A stretch of DNA of 64,000 bases from Pseudoxanthomonas sp. YR558 (GTDB taxonomy: Bacteria; Pseudomonadota; Gammaproteobacteria; Xanthomonadales; Xanthomonadaceae): positions 2,081,501-2,145,500 of the forward strand of contig NZ_FPCI01000001.1 in the NCBI RefSeq assembly GCF_900116385.1, written 5' to 3'. Below, in pieces: positions 1 through 64,000 of this stretch. The notes beneath the pieces were generated by a model. The model was not told the DNA's origin and did not search any database. It saw only the letters and a program-made list of their open reading frames with translations. The translations under genes were made by a program, and so were the position numbers. Positions within the stretch are counted from its first letter, which is position 1. Each line of letters starts with the position of its first letter.

Positions 1-1
1 G

Positions 2-340
2 CCTTCGGCTTACACGCACCCGGGCCAGGTCACTGCCGCCGCGCTGTCGGGTGACGACCCGCTGGCGCGCGAAAGCCTCGATGTGTTCTGCGGCCTGCTC
101 GGCAGCGTCGTCGGCGACATGGCTCTGCTGTACGGCGTGCAGGGCGGCGTGTACCTCGCCGGCGGGATCCTGCCGAAGATCCGCGAATTCCTGATCCAGA
201 GCAGCTTCGTCGCGCGATTCCTCAACAAGGGATCGATGCGCGAGGCGCTCGAACGCATCCCCGTGAAGCTGGTGGAACACGGGCAGCTGGGGGTGGTGGG
301 TGCCGCCAAGTGGTACCTGGAGCAACACCAGGACGATTGA
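2..340 (+). CDS. glk: Glucokinase, C-terminal part (5' end outside window)
   Basis: The reading frame is open from the first bases of the window, so only about the last 112 residues are present. They match the C-terminal end of the bacterial glucokinase (Glk, ROK-like) family, which phosphorylates cytosolic glucose with ATP. The visible family signature is the AGGILPK stretch (phosphate-binding region), followed by the usual short helical tail. The gene ends 114 bases before a TonB receptor and a secreted hexosaminidase on the same strand. This suggests a sugar-scavenging locus, so a GlcNAc-kinase role cannot be excluded. Family assignment is good; substrate is inferred. Confidence 0.85.
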   Translation, partial: PSAYTHPGQVTAAALSGDDPLARESLDVFCGLLGSVVGDMALLYGVQGGVYLAGGILPKIREFLIQSSFVARFLNKGSMREALERIPVKLVEHGQLGVVGAAKWYLEQHQDD

Positions 341-454
341 AATGGAAGCGCCGGGACAGGCGTGGCGTCGATTGCAGTAAAGGCTTCAAGCACGGCGGAG
401 CAAGCGCGAGCAAGACCTGCCGAAACTCAAACAATGAATGATGGGAGAGACATC

Positions 455-3151
455 ATGAATTACCGCAGATCCATCCTTTCCGCCGCCATCGTGACCTGTC
501 TGGGTGTGGTGGCGCAGGCGCAGGCGCAGGCGCAGGACGCTCAACCGACCGAAACACAGGCGACCGACCTCGATACCGTGGTGGTCACCGGCATCCGTGG
601 CAGCATCGAGAAGGCGCTCGACGCCAAGCGCGACGCCGCCACGCACGTCGAAGTCGTCACCGCCGAAGACATCGGCAAGCTGCCGGCGAAGAACGTGGCC
701 GACACCTTGCGCCAGCTGCCGGGCGTCAACATCGCCTCGTCCAGCGCGAGCGAAGGCGGCTTCGACGAAGCCGACCGCGTCAGCCTGCGCGGCACCAATC
801 CGAGCCTCACGCAGACCCTGGTCAACGGCCACACCATCGGCACCGGCGACTGGTTCGTGCTCAGCCAGGTGGGCAACGTCGGCCGCAGCGTGAGCTATTC
901 GCTGTATCCGTCCGAGATCGTCGACCGCGTCGTGGTGCACAAGACCTCCGAAGCGAAACTGGTCGAAGGCGGCACCGCCGGTTCGGTGAACATCATCACC
1001 CGCCGTCCGCTGCAGTTCGCCGAACCCCTGACGATCCAGGGCTCCATCGGCGCGGTGCACTCCGACCTGCCGGGCGACACCAAGCCGCAGCTCGATGCCC
1101 TGTTGAACTGGCGCAACGACGAAGGCACCGCCGGCATGTTGTTCCAGGTGTTCAACGAAGAACGCAGCCTGCGCCGTGATGGCCAGGAAGTGGTGGGCGG
1201 CTACGGCACCATCACCTCGACCAATCCCGAACTGAATGGCGTGCTGTACCCCAACCTTCTGGGTGCCGCCTTGTTCGAACAGGTGCGCAAGCGCCAGGGT
1301 GGCGTGGCCAATATCGAAGCCAAGGTCACCGACAACCTGACCTTGAACGTCAACGCGTTCTACTCGCGGTTGAAGGCGGACAACTACAACCGCAACTACA
1401 TGATGTGGGCCAGTCAGTTCGTCAATTCGCAGACGCCGACCAGCTACACCGTCGAGAACGGCGTGCTGACCAGCGCCACCTACGCGCCGGTCACGTCCGG
1501 TACGGTCACGCCCTACGGCGTGTACGACATGATCTCCCGCCCGGGCGCGGTCTCGACCTCGAAGTACATCGCGCTCGACGCCGAATGGAATGCCAGCGAT
1601 GCGCTGAAGTTCGTGTTCCAGCTCGGCTCCACCAAGGGCAACGGCAGCAGCCCCACCCAAGACGTGCTGGAAACCGGCGTCGCCGGCAACGCTGGCGCGA
1701 GCTGGAGCATGAATGGCGTGGGCAGCCCGATCGACTGGTCGCTGGGCGGTACCAACACGGCCGCCAACCACCTGCCGCAGAACGGCTGGATCTTCGGCGC
1801 GCAGGGCATCGATGTGCTCGACAAGGAAGATTGGGCGTCGGCGGACGGCCAGTTCTTCTTCCAGTCCGACGTGCTGTCCTCGCTGGACTTCGGCTACCGC
1901 TTCGCGACGCACGAGCGCAGCAACGACTTCTCGCTCGCCCAGGGCCCGAACTGGGCCAGCAACTGGACCGACATCAACGCCTATCCGGCGGCAGGTGGCG
2001 CGTACCCGAGCGATTTCGGCATTGGCGGCAACGTGCCGTCGGGCATCTGGTACTACACGCCTGCACAGCTGGCGGAACTCAATGCCCGCTTCGCCAACCG
2101 TAACAATCCCGAGCGCTTCTACTTCTCGGACGTGTACGGCGTAGAGGAAGACATCAACGCGGTGTACGCCCAGTTGAACTTCCAGGGCGATCGCTGGAGC
2201 GGTAATGCCGGCCTGCGTTATGTGCAGACGGAAACCGACGTGAGCTACAACCAGGCGCTGGCGGTCAACTCCGGGATCCCCGGTGCGATCACCGGCTCGG
2301 CGTTCGGCGACTACCTGCCGGTCGTGGTGAACAACGACTACAACGAGCTGCTGCCCAGCGTGAACTTCAAGTTCGAGCTGACCGACAACCTGGTGGCCCG
2401 TGTGTCCGGCAGCAAGACCATGACCCGTCCGGACTTCTCCGCGCTGGCCGGCTCGCTGACGCTCAACGACCTGACCCACGAAGGCAGCGGCGGCAATCCG
2501 AACCTCGATCCGCTGGTGTCGACCAACTTCGATGCTTCGATCGAGTGGTACTTCGCTCCGCGCGCCCTGCTCGCCGCCAGCGTGTTCTCGATGGACATGG
2601 ATGGCTACGTCGATTTCGGCAACGTCATCGTCCAGTACAAGGACCAGCAGGCCAGCCAGGCTGCCGGCACGGACGTCTACAGCGACTACCTGGTGTCGAT
2701 CCCGGTCAACTCGAACGGCAAGGCCCGCGGCGTGGAGCTGACCTACGAGCAGCCGATCGGCGACAACTTCGGCATCAACGCCAACTACACCTACGTGGAT
2801 GGCGAGGCCGACGGCGGCAAGCCGCTCAACGGTACCTCCGAGAACACCTACAACCTGTCGGGCTGGTACGAGAACGACCGCTTCAACGCCCGCGTGAACT
2901 ACAGCTATCGCAGCTCGTTCTACGCCGGCGTCAGCCGCGCCGACAACTTCTACCAGGATGACTTCGCCACGGTGTCGGCCTCGCTGGGCTTCAAGGCCAC
3001 CGACTGGCTGACGATCAGCCTGGACGGCCTGAACCTCAACAACCCGAAGCTGAAGTACTACACGGAGAACGACGCGGTACCGGGTTACCTGCCGCATGCG
3101 TTCTACAGCAACGGCCGCCAGTACTACCTGAACTTCCGCTTCAAGTTCTGA
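455..3151 (+). CDS. TonB-dependent receptor (Xanthomonas/Caulobacter type)
   Basis: An 898-residue outer-membrane active transporter. The N-terminal signal peptide ends near residue 25 at an Ala-Gln-rich stretch. A TonB-box-like DTVVVTGIRGS segment follows, then a plug domain (about 60-190, with the LPGVNI and VSLRG signatures) and a 22-strand-type barrel ending in Phe (NFRFKF). I chose the ATG at 455 because a GGGAGAGA ribosome-binding site lies just before it; an in-frame ATG at 434 lacks one. This subfamily usually imports carbohydrates. The hexosaminidase gene immediately downstream suggests GlcNAc oligosaccharides as ligand, which is inference. The gene ends at a strong terminator. Confidence 0.93.
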   Translation: MNYRRSILSAAIVTCLGVVAQAQAQAQDAQPTETQATDLDTVVVTGIRGSIEKALDAKRDAATHVEVVTAEDIGKLPAKNVADTLRQLPGVNIASSSASEGGFDEADRVSLRGTNPSLTQTLVNGHTIGTGDWFVLSQVGNVGRSVSYSLYPSEIVDRVVVHKTSEAKLVEGGTAGSVNIITRRPLQFAEPLTIQGSIGAVHSDLPGDTKPQLDALLNWRNDEGTAGMLFQVFNEERSLRRDGQEVVGGYGTITSTNPELNGVLYPNLLGAALFEQVRKRQGGVANIEAKVTDNLTLNVNAFYSRLKADNYNRNYMMWASQFVNSQTPTSYTVENGVLTSATYAPVTSGTVTPYGVYDMISRPGAVSTSKYIALDAEWNASDALKFVFQLGSTKGNGSSPTQDVLETGVAGNAGASWSMNGVGSPIDWSLGGTNTAANHLPQNGWIFGAQGIDVLDKEDWASADGQFFFQSDVLSSLDFGYRFATHERSNDFSLAQGPNWASNWTDINAYPAAGGAYPSDFGIGGNVPSGIWYYTPAQLAELNARFANRNNPERFYFSDVYGVEEDINAVYAQLNFQGDRWSGNAGLRYVQTETDVSYNQALAVNSGIPGAITGSAFGDYLPVVVNNDYNELLPSVNFKFELTDNLVARVSGSKTMTRPDFSALAGSLTLNDLTHEGSGGNPNLDPLVSTNFDASIEWYFAPRALLAASVFSMDMDGYVDFGNVIVQYKDQQASQAAGTDVYSDYLVSIPVNSNGKARGVELTYEQPIGDNFGINANYTYVDGEADGGKPLNGTSENTYNLSGWYENDRFNARVNYSYRSSFYAGVSRADNFYQDDFATVSASLGFKATDWLTISLDGLNLNNPKLKYYTENDAVPGYLPHAFYSNGRQYYLNFRFKF

Positions 3152-3185
3152 TCGCGTCATCGATGTAAGGGAACACTCTCCCTCT

Positions 3186-3219
3186 GCGGGCCTGGATTTG
3201 TCCGGGCCCGCTTTTTTTT
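3186..3219 (+). terminator. Intrinsic terminator after the TonB receptor gene
   Basis: An 11-bp GC-rich stem (GCGGGCCTGGA pairing with TCCGGGCCCGC, one G-T wobble) has a TTTG loop and is followed directly by eight T residues. It separates the receptor transcript from the hexosaminidase start 36 bases on, so the hexosaminidase either has its own promoter or depends on read-through. Confidence 0.9.
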
Positions 3220-3254
3220 GGCACTCTTCCGCTCGTTCGCCCACGAGGATTCCG

Positions 3255-5591
3255 ATGAAACGACCCTTCCTCCGTCGCGCCCTGGCCGGCATGGCCCTCA
3301 CCCTGCTGGTCCTGGCCGGCTGCGCCAGAACGGGCAGCGATGCCGGCACCGCGTCCGTATCGGCGCCCATCACGCCCGCCCTGATTCCCGCGCCCGCCAC
3401 GCTGCAGACGGGCGAGGGCCGCTTCGTCATCGATGGCCAGACCCAGGTATTCGCCACGGGCGAACCGGCGACGCGCGTTGCCCGACAGTTCGTCGCCTAC
3501 CTGACGTCGGCGGGCGGTCCCGCCTTGTCGACCGCGCAGACCGACGGCAAGGGTGTGATCCGCTTCGTGCTGGAAGCGGGCGGCGCGAACGACGCCTCGC
3601 CCGAGGCCTATACGCTGGACATCACGCCCGACGGTGCCACGGTGAAGGCACGCGACGAACGTGGCCTGTTCTACGGCGCGGTGACGCTGTGGCAGCTCGC
3701 CACCCAGGGCGACAAGGGCGGTGTCACGCTGCCGGCGCTGCATATCGAAGACGCACCGCGCTTCGCCTGGCGCGGCTTCATGCTGGACCCGGCGCGCCAC
3801 TTCCAGACCGTCGACGACGTCAAGAAGGTCATCGATGCGATGGCCCTGCACAAGCTCAACACGCTGCACTGGCACCTGACCGACGACCAGGGCTGGCGCA
3901 TCGAGATCAAGCAATACCCGAAGCTCACCGAGATCGGTGGCTGCCGCATTCCCGCCGGCGACGGCGGCAAGGATCCGAAGACCGGCGAACCGCGTCCTTA
4001 CTGTGGCTTCTACACGCAGGACCAGATCCGCGACGTGGTGAAGTACGCCGCCGAGCGCCACATCACCGTGGTACCCGAGATCAACGTACCGGGCCATGCG
4101 ACCGCGGCGATCTCCGCCTATCCGGAACTCGGCTCGATCGACACGCCGCTGGTGCCGTCGAACGAGTGGGGCGTGTTCCCCAACCTGGTCAACGTCGAGG
4201 AGGGCACGATCACCTTCCTCGAGAACGTGCTGGGCGAAGTGGTGCAGCTGTTCCCGGGCACCTACGTGCACATCGGCGGCGACGAAGCGGTGAAAGACCA
4301 GTGGGAGGCCTCCGCGCGTGAGCAAGCTCGGATGCAGGCGGTCGGCGCGAAGACCGAGATGGACCTGCAGGGGTATCTGGTCGAGCGGCTGGAGAAGTAC
4401 CTCGCCGGACACGGCAAGCGCCTGATCGGCTGGGACGAGATCCTCGAAGCCAAGCTGCCGCCGGAAGCCACGGTGATGTCGTGGCGCGGCATCGAAGGCG
4501 GCTTGAAGGCGGCACGCCAGGGTCATGACGTGGTGATGTCGCCGTCGAACAAGACCTATCTCGACTATCTGCAGACCGCCTCACCGAATGAACCGCCGGG
4601 GCGCCCCGCGCTGATCACGCTACAGGATGTCTACGCGTTCGAGCCGGTGCCGCCGGAGCTGGAAGAGAGCCAGCGCCACCACATCCTCGGCCTGCAGGCC
4701 AATTTGTGGACCGAGCACACGCGTACGTTCGCGCGCCTGCAGCACAACGCATTCCCGCGCCTGGCCGCGGTGGCGGAGACCGGCTGGACGCCGGCGGCGA
4801 AGAAGGACTTCGGCGATTTCACGAAACGCCTGCCTGCACAGCTGAAGCGCTATGACGCAATCGGATTGGGCTACGCGAAGACGCCGTTCGAAGCGATGAT
4901 CGCGACCGAGGACGACCGCAAGGCGGGCACTGTGAAGGTCACGCTGTCGAATCCGCTCGGCTATGCCGTGCACTACACGACGGATGGCAACGAACCGACC
5001 TCGTCGTCCAAGGTCTTCGCGGCACCGCTCGATCTGATGACGCCGGTCACCGTGCGTGCGGCGGCCTTCGCCGAGGGCCGCGCACTGGCACCGGCTGCCA
5101 CGTTCGAGCTGACGCCCGCTGCGCTGCTCACGCGCACCGATGAAGCGATGGCCGTGTGCCCGGATGCCGGCCGCCTGTTGCTGCGCCTGGAAGACGATGG
5201 CCCGGCCGATGGCGAGCGCGCGATCTTCAACGCGACGATCTTCTACCCGTGCTGGCAGTGGAACCAGGCCGACCTGGACGGCATCGCATCGATCAAGGTG
5301 CGGGCCGGCCGCATCCCGTACTACTTCCAGCTGGCGCACGACGAGCCGCACCGCACGTTCGAACCGGCGAAGTCCCCGCTGGGCGAGCTGGAGATCCTTG
5401 GGGGCGGCTGCAAGGGCACGGTGCTGGCGACGGTCCCGCTGCCGGCGGCGCCGAATGCCGACGGCTTCCTGAACCTGGATGCGCCCCTGCCCGCCGGCAC
5501 CACGGGCAAGCAGGACCTGTGCGTGCGCTTCACCGGCGACACGCGCCCGCAGATGTGGGTGCTGGACCGCATCACCCTGCAGCCGCGCTGA
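3255..5591 (+). CDS. Beta-N-acetylhexosaminidase, GH20 lipoprotein
   Basis: A 778-residue secreted enzyme that removes terminal GlcNAc/GalNAc from chitooligosaccharides or glycans. A lipobox (LVLAGC, Cys23) predicts membrane anchoring. A GH20b-like N-terminal domain spans about 45-160. The catalytic TIM barrel (about 165-520) carries the HLTDDQGWR motif and the HIGGDE signature, with the catalytic pair at Asp343-Glu344. The C-terminal region (about 570-640) contains a chitobiase-type YTTDGNEP module, followed by a roughly 140-residue tail I cannot assign. I chose the ATG at 3255 because it has an upstream CGAGGA and begins the signal peptide. It works with the TonB receptor and glucokinase upstream. 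Confidence 0.95.
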   Translation: MKRPFLRRALAGMALTLLVLAGCARTGSDAGTASVSAPITPALIPAPATLQTGEGRFVIDGQTQVFATGEPATRVARQFVAYLTSAGGPALSTAQTDGKGVIRFVLEAGGANDASPEAYTLDITPDGATVKARDERGLFYGAVTLWQLATQGDKGGVTLPALHIEDAPRFAWRGFMLDPARHFQTVDDVKKVIDAMALHKLNTLHWHLTDDQGWRIEIKQYPKLTEIGGCRIPAGDGGKDPKTGEPRPYCGFYTQDQIRDVVKYAAERHITVVPEINVPGHATAAISAYPELGSIDTPLVPSNEWGVFPNLVNVEEGTITFLENVLGEVVQLFPGTYVHIGGDEAVKDQWEASAREQARMQAVGAKTEMDLQGYLVERLEKYLAGHGKRLIGWDEILEAKLPPEATVMSWRGIEGGLKAARQGHDVVMSPSNKTYLDYLQTASPNEPPGRPALITLQDVYAFEPVPPELEESQRHHILGLQANLWTEHTRTFARLQHNAFPRLAAVAETGWTPAAKKDFGDFTKRLPAQLKRYDAIGLGYAKTPFEAMIATEDDRKAGTVKVTLSNPLGYAVHYTTDGNEPTSSSKVFAAPLDLMTPVTVRAAAFAEGRALAPAATFELTPAALLTRTDEAMAVCPDAGRLLLRLEDDGPADGERAIFNATIFYPCWQWNQADLDGIASIKVRAGRIPYYFQLAHDEPHRTFEPAKSPLGELEILGGGCKGTVLATVPLPAAPNADGFLNLDAPLPAGTTGKQDLCVRFTGDTRPQMWVLDRITLQPR

Positions 5592-5606
5592 GTCACGGCG
5601 TACTCG

Positions 5607-5639
5607 AAGAAAAAGCCGGGCAGTGCCCGGCTTTTTCTT
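5607..5639. terminator. Bidirectional intrinsic terminator
   Basis: A nearly perfect palindrome: an A-rich flank, the stem GCCGGGCA/TGCCCGGC, then a T-rich flank. The two 16-base arms are exact reverse complements. It lies between the convergent hexosaminidase and VanZ-like genes and can serve both strands. Confidence 0.9.
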
Positions 5640-5641
5640 TC

Positions 5642-6058
5642 CTATGATGCGCGTCGCGGTCGGAGCCGTGTATCGAACGCCAGCAGCATGCCGCGCAAGG
5701 GCGTGAACAACGTCGCCAGACCGGCAAGCACGCCGAGCGTATTGGCCAGGGCGTCGCGCGGATCGGCCATGCGCGTGGTTGTCAGCGCACCCTGGGCGAA
5801 CTCCAGGCCCACGCCCATCAGGACCAGCAACGCCGCCACCACGATGCACCCACGACGTGAGGCGAACAGCTGCATCGCCGACAACGACAGCAACCCGTAG
5901 GCCAGAAAGTGCTCGACCTTGTCGCCCCCTTCCGGCACCGGCGGCAGACGGCTGAGGTTCGCCAGCGACAGCGCCATGACGACGGCGATCGCCAGCAGCC
6001 ACAGCCACAGCCATAGGCGCGGACGCTGGAATGGACGCAGCGCGAACAGGCCGCTCAC
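5642..6058 (-). CDS. VanZ-like family membrane protein
   Basis: A 138-residue protein with about four hydrophobic segments (residues 15-33, 45-65, 70-90, 105-122). It contains the VanZ-family features DKVEHFLAYG and the Glu-x-x-Gln of LEFAQG. VanZ-like proteins are integral membrane proteins; outside teicoplanin resistance their role is unknown, and this one should not be read as a resistance gene. The start is GTG at 6058, overlapping the TGA of the upstream methyltransferase gene by four bases, so the two are translationally coupled. Confidence 0.8.
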   Translation of the reverse strand: MSGLFALRPFQRPRLWLWLWLLAIAVVMALSLANLSRLPPVPEGGDKVEHFLAYGLLSLSAMQLFASRRGCIVVAALLVLMGVGLEFAQGALTTTRMADPRDALANTLGVLAGLATLFTPLRGMLLAFDTRLRPRRAS

Positions 6059-7239
6059 AGGCGCCAGCTCAGGTCGTTGAACAGGAACGCGGTACCGAAC
6101 TCGACGTCGCTCGAGAAGCCCATCACCTGGAAGCGCTCGCCCATCTCGCTGGGCAACGTCAGCCGCTTGGCTTCGTTGCGCAGGCGCAGCAGCGTGGTTT
6201 CGTCCGCGCGCTGCTGCGCTTCATCCAGTCGCTCCTGCAAGCCGTTGCCCAGCAGGAAATTTGCCTGCGTGGTGTAGCCGGCCAGATCGAAGCCCGCATT
6301 CGTACCGGCCTCGGCCAGCGCAGTGAAATCCACCGACGCCGTGATGTCCTGCAGGCCCGGCCACAGGTACGCGTCGTTGTGCACGCGATGCCGGTAATAC
6401 GCACGCAACGTGCCGTCGTCGCGATCGGCCTGGTAGAACTCGCGGCGCGGGTAGCCGTAGTCGGCGAACAGCATCGCACCGCGATCCAGGCCCCCCATCA
6501 CCGCCTGTACCCAGTACGGCAGCTGCGGCAACAGCTCGGACCGGTAGCCGTCCGGGAACGGTTGTCCCAGGTAGCGTTCGACATGGCGCACCGCGGCGGC
6601 CAGCAAGGCATCGGCCGGACGATCGGTGCGGACGAAGCGACCCTCGCCGTCCAACGCCACGCCTTCCTCGAATACTTCGCCATCGCGCAGCGTGAAGCGC
6701 GGCGTAGGCAACGCATCGACGACTTCGTTGGCGAACAGCACGCCGTTCCAGGTTTCCGACGGCGGCGCATCCAACCATTCGATCAGGTCGAACACCGGCG
6801 GAATCAGCCGACGCCCCAACCGTTCACGCTGGCGTTCGCGCAGGTCCGCGCTGGGCTCAAGGATGCCGTAGCGCGCGGGCAGCGCGTCCAGTTCGAGCAA
6901 CCGCTTGAGCACGATCTCGGCGAACGCGCCGCTGCCGCCACCGATCTCGACGAACTCGGCCTGCGGCCCGATCTGTTGCAGCACCGGTGCCACCGCCTGT
7001 GCCACGCAGCTGGCGAACAGCGGGCCCAGTTCCGGCGCGGTGGTGAAATCGCCCGCCTCGCCGAACTTGGTGCTGCCCGCACTGTAGTAGCCCAAACCGG
7101 GCGCATAGAGGCTGCGTTCCATGAAGCGCGAGAACGGAATGCTGCCGCCCTCGGCGGCGATCTCGCTGCGGATGAAAGCGGCAAGGCGTTCGCTGTGGGC
7201 GCGCGCCTCGTCGTCGGGAAGGGGAAGATCGGCCTGCAT
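6055..7239 (-). CDS. Class I SAM-dependent methyltransferase, MidA/NDUFAF7 family
   Basis: A 394-residue protein of the DUF185/COG1565 family. The SAM-binding loop VEIGGGSGAFAE is clear, preceded by the family-typical GYYSAG and GDFTTAPELGPLF segments. Eukaryotic relatives (MidA, NDUFAF7) methylate an arginine of a complex I subunit during assembly; the bacterial substrate is not established. I chose the ATG at 7239 because the family alignment begins near this point; the frame stays open to 7308 with poorer coding character. The gene is divergent from the Anbu peptidase across 119 bases. Confidence 0.85.
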   Translation of the reverse strand: MQADLPLPDDEARAHSERLAAFIRSEIAAEGGSIPFSRFMERSLYAPGLGYYSAGSTKFGEAGDFTTAPELGPLFASCVAQAVAPVLQQIGPQAEFVEIGGGSGAFAEIVLKRLLELDALPARYGILEPSADLRERQRERLGRRLIPPVFDLIEWLDAPPSETWNGVLFANEVVDALPTPRFTLRDGEVFEEGVALDGEGRFVRTDRPADALLAAAVRHVERYLGQPFPDGYRSELLPQLPYWVQAVMGGLDRGAMLFADYGYPRREFYQADRDDGTLRAYYRHRVHNDAYLWPGLQDITASVDFTALAEAGTNAGFDLAGYTTQANFLLGNGLQERLDEAQQRADETTLLRLRNEAKRLTLPSEMGERFQVMGFSSDVEFGTAFLFNDLSWRL

Positions 7240-7358
7240 GGCGCACCGGGAGCGGAAATCCCGGTCATTGTACGGGCCGTCTAACACTGGGATGGCGGCC
7301 CTAGCCAACCCCCGGGGTGGCGCATAGAATCGTGGTGCACAGCAGCAACGGACACGCC

Positions 7359-8192
7359 ATGACCTATTGCGTCGGTATCGAAGTCAACGACGGCCTGGTC
7401 TTCGCCGCGGACACCCGCACCAGCGCTTCGTTCGACGACGTGCGCGTGTACCGCAAGATGCACGTGTTCGAATGGCCGGGCGACCGCGTGTTCGTCATCA
7501 TGTCGGCCGGCAATCTGGCGACCACGCAGCTGACCATCTCGCGGCTGCAGCGCGACGCTGATGACCCCAACGCCAAGCACAGCCTGAAGACGTTCTCGCA
7601 TCTCTACGAAGTGGCGGAGTATGTCGGCGACACGCTCGTCGCCAGCCAGGTCAAGATGAACGACGAGGCCCAGCAGAGCGGCGTCAACGTGCAGTCCACG
7701 CTGATCCTCGGCGGCCAGATCGCCGGCGAGCGCCCGGGTCTGTACATGATCTATCCGCTCGGCAACTGCATTGCGACTTCGCCAGAGACGCCGTACCTGC
7801 AGATCGGCGAATCGAAGTACGGCAAGCCGATCCTCGACCGCATCATCCGCCCCGAAACGCCGCTGGAAGACGCGGCGCGCTGCGCGCTGGTGTCGCTGGA
7901 CTCCACCATCCGCTCCAACCTGTCCGTCGGCATGCCGGTGGACATGGCGCTGCTGCGCAGCGGCGATCTGAAGATCACCCAGAAGATGCGACTGGAAGCC
8001 GACACGCCGCTGTACGCCGAGATCCACGACACGTGGTCGCGCAAACTGGAGGCGGCGGTGCACAGCCTGCCCCGTTTCCCGTGGGAGCCGCAGGGCGAGC
8101 GCGAGCCCGCTCCCGCCAGCATGCCTGCCATGCCGCCACGCCGCGCACCGTCTCGACAGGATCCGGGCGACGCGCAGGGGCAGCAGCAGTAG
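7359..8192 (+). CDS. Anbu-family proteasome-like peptidase (COG3484)
   Basis: A 277-residue N-terminal-nucleophile hydrolase related to 20S proteasome beta subunits and HslV. After removal of Met1 the mature protein would start with the nucleophilic Thr1 (MTYCVGI). Asp17 (AADTRT) and a Lys near position 32 (VYRKM) sit where the proteasomal catalytic residues belong. The segments VMSAGNLATTQ and STLILGGQI are typical of Anbu. A Pro/Ala/Gln-rich tail of about 40 residues extends the C-terminus. The gene is convergent with an alpha-E protein and a circularly permuted ATP-grasp ligase, the classic Anbu neighbours. The predicted role is proteolysis of peptides or tags made by that ligase; the substrate is unknown. 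Confidence 0.9.
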   Translation: MTYCVGIEVNDGLVFAADTRTSASFDDVRVYRKMHVFEWPGDRVFVIMSAGNLATTQLTISRLQRDADDPNAKHSLKTFSHLYEVAEYVGDTLVASQVKMNDEAQQSGVNVQSTLILGGQIAGERPGLYMIYPLGNCIATSPETPYLQIGESKYGKPILDRIIRPETPLEDAARCALVSLDSTIRSNLSVGMPVDMALLRSGDLKITQKMRLEADTPLYAEIHDTWSRKLEAAVHSLPRFPWEPQGEREPAPASMPAMPPRRAPSRQDPGDAQGQQQ

Positions 8193-8198
8193 CGAGCG

Positions 8199-8390
8199 AT
8201 GGCCGCGAGCGACCTGAAGCCCTGGGTCGTCGCGGTGATCGTGTTCTGCGCGGGCCTCGGCCTTACCGTCTTCAGCCTCGCCTGGTGGATACCGCCGCCC
8301 TGGCGTGTCGTGGCGGGTATCGCGGGGGTGCTCATCGCGAGCAAGCTCGCCGCCATCTCCGCTGCCGCGTGGCGTACCCGCCACGACTGA
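8199..8390 (+). CDS. Small two-helix membrane protein of unknown function
   Basis: A 63-residue frame beginning six bases after the Anbu stop codon on the same strand. It has two hydrophobic segments (about 9-29 and 34-54) joined by WWIPPPWR and ends in a basic tail. The ATG is preceded by only a weak GCGAGCG. Its position, immediately after Anbu and six bases before the convergent alpha-E stop, and its clean membrane profile argue for a real gene. I recognise no family. It occupies the place where related loci often carry a transglutaminase gene. Confidence 0.55.
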   Translation: MAASDLKPWVVAVIVFCAGLGLTVFSLAWWIPPPWRVVAGIAGVLIASKLAAISAAAWRTRHD

Positions 8391-8395
8391 CGGCT

Positions 8396-9337
8396 TCAGC
8401 CGTGGAAGTACCCTTCCGCGATGGCGTCATGCAACGCGCCCAGATGCACCTGGATCTGATCCATGAACTGCGCGGGATTGCGCGTGGCGAGGACAGCAGG
8501 ATCGGCGTTGCGGGTCAGGCCGATGACGCGGTTGAGGTGACGATCCACGCTGGGACGCGGCGGCATCGTCGGCAACACGCTCTGCACGCGCGACAGGCAG
8601 AAGTGCACGCTGCGCGGGAACTCGTTGTTCTGCAGCAAGAACCGCAGCGCCAGTTCGGCGGTGACGCGCTGGCGCACGTGCCGACGGAACATCTGGTAGC
8701 CGGCGAGCGAGCGCAGCACGCTCATCCATTGCATGTTCTGGAACGCCTCGCGGTCGTCCTCGTTGCGCGGCGTCACCAGACCGGATGCGCCGGCATCCAT
8801 GATGCGCGTGGTCATGTCGGCCTGCTCCAGGCCCGTGCCCAGGCGCAGGAACTGGTACCCGATGTCGCGGCTGACGTTGGCGCTCAACAATCCCGACACC
8901 TTGAGGCAGCCGTCGACGATGCGCTGCAGGAATTCCAACCGGTACCGCCGGCTGAGACTGCGTTCGCCCTGCGCAGCGATGTAGAGATGCAGGTCGTTGA
9001 TCGCCTCCCACACATCCTGCGGCAGCGTATCGCGGATGCTGCGCAGGATCTCGCGGGCCGAATCCACCGAGGTACGCAGTGAGGACGGATTGCGTTCGTC
9101 CAGCAGGAGGAAACGGATCACGTCCGCATCACCCGCGGCCTCCGCCGTTGCCGGATAGCACTGCTCGAAGCATTCGCCTGCGCCGACCGTGTCGATCATC
9201 GGCCGCCACGCGAAGCGCACGGAACGCGGCATGTCGAGCTGGAGCTGGCTGCCTACGCCCACCAGGCGCGCGGTGTTCTCGGCCCGCCGCACGTAGCGGC
9301 TGAACCAGTACAGGTTGTCGGCGACGCGCGACAGCAT
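8396..9337 (-). CDS. Alpha-E domain protein (DUF403)
   Basis: A 313-residue mostly alpha-helical protein. The N-terminal signature MLSRVADNLYWFSRYVRRAEN (RAEN core) is diagnostic of the alpha-E family. These proteins are consistently paired with circularly permuted ATP-grasp ligases, with conserved acidic and arginine residues on one helix face; no biochemical activity is established. Its ATG overlaps the TGA of the upstream ATP-grasp gene by one base (TGATG), so the two are translationally coupled and probably made in fixed ratio. A long frame continues upstream in the same register but is only a shadow of the ligase gene. Confidence 0.9.
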   Translation of the reverse strand: MLSRVADNLYWFSRYVRRAENTARLVGVGSQLQLDMPRSVRFAWRPMIDTVGAGECFEQCYPATAEAAGDADVIRFLLLDERNPSSLRTSVDSAREILRSIRDTLPQDVWEAINDLHLYIAAQGERSLSRRYRLEFLQRIVDGCLKVSGLLSANVSRDIGYQFLRLGTGLEQADMTTRIMDAGASGLVTPRNEDDREAFQNMQWMSVLRSLAGYQMFRRHVRQRVTAELALRFLLQNNEFPRSVHFCLSRVQSVLPTMPPRPSVDRHLNRVIGLTRNADPAVLATRNPAQFMDQIQVHLGALHDAIAEGYFHG

Positions 9338-10794
9338 CAGCCTTCCTCCCCGTCGTCGTCGGACAGGTCCACCACCCACGTGTCCTTGGCGCCGCCGCCC
9401 TGCGACGAGTTCACCACCAGCGAGCCCTTGACCATCGCCACGCGCGTCAGGCCGCCGGTAGTCACGTAGGTATCTTGGCGCGACAGCACGAACGGACGCA
9501 GGTCGATATGGCGCGGCGACGGCCCCTGCTTGGTGACGATCGGCGCAGTGGACAGCGCCAGCGTCGGCTGCGCCATGTAGTTGCGCGGATTCGCTTCGAT
9601 CAGCGCCTTGAACTTCTCGCGCTGGCGCTTGGTGGAACGCGGACCGATCAGCATGCCGTAGCCGCCGGACTCGTTGGCCGGTTTCACCACCAGCTTCTCG
9701 ATGTTCTCCAGCACGTACTTGCGCTCCTTCGCGTTGTGGCAGAGGTAGCTGGGTACGTTCGGCAGAATGGGTTCCTCGTCCAGGTAGTACTTGATCATCT
9801 TCGGCACGTAGGCGAAGACCACCTTGTCGTCGGCCACGCCCGCGCCCGGCGCATTCGCCAGCGCCACCTTGCCCGCGCGCCAGCTGCGGATCAGTCCGGG
9901 CACGCCGAGCACGGAGTCGGGGTGGAATACTTCGGGATCGATGAAAAGGTCGTCCACGCGCCGGTACACCACGTCCACCCGCTTGGGGCCGTACACGGTG
10001 CGCATGTAGGTGCAGTCGTCGTCGGCGACGAACAGGTCGCTGCCTTCGACCAGCTCGATGCCCATCGCCTGGGCCAGGTACGCGTGTTCGAAGTAGGCAC
10101 TGTTGAACACACCCGGCGTCAGCAGCGCGATCACCGGCGTATCGCCCGGGCGCGGCGACAGCGCGGCGAGCGTGTCGTACAGCTGGCTGGGGTATTCGTC
10201 CACCGGCAGGATCGAACTGGTCTCGAACAACTCCGGGAACACGCGTTTGGCCACCATGCGGTTCTCCAGCATGTAGCTCACGCCGGACGGGATGCGCAGG
10301 TTGTCTTCCAGCGCGTACAGCGTGCCATCGCCGTCGCGCACCAGGTCCGAGCCGCAGATGTGCGCCCACACGCCGAGCGGCGGCGCGATGCCGACGCACT
10401 GCTCGCGGAAGTTCACCGAATCCTTCAGCAGCATCGCCGGGAACACCTTGTCCTTGACGATCTGCTGCTTGCCGTAGATGTCGCCGATGAACAGGTTCAG
10501 CGCGCGCATGCGCTGCTTCAGGCCGGCTTCGGTACGTTGCCACTCGCTCAGCGGGATGATGCGCGGGATCAGGTCGAACGGCAGCGTGCGGTCGACGTTA
10601 CGGCCGTCGGAGTACACGGTGAAGGTGATGCCCTGCACGCGCGCGACCACGTCGGCGGCGAGTTGGCGTTCGGCGATTTCGCGGCCGGAGAGACCGGCCA
10701 GGTATTCGACCAGGCGGCGCGCGGCCGGTCGCGGCCGTCCATCGGCCTGGATCAGTTCGTCAAAGGTCGTGGTGCGGTATTTCGCCCAGTCCAT
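9337..10794 (-). CDS. Circularly permuted ATP-grasp type 2 ligase
   Basis: A 485-residue protein of the DUF404/DUF407 (CP_ATPgrasp_2) family. Visible signatures are LLTPGVFNSAYFEH, LVEGSDLFV, and the nucleotide-binding stretch VVKPANESGGYGMLIG near residue 370. ATP-grasp enzymes form amide bonds through acyl phosphates; comparative work predicts that this clade makes a peptide or peptide-like tag. I chose the ATG at 10794 (MDWAKYRTTTFDEL) because GGAAAGGG precedes it. The gene is coupled to the alpha-E gene downstream and convergent with Anbu. The acidic tail (DLSDDDGEEG) is a minor oddity. Confidence 0.9.
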   Translation of the reverse strand: MDWAKYRTTTFDELIQADGRPRPAARRLVEYLAGLSGREIAERQLAADVVARVQGITFTVYSDGRNVDRTLPFDLIPRIIPLSEWQRTEAGLKQRMRALNLFIGDIYGKQQIVKDKVFPAMLLKDSVNFREQCVGIAPPLGVWAHICGSDLVRDGDGTLYALEDNLRIPSGVSYMLENRMVAKRVFPELFETSSILPVDEYPSQLYDTLAALSPRPGDTPVIALLTPGVFNSAYFEHAYLAQAMGIELVEGSDLFVADDDCTYMRTVYGPKRVDVVYRRVDDLFIDPEVFHPDSVLGVPGLIRSWRAGKVALANAPGAGVADDKVVFAYVPKMIKYYLDEEPILPNVPSYLCHNAKERKYVLENIEKLVVKPANESGGYGMLIGPRSTKRQREKFKALIEANPRNYMAQPTLALSTAPIVTKQGPSPRHIDLRPFVLSRQDTYVTTGGLTRVAMVKGSLVVNSSQGGGAKDTWVVDLSDDDGEEG

Positions 10795-10978
10795 TCGCCC
10801 TTTCCACTGTCCCCGGCCGGCACATCCGGCGAGGGGTGATGCGTCGCAACATGCACGGTCGGTGTGCGCGCCGTCAAGCATTCGCGCGGCGACATGCTCG
10901 ACTCACATCCATCGGCATCGCTTTGCGCCATTCCGGTGCAAAGCAGGGACAATGTCGGTCTCTGCACGGGAGCCCGCC

Positions 10979-11719
10979 ATGTCCGCCACGCGTCGCGTCG
11001 TCCTGATCACCGGTGCCGCCCGCCGTGTCGGCGCGGCGATCGCGCGCCGCCTGCATGTCGACGGCCACGACCTGGCGCTGCATTACCGCGCGTCGTCCAC
11101 GGACATGCAGGCGCTGGTGGACGAACTGGAGTCGGCCCGTCCCGGCAGCACGCTGGCACTGCAGGCCGAGCTGGCCGACTTCGATCGCTTGCCCGAGCTC
11201 GTCGCAAGGACGGTGGGCCACTACGGCCGCCTCGATGCCTTGGTCAACAATGCATCGGCGTTCTATCCGACGCCCGCCGGCATGGCCACGCCGGCGCAGT
11301 GGGACGAACTGTTCGCGGTGAATGCGCGCGCACCGTTCTTCCTCGCGCAGGCGGCGGCGCCGCACTTGAAGGCGGCGCGCGGCGCCATCGTCAACATCGC
11401 CGACATCTATGCCGAGCGTCCGCGCGCGGACCTGGCGGTCTACGCCGCTTCGAAGGCCGCACTGCTCGCGATCACGCGCGGACTCGCCGTTTCATTGGGA
11501 CCCGACGTGCGCGCGAATGCGGTCTCGCCCGGCGCGATCCTGTGGCCCGATGGCGGTATCGACCCGGCGCTGCAGGAGAAGCTGCTCGCGCAGACGCCGC
11601 TGGGCCGAATCGGCGAACCCGCCGACATCGCCGCGACGGTCGCCTGGCTGCTGAGCGACGCGGCCAGCTACGTGACCGGGCAAACCCTCCACGTGGATGG
11701 CGGCCGCGCCCTGGGTTGA
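10979..11719 (+). CDS. Pteridine reductase / FolM-like short-chain dehydrogenase
   Basis: A 246-residue NADPH-dependent SDR. The cofactor motif is TGAARRVG, with the Arg of the TGxxxRxG form typical of pteridine reductases and FolM (dihydromonapterin reductase) instead of the usual TGxxxGxG. NNAS, the catalytic YAASK and the C-terminal GQTLHVDGG are all present. It probably reduces dihydromonapterin or dihydrofolate. The gene converges on folK and folB, which supports a pterin role. The ATG at 10979 has a CGGGAG upstream; an in-frame ATG ten codons earlier is possible. Confidence 0.85.
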   Translation: MSATRRVVLITGAARRVGAAIARRLHVDGHDLALHYRASSTDMQALVDELESARPGSTLALQAELADFDRLPELVARTVGHYGRLDALVNNASAFYPTPAGMATPAQWDELFAVNARAPFFLAQAAAPHLKAARGAIVNIADIYAERPRADLAVYAASKAALLAITRGLAVSLGPDVRANAVSPGAILWPDGGIDPALQEKLLAQTPLGRIGEPADIAATVAWLLSDAASYVTGQTLHVDGGRALG

Positions 11720-11723
11720 GGCG

Positions 11724-12215
11724 TCAGGCGGCGTCGATCATCACCGGTTCGGGCGGCGACATACGATCGGGATGCGCTTCCCACAAAGCCTGCAACGTCA
11801 TGCCGCTGCGCGGATCGACCTTGTCGGGCGCGATGTCCGCCAACGGCAGCAGCACGAACGCATGCTTCAGTTCATCGCGCGGCAGGCGCAGATTGCCCGG
11901 GCCCTGCAGCACCAGGTCGTCGTAGAAGACGATGTCGATATCCAGCGTACGGTCGGAGAAGCGTGGCCCACTGCGATCGCGGCCGTGCGCATCCTCGAGC
12001 GCATGCAGCCAGTCGTTCAGCGCGAACGGATCGAGGTCGCTGTCGATCACCGCAGCGGCATTGAGGAAATCCGTACCGTCGAAACCCACCGAGCGCGTGC
12101 GATACACCGGCGACAGGCGCACGTCACCGAACCGCGCGCGCAAAGCATCGATGGCGACCCGCAGGTGGTGTTCGGGCGCCACATTGCTGCCCAGGCTGAG
12201 GTAAGCGAGACCCAC
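11724..12215 (-). CDS. folK: 2-amino-4-hydroxy-6-hydroxymethyldihydropteridine pyrophosphokinase
   Basis: A 163-residue HPPK that transfers pyrophosphate from ATP to the hydroxymethyl pterin in folate synthesis. Diagnostic features are AYLSLGSNV at the N-terminus, VSPVYRT-like RLSPVYRTRSVG, and RTLDIDIVFYDD with the two metal-binding Asp residues, followed by LPRDELKHAFVLLPL. Length is normal (about 160). It lies two bases downstream of folB on the same strand, so the two steps are co-transcribed. Confidence 0.96.
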   Translation of the reverse strand: MGLAYLSLGSNVAPEHHLRVAIDALRARFGDVRLSPVYRTRSVGFDGTDFLNAAAVIDSDLDPFALNDWLHALEDAHGRDRSGPRFSDRTLDIDIVFYDDLVLQGPGNLRLPRDELKHAFVLLPLADIAPDKVDPRSGMTLQALWEAHPDRMSPPEPVMIDAA

Positions 12216-12217
12216 GG

Positions 12218-12577
12218 TCAGTCCGGCCGCGTGCCGCGTTCGATCTGCACGCCGACGTTGCGTGCGCCGGTGACCGCACCGGGCTTGCTGAGCTTGAGCC
12301 GCACCCAGGCCACGCCGAACTCGTCGCGGATGATGCCGGCGCAGCGTTCGGCCAGCGTCTCGACCAGCCCGAAGTTCGCTTCTTCGACGAACGAGATCAG
12401 TCGCTTGGACACGGCCTTGTAGTCCAGCGTGTGCGCGATGTCGTCGCTGGCGGCCGGCACGCGGTTGTCGAAGGCCATTTCCACGTCCAGCGCCACGGTC
12501 TGACGGATGCCGCGCTCCCAGTCGTAGATGCCGATGACGGTCTCGATGCGCAGGTCTTCGATGAAAACGATGTCCAT
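12218..12577 (-). CDS. folB: Dihydroneopterin aldolase
   Basis: A 119-residue enzyme of the FolB tunnelling fold that converts dihydroneopterin to 6-hydroxymethyl-dihydropterin, the substrate of FolK. The start DIVFIEDLRIETVIGIYDWER, the LDYKAV segment and the VETLAERCA segment with its conserved Glu match the family, as does the KPGAV substrate-binding motif. It sits between tsaD (56 bases upstream) and folK (2 bases downstream) on the minus strand. Confidence 0.96.
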   Translation of the reverse strand: MDIVFIEDLRIETVIGIYDWERGIRQTVALDVEMAFDNRVPAASDDIAHTLDYKAVSKRLISFVEEANFGLVETLAERCAGIIRDEFGVAWVRLKLSKPGAVTGARNVGVQIERGTRPD

Positions 12578-12633
12578 GACAGGCTACAGATGACGGAATG
12601 CGCGCATGGTAACGGCAAACCGCGACAGCTCCG

Positions 12634-13674
12634 TCATCCCGCGCGTGCGGTCACCTGCGGCAACGTGGCCATATCCCAGCGCGGCGTGACCTTCAGCTCC
12701 GGCGTTTCGTGCTGGCCCGCCTCGAGCCGCAGCGCGCCGGCGAAGGCGATCATCGCGCCGTTGTCGGTGCACAGCGAAGGACGCGGGAAGCATGCACGGC
12801 CGCCGCGCTTGGCGGCGATTTCCTGCAACTTCGCGCGCAGCCGCTTGTTGGCGCCCACGCCGCCGGCGACGACGATGATGTCGCTGCCCGCCGCGTCCAG
12901 CGCGCGCTCGCACTTGATCGCCAGCGTATCGACCACGGCATCCTCGAACCCGCGCGCGATGTCGGCGCGCGTCTGCGCCGCCTGGTCGCTGTCGCGCCAG
13001 GCCAGCAACACTTGCGTCTTCAGGCCGGAGAAACTGAAGTCCAGCCCGGGACGGTCGGTCATCGGCCGGGCGAACCTGAACCGGCCGGGTGTGCCCTGCT
13101 CGGCCAACGCGGCCAACTGGGGGCCGCCGGGGTACGGCAGGCCCATCATCTTGGCGGTCTTGTCGAAGGCCTCGCCCGCCGCGTCGTCCAGGGTTTCGCC
13201 GAGCAGGCGGTAGCGGCCGATGGCGTCCACGGCCACCAGCTGGGTGTGTCCGCCGGAGACCAGCAAGGCCACGAACGGCGGCTCGGGCGGGTTGTCTTCC
13301 ATCAGCGGGGCCAGCAGGTGGCCTTCCATGTGATGGACCGCCACGGCCGGCACGTCCAGCGCCCACGCCAGCGACCGGGCCACACCGGCGCCCACCAGCA
13401 GGGCGCCGACCAGCCCCGGGCCGGCCGTGTAGGCCACGCCCTCCAGGTCCCCGGTCTCCAGCCCCGCCTCGGCCAGGGTCTGCCGGATCAGCGGCAGGAG
13501 CTTGCGCACGTGATCGCGGCTGGCCAATTCCGGCACCACGCCGCCGTATTCGGCATGCAGCGCGATCTGGCTGTAGACCGCATGGGCCCGCAGGCCGGCG
13601 GCGCCGGACAGGCCGGTGTCGTAGACGGCCACGCCGGTTTCGTCGCAGCTGGTTTCGATGCCGAGGACTTTCAT
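12634..13674 (-). CDS. tsaD: tRNA N6-adenosine threonylcarbamoyltransferase TsaD
   Basis: A 346-residue ASKHA-fold protein that, with TsaB and TsaE, installs the t6A37 modification on ANN-decoding tRNAs. It begins with [18 protein letters not shown]. Metal ligands are visible in HHMEGH (His115 and His119), and GGGVGAN-like [12 protein letters not shown] forms part of the nucleotide site. It is divergent from rpsU, the arrangement typical of gammaproteobacteria (tsaD / rpsU-dnaG). Confidence 0.97.
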
Positions 13675-13732
13675 GGGAACGATGTGGGGTCCGGGAGGGG
13701 GAGGGGCAAGCCTGGCGGCTGGCCGGGGTGGG

Positions 13733-13760
13733 TTGCAGCGACGGCTCCTGTCGCTATAAT
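13733..13760 (+). promoter_or_regulatory. Candidate sigma-70 promoter for rpsU
   Basis: TTGCAG at 13733-13738 and a consensus TATAAT at 13755-13760 are separated by 16 bases. This is the only perfect -10 box I noticed in the window. It lies 49 bases before the rpsU start, within the tsaD-rpsU divergent region, and would give a leader of about 42 bases. Confidence 0.7.
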
Positions 13761-13809
13761 ACGCGGCTCACCCGGCGTGCCCGGGCCGTTTAGACCACCG
13801 AGATTACGT

Positions 13810-14025
13810 ATGCCCAGCGTCAAAGTCCGCGAAAACGAGCCGTTTGAGTTTGCGCTGCGTCGCTTCAAGCGCACCTGCGAAAAGGCCGGCGTCCTGGCCG
13901 AAACCCGCAAGCGCGAGTTCTACGAGAAGCCGACCCAGGAACGCAAGCGCAAGGCCGCTGCTGCGGTGAAGCGTCAGCTGCGTCGCAGCTCGCGCGACGT
14001 CACCAAGCGCCAGCGCCTGTACTGA
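13810..14025 (+). CDS. rpsU: 30S ribosomal protein S21
   Basis: A 71-residue, highly basic ribosomal protein ([20 protein letters not shown]) with the usual Arg/Lys-rich tail ending RLY. It assists initiation on the small subunit. It heads the macromolecular-synthesis cluster of rpsU, a YqeY-like gene and dnaG. A strong promoter lies upstream and a hairpin-T tract follows, so S21 can be expressed far above the downstream genes. Confidence 0.98.
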
Positions 14026-14044
14026 GCCGCGTCGCTTCGCAAGA

Positions 14045-14076
14045 AGCCGGCACGCGCGAGCGTCGCCGGCTTTTTG
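14045..14076 (+). terminator. Terminator between rpsU and yqeY
   Basis: A GCCGGC-ACGC / GCGT-C-GCCGGC stem (one bulged C, GCGA loop) is followed by TTTTT. In other gammaproteobacteria a partial terminator after rpsU lowers dnaG expression; the same role is likely here. Confidence 0.75.
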
Positions 14077-14134
14077 TGTTTTTGGCGTCCCACGGTTGCC
14101 GTGCCACGCCCTCCCCGTTCCCCCGGAGCACACC

Positions 14135-14596
14135 ATGTCCCTGAAACAGCAGCTCACCGATGACATGAAGGCCGCGATGAAGGCCGGCGAGAAGGACCGC
14201 CTGGCGGTCATCCGCCTGATCAATGCCGCCATCAAGCAGCGCGAAGTGGACGAGCGTATCGAGCTGGATGACGCCGCCGTGCTGGCCGTGCTGGAAAAGA
14301 TGGTCAAGCAGCGCAAGGACTCGGTCAGCCAGTTCGAAGCCGCCAACCGCGAGGATCTGGCCGCCATCGAGCGCGCCGAGCTCGTCGTGATCGATACCTA
14401 CCTGCCGGCCAAGCTGGGTGAAGCCGAGATCCTGGCCGCCATCGAAGCGGCCGTCGCCAGCATCACCCTTGAAAGCGGCGGCGCACCCGGCCCGGCCGAC
14501 ATGGGCAAGCTGATGGGCGTGCTGAAGCCGCGCCTCGCCGGCCAAGCCGACATGGGACAGGTCTCCGCGTTGATCAAGAAAAAGCTGGCGGGCTGA
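14135..14596 (+). CDS. GatB/YqeY domain-containing protein
   Basis: A 153-residue helical protein of the YqeY family. This family resembles the tail domain of the GatB amidotransferase subunit, which touches tRNA; the function of the free-standing form is not settled. Typical features are SLKQQLTDDMKAAMKAGEKDRL, IKQREVDERIELDD, and the terminal GKLMGVLKPRLAGQADMG, the last like the GatB C-terminus. The ATG at 14135 follows a CCCGGAG. Its place between rpsU and dnaG is conserved in this family of bacteria. Confidence 0.92.
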   Translation: MSLKQQLTDDMKAAMKAGEKDRLAVIRLINAAIKQREVDERIELDDAAVLAVLEKMVKQRKDSVSQFEAANREDLAAIERAELVVIDTYLPAKLGEAEILAAIEAAVASITLESGGAPGPADMGKLMGVLKPRLAGQADMGQVSALIKKKLAG

Positions 14597-14637
14597 GCCA
14601 GACCGCCCCGGGGACGTCTCCATGGCATCCTGACGCC

Positions 14638-15132
14638 ATGGAGACCCCCTCGATCACCCTGCGCTCGGCCACCCGCGCCGACATCCCGCAGATCCTCGAT
14701 TTCATCCGCGGCCTGGCCGAGTACGAAAAGCTCGCCCACGAGGCCGTCGCCACGCCGGCGCTGCTGGAAGCGCACCTGTTCGGCGCGCGGCCTGCCGCGG
14801 AAGTCGTCATCGCCGAGGCCGACGGCATGCCGGCCGGCTTCGCCTTGTTCTTCCACAGCTTCTCGACGTTCCTTGGGCAGCCGGGGCTGTACCTGGAAGA
14901 TCTCTTCGTCTATCCCCGTTATCGCAGCCTCGGGCTGGGCAAGCGGCTGATGGTGCACCTGGCGCGGCTTGCGCTGGAACGCGGATGCGGGCGCTTCGAA
15001 TGGTCGGTGCTGGACTGGAACACGCCCGCCATCGACTTCTACCGCCGCCTGGGCGCCACCGGCATGGACGAATGGACCGTGCAGCGCGTCAGCGGCGACG
15101 CCTTGCGCGCGTTGGCCGACGCATCCGCGTAA
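14638..15132 (+). CDS. GNAT-family N-acetyltransferase
   Basis: A 164-residue acetyl-CoA-dependent acyltransferase. Motif A is visible as LEDLFVYPRYRSLGLGKRLM, with RSLGLG as the pyrophosphate-binding loop, followed by the motif B region WSVLDWNTPAIDFYRRLGA. The sequence is closest in character to the diamine/spermidine/thialysine acetyltransferase subgroup, but the substrate cannot be fixed. It follows yqeY by 41 bases and may share its transcript. Confidence 0.88.
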   Translation: METPSITLRSATRADIPQILDFIRGLAEYEKLAHEAVATPALLEAHLFGARPAAEVVIAEADGMPAGFALFFHSFSTFLGQPGLYLEDLFVYPRYRSLGLGKRLMVHLARLALERGCGRFEWSVLDWNTPAIDFYRRLGATGMDEWTVQRVSGDALRALADASA

Positions 15133-15190
15133 ACGTCCTCACCACGCCGCGCTAACGAAGCGCTGACACGCCACGGGCCACCCTCGGCCC

Positions 15191-16084
15191 ATGCACACGC
15201 CTGCCCGCCTGCCCGCAATCCGGAAACACCTGCAGCACCTCGGTGCGCGCGCCGAGCGCAGCCTGCCGGTGGCGTTGCTGCGCCGCTTCATCGACACCGA
15301 CCTGATGACGCAGGCCGCATCGCTCTCGTTCTACGCGCTGCTGTCGCTGGCGCCGTTGCTGATTCTGCTGCTATGGCTGACCGCCTCGCTCTACCCGCCT
15401 GCGCAACAGTCGCTGCTGGACCAGATCGCCCAACTCGCAGGCCCCGATGCCGCCGCCGTTGCCGAGACGGTGATCCGCAACGCGGACGCGCGCCCTGACA
15501 TCGGTTCGCTAGCGGGCCTGTGGAGTACCGGCCTGTTGCTGGTCGGCGCCACCGTCGTGTTCGCCCAGTTGCAGGGTGCGTTGAACCTGATCTTCCGCAC
15601 CGACGCGCAGCGCCTGAACGGACTGGTGGCGTGGCTGAAGAAGCGGGTGTTCTCGCTGGGCGTGGTGCTGGCGATCGGCTTCCTGCTGATCGTGTCGATG
15701 ATCGCCACCACGGCGCTGCAGGTGGCCTTCGCACGCCTGCCGTCGTTGCTGCCTGCGCTCGGTTACGGCAGCACCCTACTGCTTTACGCGCTCGCATTCG
15801 CCTTCTTCTACCACTACCTGCCGGACCGTCGCGTGGCGTGGTCGCGCGCCTTCCTGGGCGGCGCGATCACGGCCCTGCTGTTCGCCGGCGGACGGTACCT
15901 GATCGGTTTCTACCTGGCCGAAGCGGCGCCTGGCAGCGCTTATGGCTCGATGGGTGCATTGGTACTGCTGCTTGTGTGGGTCTACTACGCCAGCGTGGTG
16001 TTCTTCGCCGGTGCGCTGATCACGGCGGTGATCGACGAACGCCAACGCGCCCGCACGTTGGCCAGGGCGCAGGCCGCGGCCTGA
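15191..16084 (+). CDS. YihY/BrkB-family inner-membrane protein
   Basis: A 297-residue protein with about six transmembrane segments starting near residue 40. Family features are DTDLMTQAASLSFYALLSLAPLL near the N-terminus and AAPGSAYGSMGALVLLLVWVYYAS near the end. The family was once mis-annotated as ribonuclease BN; its function is not known and nuclease activity is not implied. It ends three bases before the convergent dld gene. Confidence 0.9.
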   Translation: MHTPARLPAIRKHLQHLGARAERSLPVALLRRFIDTDLMTQAASLSFYALLSLAPLLILLLWLTASLYPPAQQSLLDQIAQLAGPDAAAVAETVIRNADARPDIGSLAGLWSTGLLLVGATVVFAQLQGALNLIFRTDAQRLNGLVAWLKKRVFSLGVVLAIGFLLIVSMIATTALQVAFARLPSLLPALGYGSTLLLYALAFAFFYHYLPDRRVAWSRAFLGGAITALLFAGGRYLIGFYLAEAAPGSAYGSMGALVLLLVWVYYASVVFFAGALITAVIDERQRARTLARAQAAA

Positions 16085-16087
16085 ACA

Positions 16088-17788
16088 TCATTCTCCCCAG
16101 TCGGCGCGCTTGCTGGTCTGGCCGATGCCGGGATTGAAGGTGTTGGTGGGGTCCAGCGTGCGATAGAACGCCGCGAGCGCCGGCTTGGCCGGATAGAGAT
16201 GGCCCACGTTGTGTTCGGCCGGATACTCGGCGCCGCGCGCATCCAGCAACTTCCAGAGCGCATGCTCCACCGCAAGCGGATCCGTTCCCCGCCGCACGAT
16301 GTAGTCCTGATGGAACACGTGGCAGAAGAAGTGCCCGTAGTAGAGACGCGCGACCATCGTGTCGTCTAGCGTGGCAGGCAGGGCTTCCACCCAGTCGCGG
16401 TCGTCGCGGCGAAGGGCGACATCGAGCGCGACGATGTCCTCCACCTCCGTGCGATGCACCTCGCGGTAGCGCACGGCGGCACCGGCCACGGCGAAGCGGT
16501 GCAGGAACGCTTTGCGCCCTTCGTCGGTATCGCAGGCGAAGAACGAACCTTCGCGGTCGGCGAAGAAGCGGTCGAGGAAATCGTGCGTGGTGCCTGCGTC
16601 CCGTGCCGACACCTTGAGCAGGAGATGATGTTCGTAGCGCGCGCGGAAATCGCGCAGGCGCGGCGGAAGATGATCCGGCAGCCATCCGGAGATGGTCTGC
16701 AGCACGCGGTCGGTCAGGCCGCGCAGGCCCCCGCGTTCGCACCAGCCATCGATGCGGCTCTTCAGCGCGAACGCCGCCGGTACGCGATCGGTGCCGAAGC
16801 GGTCGATCAGCAGGAACGTGTCCTTGCCATACCGGTCGCCGATGTCGAAGGCATCGCGGTGGATGTACTCGCCGGAGATCGGCAGGCGTTCGGACGCCGT
16901 CAGCAGGTGCCGGCGAATGCCGGTGAGATCGTCGGGATCGTTGCTGCCGATGTAGAAGACCGATGCGTCGTCTTTCTCGAACGTATCCAGCCGCACCGCG
17001 AACACCGCCAACCGGCCCGCGCAACCGGACGCCTCGTGCAGGCGTGCGGTATCGGCGTTGTAGCGCGCCGGCGTGCCCGCATCGACCTGGCGCACGTGGG
17101 CCGCATAGTGCGGGTCGGATGCAGCGCGCGCGGCGTCGTGGACCACGTCCGCCGGCGCATAGTCGCCGGCCTGCAGGCGGGTCAGGATGTCTTCCGGCGT
17201 GTCGCCGAGCGCGATGCCCAGGTGGTTGACCAGCCGCAGCACGCCGTCGCCGCCGCGCTGCGCATACAGCGCCAGTTCCGTGTACGCCGGACCGCGACGC
17301 ACCAGCGCGCCGCCGGAGTTGTTGCACACACCGCCCAACACGGAGGCACCGATGCACGACGAGCCGATCACCGAATGCGGCTCGCGTCCCAGCGGTGCAA
17401 GCGCCTTCTCCAGCACGTCCAAGGTCGCGCCCGGCAGGCAGACCACCTGGCGGCCGCCGTCGATCACCTGCACGCCGGCTAGCCGCTGCGTGCTGACCAG
17501 CACGATGCCGCGGTCGTAGCCGTCGCCATCCGGCGTGGAGCCACCGGTGAGCCCCGTATTCGCCGCCTGCATCAGGACGATGCGGCCCGCCTGCACGGCG
17601 GCTTCCAGCACGCGCCACAGCGCGAGCAACGTGCCGGGGCGCACCACGGCCAGCACCGGGCCGTCGCCGAAGCGGTAGCCCTTGCGGTAGCGGCGCGTCG
17701 CCCGCGCGCCGGTCAGTACGTGCGCCGCGCCCACGGCCTCGCGCAGGCGGGCCAGCAGGGCTTCGTCGGACGGCATCGTCGCAGGCAT
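16088..17788 (-). CDS. dld: D-lactate dehydrogenase, quinone-dependent
   Basis: A 566-residue FAD flavoprotein, near the usual 571 of the E. coli enzyme. It oxidises D-lactate to pyruvate at the inner membrane and feeds electrons to quinone. The PCMH-type FAD domain shows LMQAANTGLTGGSTPDGDGYDRG and GSSCIGASVLGGVCNNSGGALVRRGPAYTE. The C-terminal membrane-associated half is Dld-specific, ending AEHNVGHLYPAKPALAAFYRTLDPTNTFNPGIG. The gene lies on the opposite strand inside the rpsU-yqeY-dnaG neighbourhood, divergent from dnaG. Confidence 0.95.
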   Translation of the reverse strand: MPATMPSDEALLARLREAVGAAHVLTGARATRRYRKGYRFGDGPVLAVVRPGTLLALWRVLEAAVQAGRIVLMQAANTGLTGGSTPDGDGYDRGIVLVSTQRLAGVQVIDGGRQVVCLPGATLDVLEKALAPLGREPHSVIGSSCIGASVLGGVCNNSGGALVRRGPAYTELALYAQRGGDGVLRLVNHLGIALGDTPEDILTRLQAGDYAPADVVHDAARAASDPHYAAHVRQVDAGTPARYNADTARLHEASGCAGRLAVFAVRLDTFEKDDASVFYIGSNDPDDLTGIRRHLLTASERLPISGEYIHRDAFDIGDRYGKDTFLLIDRFGTDRVPAAFALKSRIDGWCERGGLRGLTDRVLQTISGWLPDHLPPRLRDFRARYEHHLLLKVSARDAGTTHDFLDRFFADREGSFFACDTDEGRKAFLHRFAVAGAAVRYREVHRTEVEDIVALDVALRRDDRDWVEALPATLDDTMVARLYYGHFFCHVFHQDYIVRRGTDPLAVEHALWKLLDARGAEYPAEHNVGHLYPAKPALAAFYRTLDPTNTFNPGIGQTSKRADWGE

Positions 17789-17847
17789 GGCCGCATGGTA
17801 GCGCGCGATCCCGGCGACCCGGCCGGGCGTGGCATCCTATGCGACCC

Positions 17848-19578
17848 ATGGCCCGCATCCCCGACGCCTTCATCGACGAACTGCTCGCCCGGACGGATAT
17901 CGTCGAGGTGGTGGGCGCGCGCGTCCCGCTGAAGCGCCAGGGCAAGGAATACTCGGCCTGCTGCCCGTTCCACGACGAGCGCTCGCCGTCGTTCACGGTC
18001 TCGCCGACCAAGCAGTTCTACCACTGCTTCGGCTGCGGCGCACACGGCACGGCCCTGTCGTTCCTGATGAACTACGACCGCCTAGAGTTTCTCGACGCGG
18101 TGGAAGAGCTGGCGCGCCGCAACGGCATGGAAGTGCCGCGCGAGACCCAGCAGCGCAACGAGAACAACGACACCCGCGACCTGTTCAATGCGCTGGAAGC
18201 GGCCGCACGCTTCTTCCAGCGCAATCTGGAGGGCAGCGACAAGGCGAAGTCCTATCTCGACGGCCGCGGCGTGGATGCGGCGATCCGCACGCAGTTCATG
18301 ATCGGCTATGCACCGGATGGCTACTCGGCATTGAAGGATGCGCTGGGCACCGACGAGCGCCGGATGAAGTTGCTCGATCGCGCCGGTCTGTTTTCGAAGA
18401 ACGACCGCGGCCACGTCTACGACAAGTTCCGCGACCGGGTGATGTTCCCGATCCACGACCGGCGCGGCCGCGTGATCGCCTTCGGCGGTCGCGTGCTCCA
18501 GAAGGACGACGGCCCCAAATACCTCAACTCGCCCGAGACCGCGCTGTTCCACAAGGGCCGCGAACTGTACGGCTTGTGGCAGGTGAAGCAGGCCAACCAG
18601 AAGATCGCGCGCCTGGTGGTGGTCGAGGGCTACATGGACGTGGTCTCGCTGTTCCAGTTCGGTGTGAAGGAAGCCGTCGCCACGCTGGGCACGGCGACCA
18701 CGCCGGAACACGCCGAGCTGCTGTTCCGCAATGCGCCCGACGTGTACTTCTGCTTCGACGGCGACGCCGCGGGCCAGCGTGCCGCGTGGCGCGCACTGGA
18801 ATCGGTGTTGCCGCGCATGAAGGACGGGCGCCAGGCGTTCTTCCTGTTCCTACCCGATGGCGAGGATCCCGACACCATCGTGCGGCAGGAAGGCGCGACC
18901 GGCTTCGATGCGCGCCTGCAGCAGGCGATGCCATTGTCGGAGTTCTTTTTCCAGGAACTGGGCAAGGACATCAAACTCTCCACGCTCGACGGCAAGGCCC
19001 GCCTGGCCGAGCGCGCGCGCCCGCTGCTGGCGCAGATTCCCGATGGCGCTTTCGGCGACCTGATGCGGCAGCAGCTGACCGTGGTGACCGGCGTGGGCGC
19101 TGGCAACGCCGCCAGTCCTGCACCAACCGCGCCAACGCGTCGCCCGCCTGCCACGAGCCCGGGCCAGAAACCCAGCCTTGTCCGTCACATCATCGTGCGC
19201 CTGCTGCACAAGCCAGCGCTCGCGCTGGCGATCGAATCCACGCATGGCTTCTCCGCACTGCGCCTGCCCGGCATGGACCTGCTGCTGGAACTGATCGCGC
19301 TGGTCCACGCGCGTCCCGATATCACCACCGGTGTGTTGCTGGAGCATTTCGCCGAACGGGATGAAGCAGCCGCTTTGCAGAAGCTGGCGATGCAGGATCT
19401 TCCCGGCGACGAGGAAAGCTGGCGGCTCGAACTGCTCGACGCCGCGGTGCAGCTGGAAAAGCAGATGCTGCAGCAGCGCCTGGACGAACTGCAGGCCAAG
19501 CAGCGCAACGTCGGGCTAGACGAAGCCGACAAGTACGAACTGCGCACCCTGTTGCAGGCCCGCATCGGTCGCCATTGA
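17848..19578 (+). CDS. dnaG: DNA primase
   Basis: A 576-residue primase that makes RNA primers at the replication fork together with DnaB. The zinc ribbon is Cys39, His42, Cys60 and Cys63 (CPFH...HCFGCG). A TOPRIM domain follows, with VVVEGYMDVVSL and the acidic FDGDAAG motif, then a helical C-terminal DnaB-interaction domain after a Pro/Ala-rich linker (about 420-440). I start at 17848 (MARIPDAFIDELL) because it aligns with other primases; an ATG three codons upstream is equally possible. rpoD, often next, is absent here. Confidence 0.97.
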   Translation: MARIPDAFIDELLARTDIVEVVGARVPLKRQGKEYSACCPFHDERSPSFTVSPTKQFYHCFGCGAHGTALSFLMNYDRLEFLDAVEELARRNGMEVPRETQQRNENNDTRDLFNALEAAARFFQRNLEGSDKAKSYLDGRGVDAAIRTQFMIGYAPDGYSALKDALGTDERRMKLLDRAGLFSKNDRGHVYDKFRDRVMFPIHDRRGRVIAFGGRVLQKDDGPKYLNSPETALFHKGRELYGLWQVKQANQKIARLVVVEGYMDVVSLFQFGVKEAVATLGTATTPEHAELLFRNAPDVYFCFDGDAAGQRAAWRALESVLPRMKDGRQAFFLFLPDGEDPDTIVRQEGATGFDARLQQAMPLSEFFFQELGKDIKLSTLDGKARLAERARPLLAQIPDGAFGDLMRQQLTVVTGVGAGNAASPAPTAPTRRPPATSPGQKPSLVRHIIVRLLHKPALALAIESTHGFSALRLPGMDLLLELIALVHARPDITTGVLLEHFAERDEAAALQKLAMQDLPGDEESWRLELLDAAVQLEKQMLQQRLDELQAKQRNVGLDEADKYELRTLLQARIGRH

Positions 19579-19590
19579 GAGGAGCGTCGC

Positions 19591-20094
19591 ATGAGCCGTC
19601 TGGTCCGTTTGCTGTCCGCTTTCCTGCTGTGCGCATGCATCACAACCGCCCTGGCAGGCGAGTTCACCCAGCCACGTCCCGGCCTGCATACCGGCGGGCA
19701 GCCGACCCTCGACGAGCTGAAGCGACTCAAGGACGACGGCGTGCGTACCGTGATCGACCTGCGCGGCCCGCAGGAAGACCGCGGCTATGACGAGGCGCGC
19801 GAAGTCGAAGCGCTGGGCATGAGCTACATTGCGCTGCCGATCAGCGGCAAAGAAGACATCAACGCGGAAAAGGCCCAGGCACTGCACGCCTTGCTGCAAG
19901 GCCGCGAGGGCGAAGTACTGCTGCATTGTGCGTCCGGCAATCGTGTCGGCGCGTTGCTCGCGCTGGGCGCCGCGCAGCGGGATGGCCTGTCCGCGGATGA
20001 AGCCCTGGCCCTGGGTCGTTCCGCCGGGCTGAAATCGCTGGAACCGGTGGTGGTGGAGCAGCTCGCCACGCCTGTCCCGACGGAGTCGAAATAA
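19591..20094 (+). CDS. Secreted cysteine phosphatase-like protein (DUF442/DSP-like)
   Basis: A 167-residue protein with a signal peptide (about 1-22). The fold signature is GQPTLDELKRLKDDGVRTVIDLR, followed by LLHCASGNRVGA. The nucleophile Cys113 and Arg118 are separated by four residues (CX4R), not the five of classical tyrosine phosphatases, as in the rhodanese-linked DUF442 group. Periplasmic location is inferred from the signal peptide. It starts 12 bases after dnaG and may be co-transcribed with it. The substrate is unknown. Confidence 0.78.
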   Translation: MSRLVRLLSAFLLCACITTALAGEFTQPRPGLHTGGQPTLDELKRLKDDGVRTVIDLRGPQEDRGYDEAREVEALGMSYIALPISGKEDINAEKAQALHALLQGREGEVLLHCASGNRVGALLALGAAQRDGLSADEALALGRSAGLKSLEPVVVEQLATPVPTESK

Positions 20095-20098
20095 GGCG

Positions 20099-21007
20099 TT
20101 AGACCATCGCCGGCCGCAGCAGCGGCATCACCCAGTGGTCGGCGAGCAGGAACGCGAACAGCGCCATCAGGTAGACGATGGAATAGTTGAACACGCGCAT
20201 GGCGAAGAACTCGTCGGGCGGGTTCAACAGGCGCCACGCGTACCAGAGGAACACCGAACCCAGCACCAGCGCGCCACCCAGGTAGAAGAAACCGCTCATG
20301 CCGAACACCACCGGCAACACGGTCACTTCCACCAGCAGCACGGTGTAGAACAGGATCTGCCAACGCGTGTACGTCACGCCGTGCGTCACCGGCAGCATCG
20401 GCACCAGCGCACGCGCGTAGTCCTCGCGACGGAAGATCGCCAGCGCCCAGAAGTGCGGTGGTGTCCATACGAAGATGATCAGCACCAGCAGCAGCGCATG
20501 CGGCCAGTCCCACTCGCCCTGCATGCCGGTCATCGTGGCCCAGCCCAGCAGCGGCGGCGCCGCGCCGGCGATGCCGCCGATGACGATGTTCTGCGGCGTC
20601 GCGCGCTTCAGGAACACCGTGTACACCACGGCGTAACCGATCAGCGACGCGAACGTCAGTATCGCCGTGATCGTGTTGACCCACAGCACGAGGATCGCCA
20701 TCGACAACGCCGCCAGCACCAGCGCGAAGACCAGTGCCTGCCACGGCTTCACCTGGCCCTGCACCAGCGGGCGCCACGACGTGCGCGCCATCTTGGCGTC
20801 GATGCGCGTGTCCAACAGCTGGTTGATCGCCGCGGCGCTGGAAGCCGCCAACCAGATGCCGAGGAAGCCGAGCGCCCCACGCAGTAGCTGCGCGCCATCG
20901 GGCAGACCATCGATCGCAAGGAACATGCCGACGATCGCGGTGAACACGATCAGCGCCACCACGCGCGGCTTGGTCAGGTCCCAGTACTGGCGGTAAGTGG
21001 AGGCCAT
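20099..21007 (-). CDS. cyoE: Protoheme IX farnesyltransferase (heme O synthase)
   Basis: A 302-residue UbiA-type prenyltransferase with about nine membrane helices. It adds a farnesyl group to heme B, giving heme O, the precursor of heme A for the aa3 oxidase. The active-site motif [20 protein letters not shown] (N-x3-D-x3-D-x2-M-x-R-T) is complete. The gene begins one base after ctaA ends, which orders the heme O and heme A steps in one transcript. Confidence 0.96.
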
Positions 21008-21008
21008 G

Positions 21009-22172
21009 TCAGTCGGGCCTGCGCAGGCGGGCGACCAGCGACACCATCGTGAACAACAGCAGCACCGCGCCGGCGTTGTGTGCGACCGCGACCGGCAGCG
21101 GCAGGTTGAGCTTCACGTTGAGGATGCCCAGCGTGACCTGCGCGCACACCAGCACCGCCAGCGTCAGCGACCAGCTGCGCATGCCCGGCGTGCGGAACAG
21201 GCGCAGTGCCAACGCCAGTACATAGAGCGCGACGATCACCGCCATGACGCGGTGGGTCAGCTGGATGGCGATGCGCGAGGCGCCATCGAGCACGCCGCCT
21301 TCGTAGTCCACCCCGATCCCGCGCCACAGCACGAAGCCTTCGCGGAAATCCGCCGGCGGCGCCCACTGGCCGACGCACTTCGGGAAATCCAGGCCGCAGG
21401 CCAGCGCGGCGTAGTTGGCGCTCACCCAACCGCCCAGCGCGATCTGCACGCCGAGCAGCACCAGGCCGCCGATCAGCCAGCGGCGCAGCACCGTGCTGTC
21501 CGCCAGGGTGATCGGGCGATCGGTGGCGCGCCAGGCCATCCATACCAGCAGCGAGAACGTGGTCAGGCCGCCGAGCAGGTGGCCCATCACGACGATGGGT
21601 TTCAACAGCCACGTCACCGTCCACATGCCGAGCAACGCCTGGAAGATGATCACCGCCAGCGTCAGCGTCGCCGCGCGCGCCAGATCGATGTTTGACCAGC
21701 GCAGGGCCGCGAACAGCAGGATCGCTTCCCCCAGGATCGCCAGCGCGGATGCCGCGCCGTGTTCGCCATGCATGTACAACGGAATCGCGGCACCTACGAG
21801 ACCTGCAGCCACCAGGATCTGCGCGATGCCCCAGCGCCGGCGACGCGCGGCCAGCAGCGCGAGCACCAGCACGAGCACGCCGAGCGATGCGGCGAGATGG
21901 CGGTGAACCTGTTCACGCCATGCCTTGTGGGTTTCGAACGGACGGATCTCGCTGGCCACGTGCGAGGCCGCTTCATCGACCGCCTTCGGCCATGCCGCGC
22001 GGCCGTAGCAGGTCGGCCAGTCGGGGCAGCTCAGGCCGGCGTCGGACAGGCGCACGAAGGCGCCGAACACGACGACGCACAGCGTCAGTGCCACCGCCAA
22101 CCAGGCGATGCGATGGAAGTGTCTGTAGATCACGGGGCGCGCGATCTCGGGACGGTCGTTGGAAGTCATCAT
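21009..22172 (-). CDS. ctaA: Heme A synthase (COX15/CtaA)
   Basis: A 387-residue eight-helix membrane enzyme that oxidises the C8 methyl of heme O to a formyl group. Typical pieces are [21 protein letters not shown] near the N-terminus, the heme-ligand region HRHLAASLG, and [14 protein letters not shown] in the second half. Two adjacent ATG codons (22172, 22169) are possible starts. The gene follows the SCO-like gene by 22 bases. Confidence 0.95.
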
Positions 22173-22194
22173 GGTCAGGGAGCGTGCGTGCGGC

Positions 22195-22767
22195 TCAGAT
22201 CAGCTTGAGCAGCTTGGAAACGTCGGTGCGCAGGTGGCCGGGATCGAAGCCCGGCGCGTAGCGCAGGATCACGAAGCCGTGCGGATCGATCACGTAGACC
22301 GGCACGCCGGCCGGATCGTCCACCTGCGGCAACGCGGCGCGCAGCGGATCGTCGGCGCGGACAACGCGCAGCGCCGAGTGGCGCGGCGCGCCGTCGGGAT
22401 ACGCGCCGATCCAGAGAATGTCGACGTCGTCGGCGTTGTGGCCGAACAACTGCCAGACCTTGTCGAGGTCGTTCGCCAGCGTCAGGCACGCCTGTGCGCA
22501 ACTGGCGGGAGGTGCGACGACGATGCGCCAGCCGCGCTCGGCGGGGTTCCAGTCGTAGCGGCTGCCGTCGGCCAGCACCGGCACGATGGCGCGCGCGTCG
22601 GCGGGTGGCTGCAGCATCTGGCCATGGTTCTTGTGCCCGGCCGGCTGCCAGCCGGCGAAGCGCAGCACGCCGGCGCCGAACACGGTGCCGAAGAACAGGG
22701 CGAACAGGCCGACCAGCATCCAGCGCCCGCGGCGCCGCTGGGCGGGATCGAACGAATTGGAGTCCAT
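22195..22767 (-). CDS. SCO1-like thioredoxin-fold protein of the cytochrome oxidase cluster
   Basis: A 190-residue protein with one N-terminal membrane anchor (about 17-35) and a periplasmic domain. Cys90 and Cys94 form a CxxxC motif (SCAQAC), the spacing of SCO1/PrrC copper chaperones. The segment VYVIDPHGFVILRY resembles the SCO region that supplies the copper-ligand His. Overall similarity to SCO is weak by eye. The location, between SURF1 and heme A synthase, supports a role in loading or reducing the CuA site. Copper binding is inference. Confidence 0.72.
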   Translation of the reverse strand: MDSNSFDPAQRRRGRWMLVGLFALFFGTVFGAGVLRFAGWQPAGHKNHGQMLQPPADARAIVPVLADGSRYDWNPAERGWRIVVAPPASCAQACLTLANDLDKVWQLFGHNADDVDILWIGAYPDGAPRHSALRVVRADDPLRAALPQVDDPAGVPVYVIDPHGFVILRYAPGFDPGHLRTDVSKLLKLI

Positions 22768-22793
22768 GCCGTTATTTTCTCACGCCACGCCGC

Positions 22794-23516
22794 TCAATGC
22801 CCCTGCCGGGCGGCACGCCGGGACCGCCAGGTCAGCACCAGCGCGGTGATGAACACGGCAGCGGCCAGTCCGAACCACTGCACGGCGTAGCCGATGTGGC
22901 GCTCCGGCGGCAACGTGTTGGGCAGGATGTCGAGGTCGCGGGCGTAGCCCAGCGGCCGGTCCGGGTCCAGCTTCAGCACGCGCGGTGCCAACGCCGGCAG
23001 CCGCAGGGCCTCCTTCAATGCATCCCGCTGCAACGCGATCACCAGCAGGCTGCCGTCGGGTTGGGCGCTCGGCGCAGCGTGGGCGATGCCTTCCGAAGGC
23101 GGCGGCACCAGCAGGCCGGCGACGTGCAGGTCGTTCGGTGGCAGCGGAATCTCCGGCATCCGGCGGTCGCCCGGGATCGGCAGCCATCCCAGTTCGACCA
23201 ACACCGGTGCGCCGCCGCCCGCCGGCAGGAAGACACGGTACGCACGCACCCCGGCCTGGCGGTCACGGGTCTGGTTGTCGAGCAGGATGGCGGGACGTGG
23301 CGCGAAGCGGCCCTCGCCCTCGGTCCAGTCGTAGCGGTCCGCGCGCCCCTCGTCCGCGGCGATGGCCAGCGGCTGCGGCTGGCGCTCGGCCAGCACGCGC
23401 GCGGTTTCGGCCAGCATGGCGTGCTTCTGGTCCGCCCGTCCCAGCTGCCAGGCGCCCAGGCTGCCGAACAGCGACATCGCCAGCACGGCCAGGGTCCAGC
23501 CGATCGGGAGCGGCAT
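22794..23516 (-). CDS. SURF1-family cytochrome oxidase assembly protein
   Basis: A 240-residue protein with a membrane helix at each end (about 5-22 and 210-232) and a periplasmic loop between, the SURF1 layout. Characteristic pieces are GAWQLGRADQKHA, NQTRDRQAGVRAYRVF, LVELGWLPI and the closing HIGYAVQWFGLAA. SURF1 helps insert heme A into subunit I. I prefer the ATG at 23516; a GTG four codons upstream is possible. It is divergent from the small membrane gene at 23619. Confidence 0.9.
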   Translation of the reverse strand: MPLPIGWTLAVLAMSLFGSLGAWQLGRADQKHAMLAETARVLAERQPQPLAIAADEGRADRYDWTEGEGRFAPRPAILLDNQTRDRQAGVRAYRVFLPAGGGAPVLVELGWLPIPGDRRMPEIPLPPNDLHVAGLLVPPPSEGIAHAAPSAQPDGSLLVIALQRDALKEALRLPALAPRVLKLDPDRPLGYARDLDILPNTLPPERHIGYAVQWFGLAAAVFITALVLTWRSRRAARQGH

Positions 23517-23618
23517 GCGCCGGCTCACGGGCTGCGTCCGAATGTCGCACCCACCACGGGCCCACCGCGGCGGAGCGATAATGCGTACCTCACCGCTGCG
23601 GCACCTCTCGAGGACGCC

Positions 23619-23840
23619 ATGAACGATTCGCTGAAAACCCTGCTGATCATCGCCTTCCTCATCGTCATCGTGTGGAACCTCGGCGCGGGCCTGTACTACA
23701 TGCTGGTGGACAAGAGCGACAGCAAGCGCACGGTCAACGCGCTGACCCGCCGTATCGCCCTGTCCGTCGGACTGATCCTGCTGGTGATCCTGGCCATCAA
23801 GATGGGCTGGATCCAGCCGCACGGCGTCAATCCCGGCTGA
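23619..23840 (+). CDS. Twin-transmembrane protein, DUF2909-like
   Basis: A 73-residue protein with two hydrophobic helices (about 6-28 and 47-66) joined by a charged loop (DKSDSKRTVNALTRR). This is the pattern of the DUF2909 twin-TM proteins found beside SURF1 and coxIII in many proteobacteria. It lies on the opposite strand to all its oxidase neighbours. Function unknown; association with oxidase assembly is inferred from position. Confidence 0.8.
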   Translation: MNDSLKTLLIIAFLIVIVWNLGAGLYYMLVDKSDSKRTVNALTRRIALSVGLILLVILAIKMGWIQPHGVNPG

Positions 23841-23887
23841 GCACGCATTGTCCCGCGCGCCACCGGCGGCGCCAACCAAGAAGAAAA

Positions 23888-23918
23888 GAAAAAGGGCCGG
23901 CAATGCCGGCCCTTTCTT
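23888..23918. terminator. Bidirectional intrinsic terminator
   Basis: Stem GGGCCGGC/GCCGGCCC with a three-base loop, flanked by an A-rich run on the left and CTTTCTT on the right. It sits between the convergent twin-TM gene and coxIII and can end both transcripts. Confidence 0.85.
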
Positions 23919-23936
23919 CGTTCGGCTCGCCCGCGC

Positions 23937-24815
23937 TTACAGCACGTAGACGAACAGGAACAGGCCCAGCCAGACCACGTCCACGAAGTGCCAGTACCAC
24001 GCGACGGCTTCGAAACCGAAATGGTTGTCCTTGCTGAAGTGACCCTTCGCGCAACGGAACCAGATGATCGCCAGCATGATGGTGCCCAGCGTCACGTGCA
24101 TGCCGTGGAAGCCGGTCAGCATGAAGAACGTCGAACCGTAGATGCCGGAGCCCAGCGTCAGGTTCAGTTCTTTGTAGGCGTGGACGTACTCTTCGGCCTG
24201 GTAGAACAGGAACGTGCAGCCCAGCAGCACGGTGGCGCCCAGCCAGATCAGCAACTGCTTGCGGTTGCCGGCCTTCAGCGCATGGTGCGCGATGGTGATG
24301 GTCACGCCCGAGGTCAGCAGGATCAGCGTATTGATCAGCGGCAGGCCCCAGGCCGGGATGGTCTGGAACTGGCCACCGACCTGGCCCGGGCCGGCGCTCG
24401 GCCACGCGGCCGAGAAGCCTTCCCACAGCAGGCTGTTGGTCATGACGCCGTCGCCTTCGCCACCCAGCCACGGCAACGCGAGCGTGCGGGCATAGAACAG
24501 GGCGCCGAAGAAGGCCGCGAAGAACATCACTTCCGAGAAGATGAACCACACCATGCCCATGCGGAACGACACATCCACCTGGCGGTTGTAGTGGCCGCTG
24601 ACCGACTCGCGGATCACGTCGCCGAACCACATGAACAGCGTGGCGCACAGCATCACGACGCCGGCGTAGAACGCCCACATGCCCCAGGCGGAATCATTGA
24701 GCCAGTTGGCCACGCCCACCATGGTGACGAACATGGCGATGGAACCCACGAACGGCCACTTGGAGCTGTGCGGCACGAAGTAGATGTTGGCGTCTGGCGA
24801 ATGGGTTTGTCCCAT
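23937..24815 (-). CDS. ctaE: Cytochrome c oxidase subunit III
   Basis: A 292-residue seven-helix subunit of the aa3-type terminal oxidase. Family features include YFVPHSSKWPF at the N-terminus, FRMGMVWFIFSEVMFF, TGFHGMHVTLGTIML, and AVAWYWHFVDVVWLGLFLFVYV at the C-terminus. It is the last structural gene of the oxidase operon before the bidirectional terminator and starts 27 bases after cox11. Confidence 0.97.
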   Translation of the reverse strand: MGQTHSPDANIYFVPHSSKWPFVGSIAMFVTMVGVANWLNDSAWGMWAFYAGVVMLCATLFMWFGDVIRESVSGHYNRQVDVSFRMGMVWFIFSEVMFFAAFFGALFYARTLALPWLGGEGDGVMTNSLLWEGFSAAWPSAGPGQVGGQFQTIPAWGLPLINTLILLTSGVTITIAHHALKAGNRKQLLIWLGATVLLGCTFLFYQAEEYVHAYKELNLTLGSGIYGSTFFMLTGFHGMHVTLGTIMLAIIWFRCAKGHFSKDNHFGFEAVAWYWHFVDVVWLGLFLFVYVL

Positions 24816-24842
24816 GGCGTGGCTTCCGGTTGCTAAGCGTGA

Positions 24843-25421
24843 TCAGGGTGCCGCGAGCGGCGAGGGCGATGCGTTGCCCGTGCCGATCTGCGCGGTCAGT
24901 GCATCGTTCTTGAAGAAGGTATACGACAGGGTGATCGTCTTCACTTCCGCCGGCAGGTCCGGGTCCACGATGAAGCGGACCGGCATGTCGCGGCTTTCGC
25001 CGGCCTGCAGGGTCTGGGCGGTGAAGCAGAAACACTCGGTCTTGGTGAAGAAGCCCGACGCGCGCGCCGGCGCCACGGACGGCACCGCGCTGCCCACGAT
25101 CGGGCGCTCGCTGTCGTTGCGGGCGAAATACTTGGCTTCGTACAGCTCGCCGGGCACGACCTGCATGGTCAGCTGCTCGGGGTGGAAAGCCCACGGCAGC
25201 TTGGAGTTCACGCCGCCGTCGAACTGCACGGTGACCGTGCGCTTGGCCTTGGCGGCGGCGACCGCCGCGGCCTGGCCCGGGCCCTGCTCCAGGCGGATGC
25301 CGAACACCTTCTCGCAGGCGATGCGGTACAGCGGCACCAGCGAGAAGGTCAGCACGAACACGGCCACGGCCACGCCCACCAGCTTGAACAGCCCCGCCGA
25401 ATTGGACTTCGCGGCGGTCAT
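24843..25421 (-). CDS. ctaG: Cytochrome c oxidase assembly protein CtaG/Cox11
   Basis: A 192-residue copper chaperone for the CuB site of subunit I. It has one N-terminal membrane helix (about 12-33) and a periplasmic beta domain. The copper-binding motif ECFCFTAQ gives Cys130 and Cys132, with a further Cys at 36. I chose the ATG at 25421, four bases inside the end of the 44-residue upstream gene, because the family starts here. An Ala/Lys-rich insert ([10 protein letters not shown]) follows the membrane segment. Confidence 0.95.
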
Positions 25422-25552
25422 GCGCTGAGCACCGCGCGGGCGATGAACGCCACGAAGATCGCGAGCGCGATCCCGCCAATCACCCACGCGGTCCGCAGCA
25501 CCGCCTTGCGGCGGCGCGCGAGTTCCTCGGGAGTCAGCGCGGGGGCGTTCAT
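25418..25552 (-). CDS. Cytochrome oxidase small assembly peptide (44 aa)
   Basis: This gene is very short. It reads [16 protein letters not shown], then a hydrophobic helix (about residues 20-41) ending RAVLSA. It starts 20 bases before the coxI coordinates end on this strand and its stop overlaps the cox11 ATG (ATGA). The layout, a basic RRR patch before one membrane helix and a place between coxI and cox11, matches the small assembly proteins annotated in other proteobacterial oxidase operons. The biochemical role is unknown. Confidence 0.82.
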
Positions 25553-25571
25553 GCGGTACGGCTCAACGATC

Positions 25572-27185
25572 TCAGTGGGTCACGTCGCCGTGCGCCAGGT
25601 CGCCATCCTTGATGACCGGCGGAACGGTGAAGGTGTGGTGCGGCGCCGGCGACGGCACGGTCCACTCCAGGCCCTTGGCGTTTTCCCACGCACGCGCCTC
25701 GGCCTTCTTGCCGTTGCGCAGCGAGGCCCACAGGATCGCGGCCATCATGAACGGCGTGGCGAACATGCCGAACGCGCCGATCGAGCTGATCAGGTTCCAG
25801 TCCGCGAACACCGGGTTGTAGTCCGGGATGCGGCGCGGCATGCCGGCCAGGCCTAGGAAGTGCTGCGGGAAGAACAGCAGGTTGACGAACACGATCGTCC
25901 ACCAGAAATGGAACTTGCCCCAGAACTCGTTGTACATGCGGCCGGTCCACTTCGGCCACCAGTAGTAGGTCGCCGCGATGATGGAGAACAGCGCACCGGT
26001 CACCAGCACGTAGTGGAAGTGCGCCACCACGAAGTAGGTGTCGTGGTACTGGAAGTCCGCCGGCACGATCGCCAGCATGAGGCCGGAGAAGCCGCCGATG
26101 CTGAAGAGGATCACGAAGCCCACGGCCCACAGCATCGGCGTTTCGAAGGACAGCGAGCCCTTCCACATCGTGCTGACCCAGTTGAACACCTTCACGCCGG
26201 TCGGGATCGCGATCAGCATGGTGGCGAACATGAAGTAGATCTCGCCGCCCAACGGCATGCCCACCGTGAACATGTGGTGCGCCCACACGATGAACGACAG
26301 GAACGCGATCGAGGCGGTCGCGTACACCATGGCCTGGTAGCCGAACAGCGGCTTGCGGCTGAAGGTCGGGATGATTTCCGACACCACGCCGAACGCCGGC
26401 AGGATCATGATGTAGACCTCGGGGTGACCGAAGAACCAGAAGATGTGCTGGTACATCACCGGGTCGCCGCCGCCGGCCGCGTTAAAGAAGCTGGTGCCGA
26501 AGAACTTGTCGGTCAGCAGCATGGTGACGGCACCGGCGAGCACGGGCATCACGGCGATCAGCAGGAACGCGGTGATCAGCCAGGTCCAGCAGAAGATCGG
26601 CATCTTCAGCAGGTCCAGGCCCGGGGCGCGCATGTTCAGCACGGTGGCGATGATGTTGATCGCGCCCATGATCGAGCTGACGCCCATCATGTGGATGGCG
26701 AAGATCGTGAACGCCACGTTCGCGCCGCCTTGCAGCGACAGCGGCGGGTACAGCGTCCAGCCACCGGCCGGAGCGCCGCCCGGCAGGAACAGCGTGCCCA
26801 GCAGCAGGGTGAAGGCGAACGGCATGATCCAGAAGGACCAGTTGTTCATGCGCGGCAGCGCCATGTCCGGCGCGCCGACCTGCAGCGGGATCATCCAGTT
26901 GGCCAGGCCGACGAAGGCCGGCATCACGCCACCGAAGATCATGACCAGCGCGTGCACCGTGGTCATCTGGTTGAAAAGTTCGGGGCTGACCAGCTGCAGG
27001 CCCGGCACCATCAGTTCGGCGCGGATCACCACCGACATGCCTGCGCCGATGATGAACATGATGAAGCTGAAGATCAGGTAGAGAGTACCGATGTCCTTGT
27101 GGTTCGTGGAGAAGAACCACCGCTCGATGAAGCTCTGCTGGTGACCGTGGTGATCGTCGTGATGATCGACGGCGGAGTTGGCCAT
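25572..27185 (-). CDS. ctaD: Cytochrome c oxidase subunit I
   Basis: The 537-residue catalytic subunit of an aa3-type heme-copper oxidase, with about twelve helices. The N-terminus is His-rich (DHHDDHHGHQQ). FFSTNHKDIGTLYLIF is the family start. WFFGHPEVYIMILPAFG contains the CuB His and the His-Tyr cross-link pair. YHDTYFVVAHFHYVL carries the heme a3 and heme a ligands. It takes electrons from CuA of subunit II and reduces oxygen in the inner membrane. The HPEVY sequence marks an A-type oxidase. Confidence 0.98.
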   Translation of the reverse strand: MANSAVDHHDDHHGHQQSFIERWFFSTNHKDIGTLYLIFSFIMFIIGAGMSVVIRAELMVPGLQLVSPELFNQMTTVHALVMIFGGVMPAFVGLANWMIPLQVGAPDMALPRMNNWSFWIMPFAFTLLLGTLFLPGGAPAGGWTLYPPLSLQGGANVAFTIFAIHMMGVSSIMGAINIIATVLNMRAPGLDLLKMPIFCWTWLITAFLLIAVMPVLAGAVTMLLTDKFFGTSFFNAAGGGDPVMYQHIFWFFGHPEVYIMILPAFGVVSEIIPTFSRKPLFGYQAMVYATASIAFLSFIVWAHHMFTVGMPLGGEIYFMFATMLIAIPTGVKVFNWVSTMWKGSLSFETPMLWAVGFVILFSIGGFSGLMLAIVPADFQYHDTYFVVAHFHYVLVTGALFSIIAATYYWWPKWTGRMYNEFWGKFHFWWTIVFVNLLFFPQHFLGLAGMPRRIPDYNPVFADWNLISSIGAFGMFATPFMMAAILWASLRNGKKAEARAWENAKGLEWTVPSPAPHHTFTVPPVIKDGDLAHGDVTH

Positions 27186-27220
27186 GTGCTTACTCTCTTG
27201 AAGCTAATTCGGACGGTCGA

Positions 27221-28153
27221 TCAACCCTGCGCCGACGGCGCGGGGGTCTCGGCGGTGGGGGCGGTCTCGGCGGCCGGCACGGCGTCGGCCGGTGCGGCTT
27301 CCACGGGTGCGGCGACGGGCGCGGGCTCGGCGGCCGGAGCGGGCTTCTTCGAGGCCAGCCACTGCTCGAACTCGGCCTTCGGCACGGCCTTCACCACGAT
27401 CGGCATGAAGCCATGGTCCTTGCCGCACAGCTCGGCGCACTGGCCACGGTAGATGCCGGGTTCCTTGATGTCGGTCCAGGCCTCGTTGACGATGCCGGGG
27501 ATCGCGTCCTGCTTCCAGCCCAGCGCGGGCACCCACCAGGCGTGAATGACGTCATCGGCGGTGATCACGAAACGGATCTTGGTATCGGTCGGCAGCACCA
27601 GCTGGTTGTCGACGTCCAGCAGGTAGTGCGGGTTCTTAGCCAGGTCGGGCTTCTCGCCGCTCTGGCGGATGCGGTCGGATTCACGGTCCAGGCGGCTGGT
27701 GAACGCGACGTCCTCACCCAGGTACTCGTACTTCCACATCCACTGGTAACCGGTGACCTTGACGGTCATCTCGGCGTTGCGGGTGTCGTACATGGCGATC
27801 AGCTTGGCGGTCGCCGGCCAGGCCATGACCACCAGGATCAGCACCGGGATGACGGTCCAGATGATCTCGGCGGTGGTGTTGTGGCTGAACTGCGCGGCCA
27901 CCGCACCCTTGGACTTGCGGAACTTGAACATCGCATAGCCCATCGCGCCGAACACGATGACGCCGATCACGATGCAGACCCACAGCGCCACCATGTGCGC
28001 GTCGTAGGCGTGCTGGGACGAGGCGGTGACGCCTTTGCCCATGTTCAGCTGCCACGGCTTCGGGTCGGCCGACTGCGCCCAGGCCAGCGCCGGCATCGCC
28101 AGCAGCGAGCACGCCGTCACCAACCGCTTCCACATCCCATTCACTTGCGTCAT
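27221..28153 (-). CDS. ctaC: Cytochrome c oxidase subunit II
   Basis: A 310-residue CuA subunit that receives electrons from cytochrome c. It has a signal peptide ending near ALAWAQ, two membrane helices (about 55-77 and 95-115) and a periplasmic cupredoxin domain. The CuA site is CAELCGKDHGFM with an upstream His (DDVIHAWWVP); YQWMWKYEY is the aromatic electron-entry region. There is no fused cytochrome c domain, but a tail of about 45 Pro/Ala/Glu residues follows. The start is ATG 28153 or ATG 28135. It lies 35 bases upstream of coxI. Confidence 0.96.
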   Translation of the reverse strand: MTQVNGMWKRLVTACSLLAMPALAWAQSADPKPWQLNMGKGVTASSQHAYDAHMVALWVCIVIGVIVFGAMGYAMFKFRKSKGAVAAQFSHNTTAEIIWTVIPVLILVVMAWPATAKLIAMYDTRNAEMTVKVTGYQWMWKYEYLGEDVAFTSRLDRESDRIRQSGEKPDLAKNPHYLLDVDNQLVLPTDTKIRFVITADDVIHAWWVPALGWKQDAIPGIVNEAWTDIKEPGIYRGQCAELCGKDHGFMPIVVKAVPKAEFEQWLASKKPAPAAEPAPVAAPVEAAPADAVPAAETAPTAETPAPSAQG

Positions 28154-28171
28154 TGCCTAGACCCCAATGCG

Positions 28172-28648
28172 TCATCGGTTGCGGCCACTCGCGGCCGCCA
28201 GTAAATCCTGCAACGTGTCCGCCAGCTCCCGGCGTTCGGCCGGCCCCAGGAAGTCACCGACCTGGACCTGCCTCCCGCTGGATGCCAGCGAAATCCTTTC
28301 GCCTTCCCGCTCGATGCTCAGGCGTACCCAGTAGGGATGCGCCCGGAACACCGCCCCGGACCGGGAGGTACTCACCTCCACGGCATCCGGCCCGATATGG
28401 ATGTCCTCGCTCCGTTCGCCACTGCGCCACAGCGCGCGCAGCGCCGTGGCCACGATGGCCGAATGGAGCAATGCAAAGGCCGGCGCGAAGGCATTGCCTC
28501 CCCACCAGCCCAGCATGGCGACGATCCACATCGCACCCGACAGTGCCGCGAACAACATCACGAACTGGCGGCGCGACAGCGCCCTCGGCGGCCGTAGCCG
28601 GAGCCACGCGCCGTGTCCGTCCCACGATGACGGCACCACTTCGATCAT
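28172..28648 (-). CDS. DUF2244 domain-containing membrane protein
   Basis: A 158-residue protein with two adjacent membrane helices (about 30-70), followed by a soluble domain carrying FRAHPYWVRLSIE and VGDFLGPAERRELADTLQDLL, typical of DUF2244. I chose the start at 28648 because the family begins with MIEVVPSSW-like sequence and a promoter fits just upstream. It precedes coxII by 18 bases, as in many alpha- and gammaproteobacteria, so an oxidase-related role is likely but undefined. Confidence 0.85.
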   Translation of the reverse strand: MIEVVPSSWDGHGAWLRLRPPRALSRRQFVMLFAALSGAMWIVAMLGWWGGNAFAPAFALLHSAIVATALRALWRSGERSEDIHIGPDAVEVSTSRSGAVFRAHPYWVRLSIEREGERISLASSGRQVQVGDFLGPAERRELADTLQDLLAAASGRNR

Positions 28649-28687
28649 GTCGTCCGCCACACGGTTGAGGCTGCGGAAAACCGTTAA

Positions 28688-28716
28688 ATGGTAGCTCCCG
28701 ACACACTTTGCGGCAA
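28688..28716 (-). promoter_or_regulatory. Candidate promoter for the DUF2244-coxBA operon
   Basis: On the minus strand TTGCCG (28716-28711) and TACCAT (28693-28688) are separated by 17 bases, in a relatively AT-rich patch. This would start transcription near 28681, about 33 bases before the DUF2244 ATG. It is a moderate match only. Confidence 0.4.
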
Positions 28717-28845
28717 GTTTCATTGATCCAGGACAAGGCACCCGGCCCCGTTGCGCGCGCCTCGCCGCGCGTCGGAAGCGACGTTCCGCGACCCGCGTCA
28801 CTACGGGGCGCACGCAGGTTGAGGACGGGCACGCCGGGCATATCC

Positions 28846-28863
28846 GGGCCGCGCGCGCGGCCC
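28846..28863. repeat. Perfect 18-bp GC palindrome upstream of putA
   Basis: GGGCCGCGCGCGCGGCCC reads the same on both strands. It ends 36 bases before the putA ATG, in the divergent region between DUF2244 and putA. It could be a protein-binding site or a leader hairpin; chance is possible at this GC content. Confidence 0.5.
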
Positions 28864-28899
28864 TAAACTAGTGGACTGCCTTTGGACTGCCCTGCCGTC

Positions 28900-31800
28900 A
28901 TGTCGACCCCGTCACCGCTCCCCTCGCCGGCCGCCCCGCCGACCGGCGGCATCGTCGCCCCCGAACTCCCCGCCTCGCCGCCCGCTCTGCGGGCCGCGAT
29001 CACGGCCGCCTGGCTGCGCGACGAGACCGAACACGTCCGTGAGCTGCTGGAGCAGGCCCGCTTGCCGGCCGCCGAGCAGGCCCAGGCCCAGCAACTGGCC
29101 GCGGACCTGGTGAAGCGGGTCCGCGCCCGCGCCCAGGATCAAGGCGCGATCGAGGCCTTCATGCGCCAGTACGACCTCGGCAGCGAGGAAGGCGTGCTGC
29201 TGATGTGCGTGGCCGAAGCGCTGCTGCGCATTCCGGACCAGGAGACCGCCGACAAGCTGATCCGCGACAAGCTGGGCGACGCCGACTGGGAAAAGCACCT
29301 GGGCCAGAGCGACTCGGTGCTGGTGAACGCCTCCACCTGGGGCCTGATGCTGACCGGCAAGCTGGTCAACCTGAACGACCTGACCCGCGCCGACGTGCCG
29401 GGCGCGTTCAAACGCCTGGTCGGCCGCGTGGGCGAGCCGGTCATCCGGCTGGCGGTGCGCCAGGCCATGCGGATCATGGGGCATCAGTTCGTCATGGGCC
29501 GCACCATCGACGAAGCGCTGTCGCGCAGTCGCAAGGGCGACAACGCCGACTACCGCTATTCGTTCGACATGCTGGGCGAGGGCGCACTGACCACGAAGGA
29601 CGCCGCCCGCTACCTCGAGGCGTACCGCCAGGCGATCCATGCGATCGGCCGCACCGGACCCTTCGCCGACGTACTGGCGGCACCGAGCATCTCGATCAAG
29701 CTGTCCGCACTGCACCCGCGCTACGAACACGCCAAACGCGCCCGGGTGATGCGCGAGCTGGCACCGGCGATCCTCGAACTGGCACAACTGGCCAAGTCGT
29801 ACGGCATCGGCTTCACCATCGATGCCGAGGAAGCCGACCGTCTGGAGCTGTCGCTGGACCTGATCGAGGCGACGTTCTCCGACGCCTCGCTGGCCGGCTG
29901 GGAGGGTTACGGCCTGGCCGTGCAGGCGTACCAGAAGCGCACGCCGTACGTGATCGACTTCCTCGCCGACCTCGCCCGCCGCGCCGGTCGCCGCATGCCG
30001 GTGCGCCTGGTGAAGGGTGCGTACTGGGATGCCGAGATCAAGCGTGCGCAGATCGATGGCCATCCGGGCTACCCGGTGTTCACCCGCAAGCCGAACACCG
30101 ACGTGTCCTACCTCGCCAACGCGCGTCGCATGCTCGACCACGGCGACGCGCTGTACCCGATGTTCGCCACCCACAACGCGCAGACGATCGCCGCGATCCG
30201 CTCGATCGCGCAGGGCCGGCCGTACGAGCACCAGAAGCTGCATGGCATGGGCGACGACCTGTACGCCGAAGTGGTGCCGAAGCACCGCCTGGACACGCCG
30301 TGCCGCGTCTACGCGCCGGTCGGCTCGCACGAGGACCTGCTGCCGTACCTCGTGCGCCGCCTGCTCGAGAACGGCGCCAACAGCAGCTTCGTCAACCGCA
30401 TCACCGACGAGAACGTCGCCATCGAGGACCTCGTGCGCGACCCGGTGCAGACGGTGTCCGAATTCGATTCCATCCCGCACCCGCGCATCCCGCTGCCGGT
30501 CGATCTTTTCCGGAGCCAACCGGCTCCCATCGCCTCTTCTGACAGGAACAACTCCATGGGCGCCAACCTCGCCAACGACAACGACCTGCGCGCGCTGGTC
30601 GAGCGCATCAATGCGTCGGTGAAGCCATGGCGCGCCGCGCCGCTGGTGCCGGGCGCCGTCGTGACCAGCACCGCGCTGCCGGTGACCAATCCCGCCGACC
30701 GCCGCCAGATCGTCGGCGAATGGCAGCCGGCCGACAGCGCCGCCGTCGAGAAGGCATTGGCCAATGCCGTCGCCGCGCAGCCCGCCTGGGACCGCACGCC
30801 GGCTGCCAGCCGCGCCGCTATCCTCGAGCACGCCGCCCACCTGCTGGAACAGCGTCTGCCCGACTACATCGCGCTGTGCGTGAAGGAAGCCGGCAAGACC
30901 ATTCCCGACGGCGTCGCCGAGGTGCGCGAAGCGGTCGACTTTCTGCGCTACTACGCCGCTCAGGCGCGCACGCAGTTCGGCGCGCCCGAACACCTGCCCG
31001 GACCGACCGGCGAATCCAACCAGCTGCAGCTGCAGGGCCGTGGCGTGTTCGTCTGCATCAGCCCGTGGAACTTCCCGCTGGCGATCTTCCTGGGCCAGGT
31101 CAGCGCCGCGCTCGCCGCCGGCAACAGCGTGATCGCCAAGCCGGCCGAGCAGACCAACCTGATCGGCCACGCGGCGGTGAAGTTGCTGCACGAAGCGGGT
31201 ATTCCCGAGGCGGTGCTGCAGTTCCTGCCCGGCGACGGCGCCAACGTCGGTGCTGCGCTGACCAAGGATCCGCGCGTGGCCGGTGTCGCGTTCACCGGCT
31301 CCACCGAGACCGCGCGTGCGATCAACCGTGCGCTCGCCGGCCGCGACGCCGGCCCGATCGCCACCCTGATCGCCGAGACCGGCGGCCAGAACGCTTTCAT
31401 CGCTGACTCCTCCGCGTTGCCGGAACAATTGGTGAAGGACGCGATGGGCTCGGCCTTCACCTCCGCCGGCCAGCGCTGCTCGGCCGCGCGCGTGCTGTTC
31501 GTGCAGGACGACATCGCCGACAAGGTGATGACGATGCTCGCCGGCGCGATGGACGAGTTGAAGATCGGCGACCCGGGCCTGCTGTCGACCGACGTCGGCC
31601 CGGTGATCGATGCCGACGCGCTGAAGATCCTCGACGATCACGCCGTCCGCATGGCGAAGGAAGCTCGCCTGATCAAGCAGGCCAACGCGGGCGACGACAC
31701 CGCCCACGGTACGTTCTTCGCGCCGCGCGCATGGGAGCTGAAGTCCCTCGACCAGCTGCACAAGGAAGTCTTCGGTCCGGCGCTGCACGTCGTTCGCTGG

Positions 31801-32115
31801 AAGGCCGACCAGCTGGATGGGGTGATCGATGCGATCAACGCCACCGGCTACGGCCTGACGCTGGGCGTACATTCGCGCATCGACGAGACCATCGATCGCA
31901 TCGCCGCGCGGGTGAAGGTCGGCAACGTCTACGTCAACCGCAACCAGATCGGGGCCGTCGTCGGCGTGCAGCCGTTCGGCGGACAAGGCCTGTCCGGCAC
32001 CGGTCCCAAGGCGGGCGGTCCGCACTACCTGCCGCGTTTTGCGACCGAGAAGACGGTGACGGTCAACACCACGGCGGCCGGCGGCAACGCCTCGCTGTTG
32101 ACCCTGGGCGACTGA
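28900..32115 (+). CDS. putA: Bifunctional proline dehydrogenase / P5C dehydrogenase PutA (short form)
   Basis: A 1071-residue enzyme that oxidises proline to glutamate in two steps. The PRODH barrel (about 180-530) shows RLVKGAYWDAEIKRAQ and RRLLENGANSSFV, the FAD/proline region. The aldehyde dehydrogenase domain (about 600-1060) shows VFVCISPWNFPLAIF, the general-base Glu in AETGGQN, and the catalytic Cys in SAGQRCSAARV. The closing QPFGGQGLSGTGPKAGG is PutA-typical. There is no N-terminal ribbon-helix-helix DNA-binding domain and no C-terminal extension (E. coli PutA is 1320), so it should not repress its own gene. A Pro/Ala-rich start precedes the first helix. The ATG at 28900 is preferred. 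Confidence 0.95.
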   Translation: MSTPSPLPSPAAPPTGGIVAPELPASPPALRAAITAAWLRDETEHVRELLEQARLPAAEQAQAQQLAADLVKRVRARAQDQGAIEAFMRQYDLGSEEGVLLMCVAEALLRIPDQETADKLIRDKLGDADWEKHLGQSDSVLVNASTWGLMLTGKLVNLNDLTRADVPGAFKRLVGRVGEPVIRLAVRQAMRIMGHQFVMGRTIDEALSRSRKGDNADYRYSFDMLGEGALTTKDAARYLEAYRQAIHAIGRTGPFADVLAAPSISIKLSALHPRYEHAKRARVMRELAPAILELAQLAKSYGIGFTIDAEEADRLELSLDLIEATFSDASLAGWEGYGLAVQAYQKRTPYVIDFLADLARRAGRRMPVRLVKGAYWDAEIKRAQIDGHPGYPVFTRKPNTDVSYLANARRMLDHGDALYPMFATHNAQTIAAIRSIAQGRPYEHQKLHGMGDDLYAEVVPKHRLDTPCRVYAPVGSHEDLLPYLVRRLLENGANSSFVNRITDENVAIEDLVRDPVQTVSEFDSIPHPRIPLPVDLFRSQPAPIASSDRNNSMGANLANDNDLRALVERINASVKPWRAAPLVPGAVVTSTALPVTNPADRRQIVGEWQPADSAAVEKALANAVAAQPAWDRTPAASRAAILEHAAHLLEQRLPDYIALCVKEAGKTIPDGVAEVREAVDFLRYYAAQARTQFGAPEHLPGPTGESNQLQLQGRGVFVCISPWNFPLAIFLGQVSAALAAGNSVIAKPAEQTNLIGHAAVKLLHEAGIPEAVLQFLPGDGANVGAALTKDPRVAGVAFTGSTETARAINRALAGRDAGPIATLIAETGGQNAFIADSSALPEQLVKDAMGSAFTSAGQRCSAARVLFVQDDIADKVMTMLAGAMDELKIGDPGLLSTDVGPVIDADALKILDDHAVRMAKEARLIKQANAGDDTAHGTFFAPRAWELKSLDQLHKEVFGPALHVVRWKADQLDGVIDAINATGYGLTLGVHSRIDETIDRIAARVKVGNVYVNRNQIGAVVGVQPFGGQGLSGTGPKAGGPHYLPRFATEKTVTVNTTAAGGNASLLTLGD

Positions 32116-32148
32116 TCCGTCCGCGGGCGGGCCCGTCGCTGCTTCCCA

Positions 32149-32175
32149 AGCCCCGCTCCGGCGGGGCTTTTTTTT
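32149..32175 (+). terminator. Intrinsic terminator after putA
   Basis: Stem AGCCCCGC/GCGGGGCT with a TCCG loop, followed by a run of eight T residues. It ends the putA transcript 33 bases after the stop codon. Confidence 0.92.
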
Positions 32176-32356
32176 CGCGCCATGACCAACCGCACTGAAT
32201 GATGAGTACCGGTGCGGCGAAGCTGTGCCTGCGCCAACGCCTTCGTGAACCTTCACTCCACACGGATCGGCATCGGCGGTGGCACGCTGCCGGTTGAGGG
32301 CGGATCCTGCGTTTAGTCGGAGACAGGGAGCTCCACGGCCATCACGGCCCTACTGC

Positions 32357-33517
32357 ATGACGACCGATTTCTACAACCTGCTGTTGACCGACTGTGCGCT
32401 GGCGGCCGTGCTGCTGGCGCTTTTCCTGTACGTAGGGCGCGTTTCGCGCGGCGTGCGCGGCATCGCCACCTGGGGCGTGGCGCACTTCCTCTATTCGTTG
32501 GGCGCCGCGATGCTCGACGGCACCGCGCAGGAACTCGTGCTCGCGGGCAACGACACGCTCGCGCATTGGACGGCCGGCGTCGGCGGTTTGCTGGCCTGCG
32601 CCGGCCTGGTCGGACTGGCCTGGTCGATCATTCAGTTCGTGCAGCAGCGGCCGCTCGCGTTGTGGGAACGCGCCCTGCTGCCGGTCTGTATCGGCTTCTC
32701 GCTGGCCGGCTGGGTGCTGAGCGGTACGGTGGATGCGCAGGGCGCGGCGATGAGCGCCACCGAGGTGATCGTGCTCGTCGTGATGATCTGGCACCTGCTG
32801 GTGCTGCGCCGCGCACCCGACCACGTGCCCGCACGCCTGATGATCGCCGGCAGCCTGATGCTGCTGTGGCTCTACGGCAGCGACCTGCTGGCCGCATTGA
32901 CCGGAACGTACGGACCCAACCCGATCTGGGTGAATCTGGATCTCTCGATCTGGTACCTGCTCAACTTCTGCATGCTGATGCTGGCCAGCTTCCGTGCCGC
33001 CGAACCCTTGCGGCGCGGCGCGCTGTTCGACCCGCTGACCGGCGCATTGAACCGCCGCGGCCTGGACAACGAACTGGAAGCGCGCGGCGCCTGGCACGCT
33101 GCCGAACACGGGCTTGCGGTGATCGCGCTGGACCTGGACCACTTCAAGGCGGTCAACGACGATCATGGGCACGAGGCGGGCGACCTGGTGCTGCAGCGCT
33201 TCTCCGACGTGGTGCGCGGCTGCATCCGCAACGACGATCTGTTCGCCCGCCTGGGTGGCGAGGAGTTCATGCTGGTCTTGCGCGATACACACGCGGAAAC
33301 GGCGCATGCGCTGGCCGAACGCATCCGCCAACAGGTGATGGCACTGGAGTTCTCGCCGATCGGCGCGTCTTTCCGCGTCACCGTCAGCCTGGGCATCTCG
33401 TTCACCGCAGACCGGCACGCGCAGTACGACACGCTGATGCGGCTGGCCGACGAGGCGCTTTACGCCGCCAAACATAAGGGCCGCAACCGGATCGAGGTAC
33501 GCTGGCACCCTGCCTGA
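32357..33517 (+). CDS. Membrane-bound diguanylate cyclase (GGDEF)
   Basis: A 386-residue inner-membrane protein with about seven hydrophobic segments in residues 5-215, then a cytoplasmic GGDEF domain (about 225-380). The active-site motif is GGEEF at 300-304, a functional variant. An inhibitory RxxD site (Arg291-Asp294) lies five residues upstream, so synthesis of cyclic di-GMP with product inhibition is expected. DPLTGALNRRG marks the domain start. The input signal of the membrane part is unknown. The 181 bases between the putA terminator and this ATG hold no gene. Confidence 0.92.
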   Translation: MTTDFYNLLLTDCALAAVLLALFLYVGRVSRGVRGIATWGVAHFLYSLGAAMLDGTAQELVLAGNDTLAHWTAGVGGLLACAGLVGLAWSIIQFVQQRPLALWERALLPVCIGFSLAGWVLSGTVDAQGAAMSATEVIVLVVMIWHLLVLRRAPDHVPARLMIAGSLMLLWLYGSDLLAALTGTYGPNPIWVNLDLSIWYLLNFCMLMLASFRAAEPLRRGALFDPLTGALNRRGLDNELEARGAWHAAEHGLAVIALDLDHFKAVNDDHGHEAGDLVLQRFSDVVRGCIRNDDLFARLGGEEFMLVLRDTHAETAHALAERIRQQVMALEFSPIGASFRVTVSLGISFTADRHAQYDTLMRLADEALYAAKHKGRNRIEVRWHPA

Positions 33518-33530
33518 CCGGAGGATCGCC

Positions 33531-34481
33531 ATGCCGCTGCACCGCCTCACCCTCGCCCTGCTCGTGCTATGCGGGACCACTGCCACAAACGCATCGGCGC
33601 AGCATGCCGCGTGTCCCGCAGACCCGGGCATCGCCCCGCGCGGCGAGCTGACCGCCACGCGCGTGGCGATCGCGACGCCGGGCGATGCGCAGGATCGCCT
33701 CTACGAAGGTCCGGTGTGGCGCGACGGCGCGCTCTATCTCTCGGACTTCGTGCATAACGGCACGTTCCCTTCGCGCATCCGGCGGTTCACGCCGCCGGAC
33801 CGGTGGGAGACGGTGCTGGAGGACAGCGGCAGCAATGGGCTGGCGCTCGATCAGGAAGGCGTACTCATCGCTGCGACCCACGACCGCAAGCAGATCGCCC
33901 GCGTGGACCTCGGGGGCGGTTCGCGCACCGCGCTCGTCTCGACGTTCGACGACGAGCCGTTCAACTCGCCCAACGATCTGGTGATGGCGGCCGACGGCAC
34001 GCTCTACTTCACCGACCCGGACTACCAGCGGAAGGCGGCGCCCGGCGGGCAGCCACTGACGCGCGTGTATCGCCACCGCAACGGCGCCACCACGGTGGTG
34101 GACGACACGCTGCGCAATCCCAACGGGATCGCGTTGTCGCCGGACGGCGGCACGCTCTACGTCGCCGGCGGCACGGCGGAGGGCGACGTGCTGCGCGCGT
34201 ATCCGGTGGTCGACGGCGCTCCCGGTCCTGGTCGCGACCTGGCCCGCATCTCCGGCGGCGACGGGCTGGCCGTGGATTGCCTGGGCAACGTCTACGTCAC
34301 CGAGCACGGCGAGCGACGCGTGCGCGTGTTCTCGCCAGCCGGCGAGGTGCTGGCGACGATCCGCGTCGACGCCAACATCACCAATGCCGCGTTCGGCGGC
34401 GCCGACCGCCGCACCCTCTTCCTCACCGGCGCGGCGAGCTTGTGGTCGATCGATCTGGACGTCGTCGGCCTGCCGTACTGA
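33531..34481 (+). CDS. Secreted SMP-30/gluconolactonase-like beta-propeller protein
   Basis: A 316-residue protein with a signal peptide ending near residue 23 (NASAQ). The six-bladed propeller signatures are present: YEGPVWRDGALYLSD with the metal-binding Glu, NSPNDLVMAADGTLYFTDP with the metal-binding Asn, and LRNPNGIALSPDGGTLYVA. The family hydrolyses sugar lactones using Ca or Zn, but many members have other esterase roles, so the substrate is open. It begins 13 bases after the cyclase gene and may share its transcript. Confidence 0.85.
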   Translation: MPLHRLTLALLVLCGTTATNASAQHAACPADPGIAPRGELTATRVAIATPGDAQDRLYEGPVWRDGALYLSDFVHNGTFPSRIRRFTPPDRWETVLEDSGSNGLALDQEGVLIAATHDRKQIARVDLGGGSRTALVSTFDDEPFNSPNDLVMAADGTLYFTDPDYQRKAAPGGQPLTRVYRHRNGATTVVDDTLRNPNGIALSPDGGTLYVAGGTAEGDVLRAYPVVDGAPGPGRDLARISGGDGLAVDCLGNVYVTEHGERRVRVFSPAGEVLATIRVDANITNAAFGGADRRTLFLTGAASLWSIDLDVVGLPY

Positions 34482-34493
34482 AGACCCGAAAAG

Positions 34494-34519
34494 AAAAACC
34501 CCGCCGAAGCGGGGTTTTT
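34494..34519. terminator. Bidirectional intrinsic terminator
   Basis: AAAAACCCCGC and GCGGGGTTTTT are exact reverse complements around a CGAA loop. It lies between the convergent lactonase-like and fadL genes. Confidence 0.92.
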
Positions 34520-34542
34520 CATCGGACTGATGCGCGGGGCGA

Positions 34543-35925
34543 TCAGAACTTGTACTGCATCGACACGCCGTACAGGTCGGCGCCGCCGTCGAACTCGCCG
34601 ACCAAGCGCGCGCGCGTGCTGGTGGTCAGGTCGACTTCCGGCGTATCGACGATGTCGATCTTGACGTAGCTGGCGTTGAGCTCAAAGTGCTCGGACAGCG
34701 CCCAGGTCAGACCCAGCGAATACCACATGCGGTCCTGGTCGGGCAGGCGCGGGGTGCGGTACGGACGGCTCACCGGGGAGTCGTCGCGCGCCACGCCGGC
34801 GCGGAAGGTGAATGCGTCGCTGAACTTGTATTCGCCACCGACCGAGTAGAACCAGTTCTCGCCCCAGTTGTACGCTTCGGCCGAATCCGGCTGGCCGGGG
34901 TTGTCGAACTCGATGCGGATTTCCTGCAGCGAGGTCCAGTCGGTGCGGCTGGCTTCTGCCATCACGGTCAAGCGGTCGGTCGCGTAGTACGTGGCGCTGA
35001 AGGTATCCACGGCCGGCGTGGTCAGCTTGGCCAGCGCGCCGCCATCGAGGAACAGCGGACGGGTCAGCGGGTTGGCGTCGAACGCGGTGCGCACGGCCGG
35101 CGGCACGGTGAAGTCACCCTGGCCTTCCAGCTCATGGTCGATCTCGGAGCGGTGCGAGTAACCCAGCGACCACTTGTCGCTCGGACGCCAGTTCATGCCA
35201 ACGATCCAACCCCAACCGTTGTCGGTGCCGTTGACGTGCGCCAGGCCGTCGTTGCGCTGCGGGCCGTAGGGCGAGCCCGGCGTCAGGCAGGCCGCGGGGT
35301 TCTGGCCGCAGATCACAGTGCCGAAATCGACGGCTTGCGACAGGGTGACGTCGGCATGCTCGTACACCAGACCGGCGCCCACCGAGAAGCTGTCGCTCAG
35401 CTCGAGCGAGGCCGCCAGGGTCAGGTCGATGATCTTCACGTCCGATTCCAGCGCGTGGTAGCGACCCACCCAGCCGGCGTCGTATTCGGTCTTCAGGCCG
35501 AACGGCGCGCTGATCATGGCGCCCAGCGTCAGGTACTCGAAGTCGCCGCTCAGCGGCAGGATGAAAGAAGCGGCCGGCACGGCGGCCACGTCACCGGCGT
35601 CGCCACCATTGCCGCCGGTCAGCGGCTGCTGGAACGGGGTGCCGGTCGCGGCCGTACCGCCACCGGTGAATTCGTAGGACAGGTCGATCGCGGTGACGTC
35701 GGCCTGCAGGGTGCGCTCGGTGAAGGTGGACATGACGGCCGGGTTGTTGACCACGACCGAGGCGTCGCCCTTGGCGGAGGCCGCACCGGCCATCGCACGG
35801 CCCTGGGCCTTGACGCTGTTTTCCTTCAACTGGAAGGCGGCGGCATGCACGTCGCCGTAGGCCAGCGCGGCAGTGATGCCGAGGGCCAGCGCGGACACGC
35901 GGGTGAGGTTCTTAGCAAATTCCAT
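34543..35925 (-). CDS. FadL/TodX-family outer-membrane transporter
   Basis: A 460-residue barrel protein for uptake of long-chain fatty acids or other hydrophobic compounds. The signal peptide ends near HAAA (residue 29). The mature N-terminus AFQLKENSVKAQGRAMAGAASAKGDASVVVNNPAVMS holds the NPA motif of the hatch domain. The C-terminus ends in Phe (SMQYKF) for BAM recognition. The start at 35925 has a GGAGAG six bases upstream. A promoter with an overlapping inverted repeat precedes it, suggesting regulated expression. The ole fatty-acid-condensing genes are 20 kb away and not obviously linked. Confidence 0.92.
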   Translation of the reverse strand: MEFAKNLTRVSALALGITAALAYGDVHAAAFQLKENSVKAQGRAMAGAASAKGDASVVVNNPAVMSTFTERTLQADVTAIDLSYEFTGGGTAATGTPFQQPLTGGNGGDAGDVAAVPAASFILPLSGDFEYLTLGAMISAPFGLKTEYDAGWVGRYHALESDVKIIDLTLAASLELSDSFSVGAGLVYEHADVTLSQAVDFGTVICGQNPAACLTPGSPYGPQRNDGLAHVNGTDNGWGWIVGMNWRPSDKWSLGYSHRSEIDHELEGQGDFTVPPAVRTAFDANPLTRPLFLDGGALAKLTTPAVDTFSATYYATDRLTVMAEASRTDWTSLQEIRIEFDNPGQPDSAEAYNWGENWFYSVGGEYKFSDAFTFRAGVARDDSPVSRPYRTPRLPDQDRMWYSLGLTWALSEHFELNASYVKIDIVDTPEVDLTTSTRARLVGEFDGGADLYGVSMQYKF

Positions 35926-36021
35926 CAGTGTTCTCTCCGGAGACGTGGGTAATAGTCGTCTGCGTCGTCGAAGGCCGTGGTGTGTGGTCCACCTTTTCGG
36001 CCTGCCGGAAGCCCCTCCCGA

Positions 36022-36066
36022 CATACGACGCCGTATGCAGTATACCCGCTAACCAAACACTAACAA
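36022..36066 (-). promoter_or_regulatory. fadL promoter with overlapping inverted repeat (candidate operator)
   Basis: On the minus strand TTGTTA (36066-36061) and TATACT (36044-36039) are 16 bases apart, in an AT-rich island unlike the surrounding sequence. Immediately downstream, over the expected start site, CATACG-ACGC-CGTATG (36022-36037) forms a perfect 6-bp inverted repeat. Its position suggests a repressor site, for example for a TetR-family fatty-acid regulator. The regulator is not in the window. Confidence 0.6.
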
Positions 36067-36149
36067 TCCACCGTAAGTGCTTGCCCCTATTCAGTTTCGT
36101 TGCGCCGCACCATGGGCAGCGGAGGGGGCAGCCGGTACAGTGCCCGCGC

Positions 36150-36842
36150 ATGTTCGTCTCCATACCGTCCCGCCAGAAACCGTCGGTCCGCTGGGCCACG
36201 CCTGCGCTGGCCATCGTGCTGCTGGCCGCCTTCGTCTGGGCGTGGCTGCAGGGGGGCGCCGCACAGGGTCACCTCCGGACCGAATGGGGGGCGCTCACCG
36301 GCGGCATGGTCGCGCCCGAGGTCTGGCTGGCGTCATTGCAACGCGGCACCGTGCTGCGCCTGTTCACGGCACTGTTCCTGCACGCCGACTGGGCCCACCT
36401 GGCGGGCAACCTCGTGTTCCTGCTGATCTTCGGACTGCCCGCGGAGCGGGCGATGGGCGCGTGGCGCTTCCTGCTGCTGTTCCTGATCGGTGGCGCCGTG
36501 GCCAACGTGGCCGCGGTGCTCAGCATCGATGCACCCGACCGCGTGGTGATCGGCGCCAGCGGTGCGGTGTCGGCGGTGATCGGGGCTTACCTCGCCCTGT
36601 TCCCCACTGCCCAGCTCGGCGTGGTGGTGCCGCTGGGACTGTTCTGGGAGGTGGTGAAAGCACCCGCCTCCGTGCTGATCGGCGTGTGGGCGCTGTTGCA
36701 GGTGGTGTTCGCCTACACCGGCCCCACGTTCGGCACCGTGGCGTGGCCGGCGCATATCGCCGGCTTCCTCTTCGGCGTGGTGTTCGCGCTGTTCGTGCGC
36801 GCCGCGATCGCCCGGCGCATGCGCAAGCGGCAAGGTTACTGA
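36150..36842 (+). CDS. Rhomboid-family intramembrane serine protease
   Basis: A 230-residue protein with six or seven membrane helices. The catalytic serine is in GASG (Ser137) and the partner His in AHIAGF (His202). FTALFLHADWAHLAGNLVFLLIFG contains the conserved HxxxN oxyanion region. Rhomboids cleave substrates within the membrane; the substrate is unknown. I chose the ATG at 36150 because upstream codons in the same frame lie in the AT-rich fadL promoter region. Confidence 0.92.
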   Translation: MFVSIPSRQKPSVRWATPALAIVLLAAFVWAWLQGGAAQGHLRTEWGALTGGMVAPEVWLASLQRGTVLRLFTALFLHADWAHLAGNLVFLLIFGLPAERAMGAWRFLLLFLIGGAVANVAAVLSIDAPDRVVIGASGAVSAVIGAYLALFPTAQLGVVVPLGLFWEVVKAPASVLIGVWALLQVVFAYTGPTFGTVAWPAHIAGFLFGVVFALFVRAAIARRMRKRQGY

Positions 36843-36866
36843 GCGCCGACGCCTATAATCGGTTTC

Positions 36867-37187
36867 ATGAAGACCACGCTCTACAAGATCACCTTCCACA
36901 ACCACACCAAGGTCTACGAGCTGTACGCACGCAAGGTGGCGGCCAGCGGCCTGTGGGGGTTCACCGAGGTGTCGGAGCTGGTGTTCGACGTGCACGAGGG
37001 CCTCGTGATCGACCCCACCGAAGAGCGCTTGCGCGACGAATTCGGCGGTACGCGCGTGCTGCACCTGCCGATGCAGAGCATCATCCGGGTGGAAGAAGTG
37101 GAGCGGAAGGGTCAGTCCGCGATCCGCGACGCGGCCACCGGCGAGAAGGTCGTGACGCCCTTCCCGATGCCGGCCAAGCCGCGCTGA
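36867..37187 (+). CDS. DUF1820 family protein
   Basis: A 106-residue soluble protein. TLYKITFHNHTKVYELYARKV, the LWGFTEVSELVF segment and VLHLPMQSIIRVEEVER match the DUF1820 family of gammaproteobacteria, which has no assigned function. It starts 24 bases after the rhomboid gene and is probably co-transcribed. An acidic, beta-rich character suggests a small barrel, but this is inference. Confidence 0.82.
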   Translation: MKTTLYKITFHNHTKVYELYARKVAASGLWGFTEVSELVFDVHEGLVIDPTEERLRDEFGGTRVLHLPMQSIIRVEEVERKGQSAIRDAATGEKVVTPFPMPAKPR

Positions 37188-37280
37188 GCCCACTCGCGTC
37201 AGCATGCCTGCGTCCGATTTGACCCCGCGAGCGCACGCGCAATCGCCTCTATGATGGCGCGTCACGTATAGGGCGCCAGG

Positions 37281-38546
37281 ATGTCCACTCCACAGTTGTC
37301 GGTCTATTTCTTCCTGCAGGCGGGCCTGATCATCCTGGCCTGCCGTCTCGTCGGGAAACTCGCCCAGCGCATCGGCCAGCCGCAAGTGGTGGGCGAGATG
37401 ATCGCCGGCGTGATGCTGGGACCCTCCTTGTTCGGCGCGGTACTGCCGGATGCACAGGCCGCCCTGTTTCCGAAGGACACCCTAGACATGCTGTACGTCG
37501 GTGGCCAGGTCGGCGTGGGCATGTACATGTTCCTGGTCGGCACGGAGTTCCAGGCGGACCACATCCGCACGCGCTACCGCAGCGCGATGGCCGTGTCGTG
37601 GGCCGGCATTGCAGTGCCGTTCGTGCTGGCGTTCGCGCTGGCGCCGTGGCTACAGCACGTGCCCGGACTGTTCGCCGACACGGCACGCTTCCTGGAAGTC
37701 GCCCTTTTCCTCGGCGCCGCCATCGCGATCACCGCCTTCCCGATGCTGGCGCGCATCATCCACGAGCGTGGCCTGGCCGGCACGCCACTCGGCACGCTCG
37801 CGCTGACCGCGGGCGCGATGGACGACGCGGCTGCCTGGTGCATCCTGGCGATTGTGCTGGCGAGTTTCGGCGGCAGTTGGAACCAGGCGTGGCTGGCGAT
37901 CGGCGGCGGCATCGCGTACGTCGCCTTCATGCTATTGGCCGGCCGCCGGTTGCTCACGCCATTGGCCGCGCAGGTTCCGGCGGAAGGCCCGTTGCCCACG
38001 CCGGTGTTCGCCTGGGTGATGGCGGCGTTCTTCCTCTGCGCATGGGCGATGGATGCGATCGGCATCCATGCCGTGTTCGGTGGTTTCATCCTCGGCATCT
38101 GCCTGCCTCGCGGCGCGCTGACCGAGCGCCTGCGCGAGCGCCTGCAGGGCATGGTGGTGGTGGTCCTGCTGCCGCTGTTCTTCACCTATTCCGGCTTGAA
38201 GACCCAGCTCTCCGTGCTGCTCGATCCGGCGATCCTGGTGCCGGCGATCGCGATCCTGCTCGCCTCGTTCGGCGGCAAGGCGATCGCCTGCTGGGCCGCG
38301 GCGCGGTTGTCGGGCGAATCGCCGCGCGATGCGAAAGCGATCGGCGCGCTGATGAACGCGCGCGGCCTGATGGAACTCATCATCATCAACATCGGCCTGC
38401 AGGCGGGCCTCATCAAGCCCGGCCTGTTCACCATCCTGGTAATCATGGCGATCCTGTCCACGTTGATGGCCACGCCGCTGTTCAACCGCATCATGCGCGA
38501 GCGCAACGCGCCGGCGGCACCTGCGCCGGGCGCATCGCCCGGTTGA
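37281..38546 (+). CDS. CPA2-type cation/proton antiporter
   Basis: A 421-residue membrane protein with about twelve helices of the Na+/H+ exchanger fold (KefB/GerN group). Family features are RIGQPQVVGEMIAGVMLGPSLFG and LTAGAMDDAAAWCILAIV, the latter with the paired Asp residues typical of electrogenic antiporters, and MNARGLMELIIINIGL. There is no TrkA-N regulatory domain at the C-terminus, so potassium-efflux gating as in KefB is unlikely. Ion specificity cannot be read from sequence. It lies between DUF1820 (same strand) and the convergent ctpA. Confidence 0.9.
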   Translation: MSTPQLSVYFFLQAGLIILACRLVGKLAQRIGQPQVVGEMIAGVMLGPSLFGAVLPDAQAALFPKDTLDMLYVGGQVGVGMYMFLVGTEFQADHIRTRYRSAMAVSWAGIAVPFVLAFALAPWLQHVPGLFADTARFLEVALFLGAAIAITAFPMLARIIHERGLAGTPLGTLALTAGAMDDAAAWCILAIVLASFGGSWNQAWLAIGGGIAYVAFMLLAGRRLLTPLAAQVPAEGPLPTPVFAWVMAAFFLCAWAMDAIGIHAVFGGFILGICLPRGALTERLRERLQGMVVVVLLPLFFTYSGLKTQLSVLLDPAILVPAIAILLASFGGKAIACWAAARLSGESPRDAKAIGALMNARGLMELIIINIGLQAGLIKPGLFTILVIMAILSTLMATPLFNRIMRERNAPAAPAPGASPG

Positions 38547-38555
38547 CGCGATGGG

Positions 38556-39902
38556 TCAGCGCGAAGTCGCCGCGGGCTTCGCGCGCGCGGTGACGGCGAT
38601 CTTCTTGAGCTCCACCAGCGCGGCCTTGATCGGCGCCTCGCCATCGAGCACATCGCCCGGCGTGTAACCGGCCTGGCCTTCGTCGTCGCCACGCAGGTGG
38701 CCAGGCAGCGTGGCCTCGGTGATGTACAGCTGGCCGTCCTGGCCGACGATGGCATCCGGCGTGCCGCCTTCCGGCTTGACGACCACGTCGGGGACGATGC
38801 CGCTGGCCTGGATCGATTTGCCGCTGGGCGTGTAATAGCGCGCGGTGGTCAGCTTGACCGAATCGCCGTTGTCCAACGGCAACACCGTCTGCACCGAGCC
38901 CTTGCCGAACGTGCGACTGCCGACCACGCGTGCGCGATCGTTGTCGCGCAGTGCACCGGCGAGCACTTCCGACGCACTGGCCGAGCCCGCATCCACCAGC
39001 ACGACGACGGGTGCGCCGGAAAGGCGGTCGCCCGGCGTGGCATCGAACTTGGAATCGCTGATCGACAACCGCCCACGCGTGCTGACGATGTTGCCCTTCT
39101 CCAGTAGTTCGTCGGCCACCTGCACGGCGGCGAGCAACAAGCCGCCGGGATTGCTGCGCAGGTCGAGCACCAGCCCGCGCAGCGGGCCCTTCGCCTGCAG
39201 CGTGTCCAGCTGCTTCTGGAAATCGGCGGCGGTGTCGGTCTGGAATGCGCTGATGCGCACGTAGCCATAGCCGGGTTCGAGCAACCGGCCGCGCACGCTG
39301 GTCACGCGAATGGTGTCGCGCACCAGGGTGACGTCGAACGGCTTGGGCGTGCCGTCCCGGACGATGGTCAGGGTGATCTTGCTGCCGGGCGCGCCACGCA
39401 GCGGCTCCATGCCGTCGTCGGCGCTGATCGGCTTGCCGTCGATGGCAGTGATGACGTCGCCGGACTTGATGCCGGCCTTCGCCGCCGGCGTGTCGTCGAT
39501 AGGCGACACCACCAGCAGGGTGCGGTCGGCCTGTTGCTGCAGTTCCACGCCGATGCCTTCGTAGGCGCCGCTGGCCTGCTCGTCGAACGCATCGGAATCC
39601 TGCTTGTCGAAATAGGTACTGTGCGGATCGAGGTCGAGCAAAAGGCCGCGGATCGCGGACTGCATCAGCTTCTTGTCTTCCACCGGCTCCACGTACGCTT
39701 CCTTCACCGCATTGAACACGGCGACGTAGCGGCGGATCTCCTCCAGCGGCACTTTCGACGGCGCGTTTTCGGCGGCATCCGGGTCGTCGCTCGGCGCGAC
39801 CACCGGCGGTCCGTCCGCCTGCGGCGCCTGCTGTTGCGCCGACGCGGGCAACGCCGCGAGCAACGCAACGGTCAGGAGGGCCAGGGGAAGACGCTGCAGC
39901 AT
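38556..39902 (-). CDS. ctpA: Carboxy-terminal processing peptidase, S41 family
   Basis: A 448-residue periplasmic protease with a signal peptide ending near ASAQQQ. Its PDZ domain spans about 95-190 (GIGVELQQ, SGDVITAIDGKPI). The S41 core shows LRGLVLDLRSNPGGLL, the catalytic Ser in DAGSASASEVLAG and the Lys in RTFGKGSVQT. It trims C-termini of periplasmic proteins and probably regulates peptidoglycan hydrolases. Its place after envC on the same strand (115 bases) fits cell-wall turnover. A Pro/Asp-rich linker follows the signal peptide. Confidence 0.94.
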   Translation of the reverse strand: MLQRLPLALLTVALLAALPASAQQQAPQADGPPVVAPSDDPDAAENAPSKVPLEEIRRYVAVFNAVKEAYVEPVEDKKLMQSAIRGLLLDLDPHSTYFDKQDSDAFDEQASGAYEGIGVELQQQADRTLLVVSPIDDTPAAKAGIKSGDVITAIDGKPISADDGMEPLRGAPGSKITLTIVRDGTPKPFDVTLVRDTIRVTSVRGRLLEPGYGYVRISAFQTDTAADFQKQLDTLQAKGPLRGLVLDLRSNPGGLLLAAVQVADELLEKGNIVSTRGRLSISDSKFDATPGDRLSGAPVVVLVDAGSASASEVLAGALRDNDRARVVGSRTFGKGSVQTVLPLDNGDSVKLTTARYYTPSGKSIQASGIVPDVVVKPEGGTPDAIVGQDGQLYITEATLPGHLRGDDEGQAGYTPGDVLDGEAPIKAALVELKKIAVTARAKPAATSR

Positions 39903-40017
39903 GCGGAAACTCCGGGAGAGGCTTCTAGGGACTCCGCGCCGGGCGCGAAGTTCACCCGATTATGCGTGAACCCATGCGGGCCGGATGTTCAAGCCGGGTT
40001 ACGGCGGCCGGCGGCGT

Positions 40018-41274
40018 TCATCGCCGCTGCAGCCACGATGCCGGATCGACCGGTTGGCCATTGCGCCGCAATTCGAAGTACAGCGCCGCCTGCCCCTGTC
40101 CACCCGAGGTGCCCACGCGGGCCACCGCATCGCCGCGCTTCACCCGGTCGCCGCTGTCCTTCAGCAGGCTGTCGTTGTGCGCGTACAGGCTCATGTAGCC
40201 GTTGCCGTGGTCGAGGATAAGGATCAGGCCATAGCCGGTCATCCATTCGGAGAACACGACGGTGCCGTCGGCCACCGCGGTGACGGTCGTGCCGGCCGGC
40301 GCGCCGATCAGCACGCCGGTGCTGGTGCGCCCGTCGGGCATGCGTCCGCCATAGCGCGCCAGCAGGCTGCCGGACACGGGCCACCCCAGGCCACCGACCT
40401 TCAGCGGCGGTGCCGACGCCACGACGGGCCGCGCGGGCGCGCTGTCGCGCGACGGCCGGGCGCCGCTGCCGGCGTTCTCGCGCTTCTTCGCCGCGGCGGC
40501 TTCGGCCGCGGCGCGGCGCGAGGCGGCACGGCGCTCGGCCTCCGCACGGGCGGCGGCGGCGCGCAGGTTCTTCAACAGCGTTTCCAGCGAACGCGCGTCC
40601 TGACCCAGCGCCTTTTCCTTCGCCGCACGGTCCTGGAAGCGCTCGTCGAGGTCGGCGACCAGGCTCGCGCGCGTCTTGCGATCCTTTTCCAGCTGCGCGA
40701 CTTCGCCGCGTTGACGTGTGCGCGCGGCATCGAGCTCCGCGCTGCGCGCGGCGATCTCGCGCTCCACCTCGTCCAGCGAGGCCAGGTCCGCGGTCAGCGT
40801 GTCGATCCTGCGCGTCTGGTCGCGCTGCACGTAGCGGTGGTAGGCCAACAGGCGGTTGGCGTCGGCCACGCGATCCTGCGACAACAACACCTTCAACGGC
40901 GCGTCTTCGCCCTGCTGGTAAGCCGCGCGGACCAGGTCGGTCAGCTGCCCGCGCTGGCGGTCGCGTTGCGCCGTCAACGTGTCGCGCCGCTGTTGCAACT
41001 CGGCCAGGGCGGCGGCTTCCTTGCGCATGGCGGCTTCGGTGTCGGCCAGCGAGCGGGACGTGCGGCCGACCTTTTCATCGGCGTCGCGCAACTGGCGCGA
41101 AGCCGCGCCGCGTTCGCCTTCCAGCTTGCGGCGTTCCTGCGCGATCGATTTCAGTTCGCTGCGCACGCGCTCGAGCTTGCGCTCGGTCTCGCGCGACGTC
41201 TGTGCCGGCGCGGACGCGGCCGCGACCACCGCCAGTACGGCGGCGGACAGCGCGACGCGCCAGGAATGCGCCAT
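40018..41274 (-). CDS. envC: Murein hydrolase activator EnvC
   Basis: A 418-residue periplasmic protein: a signal peptide (1-25), a long coiled coil (about 26-265), an Ala/Arg-rich linker and a LytM/M23 domain (about 300-418). The M23 metal site is degenerate. The expected HxxxD region reads TSTGVLIG and the expected HxH reads LYFE, as in E. coli EnvC. It should therefore activate amidases at the septum and not cut murein itself. Its ATG overlaps the gpmI stop (TGATG). The gpmI-envC-ctpA order is common in gammaproteobacteria. Confidence 0.92.
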   Translation of the reverse strand: MAHSWRVALSAAVLAVVAAASAPAQTSRETERKLERVRSELKSIAQERRKLEGERGAASRQLRDADEKVGRTSRSLADTEAAMRKEAAALAELQQRRDTLTAQRDRQRGQLTDLVRAAYQQGEDAPLKVLLSQDRVADANRLLAYHRYVQRDQTRRIDTLTADLASLDEVEREIAARSAELDAARTRQRGEVAQLEKDRKTRASLVADLDERFQDRAAKEKALGQDARSLETLLKNLRAAAARAEAERRAASRRAAAEAAAAKKRENAGSGARPSRDSAPARPVVASAPPLKVGGLGWPVSGSLLARYGGRMPDGRTSTGVLIGAPAGTTVTAVADGTVVFSEWMTGYGLILILDHGNGYMSLYAHNDSLLKDSGDRVKRGDAVARVGTSGGQGQAALYFELRRNGQPVDPASWLQRR

Positions 41275-42821
41275 CAGCCGACGATCAGGCTGCGGCCGCT
41301 CATGTCGGCCGGTTGCGGCAGGCCCAGCAGGGCCAGCAGCGTGGGCGCGACGTCGCGCAGGGCTCCGCCGCTGCGCAGCGTGGCCGCGTGCTCGCCGACA
41401 TACACCAGCGGCACCGGGCCCACGGTGTGGGCGGTGTGCGGTTGTCCCGTGGCGGGGTCGCGCATCATCTCCAGGTTGCCGTGGTCGGCGGTGATGATCA
41501 TCGCGCCACCGGCGGCGCGCACCGCGGCGTCGACCTCGCCGATCGCGTTGTCCACCGCCTGCGCCGCCAGGATCGCGGCCTGCAGGTCGCCGCTGTGGCC
41601 GACCATGTCGGGATTGGCGATGTTGCAGATGATCGCGTCGAAGCGGCCCGAGCCGATCGCGGCCACCAGCTTCTCGGTCAGTTCGGGGCAGCTCATTTCC
41701 GGCTGCAGGTCGTAGGTCGCGACCTTCGGGCTCGGCACCAGGATGCGTTCCTCGCCGGCGAACATGTCTTCGCGACCGCCGCTGAAGAAGAACGTCACGT
41801 GCGCGTACTTCTCGGTCTCGGCGATGCGCAGCTGGGTGAGGCCGTGCTCGGCCAGCAGCTCGCCGAAGGTCTCGCGCAGGTCGTCCGGCGCGAATGCCAC
41901 CGGCGCCGGCAGCTTGGCGTCGTACTCGGTCAGGCAGACGTAACGCGCCAGGGCCGGCACGCGCCGCTCGAAGCCGTCGAACGCCGGCGACACGAACGCC
42001 GCTGTCAGCTGGCGCGCGCGGTCGGCGCGGAAATTCATGAACACCACCGCATCGCCATCGGCCATCGGCGTTGCGCCGTCGATGACGGTGGGCAGCACGA
42101 ACTCGTCGTTCTCGCCGCGCGCATACGCGGCTTCCAGCGCGGCCACGCCGCTGGCGGCACGGTGCTCGCTCTTCGCATCGACCATCGCATCCCACGCCAG
42201 CCGCACGCGGTCCCAGCGCTTGTCGCGGTCCATCGCGTAGTAGCGCCCGCTGACCGAGGCGATGTGCGCATTGCCGAGCTTCGTGCACAGGTCCTGGAGC
42301 GCACGCAGGCTGGGCTCGGCCGACTTCGGCGGCGTGTCGCGGCCATCGAGAAAGGCGTGCACCGCGACCCGCGGCACGCCCTGGCGCTTGGCCAGCTCGA
42401 GCATCGCGAAGATGTGCAGTTCATGGCTGTGCACGCCACCCGGCGACAGCAGACCGAACACATGCAAGGTCTTGCCGTCGACCTTGGCGGCGTCGCACGC
42501 GGCGACCAGTTCGGCGTTGGCGAAGAAGCTGCCATCCTCGATGGCGGCGTCGATGCGGGTCAGGTCCTGGTAGACGATGCGGCCCGCGCCCAGGTTCATG
42601 TGGCCCACTTCCGAATTGCCCATCTGCCCGTCCGGCAGGCCGACATGGCGGCCTTCGGTATGGATTAACGTGTGCGGCGCGGTGGCCAGCAGGCGGCGCC
42701 AGTTCGGCAGCTCGGCCTGCGCCAGCGCATTGTCGGTGGGATCTTCACGGTGTCCCCAGCCATCCAGGATCAACAATACGACGGGCTTGGGGCGCTTCAC
42801 GGACGGGGCAGATGCGGACAC
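41274..42821 (-). CDS. gpmI: 2,3-bisphosphoglycerate-independent phosphoglycerate mutase
   Basis: A 515-residue Mn-dependent enzyme that interconverts 3- and 2-phosphoglycerate in glycolysis. [13 protein letters not shown] opens the alkaline-phosphatase-like domain. [19 protein letters not shown] carries the catalytic Ser, and [11 protein letters not shown] and [15 protein letters not shown] carry metal ligands. No ATG fits; I use GTG at 42821, which gives the family length. The frame stays open far upstream, but that part overlaps the divergent VNGSI gene and is antisense noise. It is coupled to envC. Confidence 0.95.
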
Positions 42822-42956
42822 GGGGGAGATTCCAGTGACTTCAGGCAGGTGACGATTGTAGCGAAGCGTGGTGCCATCCACTCCGGCGCGGCGGCGTTTA
42901 AACCCCCGGGCGCGCCGGCGCATCAGACCGATACGAGACCACCCGAGAGGCAACCC

Positions 42957-43616
42957 ATGATCCGTCCCCGCACCGCCCTGCTGCTGACCCTGGCCCTGGC
43001 CACCACGCCCGCGCTGGCCCAACAGGAAATCTCCAAGGTCAACGGCAGCATCACCGCCGAGGCCGGCCAGGCCTATGGCGACCTCGATACCGTCAACGGC
43101 TCCATCCGCGTCGCCGACGGCGCCACCGCCGAAGACGCCAGCACCGTCAACGGCAGCATCAACGTGGGCGACAAGGCGCGCGTGGATTCGCTGGAAACCG
43201 TCAACGGTTCGATCCGCGTCGGCAAAGACGTCCAGGTCCGCAAGGACGTGGAAACCGTCAACGGCAGCATCTTCACCGACCGCGGCACCGTGATCGGCGG
43301 CCGCATCGAGACCGTCAACGGCGCGATCGGCCTGGTCGCCACCCAGCTGGCCGGCGGCATCGAAACCGTCAACGGCGACATCACCGTCGGCGTCGGCTCG
43401 CACGTGAAGGGCGGCATCAAGGTGGAGAAGCCGCAGGGCATCCGCCTGAACGTCAAGCGCGACCCGCGCGTCATCATCGGCCCCAACGCCATCGTCGACG
43501 GCCCGCTGGTGTTCGAACGCCCGGTCACGCTGTACGTGCACACCAGCGCCAAGATCGGTGCGGTGACCGGCGCGACCGCCAAGCCGTTCAGCACCGACAC
43601 CGCGCCGGCCGAGTAA
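42957..43616 (+). CDS. Secreted VNGSI-repeat protein, probable small beta-solenoid
   Basis: A 219-residue protein with a signal peptide ending near Ala21. Seven copies of a (T/K)VNG(S/A/D)I motif lie at residues 28, 46, 64, 82, 101, 120 and 138, a period of 18-19. In between are short acidic or basic loops. Such regular spacing with alternating hydrophobic residues suggests a right-handed beta-helix like polymer-forming (bactofilin-like) or DUF4097-type proteins. The last 70 residues ([26 protein letters not shown]) continue in similar style without the motif. The ATG at 42957 follows GAGAGG. Function unknown. Confidence 0.85.
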
Positions 43617-43695
43617 GCGCGAACCGCGGGGCACGGCACAGGCCGGCCCGCGGCCATGAGGCTAGAATCGGGATTCCTTTCGTTGAGGAATCCCG

Positions 43696-45399
43696 ATGTC
43701 CCGCAAGTTGATGTTGGTGCTTGCCGCCACGGCCGCACTGGCCGCGTGCAAGCGCGAATCCGAAGCCCCGGCGCCCGCGCCCGAGGCCGCCACCCCGCCC
43801 GCCGCGGCGCACGCCTTCACCGCCGATATCACCGAGGGCGATTTCTCCGACCTGGTGAAGACGCTGTCCTCGGACGAGTTCGAAGGCCGCGGCCCCGGTT
43901 CGGTCGGCGAAGAGAAGACCGTCGCCTATCTCGAAGCGCAGATGAAGCGCATCGGCCTGCAGCCGGGCAACAACAGCAGCTATTTCCAGGACGTGCCGAT
44001 GGTGGAAACCACCGCCAACGAAGCGGCCACCACGCTGACCCTGGCCACCGCCAAGGGCGAGCACGCGCTGAAGTTCGGCACCGACTTCGTGATCGGCACC
44101 CGCACCGGACAGACCGAAGTGAAGCTGGATGCCAGCGACCTGGTCTTCGTCGGTTACGGCGTCGACGCGCCGGAGCAGAAGTGGAACGACTACGCGGGCC
44201 AGGACTGGACCGGCAAGACCGTGGTGATGTTCGTCAACGACCCGGGCTTCCACAGCAAGGACGAGACGCTGTTCGGCGGCAACCGCATGACCTACTACGG
44301 CCGCTGGACGTACAAGTTCGAGGAAGCCGCGCGCAAGGGCGCCGCCGCCGCGCTGATCGTGCACGACACCGCCGGCGCCAGCTACGGCTGGGACGTGGTG
44401 AAGAACTCCTGGGCTGGGCCGCAGTACGACCTGCCGGCGAAGGACGATCCGGAGAAGCGCATTCCGCTGCAGGGCTGGCTGAGCGCGGACGCGGCGAAGC
44501 AGCTGTTCGCCGATGCCGGCCTCGATCTCGACGCGGCCTACGCCAGCGCCGGCAAGCGTGGCTTCAAGCCGGTGTCGCTGAAGGCCAAGGCCACGGCCAC
44601 ACTGACCAGCAGCATCACCGAGAAGACCTCGCGCAACGTGATCGGCGTGTTGCCGGGCAGCAGCAAGCCCGACGAAGCCGTGCTGTACATGGCGCACTGG
44701 GACCACCTGGGCAAGCACGAGGGTGAGGAAGGCGACAACATCTACAACGGTGCGGTCGACAACGCGACCGGCGTGGCCGGCATCCTTGAGATCGCCGAGG
44801 CGTTCGCCCACCAGGATCCCAAGCCGGCGCGTTCGGTGGTGTTCGTGGCGGTGACGCTGGAAGAATCCGGCCTGCTGGGTTCCAAGTACTACGTCGCGCA
44901 CCCGACCTTCCCGCTGGAGAAGATCGCCGGCGTGATCAACCTTGATGCGATGAGCGTGGGCGGCAAGTCGCGCGACTTCGTCGTCACCGGCAAGGGCAAC
45001 TCCGAGCTGGAGGACATGCTGAAGGTCTACGCCGACCAGCAGGGCCGCGTGCTCACCGAGGAAGGCAACCCGGCCGGCGGCTATTACTTCCGCAGCGACC
45101 ACTTCAACTTCGCCAAGGCCGGCGTACCGGCGTTGTACGCCAAGGGCGGCAACGACCTGCTGGAAGGCGGCGTCGAGGCCGGCAAGGCGGCGAGCGAGGA
45201 ATACGCCAAGCGCTACCACCAGGCCAGCGACGAGATGCACGAAGGCTGGAAGCTGGACGGCGTGGTGCAGGACCTGCAGGCGCTGTACGGCGTCGGCAAG
45301 GACCTGGCCGTGGCCGACACCTGGCCGAACTGGTACGAAGGCAATCCCTTCAAGGCCGCCCGCGACAAGATGCGTCCGGCGGCGCCCGCGGCGAAGTAA
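43696..45399 (+). CDS. M28-family zinc aminopeptidase lipoprotein with PA domain
   Basis: A 567-residue protein with a lipobox (LAAC, Cys18) and a Pro/Ala-rich linker. A PA-like insert spans about 135-300 (VFVGYGVDAPEQKWNDYAG). The catalytic domain shows YMAHWDHLG with the first zinc His, NGAVDNATGVAGI with the bridging Asp, EESGLLGS with the catalytic Glu pair, NLDAMSVGG, and SDHFNFAKAGVPAL with the last His. It probably releases N-terminal residues from peptides in the periplasm. The ATG at 43696 has TTGAGGAA upstream. It ends at a terminator. Confidence 0.93.
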   Translation: MSRKLMLVLAATAALAACKRESEAPAPAPEAATPPAAAHAFTADITEGDFSDLVKTLSSDEFEGRGPGSVGEEKTVAYLEAQMKRIGLQPGNNSSYFQDVPMVETTANEAATTLTLATAKGEHALKFGTDFVIGTRTGQTEVKLDASDLVFVGYGVDAPEQKWNDYAGQDWTGKTVVMFVNDPGFHSKDETLFGGNRMTYYGRWTYKFEEAARKGAAAALIVHDTAGASYGWDVVKNSWAGPQYDLPAKDDPEKRIPLQGWLSADAAKQLFADAGLDLDAAYASAGKRGFKPVSLKAKATATLTSSITEKTSRNVIGVLPGSSKPDEAVLYMAHWDHLGKHEGEEGDNIYNGAVDNATGVAGILEIAEAFAHQDPKPARSVVFVAVTLEESGLLGSKYYVAHPTFPLEKIAGVINLDAMSVGGKSRDFVVTGKGNSELEDMLKVYADQQGRVLTEEGNPAGGYYFRSDHFNFAKAGVPALYAKGGNDLLEGGVEAGKAASEEYAKRYHQASDEMHEGWKLDGVVQDLQALYGVGKDLAVADTWPNWYEGNPFKAARDKMRPAAPAAK

Positions 45400-45424
45400 G
45401 CCGCACGGTTCCAGCGAGTCGAAG

Positions 45425-45450
45425 ACGGCGCCGCAAGGCGCCGTTTTCTT
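45425..45450 (+). terminator. Intrinsic terminator after the M28 peptidase
   Basis: Stem ACGGCGCC/GGCGCCGT with a GCAA loop, followed by TTTCTT. Confidence 0.88.
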
Positions 45451-45516
45451 TTGCCGCGCCCATGGACGCCCGCCCTCGGCTGCCACTACGCTGCGGCATC
45501 CTCGGAGGGAAACGTC

Positions 45517-45909
45517 ATGTCGATCGCTTACTGGTGCATCCTGGTCACCGCGCTGCTGCCGTACCTGTGGGTCTTCATCGCCAAGCGGTCGGGCGAGCGC
45601 TACAACAACCGCAACCCGCGCGGTTGGATCGCCAAGCAGGAAGGCAACTACAAGGTGCAGCGCGCGAACGCCGCGCACCTCAACGGCTTCGAGGCCTTCC
45701 CCGCCTTCGTCGCCGGCGTGCTGATGGCGCAGCTGGCCGGCGTGCCGGCGGACACCATCACGCCGCTGGCCATCGCCTTCGTGGTGGCGCGCGTTCTGCA
45801 CGGCGTGTTCTACCTGGCCGACAAGCAGTCGCTGCGCAGCTTCATCTGGCTGATCGGCATGCTGTGCGCCGTGGCGCTGATGGTGCTGGCGGCGATGCGG
45901 GTGGCGTGA
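45517..45909 (+). CDS. MAPEG-family membrane protein
   Basis: A 130-residue four-helix membrane protein. NPRGWIAKQEGNYKVQRANAAHLNGFEAFPAFVAGVL is the MAPEG signature, with Asn, Glu and Arg residues of the glutathione site. Eukaryotic members make or conjugate leukotrienes and glutathione; bacterial roles are undefined. The ATG at 45517 follows a good CGGAGGGA; longer frames upstream have no ribosome-binding site. Confidence 0.88.
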   Translation: MSIAYWCILVTALLPYLWVFIAKRSGERYNNRNPRGWIAKQEGNYKVQRANAAHLNGFEAFPAFVAGVLMAQLAGVPADTITPLAIAFVVARVLHGVFYLADKQSLRSFIWLIGMLCAVALMVLAAMRVA

Positions 45910-45918
45910 TGCCGCTCC

Positions 45919-46059
45919 CTGTAGGAGCGACGTGAGTCGCGACCGCACGTCATGACAGCCGTTGGCGCTCGAGGGTAAGGGCATGCGCCGCGCGATCGCT
46001 CATGGTCGGACCATCCCGGCGTTTCGCTGCTGCGGTCGCGACTCACGTCGCTCCTACAG
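45919..46059. repeat. Inverted pair of 29-bp REP elements (GTAGGAGCGAC type)
   Basis: A 29-base sequence starting CTGTAGGAGCGACGTGAGTC (45919-45947) recurs as an exact reverse complement at 46031-46059, with 83 bases between. Each copy contains its own GCGAC-GTGA-GTCGC hairpin and a GTAG head, as in the REP sequences of Stenotrophomonas and related genera. The spacer holds a further palindrome, ATGGTC-G-GACCAT (46002-46014). The pair lies between the convergent MAPEG and truC genes, the usual place for a BIME. It may stabilise 3' ends. Confidence 0.88.
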
Positions 46060-46068
46060 AGAGCACGG

Positions 46069-46797
46069 CTAACGCAGGTCCTCTTCCCAGTCGAACAACG
46101 CGAAGGCCTTGCGGAACTCTGCATCCAGCGGCGCCACCGCCTCGATGCGCGCGCCGGTCAACGGATGCGGGAACGACAACCGCACCGCGTGCAGCAGCAT
46201 GCGGTGCACGCCCTGCATGCGGAAGTTGCGGTTGTGGCGGCCATCGCCATGGCTGGTATCGCCGATGAGGTGATGGAACGCGTGCTTCAGGTGCCGGCGG
46301 ATCTGGCGGAAGCGGCCGGTCTCCGGCTGGCAGCGCAGCAGCGCATAGCGCGAGGTCTCGAAGCCGACGGAAGGCAACGGCAGCTCGCCCGTCGCCAGGC
46401 GCACGAAGCGCGTCACCGACGGCTTCTTCTCCGGCTTGCCCGGGCCGCCATCCAGCGGATGGTCGACGGTGAAATCCGGCTCCGGCCAGCCGCGGCACAC
46501 GGCCAGGTAATCCTTCTCCACCTCGCGCGACATCAGCACCTTGCCGAGCGTCGAGGCACTCTCGCGGTCGAACGCCACCAGCAGGCAGCCGCTGGTCGCG
46601 CGATCGAGCCGATGGATCAGGAAGATCGGCTTGCCGAACTGCGCGCGCAGGCGGTCGGCGACGAAGTCCGTCTCGCCGCCGGCGAGCTTGCTGTCGTGTG
46701 CCATCACGCCCGCGGGTTTGTTGACCACCGCGATCTGCGCATCCGCGTACAGCACGGGCACTGCGCCATCGTCCGATTTCGTCTCACCGTAATCCAT
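46069..46797 (-). CDS. truC: tRNA pseudouridine synthase C (RluA family)
   Basis: A 242-residue pseudouridine synthase for U65 of tRNA. The catalytic Asp65 lies in HRLDRATSG. The TruC-specific stretch GRFRQIRRHLKHAFHHLIGD followed by SHGDGRHNR distinguishes it from rRNA-directed RluA members. I chose the ATG at 46797; the frame continues upstream through the M16 signal-peptide region but that part is antisense. It is divergent from the M16 peptidase gene (82 bases). Confidence 0.9.
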   Translation of the reverse strand: MDYGETKSDDGAVPVLYADAQIAVVNKPAGVMAHDSKLAGGETDFVADRLRAQFGKPIFLIHRLDRATSGCLLVAFDRESASTLGKVLMSREVEKDYLAVCRGWPEPDFTVDHPLDGGPGKPEKKPSVTRFVRLATGELPLPSVGFETSRYALLRCQPETGRFRQIRRHLKHAFHHLIGDTSHGDGRHNRNFRMQGVHRMLLHAVRLSFPHPLTGARIEAVAPLDAEFRKAFALFDWEEDLR

Positions 46798-46879
46798 GAA
46801 TCTGCGTGCCTTCCAAATCTGCGAAACTCGGGGTTCGCCGCACGCGATGGACGCACGCGGCCCCGAAGGAGGATTGAGG

Positions 46880-49666
<2,787 letters not shown>

Positions 49667-49669
49667 GCG

Positions 49670-49945
49670 ATGAGCACCGACACCGATGCAAAGCGTGAAG
49701 CCACCTTTGCGCGCTGGCAGGAGATCCGCGAGCGAGGTCCGCTGCGTTTCATCCTGCTGCGCGGCGTGCTCGGCTGGGGCGTCACCACGGCCGTGCTGTG
49801 GTGCGCGCTGATGGCGCTGTTCACGGACAAGGACTGGGTGCAGTTGCTGACGGTGGCCCTGGTTGGATTTCCCGTGGGCGGCCTGGTGTGGGGCACGGTG
49901 ATGTGGTTTGTCGGGGAACGCCAGTTCGGGCGAACACCACGCTGA
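49670..49945 (+). CDS. Small two-helix inner-membrane protein, unknown
   Basis: A 91-residue protein with a basic N-terminal helix (KREATFARWQEIRERGPLRF) and two membrane segments (about 28-50 and 58-80). It starts three bases after the M16 stop codon, so it is almost certainly co-transcribed and perhaps coupled. I recognise no family beyond similarity in style to small conserved membrane proteins of the same bacteria. Confidence 0.75.
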   Translation: MSTDTDAKREATFARWQEIRERGPLRFILLRGVLGWGVTTAVLWCALMALFTDKDWVQLLTVALVGFPVGGLVWGTVMWFVGERQFGRTPR

Positions 49946-49973
49946 CGTCCAGGCGGTACGGTGTCAGCGAACG

Positions 49974-49996
49974 ACGGCCCCGCAAGGGGCCGTTTT
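49974..49996 (+). terminator. Intrinsic terminator after the M16 operon
   Basis: Stem ACGGCCCC/GGGGCCGT with a GCAA loop and a TTTT tail, the same layout as the terminator at 45425. Confidence 0.85.
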
Positions 49997-50202
49997 CGTT
50001 TTCGCGCTCGCGGAAAATCCTTTCGCGCGCAGAGGTTCCCCTCTCCCCGCAAGCGGGGCGAAGGGAAAAGCCGTCATCGCGCGCCAGCACGTCGCGAAGG
50101 CCTGGCGAGCCTCTTCCGGCCCCACATTCAGCCTTGCACACCGGCCCCGGAGCCCGGCGATGGGGCCCGGGGCTCGATCGATCGGGCTCGGCACGCCGTC
50201 TG

Positions 50203-50452
50203 TCTCACATCGAGCTCCACGCGCGGAGCTCGGAATGTCATCGCTGGAGCTCGGGAGCTCGATCTCTCTCACATCGAGCTCCACCCACGAGGCTCGGAAA
50301 GCCATCGATGGCACTCGGAATGCGATGGGATGGCTTTCGGAATCCCATCGATGGTGCTCGGGAGCTCGATCTGTCTCACATTGAGCTCCATCGACGAAGC
50401 TCGGAAAGCCATCGATGGGATTCAGCGCTCCATCTGTCTCACATCGAACTTC
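50203..50452. repeat. Array of degenerate palindromic repeats
   Basis: The core TCTCACATCGAGCTCCAC starts at 50203 and 50267 and recurs as variants at 50374 (one change, TTGAG) and 50437 (degenerate). The spacings are 64, 107 and 63 bases. Units 1 and 2 are closed by the reverse complement of their head: ATCGAGCTCC (50209, 50273) against GGAGCTCGAT (50254, 50361). Unit 2 carries an insert with its own inverted pair, GAAAGCCATC (50297) and GATGGCTTTC (50329), plus the palindrome GCCATCGATGGC (50301-50312). It lies between convergent gene ends. Confidence 0.8.
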
Positions 50453-50482
50453 GCCCGCGAGGTGTCGCGAGTCGGCGCAGGC

Positions 50483-51325
50483 TTACGGCAACCGCAGCGT
50501 CGCCACCAGCGGGAAGTGGTCCGACGGATAGCGGTGGTTCCAGCGCGTGGTCACCGAGGTGATCGACTCCAGCTGCACGCCACGGACGAAGATCCAGTCG
50601 ATGCGGCGGTCCGGGGTGCCGGTGAACGCGTGGAACGTGGCGTCGCTGCCCTCGACGCGTGGCGCGGTGGTCCAGGCGTCCTGCAGCGTGCGGGCGAGCA
50701 CGGCGTGCACCTCGGTGTCGGGCGCGGTGTTGAAGTCGCCGGTCAGCACGATCGGCACGCCGGCCGGCAAGGCGGCCAGGCGCTGTGCGATGGCCTGCAC
50801 GCCCTTGATGCGCGCCGCTTCGTCCTGCTCGCGGTACGGCAGGTGGGTGTTGAACAGGTAGAAGCGCTTGCCGTCGCTGCGCTGTTCGAACAGCGCCCAC
50901 GTCACCATGCGCGGATACAGATGGTTCCAGGTGATGCTGCCCGGCACGTCGGGCGTATCCGACAACCAGAAATCGCCGGATTCGATCACCTTCAGCCGGT
51001 CCTTCCGGTAGAACACGCCCATGTGCTCGCCGCCGCCATCGGCGTTGCGGCCGCGCCCGAACCACGCGTACGCCGGCAGTTCGCGCGCGAGGTAGTCGGC
51101 CTGCGACTTCACCAGTTCCTGCAGGCCGATCACGTCCGGCGTCTGCTCGCGCAGCATCGTCACCGCAAGCGGCTTACGCGTCTCCCAGTAATCCACGCCG
51201 TCGCTCTCGGCCGGCAATCGGATGTTGAAGCTCATGATGCGCAGCGGGGCGTCGGCGGCGAGGGCCGGCGCCCCGGCGATGCACGCCAGGATGGCGATCA
51301 GAAAGGAGCGCAGGAAGCGGTTCAT
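50483..51325 (-). CDS. Secreted endonuclease/exonuclease/phosphatase family protein
   Basis: A 280-residue protein with a signal peptide (about 1-24). The EEP-fold metal and catalytic motifs are in order: IMSFNIRL, GLQELVKSQ with the metal-binding Glu, NTHLPY, LTGDFNTAP, and a terminal PSDHFPLVATL. Family members cut nucleic acids or phospho-lipids and -inositides; the secreted short form could be any of these. I chose the ATG at 51325 because it begins the signal peptide. It is divergent from the unknown gene at 51405. Confidence 0.88.
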   Translation of the reverse strand: MNRFLRSFLIAILACIAGAPALAADAPLRIMSFNIRLPAESDGVDYWETRKPLAVTMLREQTPDVIGLQELVKSQADYLARELPAYAWFGRGRNADGGGEHMGVFYRKDRLKVIESGDFWLSDTPDVPGSITWNHLYPRMVTWALFEQRSDGKRFYLFNTHLPYREQDEAARIKGVQAIAQRLAALPAGVPIVLTGDFNTAPDTEVHAVLARTLQDAWTTAPRVEGSDATFHAFTGTPDRRIDWIFVRGVQLESITSVTTRWNHRYPSDHFPLVATLRLP

Positions 51326-51329
51326 GGCA

Positions 51330-51359
51330 TTGCCTGGAGTCGACTCGCGCCAGTATAGG
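51330..51359 (+). promoter_or_regulatory. Candidate promoter for the 51.4 kb operon
   Basis: TTGCCT (51330-51335) and TATAGG (51354-51359) are separated by 18 bases, about 46 bases before the ATG at 51405. It is the best match in the short divergent region but only moderate. Confidence 0.4.
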
Positions 51360-51404
51360 AACTGCGGTAACGTCGCGCTCAATCGGGGATTGGGGAGTTC
51401 CATC

Positions 51405-52238
51405 ATGTTGGGGATGAAGCGCATCGCCGCCCGGGGTGCATGGTGGTTGGCCGCCTTCATGGCGGTGCCGTTCGCGCACGCGCAGGAGGACGCGCCGGCG
51501 GCGCTCGACGACGCACAGATCGCACAGACGCTCCTCGATGCGGAGGCGAAGGGTCGGGCGATCTACCTGCACGACCAAGCCGCTGCCGTTGCGACGGATG
51601 CCGTGATGAAGCTCAAGGCCTTCCGGCAGGACGGCAAGCGCGGACAGCTGGCCGGCTGGATCACGGAGCAGCGCGATGAAGGGATCGTGGTGACGTTCCT
51701 GAGCAGCGAGTCGATCCCGCGCGCGAGATACCGTGCCACCGTGGCGAGCGATGGCCGCGTCGCCGGCGAGGTAGTAGCCCTGGAGGAGCCCGAAGCATTG
51801 TCGTCGTACGAACTGGGCGCTGCACGAGCGCGGGCCACCGCTGCCGCAGCGAAGTTCGAGCCATGTTCGAAGACTTACAACACCGTGGTGCTACGCGACG
51901 ACCGCGAGAGCGGAGGATGGACCGCATACTGGCTACCTGGAACCACGAAGCAGGGCATCGTGCCGATCGGTGGCAGCCATCGTATGGACCTGGATGCGAC
52001 GGGCGAGAAGATCGTCAGCCAGCGCGGCTTCACTCGCACCTGCATCGCACTCGACAACCCGCGCGACGCTGTCGGCTTGGTGATTTCCCACCTGCTGGAC
52101 CCCGTACCGACGGAGATTCACGTGTTCTGGAGCCTGTGGGCGGGCAAATCGATGTACGTGGCCACCTCCGACGGCACCTGGAAGATCCAGGACGGCGCGG
52201 TGACACTCCTCGAACGTCGCAAGAAGGAAGCGCGATGA
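51405..52238 (+). CDS. Secreted protein of unknown function
   Basis: A 277-residue protein with a signal peptide ending near AHAQ (about residue 27). The mature part has a helical start (DDAQIAQTLLDAEAKGRAIYLHDQAAAVATDAV) and a mixed alpha/beta rest with three Cys residues in total. I recognise no family. A GGGGAG precedes ATG 51405; a second ATG at 51414 would also give a signal peptide. Its stop overlaps the next start by four bases, so the two unknown proteins are coupled and may act together in the periplasm. Confidence 0.75.
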   Translation: MLGMKRIAARGAWWLAAFMAVPFAHAQEDAPAALDDAQIAQTLLDAEAKGRAIYLHDQAAAVATDAVMKLKAFRQDGKRGQLAGWITEQRDEGIVVTFLSSESIPRARYRATVASDGRVAGEVVALEEPEALSSYELGAARARATAAAAKFEPCSKTYNTVVLRDDRESGGWTAYWLPGTTKQGIVPIGGSHRMDLDATGEKIVSQRGFTRTCIALDNPRDAVGLVISHLLDPVPTEIHVFWSLWAGKSMYVATSDGTWKIQDGAVTLLERRKKEAR

Positions 52239-52624
52239 CGAAGGCGGCATGCCTGCTGGCGTTCTGCGCCTGCCTGCTGCCGCCTGTGGCCGCGGCGTCG
52301 GTACCCGCCCCGCCGCCACCGACTTCCCGCGAGGACACGACGATCGCCTGCGCCATCGTACGCTTGAAGCCCTTCGTCGGCCCCTACGGCATTCGGCAGC
52401 AGTGGCCGGTCGCGAAGGCGCTGCCGCAAGGCCGCGAGCATGCGCTGGGCACACTGCTGTCCGATACCGGCGCGGTGGCTGACGGCTACCAGCAGTTCCT
52501 GCATGTCGACGTGCAGGTGAACGCGGTCTACATCGTTGAACAAGGTGGCTTCGCCGGGACGCGCAAAGTATTCGGGCCGCTGCCGCTGCCGCGCTGCACG
52601 ACGGCGCCGTTGGGCAGGCCGTAA
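52235..52624 (+). CDS. Secreted protein of unknown function, coupled to the preceding gene
   Basis: A 129-residue protein with a signal peptide (about 1-21, CACLLPPVAAAS), then a Pro-rich stretch and a compact domain with one Cys near each end (TIACAIV, LPRCTT), which could form a disulfide. The ATG overlaps the upstream TGA (ATGA). A longer frame continues upstream in the same register but is a shadow of the previous gene. No family recognised. Confidence 0.72.
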   Translation: MTKAACLLAFCACLLPPVAAASVPAPPPPTSREDTTIACAIVRLKPFVGPYGIRQQWPVAKALPQGREHALGTLLSDTGAVADGYQQFLHVDVQVNAVYIVEQGGFAGTRKVFGPLPLPRCTTAPLGRP

Positions 52625-52626
52625 CC

Positions 52627-53010
52627 ATGTCGACAAGCGTGAAGATCGCGCTGCGCAGCTTCCTTGCGCTGGCGCTCGCCATCATCGCGGTCCCCTTGGT
52701 CAATCTGGCCGGCGGCGAACTGGCGGCGTTGTGGGGTCTGCCGCGCGGCGGCGATGCGCGATTGGGTTACGACCTGCTGTGGGTGTTCCTGGCCGGTGTC
52801 GCCGGCAGCGCGCTGATGGTCGGCGTGGCGGCCGTGGCGAAGACGGCGCACGCGTGGGTGTTGTTCGCGCTGTACCTGGCGCTGGACCTGTATGTAACGG
52901 TGATGGCGTGGGACGACTTCCCGCGCTGGTTCACCCTTGCCTGCCTGCTGACGCTGCCGCTGCAGGTGTGGCTGGGCTGGTGGCTGGCGTGGGGACGGCG
53001 GCGCGCCTGA
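52627..53010 (+). CDS. Four-helix inner-membrane protein of unknown function
   Basis: A 127-residue protein with four hydrophobic segments (about 8-30, 47-68, 75-93, 100-120) and a basic C-terminus (WGRRRA), which places the ends in the cytoplasm. It begins two bases after the previous stop codon, completing a three-gene unit of unknowns. No family recognised. Confidence 0.75.
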   Translation: MSTSVKIALRSFLALALAIIAVPLVNLAGGELAALWGLPRGGDARLGYDLLWVFLAGVAGSALMVGVAAVAKTAHAWVLFALYLALDLYVTVMAWDDFPRWFTLACLLTLPLQVWLGWWLAWGRRRA

Positions 53011-53017
53011 TCGCGCG

Positions 53018-54670
53018 TCAGCGCCGCGGCCACGCCGCCAGCAGTGCCCACAGGCCGCCGATACCGGCGATCCAGGCCGCAGCCGGTACCGAGAAGATGC
53101 TCGGGCCACCCGCTTCCAGGCCGTACAGCACGGCCGCCACGATCAGCAGGCCCACGCCGAGGATGGCGGCGACCACGCGGCGCTGCATGCCCTTCATCGT
53201 CAGCGCGAGATCGGTGAGGTCCTTCGAGCGCAACGACAATTCGTGGCGGCCGTCCACCTGCTGGCTCAGCCATGCGTGCACCAGGCGCGGCATGTCCGGC
53301 GCGTGGGTCATGATTTCGGGCAGGCGCTTGCGGAACTCCTGCGCGGCGCGCTGCGGGCTGTAGCGCTCCAGCAGGATGCGCTCCAGCACCGGCTTGGCGA
53401 CGGCCCAGATGTCGATCTGCGGGTCCAGCTGGCGGCCGACGCCTTCGATATTGAGCAGCGTCTTCTGCAGCAGGATCAGCTGCGGCTGCAGGGTGAGCTC
53501 GTAGCGCTGCGCGGTGCGGAACAGCTTGGCCAGCACCTCGGCCAGCGAGATCTCGCTGAGCGGACGGGTGAAGTACGGCTCGCACACCGCGCGCGCCGCC
53601 GCTTCCAGTTCGTCGATGCGGATGTACGACGGCATCCAGCCCGCCTGCACGTGCAGTTCGGCGATGCGGCGGTAGTCGCGGTTGAAGATCGCCATGAAAT
53701 TCTCGGCGAGCCAGAACTGGTCGTCGCGCGAGAGCTGGCCCATGATCCCGAAATCCAGCGCGATGAAGCGCGGGTCTTTCTTGCGTTCCGGATCCACCCA
53801 GATGTTGCCGGCATGCGCATCGGCGTGGAAGAAGTTGTCGCGGAACACCTGCTGGTAGAACACGCGCACGCCCTTGGCGGCGAGTGCCTTGCGGTCGATG
53901 CCGGCGGCATCCAGCGCGGCGATGTCGTCGGACGGAATGCCGCGCACGCGTTCCATCGTCATCGCGCGTTCGGCGGTGTGCGACCAGATCACTTCCGGCA
54001 CGTACAGGTCGGGCGAGTCGGCCCAGTTGCGGCGCAGCAGGCTGGCATTGCCGGCCTCGCGCTGCAGGTCGAGTTCGGCGGCCAGCGTGTTCTCGATCTC
54101 GGCGACGACTTCGCGCGGGCGGATCTTGTCGGCGGCGGGGTGCGCGCGCTCGACGATGGCGGCGATGCTTTCCAGCAGCGCGATGTCGCCGGCGATCTGC
54201 TTGCGGATGTCGGGCCGCAGCACCTTCACCACCACCTCGCGACCGCCGGGCAGGATGGCCGCGTGCACCTGCGCGATGGAGGCGGACGCCAGCGGCGTGG
54301 TGTCGAACTGCTCGAACGCCTCGTGGATCGGCTGGCCGAGTTCCTCTTCCACCAACCGGCGCGCGATCTCGCCGTCGAACGGCGCGACGCGGTCCTGCAG
54401 CAGAGTCAGTTCTTCGGCAATGTCGGGCGGGATCAGGTCGCGGCGCGTGGACAGGATCTGACCGAACTTGACGAAGATCGGCCCGAGTTCCTGCAGCGCC
54501 AGGCGCAGGCGCGCGCCGCGCGGTTGCGCCGCGATCTGGGCCGAGGCACGCGGCACGAACGGGCGCGCGAGCCGCAGCCAGCGCTCGACCGGCGTGCCTT
54601 CCAGCAGGTCGTCGAGGCGATAGCGGAGCAGGACGCGTCCGATGCGGCTGGCCCGCAACACCGACTTCAT
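53018..54670 (-). CDS. ubiB: UbiB/ABC1-family atypical kinase-ATPase
   Basis: A 550-residue membrane protein needed for ubiquinone biosynthesis. The family signature KxGQ appears in [19 protein letters not shown]. The Ala-rich nucleotide loop is in [12 protein letters not shown], and catalytic-core motifs follow: [15 protein letters not shown] and ALDFGIMG. Two membrane helices close the protein (about 498-545). It overlaps ubiJ by four bases, the conserved pairing. UbiB is an ATPase thought to help extract Q intermediates. Confidence 0.95.
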
Positions 54671-55308
54671 GCGCGGTGCTCCACGCGTGCGGCGAGTCGG
54701 CCGATGCGCACGGCGAGGCGTTCGACGTCGTCGCGCACGGCATCGACATCGTCGTGGAAGGCGTTGAGTTCGGCACGGCCGACGACGTCGCGCGATTCCT
54801 CGGTGACGTATTCGGCGGCGCTCTCGGCAAAGTTGCCGGCGACGATCCGCGCCTGTTGCAGGCCGGCGCGCACAGTGTTGGCGACCTGCACGCCGATCAC
54901 ATCGCCGAACACGCGGGTGAACGGCAGCGACCAGTCGGGATCGAAACGAGTGGCGAGCGTCTGCAGGCGGCGGGCGAGATCGGCGTCGCCGGACACATGC
55001 AGCTTGCCCACCGGCGCGGCATCGTCTCGGCGGAAGAACGGGAGCTGGGACAGCAGGCCGCCGAGCGTGCTGCGCACGGCGAGGTCGGCATCGAGCACTT
55101 CGCTCGCGGGGCCCACCTGCAACTGGCCACCGCCGACGATGATGTCCATCGCCAGCGCCGGTGCATCGATGCGCAGCTGGATGCGACGGCCTTCCAGCGG
55201 CAACAGCGCCGCCTGGGTATCCGGATCCAGCGTGAGGGCGTGGTTGAGCGCGGTTTCCAGCGCGCGGCCGGCGAGCGGCTTCAGGGCATCGAACGGGGAC
55301 AGGTCCAT
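54667..55308 (-). CDS. ubiJ: Ubiquinone biosynthesis accessory factor UbiJ (SCP2 domain)
   Basis: A 213-residue protein with an SCP2-type lipid-binding domain (about 20-110) and a helical C-terminus. UbiJ organises the Ubi complex and binds lipid intermediates. Features: [24 protein letters not shown] and [15 protein letters not shown]. The C-terminal half ([20 protein letters not shown]) is typical of the family. Four-base overlap with ubiB couples translation. It is the first gene of the pair; the region upstream contains hairpins. Confidence 0.9.
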
Positions 55309-55340
55309 GCCGTCATTCTAGCGGCAAGGCCTTGCGCCCC

Positions 55341-55398
55341 GCCCGTCCGCAGGCCGGCTTCCTGCCGGACCGGACGGGCGCGGCGGCATCCTGCCGCC
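55341..55398. repeat. Two adjacent GC-rich hairpins between ubiJ and DUF1328
   Basis: GCCCGTCCG (55341-55349) pairs with CGGACGGGC (55371-55379), with an inner CCGGC/GCCGG stem. A second hairpin, GGCGGCA-TCC-TGCCGCC, follows at 55382-55398. No T tract is visible on either strand. They could end the DUF1328 message or lie in the ubiJ leader. Confidence 0.5.
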
Positions 55399-55423
55399 CC
55401 GGCGGAGAGAGACGGTGATGGCG

Positions 55424-55582
55424 TCAGACGCGCTTGCCGCGCAGCATCGAGACGACGGCCAGGATCAGGAACACGACGAACAGCACCCACGCGATGTTGG
55501 TGGCGGCGCCGGCGATGCCACTGAAACCCAGCACGGCCGCGATGATCGCGACGATGAAGAAGATGACGGCGTAATGCAGCAT
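55424..55582 (-). CDS. DUF1328 membrane peptide (YtjA-like)
   Basis: A 52-residue protein with two hydrophobic helices ([19 protein letters not shown] and a second at about 28-46) and a short basic tail (RGKRV). The sequence is typical of DUF1328, small stress-associated membrane proteins of unknown function. I chose the ATG at 55582 because of an AGGAG seven bases upstream. Confidence 0.9.
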
Positions 55583-55736
55583 GGGGAACTCCTGTTGGCA
55601 TGCGGCCAGGAAGGCCGGTGGTGGGGCCATGCTGGAATGCCGGGAGTCATCGCCGCGTGAGCGTTGAGCGCACGCAGACGGCCACGCTTAAGCGTCGTGA
55701 TCCATGCGTGAAGGGGCGCCGCCGAAGCGCGGCGCG

Positions 55737-56738
55737 TCAGACCGGATGGTCGCGCAACCAGGCCTGCAGGCGCGCGAAACCTTCTTCCATCGACACGCGC
55801 GGCACGTAGCCGAAGTCGCGGCGCGCGGGCGCCATGTCGTACCAGTGCGCGGTGGCGAGTTGTTCGGCGAGGAAGCGCGTCATCGGCGGTTCGCCCTTCA
55901 GCGGCAGCACCGTCCACAGGGTTTCGCACACCGCGCCCACGCGGTAAGCGGCCTTGAACGACAGGTGCTTGTCCACGCGCGGCGCGCCGGCCGTTTCCAG
56001 CAGCGCGTTGAGCAGCTTGCGCATCGGCCAGGGCTCGCCGTTGGAGATGAAGTACGCCTTGCCTGCGCAGGCGGCGCCCTGCGCGAGATGGTCGAAGGCA
56101 TCGAAGTGCGCCTGCGCGGCGTTGTCGATGTAGGTGGTGTCGACGTGGTTCTCGCCGCTGCCGACGATGCGCAGCCGGCCGGTGCGCGCACGCGATACCA
56201 GGCGCGGCAGGATCTGGTGGTCGCCTGGGCCCCAGATCAGGCGCGGGCGCAGCGCGACCGTCGCCAGCGAAGCCTCGTTGGCGGCGAGCACGGCTTTCTC
56301 GGCGATCGTCTTGGTGGTCGCGTACGGCGCCTTGAAGCCTTCGCCGTAGGGCACGTCGGCGGCGGTGCCGCCTTCGACCGGATGCGTGGCGCGGTGGGTC
56401 ACGCTGGGCGTGGAGGTATAGACCAGCCGGCCGATGCCGTGCGCGCGGCAGGCATCGAGCACATTTTGCGTGCCGACCACGTTGGCGTCGTGGTAGCTGC
56501 GGTAGCTGCCCCACGCACCGGCCTTGGCGGCGTTGTGGAAGATCGCATCGACGCCATCGGCGGCATGCCGCACCGCGTGCGCATCGGCGAGATCGCCCTG
56601 CACCTGGCCCACGCCGAGTTCGCGCAATGCCGGGTAGTAGCCGCGATTGAGGCTGATGACCTCGTGCCCGCGCTCGACCAGGCCACGGCACAGCGCCTGA
56701 CCGAGGAATCCACCGCCGCCGGTGACGAGGATCTTCAT
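55737..56738 (-). CDS. oleD: OleD, NADPH-dependent 2-alkyl-3-ketoacid reductase
   Basis: A 333-residue extended short-chain dehydrogenase of the 3-beta-HSD group. The Rossmann motif is GGGGFLGQ (7-14); Ser109, Tyr139 and Lys143 (YATTK) form the catalytic set. In the olefin pathway OleD reduces the 2-alkyl-3-ketoacid made by OleA to the beta-hydroxy acid used by OleC. It overlaps oleC by four bases (ATGA). Order and overlap match known ole clusters. It is the last gene of the oleC-oleD unit. Confidence 0.93.
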
Positions 56739-58378
56739 GCGTGTTGCTCCTGTTGCGTGGCGGCCCACACGGCCAGCGTCTCGCGGCCGATCTTGGCGTT
56801 GTGGCGGATGTCGACGGGAAAGCCCGGGTGCGGCAGGAACACGCCGATGCGTGCGGTCTGCGGAAGGCGTGCGCCGATCTCGCGCAGTTCGGCTTCGATG
56901 CGCACGCGATCGGCGACCACGCCGGGCATCAGCTCGTAGCACAGCACCGGCCGCTGCCGGCCGGTCTCGCCCACGCCGACCAGCGCGGTGCGGCGGACCT
57001 GTGGATGCGTGTTGAATACGGGCTCGACCTGCTCGGTGTAGAGCGGACCGTCGGCGGTTTCCACGCGCTGCGTCTTGCGCCCGCAGAACCACAGTCGGCC
57101 TTCGCCATCGAACCAGCCCACGTCGCCCATGCGATGCACGATGCGCTCGCCACCGTCGGGCAGCGCTTCGCGGATCTTGGCGATGCGCGTGGCGGCATCG
57201 CGGCGGAAATAGGTATCGGTGGCGGTGGGGCCGGCGACAGTGATCTCGCCGACCTCGCCATCGGGCACGACGTCGACGTCGCGCCAGTCGGCGATCGGCG
57301 CATCGACGATGCGGATGATGCGGACCTCGTTCGGCGGCACGGCGCGGCCGACGCAGGTGCCGGCACCGGCTTCGGTCGCCGCGCGCGTGGATTCCAGCTC
57401 GCGGCCTTCGATGACGGCAACGGGCAGGCACTCGGTCGCGCCGTACGGCGTCCAGAACTGCGCATCCTCGGGAAGCAGCGTGCGGATCTTCGCCACGGTA
57501 TCGGGCGGCACCGGCGCACCCGCGGACGTCACGCGCTGCACGGTGGGCAGCGGTGCGCCGTGGTCGGCGAGCACCTTCATCAACGCCGGCGAGCCGAACA
57601 GCTGGGTGACGCCGAAGCGCGCGATGGCCACGTGCAGCTTGTTCGGGTCGGCACTCGCGGGCCGGGTGGGATCCATGTCGGGGATCACCGAGGTCAGCCC
57701 CAGCGCAGGATCGAACAGCGCGAACGGCGGGAAGGTCGGCAGGTCCACGCCGCCGGGCTGCATGCCGAACGCATTGCGGAGCAGTTCGATCTGGGCGACG
57801 AAATGGCGATGACGATAGACCACGCCCTTCGGCACGCCGGTGGAGCCGCTGGTGAACAGGATGCCGGCGACGTCATCGGGCGAGGTATCCGCGAGTTGCG
57901 GGCCCGCGCCGCTGCCGCGCGCTTCGATCTTCGCCAGCGTGGTGCCGCCCCAGGCCCAGCGCGTGCCGACGGTGACGATCTTCTTCGCCGACCTCGCCCA
58001 GCCCAGCACCCGGCGCGCGACTTGGGCCAGCGGGATGCCGATGAAGGCCTCGGGCTCGGCTTCGTCCAGGCATTGCTTCAGCGCGCGGCGGTCGATGCCC
58101 GGGTCCACCAGCACCGGCACGGCGCCGGCCTTGAACAGCGCGAACATCAGCAGGAAGAACTCCGGCGTGGGCCGCACCATCACCACCGTGCGGCTGCCGC
58201 GGCCGATGCCGTACGCGCCCAGGCCGGCGGCGATGGCGTCGCTGCGGGCATCGAGCTGCGCGTAGGTGAGCTCGCGGGTGTAGCGGCCGGCGCCATCGGG
58301 GCAGCGCATGGCCACGCGGTCGGGCTGCTCGCGGGCCAGCCGGGGCAGGCTGGCGGCGATGTTGCACGGATCGGTCAT
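56735..58378 (-). CDS. oleC: OleC, beta-lactone synthetase
   Basis: A 547-residue ANL-superfamily (AMP-ligase-like) enzyme that closes the beta-hydroxy acid to a cis-beta-lactone. The ATP loop is [21 protein letters not shown] (about 165-185). [14 protein letters not shown] and [18 protein letters not shown] are adenylate-forming motifs. Genomes commonly annotate this gene as a fatty-acid CoA ligase; the OleD/OleB/OleA context decides. A weak divergent promoter pair (CTGACG/GACAAT on this strand, 58414-58385) would make its message almost leaderless. Confidence 0.93.
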
Positions 58379-58470
58379 GCGGGCATTGTCGCCGCTGGGC
58401 GGTACTTGCGTCAGCCCGCGGCGTTGGCAGAATGCGCGTCCCGCCCGCGTCCTGACGCCAGCCCACGCCG

Positions 58471-58851
58471 ATGCACCCCTGCCTGACCTGCGGCGCCTGC
58501 TGCGCCCACTTCCGCGTGAGCTTCCACTGGAGCGAGGCGGACCCCGACCAGGGCGGCGTGGTGCCGATCGAACTGACCGAGCCGCTGCGCGTGCACGAGC
58601 GGGTGATGCGCGGCACCTCGCAGAAGGAGCCGCGTTGCGTGGCGCTGGACGCCGACATCGGCCGCTACAGCCGCTGCACGATCCACGACCGGCGCCCGTC
58701 GGTCTGCGCGCTGGTGCCGGCCTCGCTGGAATTCGGCGAGCGCAGCGCGCAATGCGATAAGGCGCGGCTGGCGCATGGCTTGCCGCTGCTCGAGGCAGCG
58801 GACTGGACGGGCGTGGTGGACGCCGAGAAGAACCCGCTGCCGGCGCTCTGA
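58471..58851 (+). CDS. YkgJ-family cysteine-cluster protein
   Basis: A 126-residue protein with an N-terminal CLTCGACC (Cys4, 7, 10, 11) and further Cys residues at CVAL, RCTIHDRRPSVC and QCDK. This is the zinc/iron-chelating CxxCxxCC pattern of YkgJ (UPF0153). It lies on the plus strand between oleB and oleC, which run the other way, and is convergent with oleB (8 bases). Role in olefin synthesis is unknown; the position may be accidental. The ATG at 58471 is the natural start. Confidence 0.88.
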   Translation: MHPCLTCGACCAHFRVSFHWSEADPDQGGVVPIELTEPLRVHERVMRGTSQKEPRCVALDADIGRYSRCTIHDRRPSVCALVPASLEFGERSAQCDKARLAHGLPLLEAADWTGVVDAEKNPLPAL

Positions 58852-58859
58852 TGCGCCGC

Positions 58860-59750
58860 TCACTCGAGCGGGTGGCGGTCCAGGAAGTCGCGGATCAGCG
58901 GCACCAGAATCTCGTGCTTGTCTTCCAGCACGTAGTGGCCAGCGTCTTCGTACGCGTGCACTTCCGCGTTCGGCAACGCGGCGCGGAAACCGTCGAGAAA
59001 GTGTTTGTCGAACACGAAGTCCTTCAAGCCCCAGCCCAGGAATGCGGGCCGGTCGGCGAACGACGGCAGCGCCTTGCCGGCGGCGTCCAGCAGCGGCCAC
59101 GCCTTGTCCTTCGGACCGAGCGGGATGTCCTGCATGAAGCGGATCGTGGAGATCCGGTTGGCCCAGGTGTCGTACGGCGACACGTAGGCGCGACGCACGT
59201 CGGCGGGCATGCGGCGTTCGACGCCGATCCATGACGCGCCGGCCGAGAAGGCGTTGAAGCCGCGGATGATCCACTCGCCGATCTTCCAGTTGCGGCCGAG
59301 CCCGATCTGCCACGGCATCGCCTTCGCGGCGGGCATCGGGAACGCGGCGGTGTTGGTGACCACCAGGCGCTTCACCTGCGCGGCGTGCGAGAGCGCCCAG
59401 CCAAAACCGATCATGCCGCCCCAATCGTGCACGGCCAGCGTCACCGGGCCGGTGATGCCGAGGTGGCGCAGCAGCGCGGCGACATCGTCCACGCGCGACT
59501 GCAGGGTGTAGTCGTAGCGGCTGTCGTCGGGCTTGTCCGACAGGCCCATGCCGATGTGGTCGGGCACGATGCAGCGGTACTTATCCGACAGCCCTGCCAC
59601 CAGCGTGCGCCAGTAGTAGCTCCACGACGGATTGCCGTGCAGCATCACCACCACCTCGCCGTCGCGCGGGCCTTCGTCGAGGTAGTTCATCGACAGGCCC
59701 GGGCGGACCTCGAAACGCTGCGGATGGGAGGGATAGCCGGGAAGGTTCAT
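58860..59750 (-). CDS. oleB: OleB, beta-lactone decarboxylase (alpha/beta hydrolase)
   Basis: A 296-residue protein of the haloalkane-dehalogenase subfamily. HGNPSWSYYWR forms the oxyanion region, Asp109 (VHDWGG) is the nucleophile, and the His lies in DAGHYVLED. In the ole pathway it converts the cis-beta-lactone from OleC to a cis-olefin and carbon dioxide. It is annotated as haloalkane dehalogenase in many genomes, but the cluster context indicates OleB. A terminator separates it from oleA upstream. Confidence 0.93.
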   Translation of the reverse strand: MNLPGYPSHPQRFEVRPGLSMNYLDEGPRDGEVVVMLHGNPSWSYYWRTLVAGLSDKYRCIVPDHIGMGLSDKPDDSRYDYTLQSRVDDVAALLRHLGITGPVTLAVHDWGGMIGFGWALSHAAQVKRLVVTNTAAFPMPAAKAMPWQIGLGRNWKIGEWIIRGFNAFSAGASWIGVERRMPADVRRAYVSPYDTWANRISTIRFMQDIPLGPKDKAWPLLDAAGKALPSFADRPAFLGWGLKDFVFDKHFLDGFRAALPNAEVHAYEDAGHYVLEDKHEILVPLIRDFLDRHPLE

Positions 59751-59770
59751 CGTGCGTCGCCGCCGTCAAA

Positions 59771-59793
59771 GAAAAGGGCCGGCGAACCGGCCC
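59771..59793 (-). terminator. Terminator between oleA and oleB (minus strand)
   Basis: On the minus strand GGGCCGG-TTCG-CCGGCCC is followed by TTTTC and further T residues. It lies 24 bases after the oleA stop codon and 20 before the oleB start, so oleA message would be more abundant than oleB unless read-through is efficient. Confidence 0.82.
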
Positions 59794-59817
59794 CCTGGAT
59801 ACGAAGTGCGGCCGGGA

Positions 59818-60834
59818 TCACCAGACCACTTCGGCCATCGTGCAGTTCAGGCCCGAGCCGATGCCGAGCAGGGCGATGCGGTCGCCCTTCTTCAGCTTGC
59901 CCAGTTCCTTCAGCTTGCTCAGCACGATCGGCACGGAGGCCGGACCGATGTTGCCGTGCTCGGTGAAGATGGTCATGACCTTCTGCGGATCGATGCCGAA
60001 GGACTTGATGAAAGCCTGCGTGTGCGGGCGGCTGACCTGGTGGATGACGAACTGATCCAGTTCGTCGACTGCCCAACCCAGCGCGACCTTGGCGGCGGCG
60101 AAGGTCTTGTTGGCCAGCTTCATGCCTTCGATCAGCAGCATGCGGGTGTCGGTGACCATGCGGTCGAGGTTGCCGCGGCAGAGCTTGTTCCACTCGGTCG
60201 CCGAGCGGGTCACGCCACCCTTGTAGCGCGGGGCGTCCGGCACGAGCGCGGCGCGCGCCATGACCATGGCGACGGCGCCGCAGCCGAGGGTCAGCGCGGC
60301 CAGCTCGTCGCGGAACTGCTGTTCGGTGATGTCGGGCGCGTTGAGGCGCTCGATGGTCTTCTCATAGACCAGGTTGGCGGTCTCGCCGTCGACGACCAGC
60401 GCGTAGTCGATCTCGTCGCGCTCGAGCATCCGGGCGGCGATGTCCATGCCGTTGATGAAGGCCAGGCAGGCATTGGCGACGTCGAAGGTCTGGCAATGCT
60501 CGGCCACGCCCAGGTTGCCGCAGACGATGCTGGCGGTGGACGGCTCCAGATAGTCGCGGCTGACGGAGGTGTTGACCACCAGGCCGACCTTGTCGGCGGT
60601 GATGCCGGCGTCGAGCAGGGCCTTGCGCGCGGCCATGGTGGCGGCGTCGGAGGCCTGGGTGTCGGCGTCCCACAAACGGCGGGCGTGCACGCCGGCGATG
60701 TCGTTGAGGACGTCCGTCTTGATGCCCAGGCGGTCGAGCGTGGGCTGCAGGCGGGCGTTGATCTCGTCCGACGTCAGCGTGTGGGGCGCATCGATATGCG
60801 CCAGTCCCGCGATGGAGACATTCTTGAAGAGCAT
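59818..60834 (-). CDS. oleA: OleA, acyl-CoA head-to-head condensing thiolase
   Basis: A 338-residue thiolase-superfamily enzyme. It condenses two fatty acyl-CoA molecules to a 2-alkyl-3-ketoacid, the first step of long-chain olefin synthesis. Catalytic Cys123 (NACLAF), Glu97 (YLEPST), His265 (VIHQVSRPH) and Asn295 (EHGNIGPAS) match the Xanthomonas campestris enzyme, where tagged numbering is 20 higher. The start LFKNVSIAGLAHIDAPHTLTS also matches it. I prefer the ATG at 60834; a TTG five codons earlier is possible. A palindromic CRP/Clp-type site lies 103 bases upstream. Confidence 0.96.
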   Translation of the reverse strand: MLFKNVSIAGLAHIDAPHTLTSDEINARLQPTLDRLGIKTDVLNDIAGVHARRLWDADTQASDAATMAARKALLDAGITADKVGLVVNTSVSRDYLEPSTASIVCGNLGVAEHCQTFDVANACLAFINGMDIAARMLERDEIDYALVVDGETANLVYEKTIERLNAPDITEQQFRDELAALTLGCGAVAMVMARAALVPDAPRYKGGVTRSATEWNKLCRGNLDRMVTDTRMLLIEGMKLANKTFAAAKVALGWAVDELDQFVIHQVSRPHTQAFIKSFGIDPQKVMTIFTEHGNIGPASVPIVLSKLKELGKLKKGDRIALLGIGSGLNCTMAEVVW

Positions 60835-60937
60835 CGAGGTTAGCGCCAAGGCTCAGGCGGAAGGGGCCGACAAGGGTACTTGCTTCCCGTCTTCACCGCA
60901 CCTTTACACGCCCGGTCGCACCCCGGCACGCCCCCTC

Positions 60938-60959
60938 AAGTGTGACTCAGTTCACACTT
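60938..60959. promoter_or_regulatory. Perfect CRP/Clp-type binding site upstream of oleA
   Basis: AAGTGTGA-N6-TCACACTT has perfect 8-bp arms and contains TGTGA-N6-TCACA, the consensus shared by E. coli CRP and the Xanthomonas regulator Clp. It lies 103 bases before the oleA start; its last base is the first of the stop codon of the upstream DUF4156 gene. Control of oleA by a Clp-like protein is inference; the promoter itself is not clear. Confidence 0.75.
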
Positions 60960-61276
60960 TATCGGCCGCACCGATAGGCGGCAAAGCGCTGCTCGCCATT
61001 GGCGGGGTCGCCGAGCGGCTGCAGGGTATCGGCCTGCAGGCCAGGGCCTTCGTTGCGGGCCAGGGTTTCCAGTTCGTCGCGCACCCGCAGGTTGTTGCGG
61101 TCGTAGAAGGCCACGCTGTCCTTCACCGAAACCGACACTTCGCCGCGCTTCTCGCAGCCCGCGGGTGCCGCACCGCCGGGAATGACCCGGACGTTCTTCG
61201 CGGACGGCGCCAGGTGCACCCAGGTGCAGGCGGACAACAGCACGGTGGAAGCCACGGCAAGCAGGGCGAGACGCAT
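60959..61276 (-). CDS. DUF4156-family lipoprotein
   Basis: A 105-residue lipoprotein with lipobox LLSAC (Cys17). The mature part has two Cys residues (CEKRGEV and YRCGR at the end) that could form a disulfide. PSAKNVRVIPGGAAPAGCEKRGEVSVSV and NNLRVRDELETLARNEG match the DUF4156 group, which is related to outer-membrane stress sensors by fold only. Function unknown. It is on the same strand as oleA, upstream, but the Clp-type site lies between them. Confidence 0.82.
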   Translation of the reverse strand: MRLALLAVASTVLLSACTWVHLAPSAKNVRVIPGGAAPAGCEKRGEVSVSVKDSVAFYDRNNLRVRDELETLARNEGPGLQADTLQPLGDPANGEQRFAAYRCGR

Positions 61277-61342
61277 CGGGGTCACCTTGGAATGTGAGTC
61301 GTGGCCATTCTGGCCGACGCCGGATGAATCGATCCGGGCCGA

Positions 61343-61369
61343 CCGCCGTCCCCCGGTGAGGGACGGCGG
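61343..61369. other. GC-rich hairpin after the M16 gene
   Basis: CCGCCGTCCC and GGGACGGCGG are exact reverse complements around a seven-base loop. It lies 11 bases after the stop codon of the M16 gene on the minus strand. There is no T tract, so termination would need Rho or be inefficient. Confidence 0.45.
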
Positions 61370-61380
61370 CAGGGCCTGTC

Positions 61381-64000
61381 TTACTTCTTGGTGTTGCCGT
61401 CGGCGTCGAGCTCGACCGCTTCGCCCAACTGCAGCGCGCGCACCGAGGCACCGACCTTGGACAGGTCGCCCACGACCACCCAGGTCAGCGCGGCCGGCGA
61501 CAGCGTAGTCGCGGCCTTGGCCACGTCGGCGGCGCCGATGGCCTCGTTGCGGGCCTTGTACTGGACGATGTAATCGTCCGGGCGGCCGTAGCGCTGGTTG
61601 GAGGCGATCTGGCTGAGCACGGCGGAGGCGGTCTCGTACGCACCGGGCAGTTCCAGCGTGTTGGCCGCGCGGATCTTGGCGATCTCGTCCGGCTTGGCCG
61701 GCACCTGGCCGGTGGCGAACTGGCTGATCTCCTTCTGCAGTTCCTTCATCGAATCGGCCGTGCGATCGCTCTGCACCGCCGCGCTCGCCCACCATGGGCG
61801 CTGGCCCAGCGTGTTGCGGGCGCCGCTGTAGGAACCGTAGGCCCAGTGCTTGTCCTCGCGCAGGTTCATGTTGAGGCGCGAGCTGAACTGGCCGCCGAGC
61901 ACGCCGTTGGCGAAGTCGAAGTCGATCGTGCCGGCATCGCCGGTGGGCGGCACCAACTGCGCGGCATAGACGTTCGACTGGATCGCACCCGGCTGGTCGA
62001 TCAGGAACACGCGCGGCTTGGCGGCGTTGGCGACCTTCGGCACGGCGGCCAGCTTGGGGGCGTTCGGCGCGGCCTTCCAGTTGCCGAGGCGGGCTTCCAG
62101 CAACGGCACGATCTGCGCCAGCGTGGTGTCGCCAACGATGGTGATGCGGGCCTGGTCCGGCTGCAGCCAGTCGCGGTGGAAGGCGACCAGGTCATCGCGG
62201 GTCAGCGAAGCGATCGAAGCTTCGGTGCCCGACCCGGTGAACGGGATCGCGTACGGGTGACCGGCGCCGTACAGCAGCGGCGGCAGCGTGCGCAGCGCGG
62301 CGGTCTGGGGGCGGGCCTTCTCCTGCTTGATGCCGGCGATCCAGGTGGCGCGCACGCGCTCGATCTCGCCCGCGTCGAAGGTCGGACGACGCAGCACGTC
62401 GGCCAGCAGGTCCAGCGAGGGTTCCAGCTTCTCGGTCAGCGCGGACAGGCCGACCGAGGCCGAATCCAGGCCACCGCCGGTGCTGAGTTCGGCGCCCAGG
62501 GCTTCCTTGCGCGCAGCGAAGGCCAGCGCGCTGTAGTCGCCCGCGCCCTCGTCCATCATCTGCAGCGCGAAGCTCGCGGTGCCCAGCTTCTTGCCGACGT
62601 CGGCAGCGTAACCACCGGGGAATTCGACGTTGAGCTGCACCACCGGCGTCTCATGGCGCTCGGCCAGCACCACCTGCATGCCGTTGGACAGCGTGGCGCG
62701 CTGCACGGCGGGGAACTTCAGGTCGGGGAAGGTCGTCGTCTTCGGCACGCCGGTGCTGCGGTCGACGTCGGTCTTCACCGTCTTGAACTTCGGGTCGACC
62801 TTCGGCGTGGCGGCCGGCGTGGTGGCCGGTGCGGCGAACACGGTTTCCGGCAGCGACGAGGCCGGTGTTTCGCTCGGCTGCACGAGGATGGTGTGCGACG
62901 CGCCCGTCAGCCACTTCTTGGCGGCGGCCTGCACGTCGGCCGCGGTCGCGTTGGCGAGGATGTCGAGTTCTTCCTGGTAGCAGTCCGGCTTGCCCTGGTA
63001 GACGGCGCACGACGCGAGCACGTCGGACTTGCCGCCGAAGCCGCCGATGCGCTCGATGCCGCGCACGAACGACGCACGGCCGGCGACCTTCGCGCGCTCC
63101 AGTTCGTCGGCGGTCGGGCCGCTGGCGATCAGGCGCTTCAGCTCCTCGTCCAGCGCCTTCTCCACCTTCGCCGGATCCACGCCTTCCTTCACCGTCGAGA
63201 CGAGGAAGAAGGTACCGCTGATTTCGCTGCTCCACTGGTAGGCGCTGGCCTGGTCGGCGATCTTCTCGCCGTGCACCAGGCGGGTGTCGAAGCGCGACGC
63301 CGCGCTACCGCCCAGCACCTGGGCGAACAGGTCCAGCAGCGCCGCGTCCTTCGAGCCCATCTCGGCCACGGCCCAGCCGCGGTACAGGCGCACCTGCGGC
63401 ACGCGGTCCGGAATGGTTTCGCGCGTGTCCTTGGCGTGGGTGGGAATGTTGGCCTTCATGTCGGCCAGCGTGGCGCTGGCGGGAATGTCGCCGAAGTAGC
63501 GCGTGACCTTCTGCTTGGCGGTGGCCACGTCGATGTCGCCGGCCAGCACCAGCACGGCGTTGTTCGGGCCGTACCAGCTGCGGAACCAGGTCTTCACGTC
63601 GTCCAGGGTGGCGGCGTCCAGGTCGGCCATCGAGCCGATGGTCTGCCAGCTGTAGGGATGGCCGGCCGGGTACAGGGCCTCGAACATGCGCGCCATGATG
63701 CGGCGGCCGTAAGGCTGGTTCTCGCCCTGGCGCTTCTCGTTCTGGACCACACCACGCTGTTCGTCCAGGCCCTTCTGGTCGATCGCGCCGAGCAGGTGGC
63801 CCATGCGGTCCGATTCCATCCACAGCGCCATGTCGAGCGCGGTGGTGGGCACGTTCTGGAAGTAGTTGGTGCGGTCCTGGTTGGTGGTGCCGTTCTGGTC
63901 GGTGGCGCCGACCAGCTCGAACGGGGTGAAGAACTCACCGGGCTGGTTCTCGCTGCCCTGGAACATCAGGTGCTCGAACAGGTGGGCGAAGCCGGTGCGG
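61381..64000 (-). CDS. M16-family zinc metallopeptidase, second copy (5' end outside window)
   Basis: At least 872 residues are present; the N-terminus lies beyond base 64000. The zinc motif HLFEH is read right at the window edge (about 63985-63971), followed by GRTSQDRTNYF-like DQNGTTNQDRTNYFQNVP. It resembles the two-domain pitrilysin type of the gene at 46880: the second half (from about residue 440 of the visible part) lacks HxxEH. VQNEKRQGENQPYGR holds the third ligand. It ends ELDADGNTKK. Probably periplasmic, but the signal peptide cannot be seen. Confidence 0.92.
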   Translation of the reverse strand, partial: RTGFAHLFEHLMFQGSENQPGEFFTPFELVGATDQNGTTNQDRTNYFQNVPTTALDMALWMESDRMGHLLGAIDQKGLDEQRGVVQNEKRQGENQPYGRRIMARMFEALYPAGHPYSWQTIGSMADLDAATLDDVKTWFRSWYGPNNAVLVLAGDIDVATAKQKVTRYFGDIPASATLADMKANIPTHAKDTRETIPDRVPQVRLYRGWAVAEMGSKDAALLDLFAQVLGGSAASRFDTRLVHGEKIADQASAYQWSSEISGTFFLVSTVKEGVDPAKVEKALDEELKRLIASGPTADELERAKVAGRASFVRGIERIGGFGGKSDVLASCAVYQGKPDCYQEELDILANATAADVQAAAKKWLTGASHTILVQPSETPASSLPETVFAAPATTPAATPKVDPKFKTVKTDVDRSTGVPKTTTFPDLKFPAVQRATLSNGMQVVLAERHETPVVQLNVEFPGGYAADVGKKLGTASFALQMMDEGAGDYSALAFAARKEALGAELSTGGGLDSASVGLSALTEKLEPSLDLLADVLRRPTFDAGEIERVRATWIAGIKQEKARPQTAALRTLPPLLYGAGHPYAIPFTGSGTEASIASLTRDDLVAFHRDWLQPDQARITIVGDTTLAQIVPLLEARLGNWKAAPNAPKLAAVPKVANAAKPRVFLIDQPGAIQSNVYAAQLVPPTGDAGTIDFDFANGVLGGQFSSRLNMNLREDKHWAYGSYSGARNTLGQRPWWASAAVQSDRTADSMKELQKEISQFATGQVPAKPDEIAKIRAANTLELPGAYETASAVLSQIASNQRYGRPDDYIVQYKARNEAIGAADVAKAATTLSPAALTWVVVGDLSKVGASVRALQLGEAVELDADGNTKK

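Follow-up and report, generated by a model that had tools for sequence, protein, structure and literature searches.

Among the closest described counterparts is the Anbu operon of Pseudomonas and Yersinia, in which an ATP-grasp ligase, an alpha-E protein, a transglutaminase (TG) and the proteasome relative Anbu are encoded in that order on one strand. Several crystal structures of Anbu are on record; in the accessible portions of the literature searched, neither a physiological substrate or partner of Anbu nor a product of the ATP-grasp/alpha-E pair was found. For Yersinia bercovieri, the available text of PMC6376114 states that no specific contacts between the proteins of the operon were detected and that Anbu left every substrate tried uncut; it also reports ATP phosphate release for a Yersinia relative of the ligase. 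Fuchs et al., in the parts available, argue on structural grounds for protein degradation over peptide synthesis.

Related gene sets occur elsewhere. Loci in Halomonas and Nitrincola combine the ATP-grasp/alpha-E pair with a large TG (DUF2126), an ATP-grasp–alpha-E fusion and a small TG. The ligase there is 68–70% identical to the one described here and has its own adjoining alpha-E, Anbu was not found within the fetched flanks, and alpha-E carries glutamine tails; in the genome studied here, by contrast, none of the six PF01841 frames has the size of a DUF2126 protein. The Pup–proteasome system, which resembles the present locus by analogy, combines a proteasome relative with an amide ligase and with a disordered polypeptide whose last residue is Gln or Glu; unlike at the Anbu locus, the ligase (PafA) resembles glutamine synthetase and the polypeptide (Pup) is a protein of its own. 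RimK/RimB and RloABC may likewise be compared as pairings of an ATP-grasp ligase with a peptidase, but they use a RimK-related ATP-grasp enzyme and an aspartic peptidase rather than an Ntn-hydrolase. RimK extends a protein C-terminus with Glu, according to the excerpted text of PMC12239564.

Organization of the locus

The window, a stretch of 64,000 nucleotides from Pseudoxanthomonas sp. YR558, encodes Anbu on the forward strand (7359–8192, with ATG at 7359 and the stop codon running to 8192; 277 aa), a proteasome-type Ntn-hydrolase in which the initiator Met is followed by Thr1. On the reverse strand lie the circularly permuted ATP-grasp ligase AG (9337–10794, 485 aa; PF14403, PF04174) and the alpha-E protein (8396–9337, 313 aa), the stop of the former and the start of the latter overlapping by one base in TGATG, in line with the translational coupling put forward in the preliminary description. 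The convergence of Anbu on this pair, also described there, was borne out. Profile and sequence searches place the proteins in the same families as those of the Pseudomonas/Yersinia operon. Here, however, Anbu faces the ligase pair instead of following it, and the TG genes are unlinked, so that the canonical four-gene order, with TG between alpha-E and Anbu on one strand, is not found. Convergent Anbu and AG genes within 6 kb occur in 30 of the 32 genus genomes having both (the window genome counted), and a TG-less locus is thus the ordinary layout in the genus. Because of this, and because the families and the four-gene operon have been described (PMC6376114 and PMC5666114, as excerpted), the earlier label of an "undescribed working system" was too strong. 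Judging by strand and by their dispersal in relatives, the two halves may plausibly be controlled separately.

Between the two halves, a membrane-like ORF of 63 aa (8199–8390, forward strand) ends with a stop codon (8388–8390) five bases from that of alpha-E (8396–8398), not six as first stated. We judged it to be outside the system, its relatives being present in just 4 of the 26 other genus genomes with a measured convergent gap. The genes tsaD, folB, folK and folM, which surround AG/Anbu in Lysobacterales, reflect local synteny; a folate link was rejected because these genes or MTase28 were detected at E 1e-10 in 1 of 65 other loci in the range L012–L091 (FolK in L043).

The ligase pair and the peptidase core

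All three family assignments proposed earlier stand above their profile cut-offs. AG covers positions 1–374 of the 374 in PF14403 (CP_ATPgrasp_2; E 1.1e-159, 531.9 bits against a cut-off of 32), and it matches the structure 3n6x, a "putative glutathionylspermidine synthase" (5.4e-160). The alpha-E protein matches PF04168 (DUF403) over its full length (E 5.9e-84, 282.7 bits against 20.8), with a mean AlphaFold2 pLDDT of 94.2. Each has one match in the window genome. The partnership is close elsewhere as well: alpha-E lies within 300 bp after AG for 90 of 96 separate AG genes, and the two are fused in 28 ORFs. A search of the PDB with the alpha-E fold gave no significant match; VIA-align ranked NasR at the top, a likeness we did not use because its score lies inside helical-bundle noise.

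Anbu scores 34.5 bits against PF00227 (cut-off 22.4), and its closest PDB sequence match is 5loy, a designed Anbu protein (6e-77). Both Thr1 and Asp17, as noted in the preliminary description, are present, together with Lys32, the residue (Lys32/33) characteristic of the proteasome-beta fold family. Following assignments in the available text of PMC5666114 and PMC6376114, Thr1 (codon 7362–7364, forward strand) is the presumed nucleophile after removal of Met. The S1 pocket, T20-Y30-S48-L52-T55, fits the Anbu-1 type (T20-F30-T48-L52-S55 in the excerpts of PMC5666114), as in the Pseudomonas/Yersinia operon, and not the basic Anbu-2 pocket.

Among 395 family genomes, Anbu and AG occur together in 106, Anbu alone in 33, AG alone in 7 and neither in 249 (thresholds of E 1e-20 for Anbu and AG, and 1e-12 for TG). 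These searches scored the best six (proteins) or best four (AG profile) first-look candidates per genome, so that a few absences may be misses. Co-occurrence in related genomes, on which the preliminary description had made its reading depend, is thus observed. The 33 Anbus without AG, here termed orphans, come from a total of 139 Anbu-bearing genomes, and a Stenotrophomonas-like genus accounts for 26 of the 33; for five of the 33, the absence of AG holds at E 1e-3, and it is in these same five that absence of alpha-E was established. All five orphans examined keep their catalytic residues and are under purifying selection, with dN/dS of 0.075–0.145 in four within-genus comparisons, against a reference of 0.079 between the window Anbu and that of a congener (G117). 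Between the two orphan genera dN/dS is 0.372, and it is 0.245–0.379 for three between-genus pairs with AG. The 33 orphans mean that Anbu has no need of AG; it is a separable peptidase.

Transglutaminases encoded elsewhere

There is no TG gene at the locus, as the preliminary description had it, but its heading "without the transglutaminase" fails at the level of the genome. Six frames match PF01841, and in a Pfam scan of four of these (L003–L006) two, L003 and L004, carry both PF01841 and Bact_transglu_N (PF08379) above cut-off, the two domains of the operon TG; in L005 and L006, Bact_transglu_N does not exceed the cut-off. The two unlinked paralogues lie 221 and 264 kb from the locus. An L003-like TG (above 100 bits) is found in 66 of 113 AG-bearing and 0 of 282 AG-free family genomes, a distribution repeated in genus g1 (21 of 32 against 0 of 4) and in g11 (9 of 11 against 0 of 3). 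Matches below 100 bits, which these counts leave aside, concern 13 genomes, 12 with AG (mostly adjoining the AG gene) and one without (G311). With 11 of 32 AG-bearing genus genomes having no L003-like TG, the enzyme is not obligatory. The TG tree covers loci other than L133, and of the cluster TGs it includes those of roughly every third locus.

A relative of N-formylglutamate amidohydrolase (FGase) lies within 4 kb of TG2 in six of nine fetched loci, and directly beside TG in four (L126, L127, L129 and L131, the Pfam assignment coming from the L129 copy). FGase was rejected as a component because its relatives are widespread, in 157 of the 395 genomes including many AG-free ones, and because none was found in the window genome at E 1e-25.

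The Anbu tail follows the ligase

Residues 244–277 of Anbu (8088–8189, forward strand) form a C-terminal tail that is mostly predicted to be disordered; mean AlphaFold2 pLDDT falls from 72 (241–250) to 49, 48 and 41 in successive blocks of 251–277, although low values may equally reflect few aligned relatives. Window-type Anbus end in PPRR..R.DP(G/E)D..(G/A/S)QQ(Q), and the stretch PPRRAPSRQDPGDAQGQQQ-stop (8133–8189, forward strand) is conserved among those accompanied by AG. The five solved Anbu sequences, of 240–251 aa, are too short for such a tail, though constructs may be trimmed. The QQ end is present in 61 of 61 complete window-type Anbu C-termini from AG-bearing genomes and in 0 of 33 orphans; the corresponding counts for DP(G/E)D are 60 of 61 and 0 of 33. 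D-9, D-6, Q-2 and Q-1 are invariant (QQQ ends being read as QQ), and the linker ahead of the motif is variable. Tail state equals AG state in 95 of 95 genomes, with four changes on the Anbu-core tree; here the Anbu of G300, which ends at a contig end, was scored as tail-bearing, and G030 and G292 (AG present, Anbu fragmented) lie outside the count. No tail remnants were found in the 150 bases downstream of the stop codon of the 33 orphans. The tail is also present in 13 of 13 fetched AG-bearing genomes without an L003-like TG; it thus follows AG and not TG. The preliminary description is silent on this tracking.

The DP(G/E)D..QQ motif was seen only in Lysobacteraceae and one MAG labelled Lysobacterales (L022), so that the link between tail and AG is not universal. 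Nevskiaceae Anbus have different, often Gln-rich ends, and nothing comparable to the tail is present in the type-B Anbus or in most of the other AG-linked Anbus read.

Possible roles of the tail

That the tail is kept only where AG is kept, in the relatives checked, suggests cooperation between Anbu and AG by way of the tail, which makes a long-standing guess about them testable: a motif found alongside the ligase, and missing where the ligase is missing, offers a concrete contact to test. We consider it slightly likelier than even that AG and alpha-E form a ligase module, to which a separable Anbu is coupled by its tail and in which TG takes part in many species. AG would activate a carboxylate with ATP and then form an amide bond, with alpha-E as its close partner in a two-gene amide-ligase module facing the peptidase. 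The TG-like cysteine enzyme, encoded elsewhere and in two copies here, may process or exchange the product. In this clade the disordered tail, as its distribution suggests, would link Anbu to the ligase, either docking the Anbu particle on AG/alpha-E or being itself modified by AG; where AG is missing, so is the motif, with the catalytic core retained. Such a contact could have been missed in a pull-down with a tag on the C-terminus of another species' Anbu, the design given in the available text of PMC6376114.

An Iyer-type model, quoted for the operon in the excerpts of PMC6376114 and PMC5666114, has AG/alpha-E placing a peptide on targets and Anbu taking it off. The strong co-occurrence of Anbu and AG agrees with it, but the orphans, of which the five checked have intact catalytic residues, speak against it, and it treats as incidental, and so leaves unexplained, a tail that is conserved alongside AG and missing in AG-free genomes; we regard it as unlikely. 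It is quite improbable, in our estimate, that shared regulation is all that connects the genes, with Anbu degrading protein and AG, alpha-E and TG handling nitrogen-rich amides under nitrogen stress. According to the available parts of the sources, AG, alpha-E and two TG genes of Burkholderia cenocepacia are switched on by NtrC and sigma54 (PMC5491218), nitrogen limitation raises Anbu in P. putida (as quoted in PMC5666114), and networks built from marine metagenomes connect these domains with those of urea metabolism (PMC3597751). No clear sigma54-like site was found here, however: AG and both TGs score 4/12, and the top Anbu site scores 9/12, as do or exceed 102 of 2000 random 250-bp stretches. 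Here too the tail is unaccounted for. The tail might, finally, be a quirk of one lineage, absent from AG-free lineages by chance on few branches. The tree offers four events, two of them contrasts on strongly supported branches, with which a sign test is unable to reach significance, and the motif is restricted to one family or order. Against this stand the absence of any loss in 61 AG-bearing genomes, the invariant motif beside a fast-changing linker and the fact that Gln tails turn up again in other families, there on AG or alpha-E, and we hold chance to be very improbable.

Glutamine tails on the ligase pair

Alternating-Gln tails on AG or alpha-E occur in 35 of 77 related pairs, three of 80 loci being without a complete pair. 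At least two QxQ within the last 35 residues are found in AG in 15 of 77, in alpha-E in 20 of 77 and in both in 0 of 77, against a background of 15 of 930 genes; with a threshold of one QxQ, a single locus (L085) is positive on both proteins. After removal of redundancy, AG tails stand at 1 of 16 and lose significance (p 0.7). Codons are mixed in the nine tails examined, which argues against recent microsatellite slippage as their source.

A bolder version, which we rate as rather doubtful, is that the system encodes a tag in its own subunits. A Gln-rich, disordered C-terminal peptide would be the substrate of AG/alpha-E, extended or conjugated in a RimK-like manner so as to switch or target the Anbu particle; its carrier would be Anbu in Lysobacteraceae, AG in Nevskiaceae and, in Halomonadaceae among others, alpha-E, with the peptide moving between subunits in evolution and disappearing from Anbu upon loss of the ligase. 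If the tail were such a substrate, a proteasome relative would be regulated through changes made to its own C-terminus. In the orphan Anbus, mostly from the Stenotrophomonas-like genus, nature offers a control without the ligase. Among AG–alpha-E fusions, 4 of 14 carry QxQ (p 0.017), and Gln tails on alpha-E are found in 11 of 11 Halomonadaceae pairs and in two of four from Oceanospirillaceae.

Locus and genomic layout

The genes for Anbu (7359–8192, forward strand), alpha-E (8396–9337, reverse strand) and a circularly permuted ATP-grasp ligase of the CP_ATPgrasp_2 type (AG; 9337–10794, reverse strand) lie where the preliminary description had placed them, and each product matches its own family, with solved relatives for Anbu and AG. 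The AG stop and the alpha-E start have one base in common; searches of the window genome (3.79 Mb in four contigs, listed as 100% complete) gave one match each for AG and alpha-E. We take AG and alpha-E to act as one unit, since they are neighbors in 90 of 96 cases and 28 ORFs are fusions of the two. A 63-residue membrane-like ORF (8199–8390) occupies the gap between Anbu and alpha-E, and its relatives occur in only 4 of the 26 other congeneric genomes for which the gap was measured.

We searched 395 genomes of the family for transglutaminase (TG), Anbu and AG, scoring the best six candidates per genome (best four for the AG profile). Anbu was found in 139 and AG in 113; 106 genomes have both, 33 Anbu alone, 7 AG alone and 249 neither. 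In the window's genus, 32 genomes have both genes, and in 30 of them, the window genome among these, the two converge within 6 kb; eleven Nevskiaceae loci also have Anbu convergent on AG/alpha-E. The Lysobacterales loci L017, L018 (apparently the same record as L114), L021 and L022 display the co-directional order TsaD-FolB-AG-alpha-E-Anbu-FolK. In genomes G058 (genus g7, presumably Xanthomonas), G001 and G043, Anbu lies close to FolK and the AG/alpha-E pair close to FolB/TsaD; the two sites are widely separated or on separate contigs. These layouts indicate that the TG-less arrangement is common, rather than a recent deletion in this strain; the families are already known, and the window layout is ordinary for its genus. 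At loci L121 and L122, AG, alpha-E and a type-B Anbu succeed one another on the same strand, too closely spaced to leave room for a TG, and coordinates suggest the same arrangement in several other survey genomes.

Transglutaminases in trans

The reported lack of a TG holds at the locus but not for the genome, which contains six PF01841 matches. Two of these, L003 and L004, some 264 and 221 kb from AG, are 85% identical and combine Bact_transglu_N with Transglut_core, both over the cut-offs; the TG of the four-gene Anbu operon L136, from the same family, has the same domain pair. In a 35-row tree of TG domains, L003 and L004 cluster with eight unlinked TGs of other Lysobacteraceae (support 99/97), a group that we call TG2 and that is separate from operon and cluster TGs. 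An L003-like TG (match to L003 above 100 bits) was found in 66 of the 395 genomes, all with AG: 66/113 with AG versus 0/282 without, and, among genomes with Anbu, 63/106 versus 0/33, counts that are phylogenetically non-independent. The direction is the same inside genera g1 (21/32 versus 0/4) and g11 (9/11 versus 0/3). The L003-like TG thus accompanies AG, not Anbu. It is not obligatory, being absent from 11 of the 32 AG-containing genomes of the window's genus; two of these 11, G117 and G016, still have two and four other PF01841 matches, respectively.

The operon-type TGs L124, L136 and L137 have Gln-rich ITQ..Q..Q ends, unlike L003/L004 and TG2. At 6 of the 9 loci with an unlinked TG2, an N-formylglutamate amidohydrolase-like gene lies less than 4 kb away (7624–8421 in L129; relatives in L126, L127, L128, L131 and L134); such genes are also widespread without AG. 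In L010, the second TG copy has an HSP20 small heat-shock protein gene (6442–6918) at a distance of about 0.5 kb.

Anbu without the ligase

All 33 Anbu-only genomes (26 in g29, three each in g44 and g11, one in g42) carry the window's Anbu type, at 62–74% identity; named matches to one g29 Anbu are Stenotrophomonas. Alpha-E was likewise not found in the five of these genomes tested, and Thr1, Asp17 and Lys32 are intact in their Anbus. Orphan dN/dS was 0.075–0.145 in four within-genus comparisons; the reference value, window Anbu versus G117, is 0.079. Judged from these sequences, the intact catalytic residues and low dN/dS suggest that Anbu has a selected function independent of AG.

Directly behind the stop of several g29 orphan Anbus (L148, L151, L156, L157 and others) lies a GCCGGCCGCTGGCCGGC palindrome, which resembles REP elements of this Stenotrophomonas-like genus. 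The Anbu of L074 (8891–9628) has Ser, not Thr, at position 1.

A C-terminal tail on Anbu accompanies the ligase

Anbu is 274–279 residues long in the 15 AG-linked Lysobacteraceae first compared, versus 246–249 in five orphans. We read Anbu from all 33 orphan genomes and from 62 of the 64 AG-containing genomes with the window type; the fragmented genes of G030 and G292 were left out, and one of the 62, that of G300, is truncated by the end of its contig. The 61 complete AG-associated Anbus all end in QQ or QQQ and contain PPR, and 60 contain DP(G/E)D, whereas none of the 33 orphans has the QQ ending or a tail DP(G/E)D. Anchored at the C-terminal end, with QQQ counted as QQ, the 61 tails have invariant D-9, D-6, Q-2 and Q-1, with R-16 in 60 and R-15 in 59, behind a variable linker following the core. 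The three g11 orphans extend 18–26 residues beyond the core, and these residues lack the motif. In the AlphaFold2 model, most of the core has high confidence, and the block means of residues 251–277 are below 50.

The tail is present in all 13 fetched AG-containing genomes without an L003-like TG. AG state equals tail state in 95 of 95 genomes. The Anbu-core tree requires four changes for this pattern; two contrasts fall on branches with strong support, which leaves a sign test powerless. Among the Anbus read, the motif was not seen outside Lysobacterales, where the relatives L023 and L024 end in QQQ without DP(G/E)D.

The simplest interpretation for this clade is that the tail ties Anbu to AG/alpha-E. 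Cautiously put, Anbu would dock on AG/alpha-E through it; more boldly, AG/alpha-E might ligate onto its C-terminus, by analogy with RimK, which ligates to the RpsF C-terminus (PMC12239564). A Yersinia AG relative is reported to release phosphate from ATP, and pull-downs with the Yersinia operon proteins revealed no specific contact (PMC6376114); Pseudomonas Anbu is reported to bind proteasome inhibitors but to cleave none of the substrates offered to it (PMC5666114). At 240–251 residues, the five solved Anbu sequences are too short for a window-type tail. Anbu separability, a TG in trans and a ligase-tracking tail were not found in the literature searched, outside which a key 2009 paper lies, and no priority can be claimed for them.

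Glutamine-rich ends on other proteins

We counted QxQ in the last 35 residues of 77 AG/alpha-E pairs from 80 named loci. At least two occur on AG only in 15 pairs (including 12/14 Nevskiaceae), on alpha-E only in 20 (including 11/11 Halomonadaceae), on both in none and on neither in 42; the background is 15/930 genes. With the threshold lowered to one, both proteins of L085 are positive. After redundancy removal, at least one QxQ is present in 20/53 alpha-E (p 4e-9), 8/27 Anbu (p 7.5e-4), 4/14 fusions (p 0.017) and 1/16 AG sequences (p 0.7; 94 rows merged to 16), versus 48/663 in the background, and in 0/22 small and 0/17 large TGs. Mixed codons disfavor recent repeat slippage as the source of these tails.
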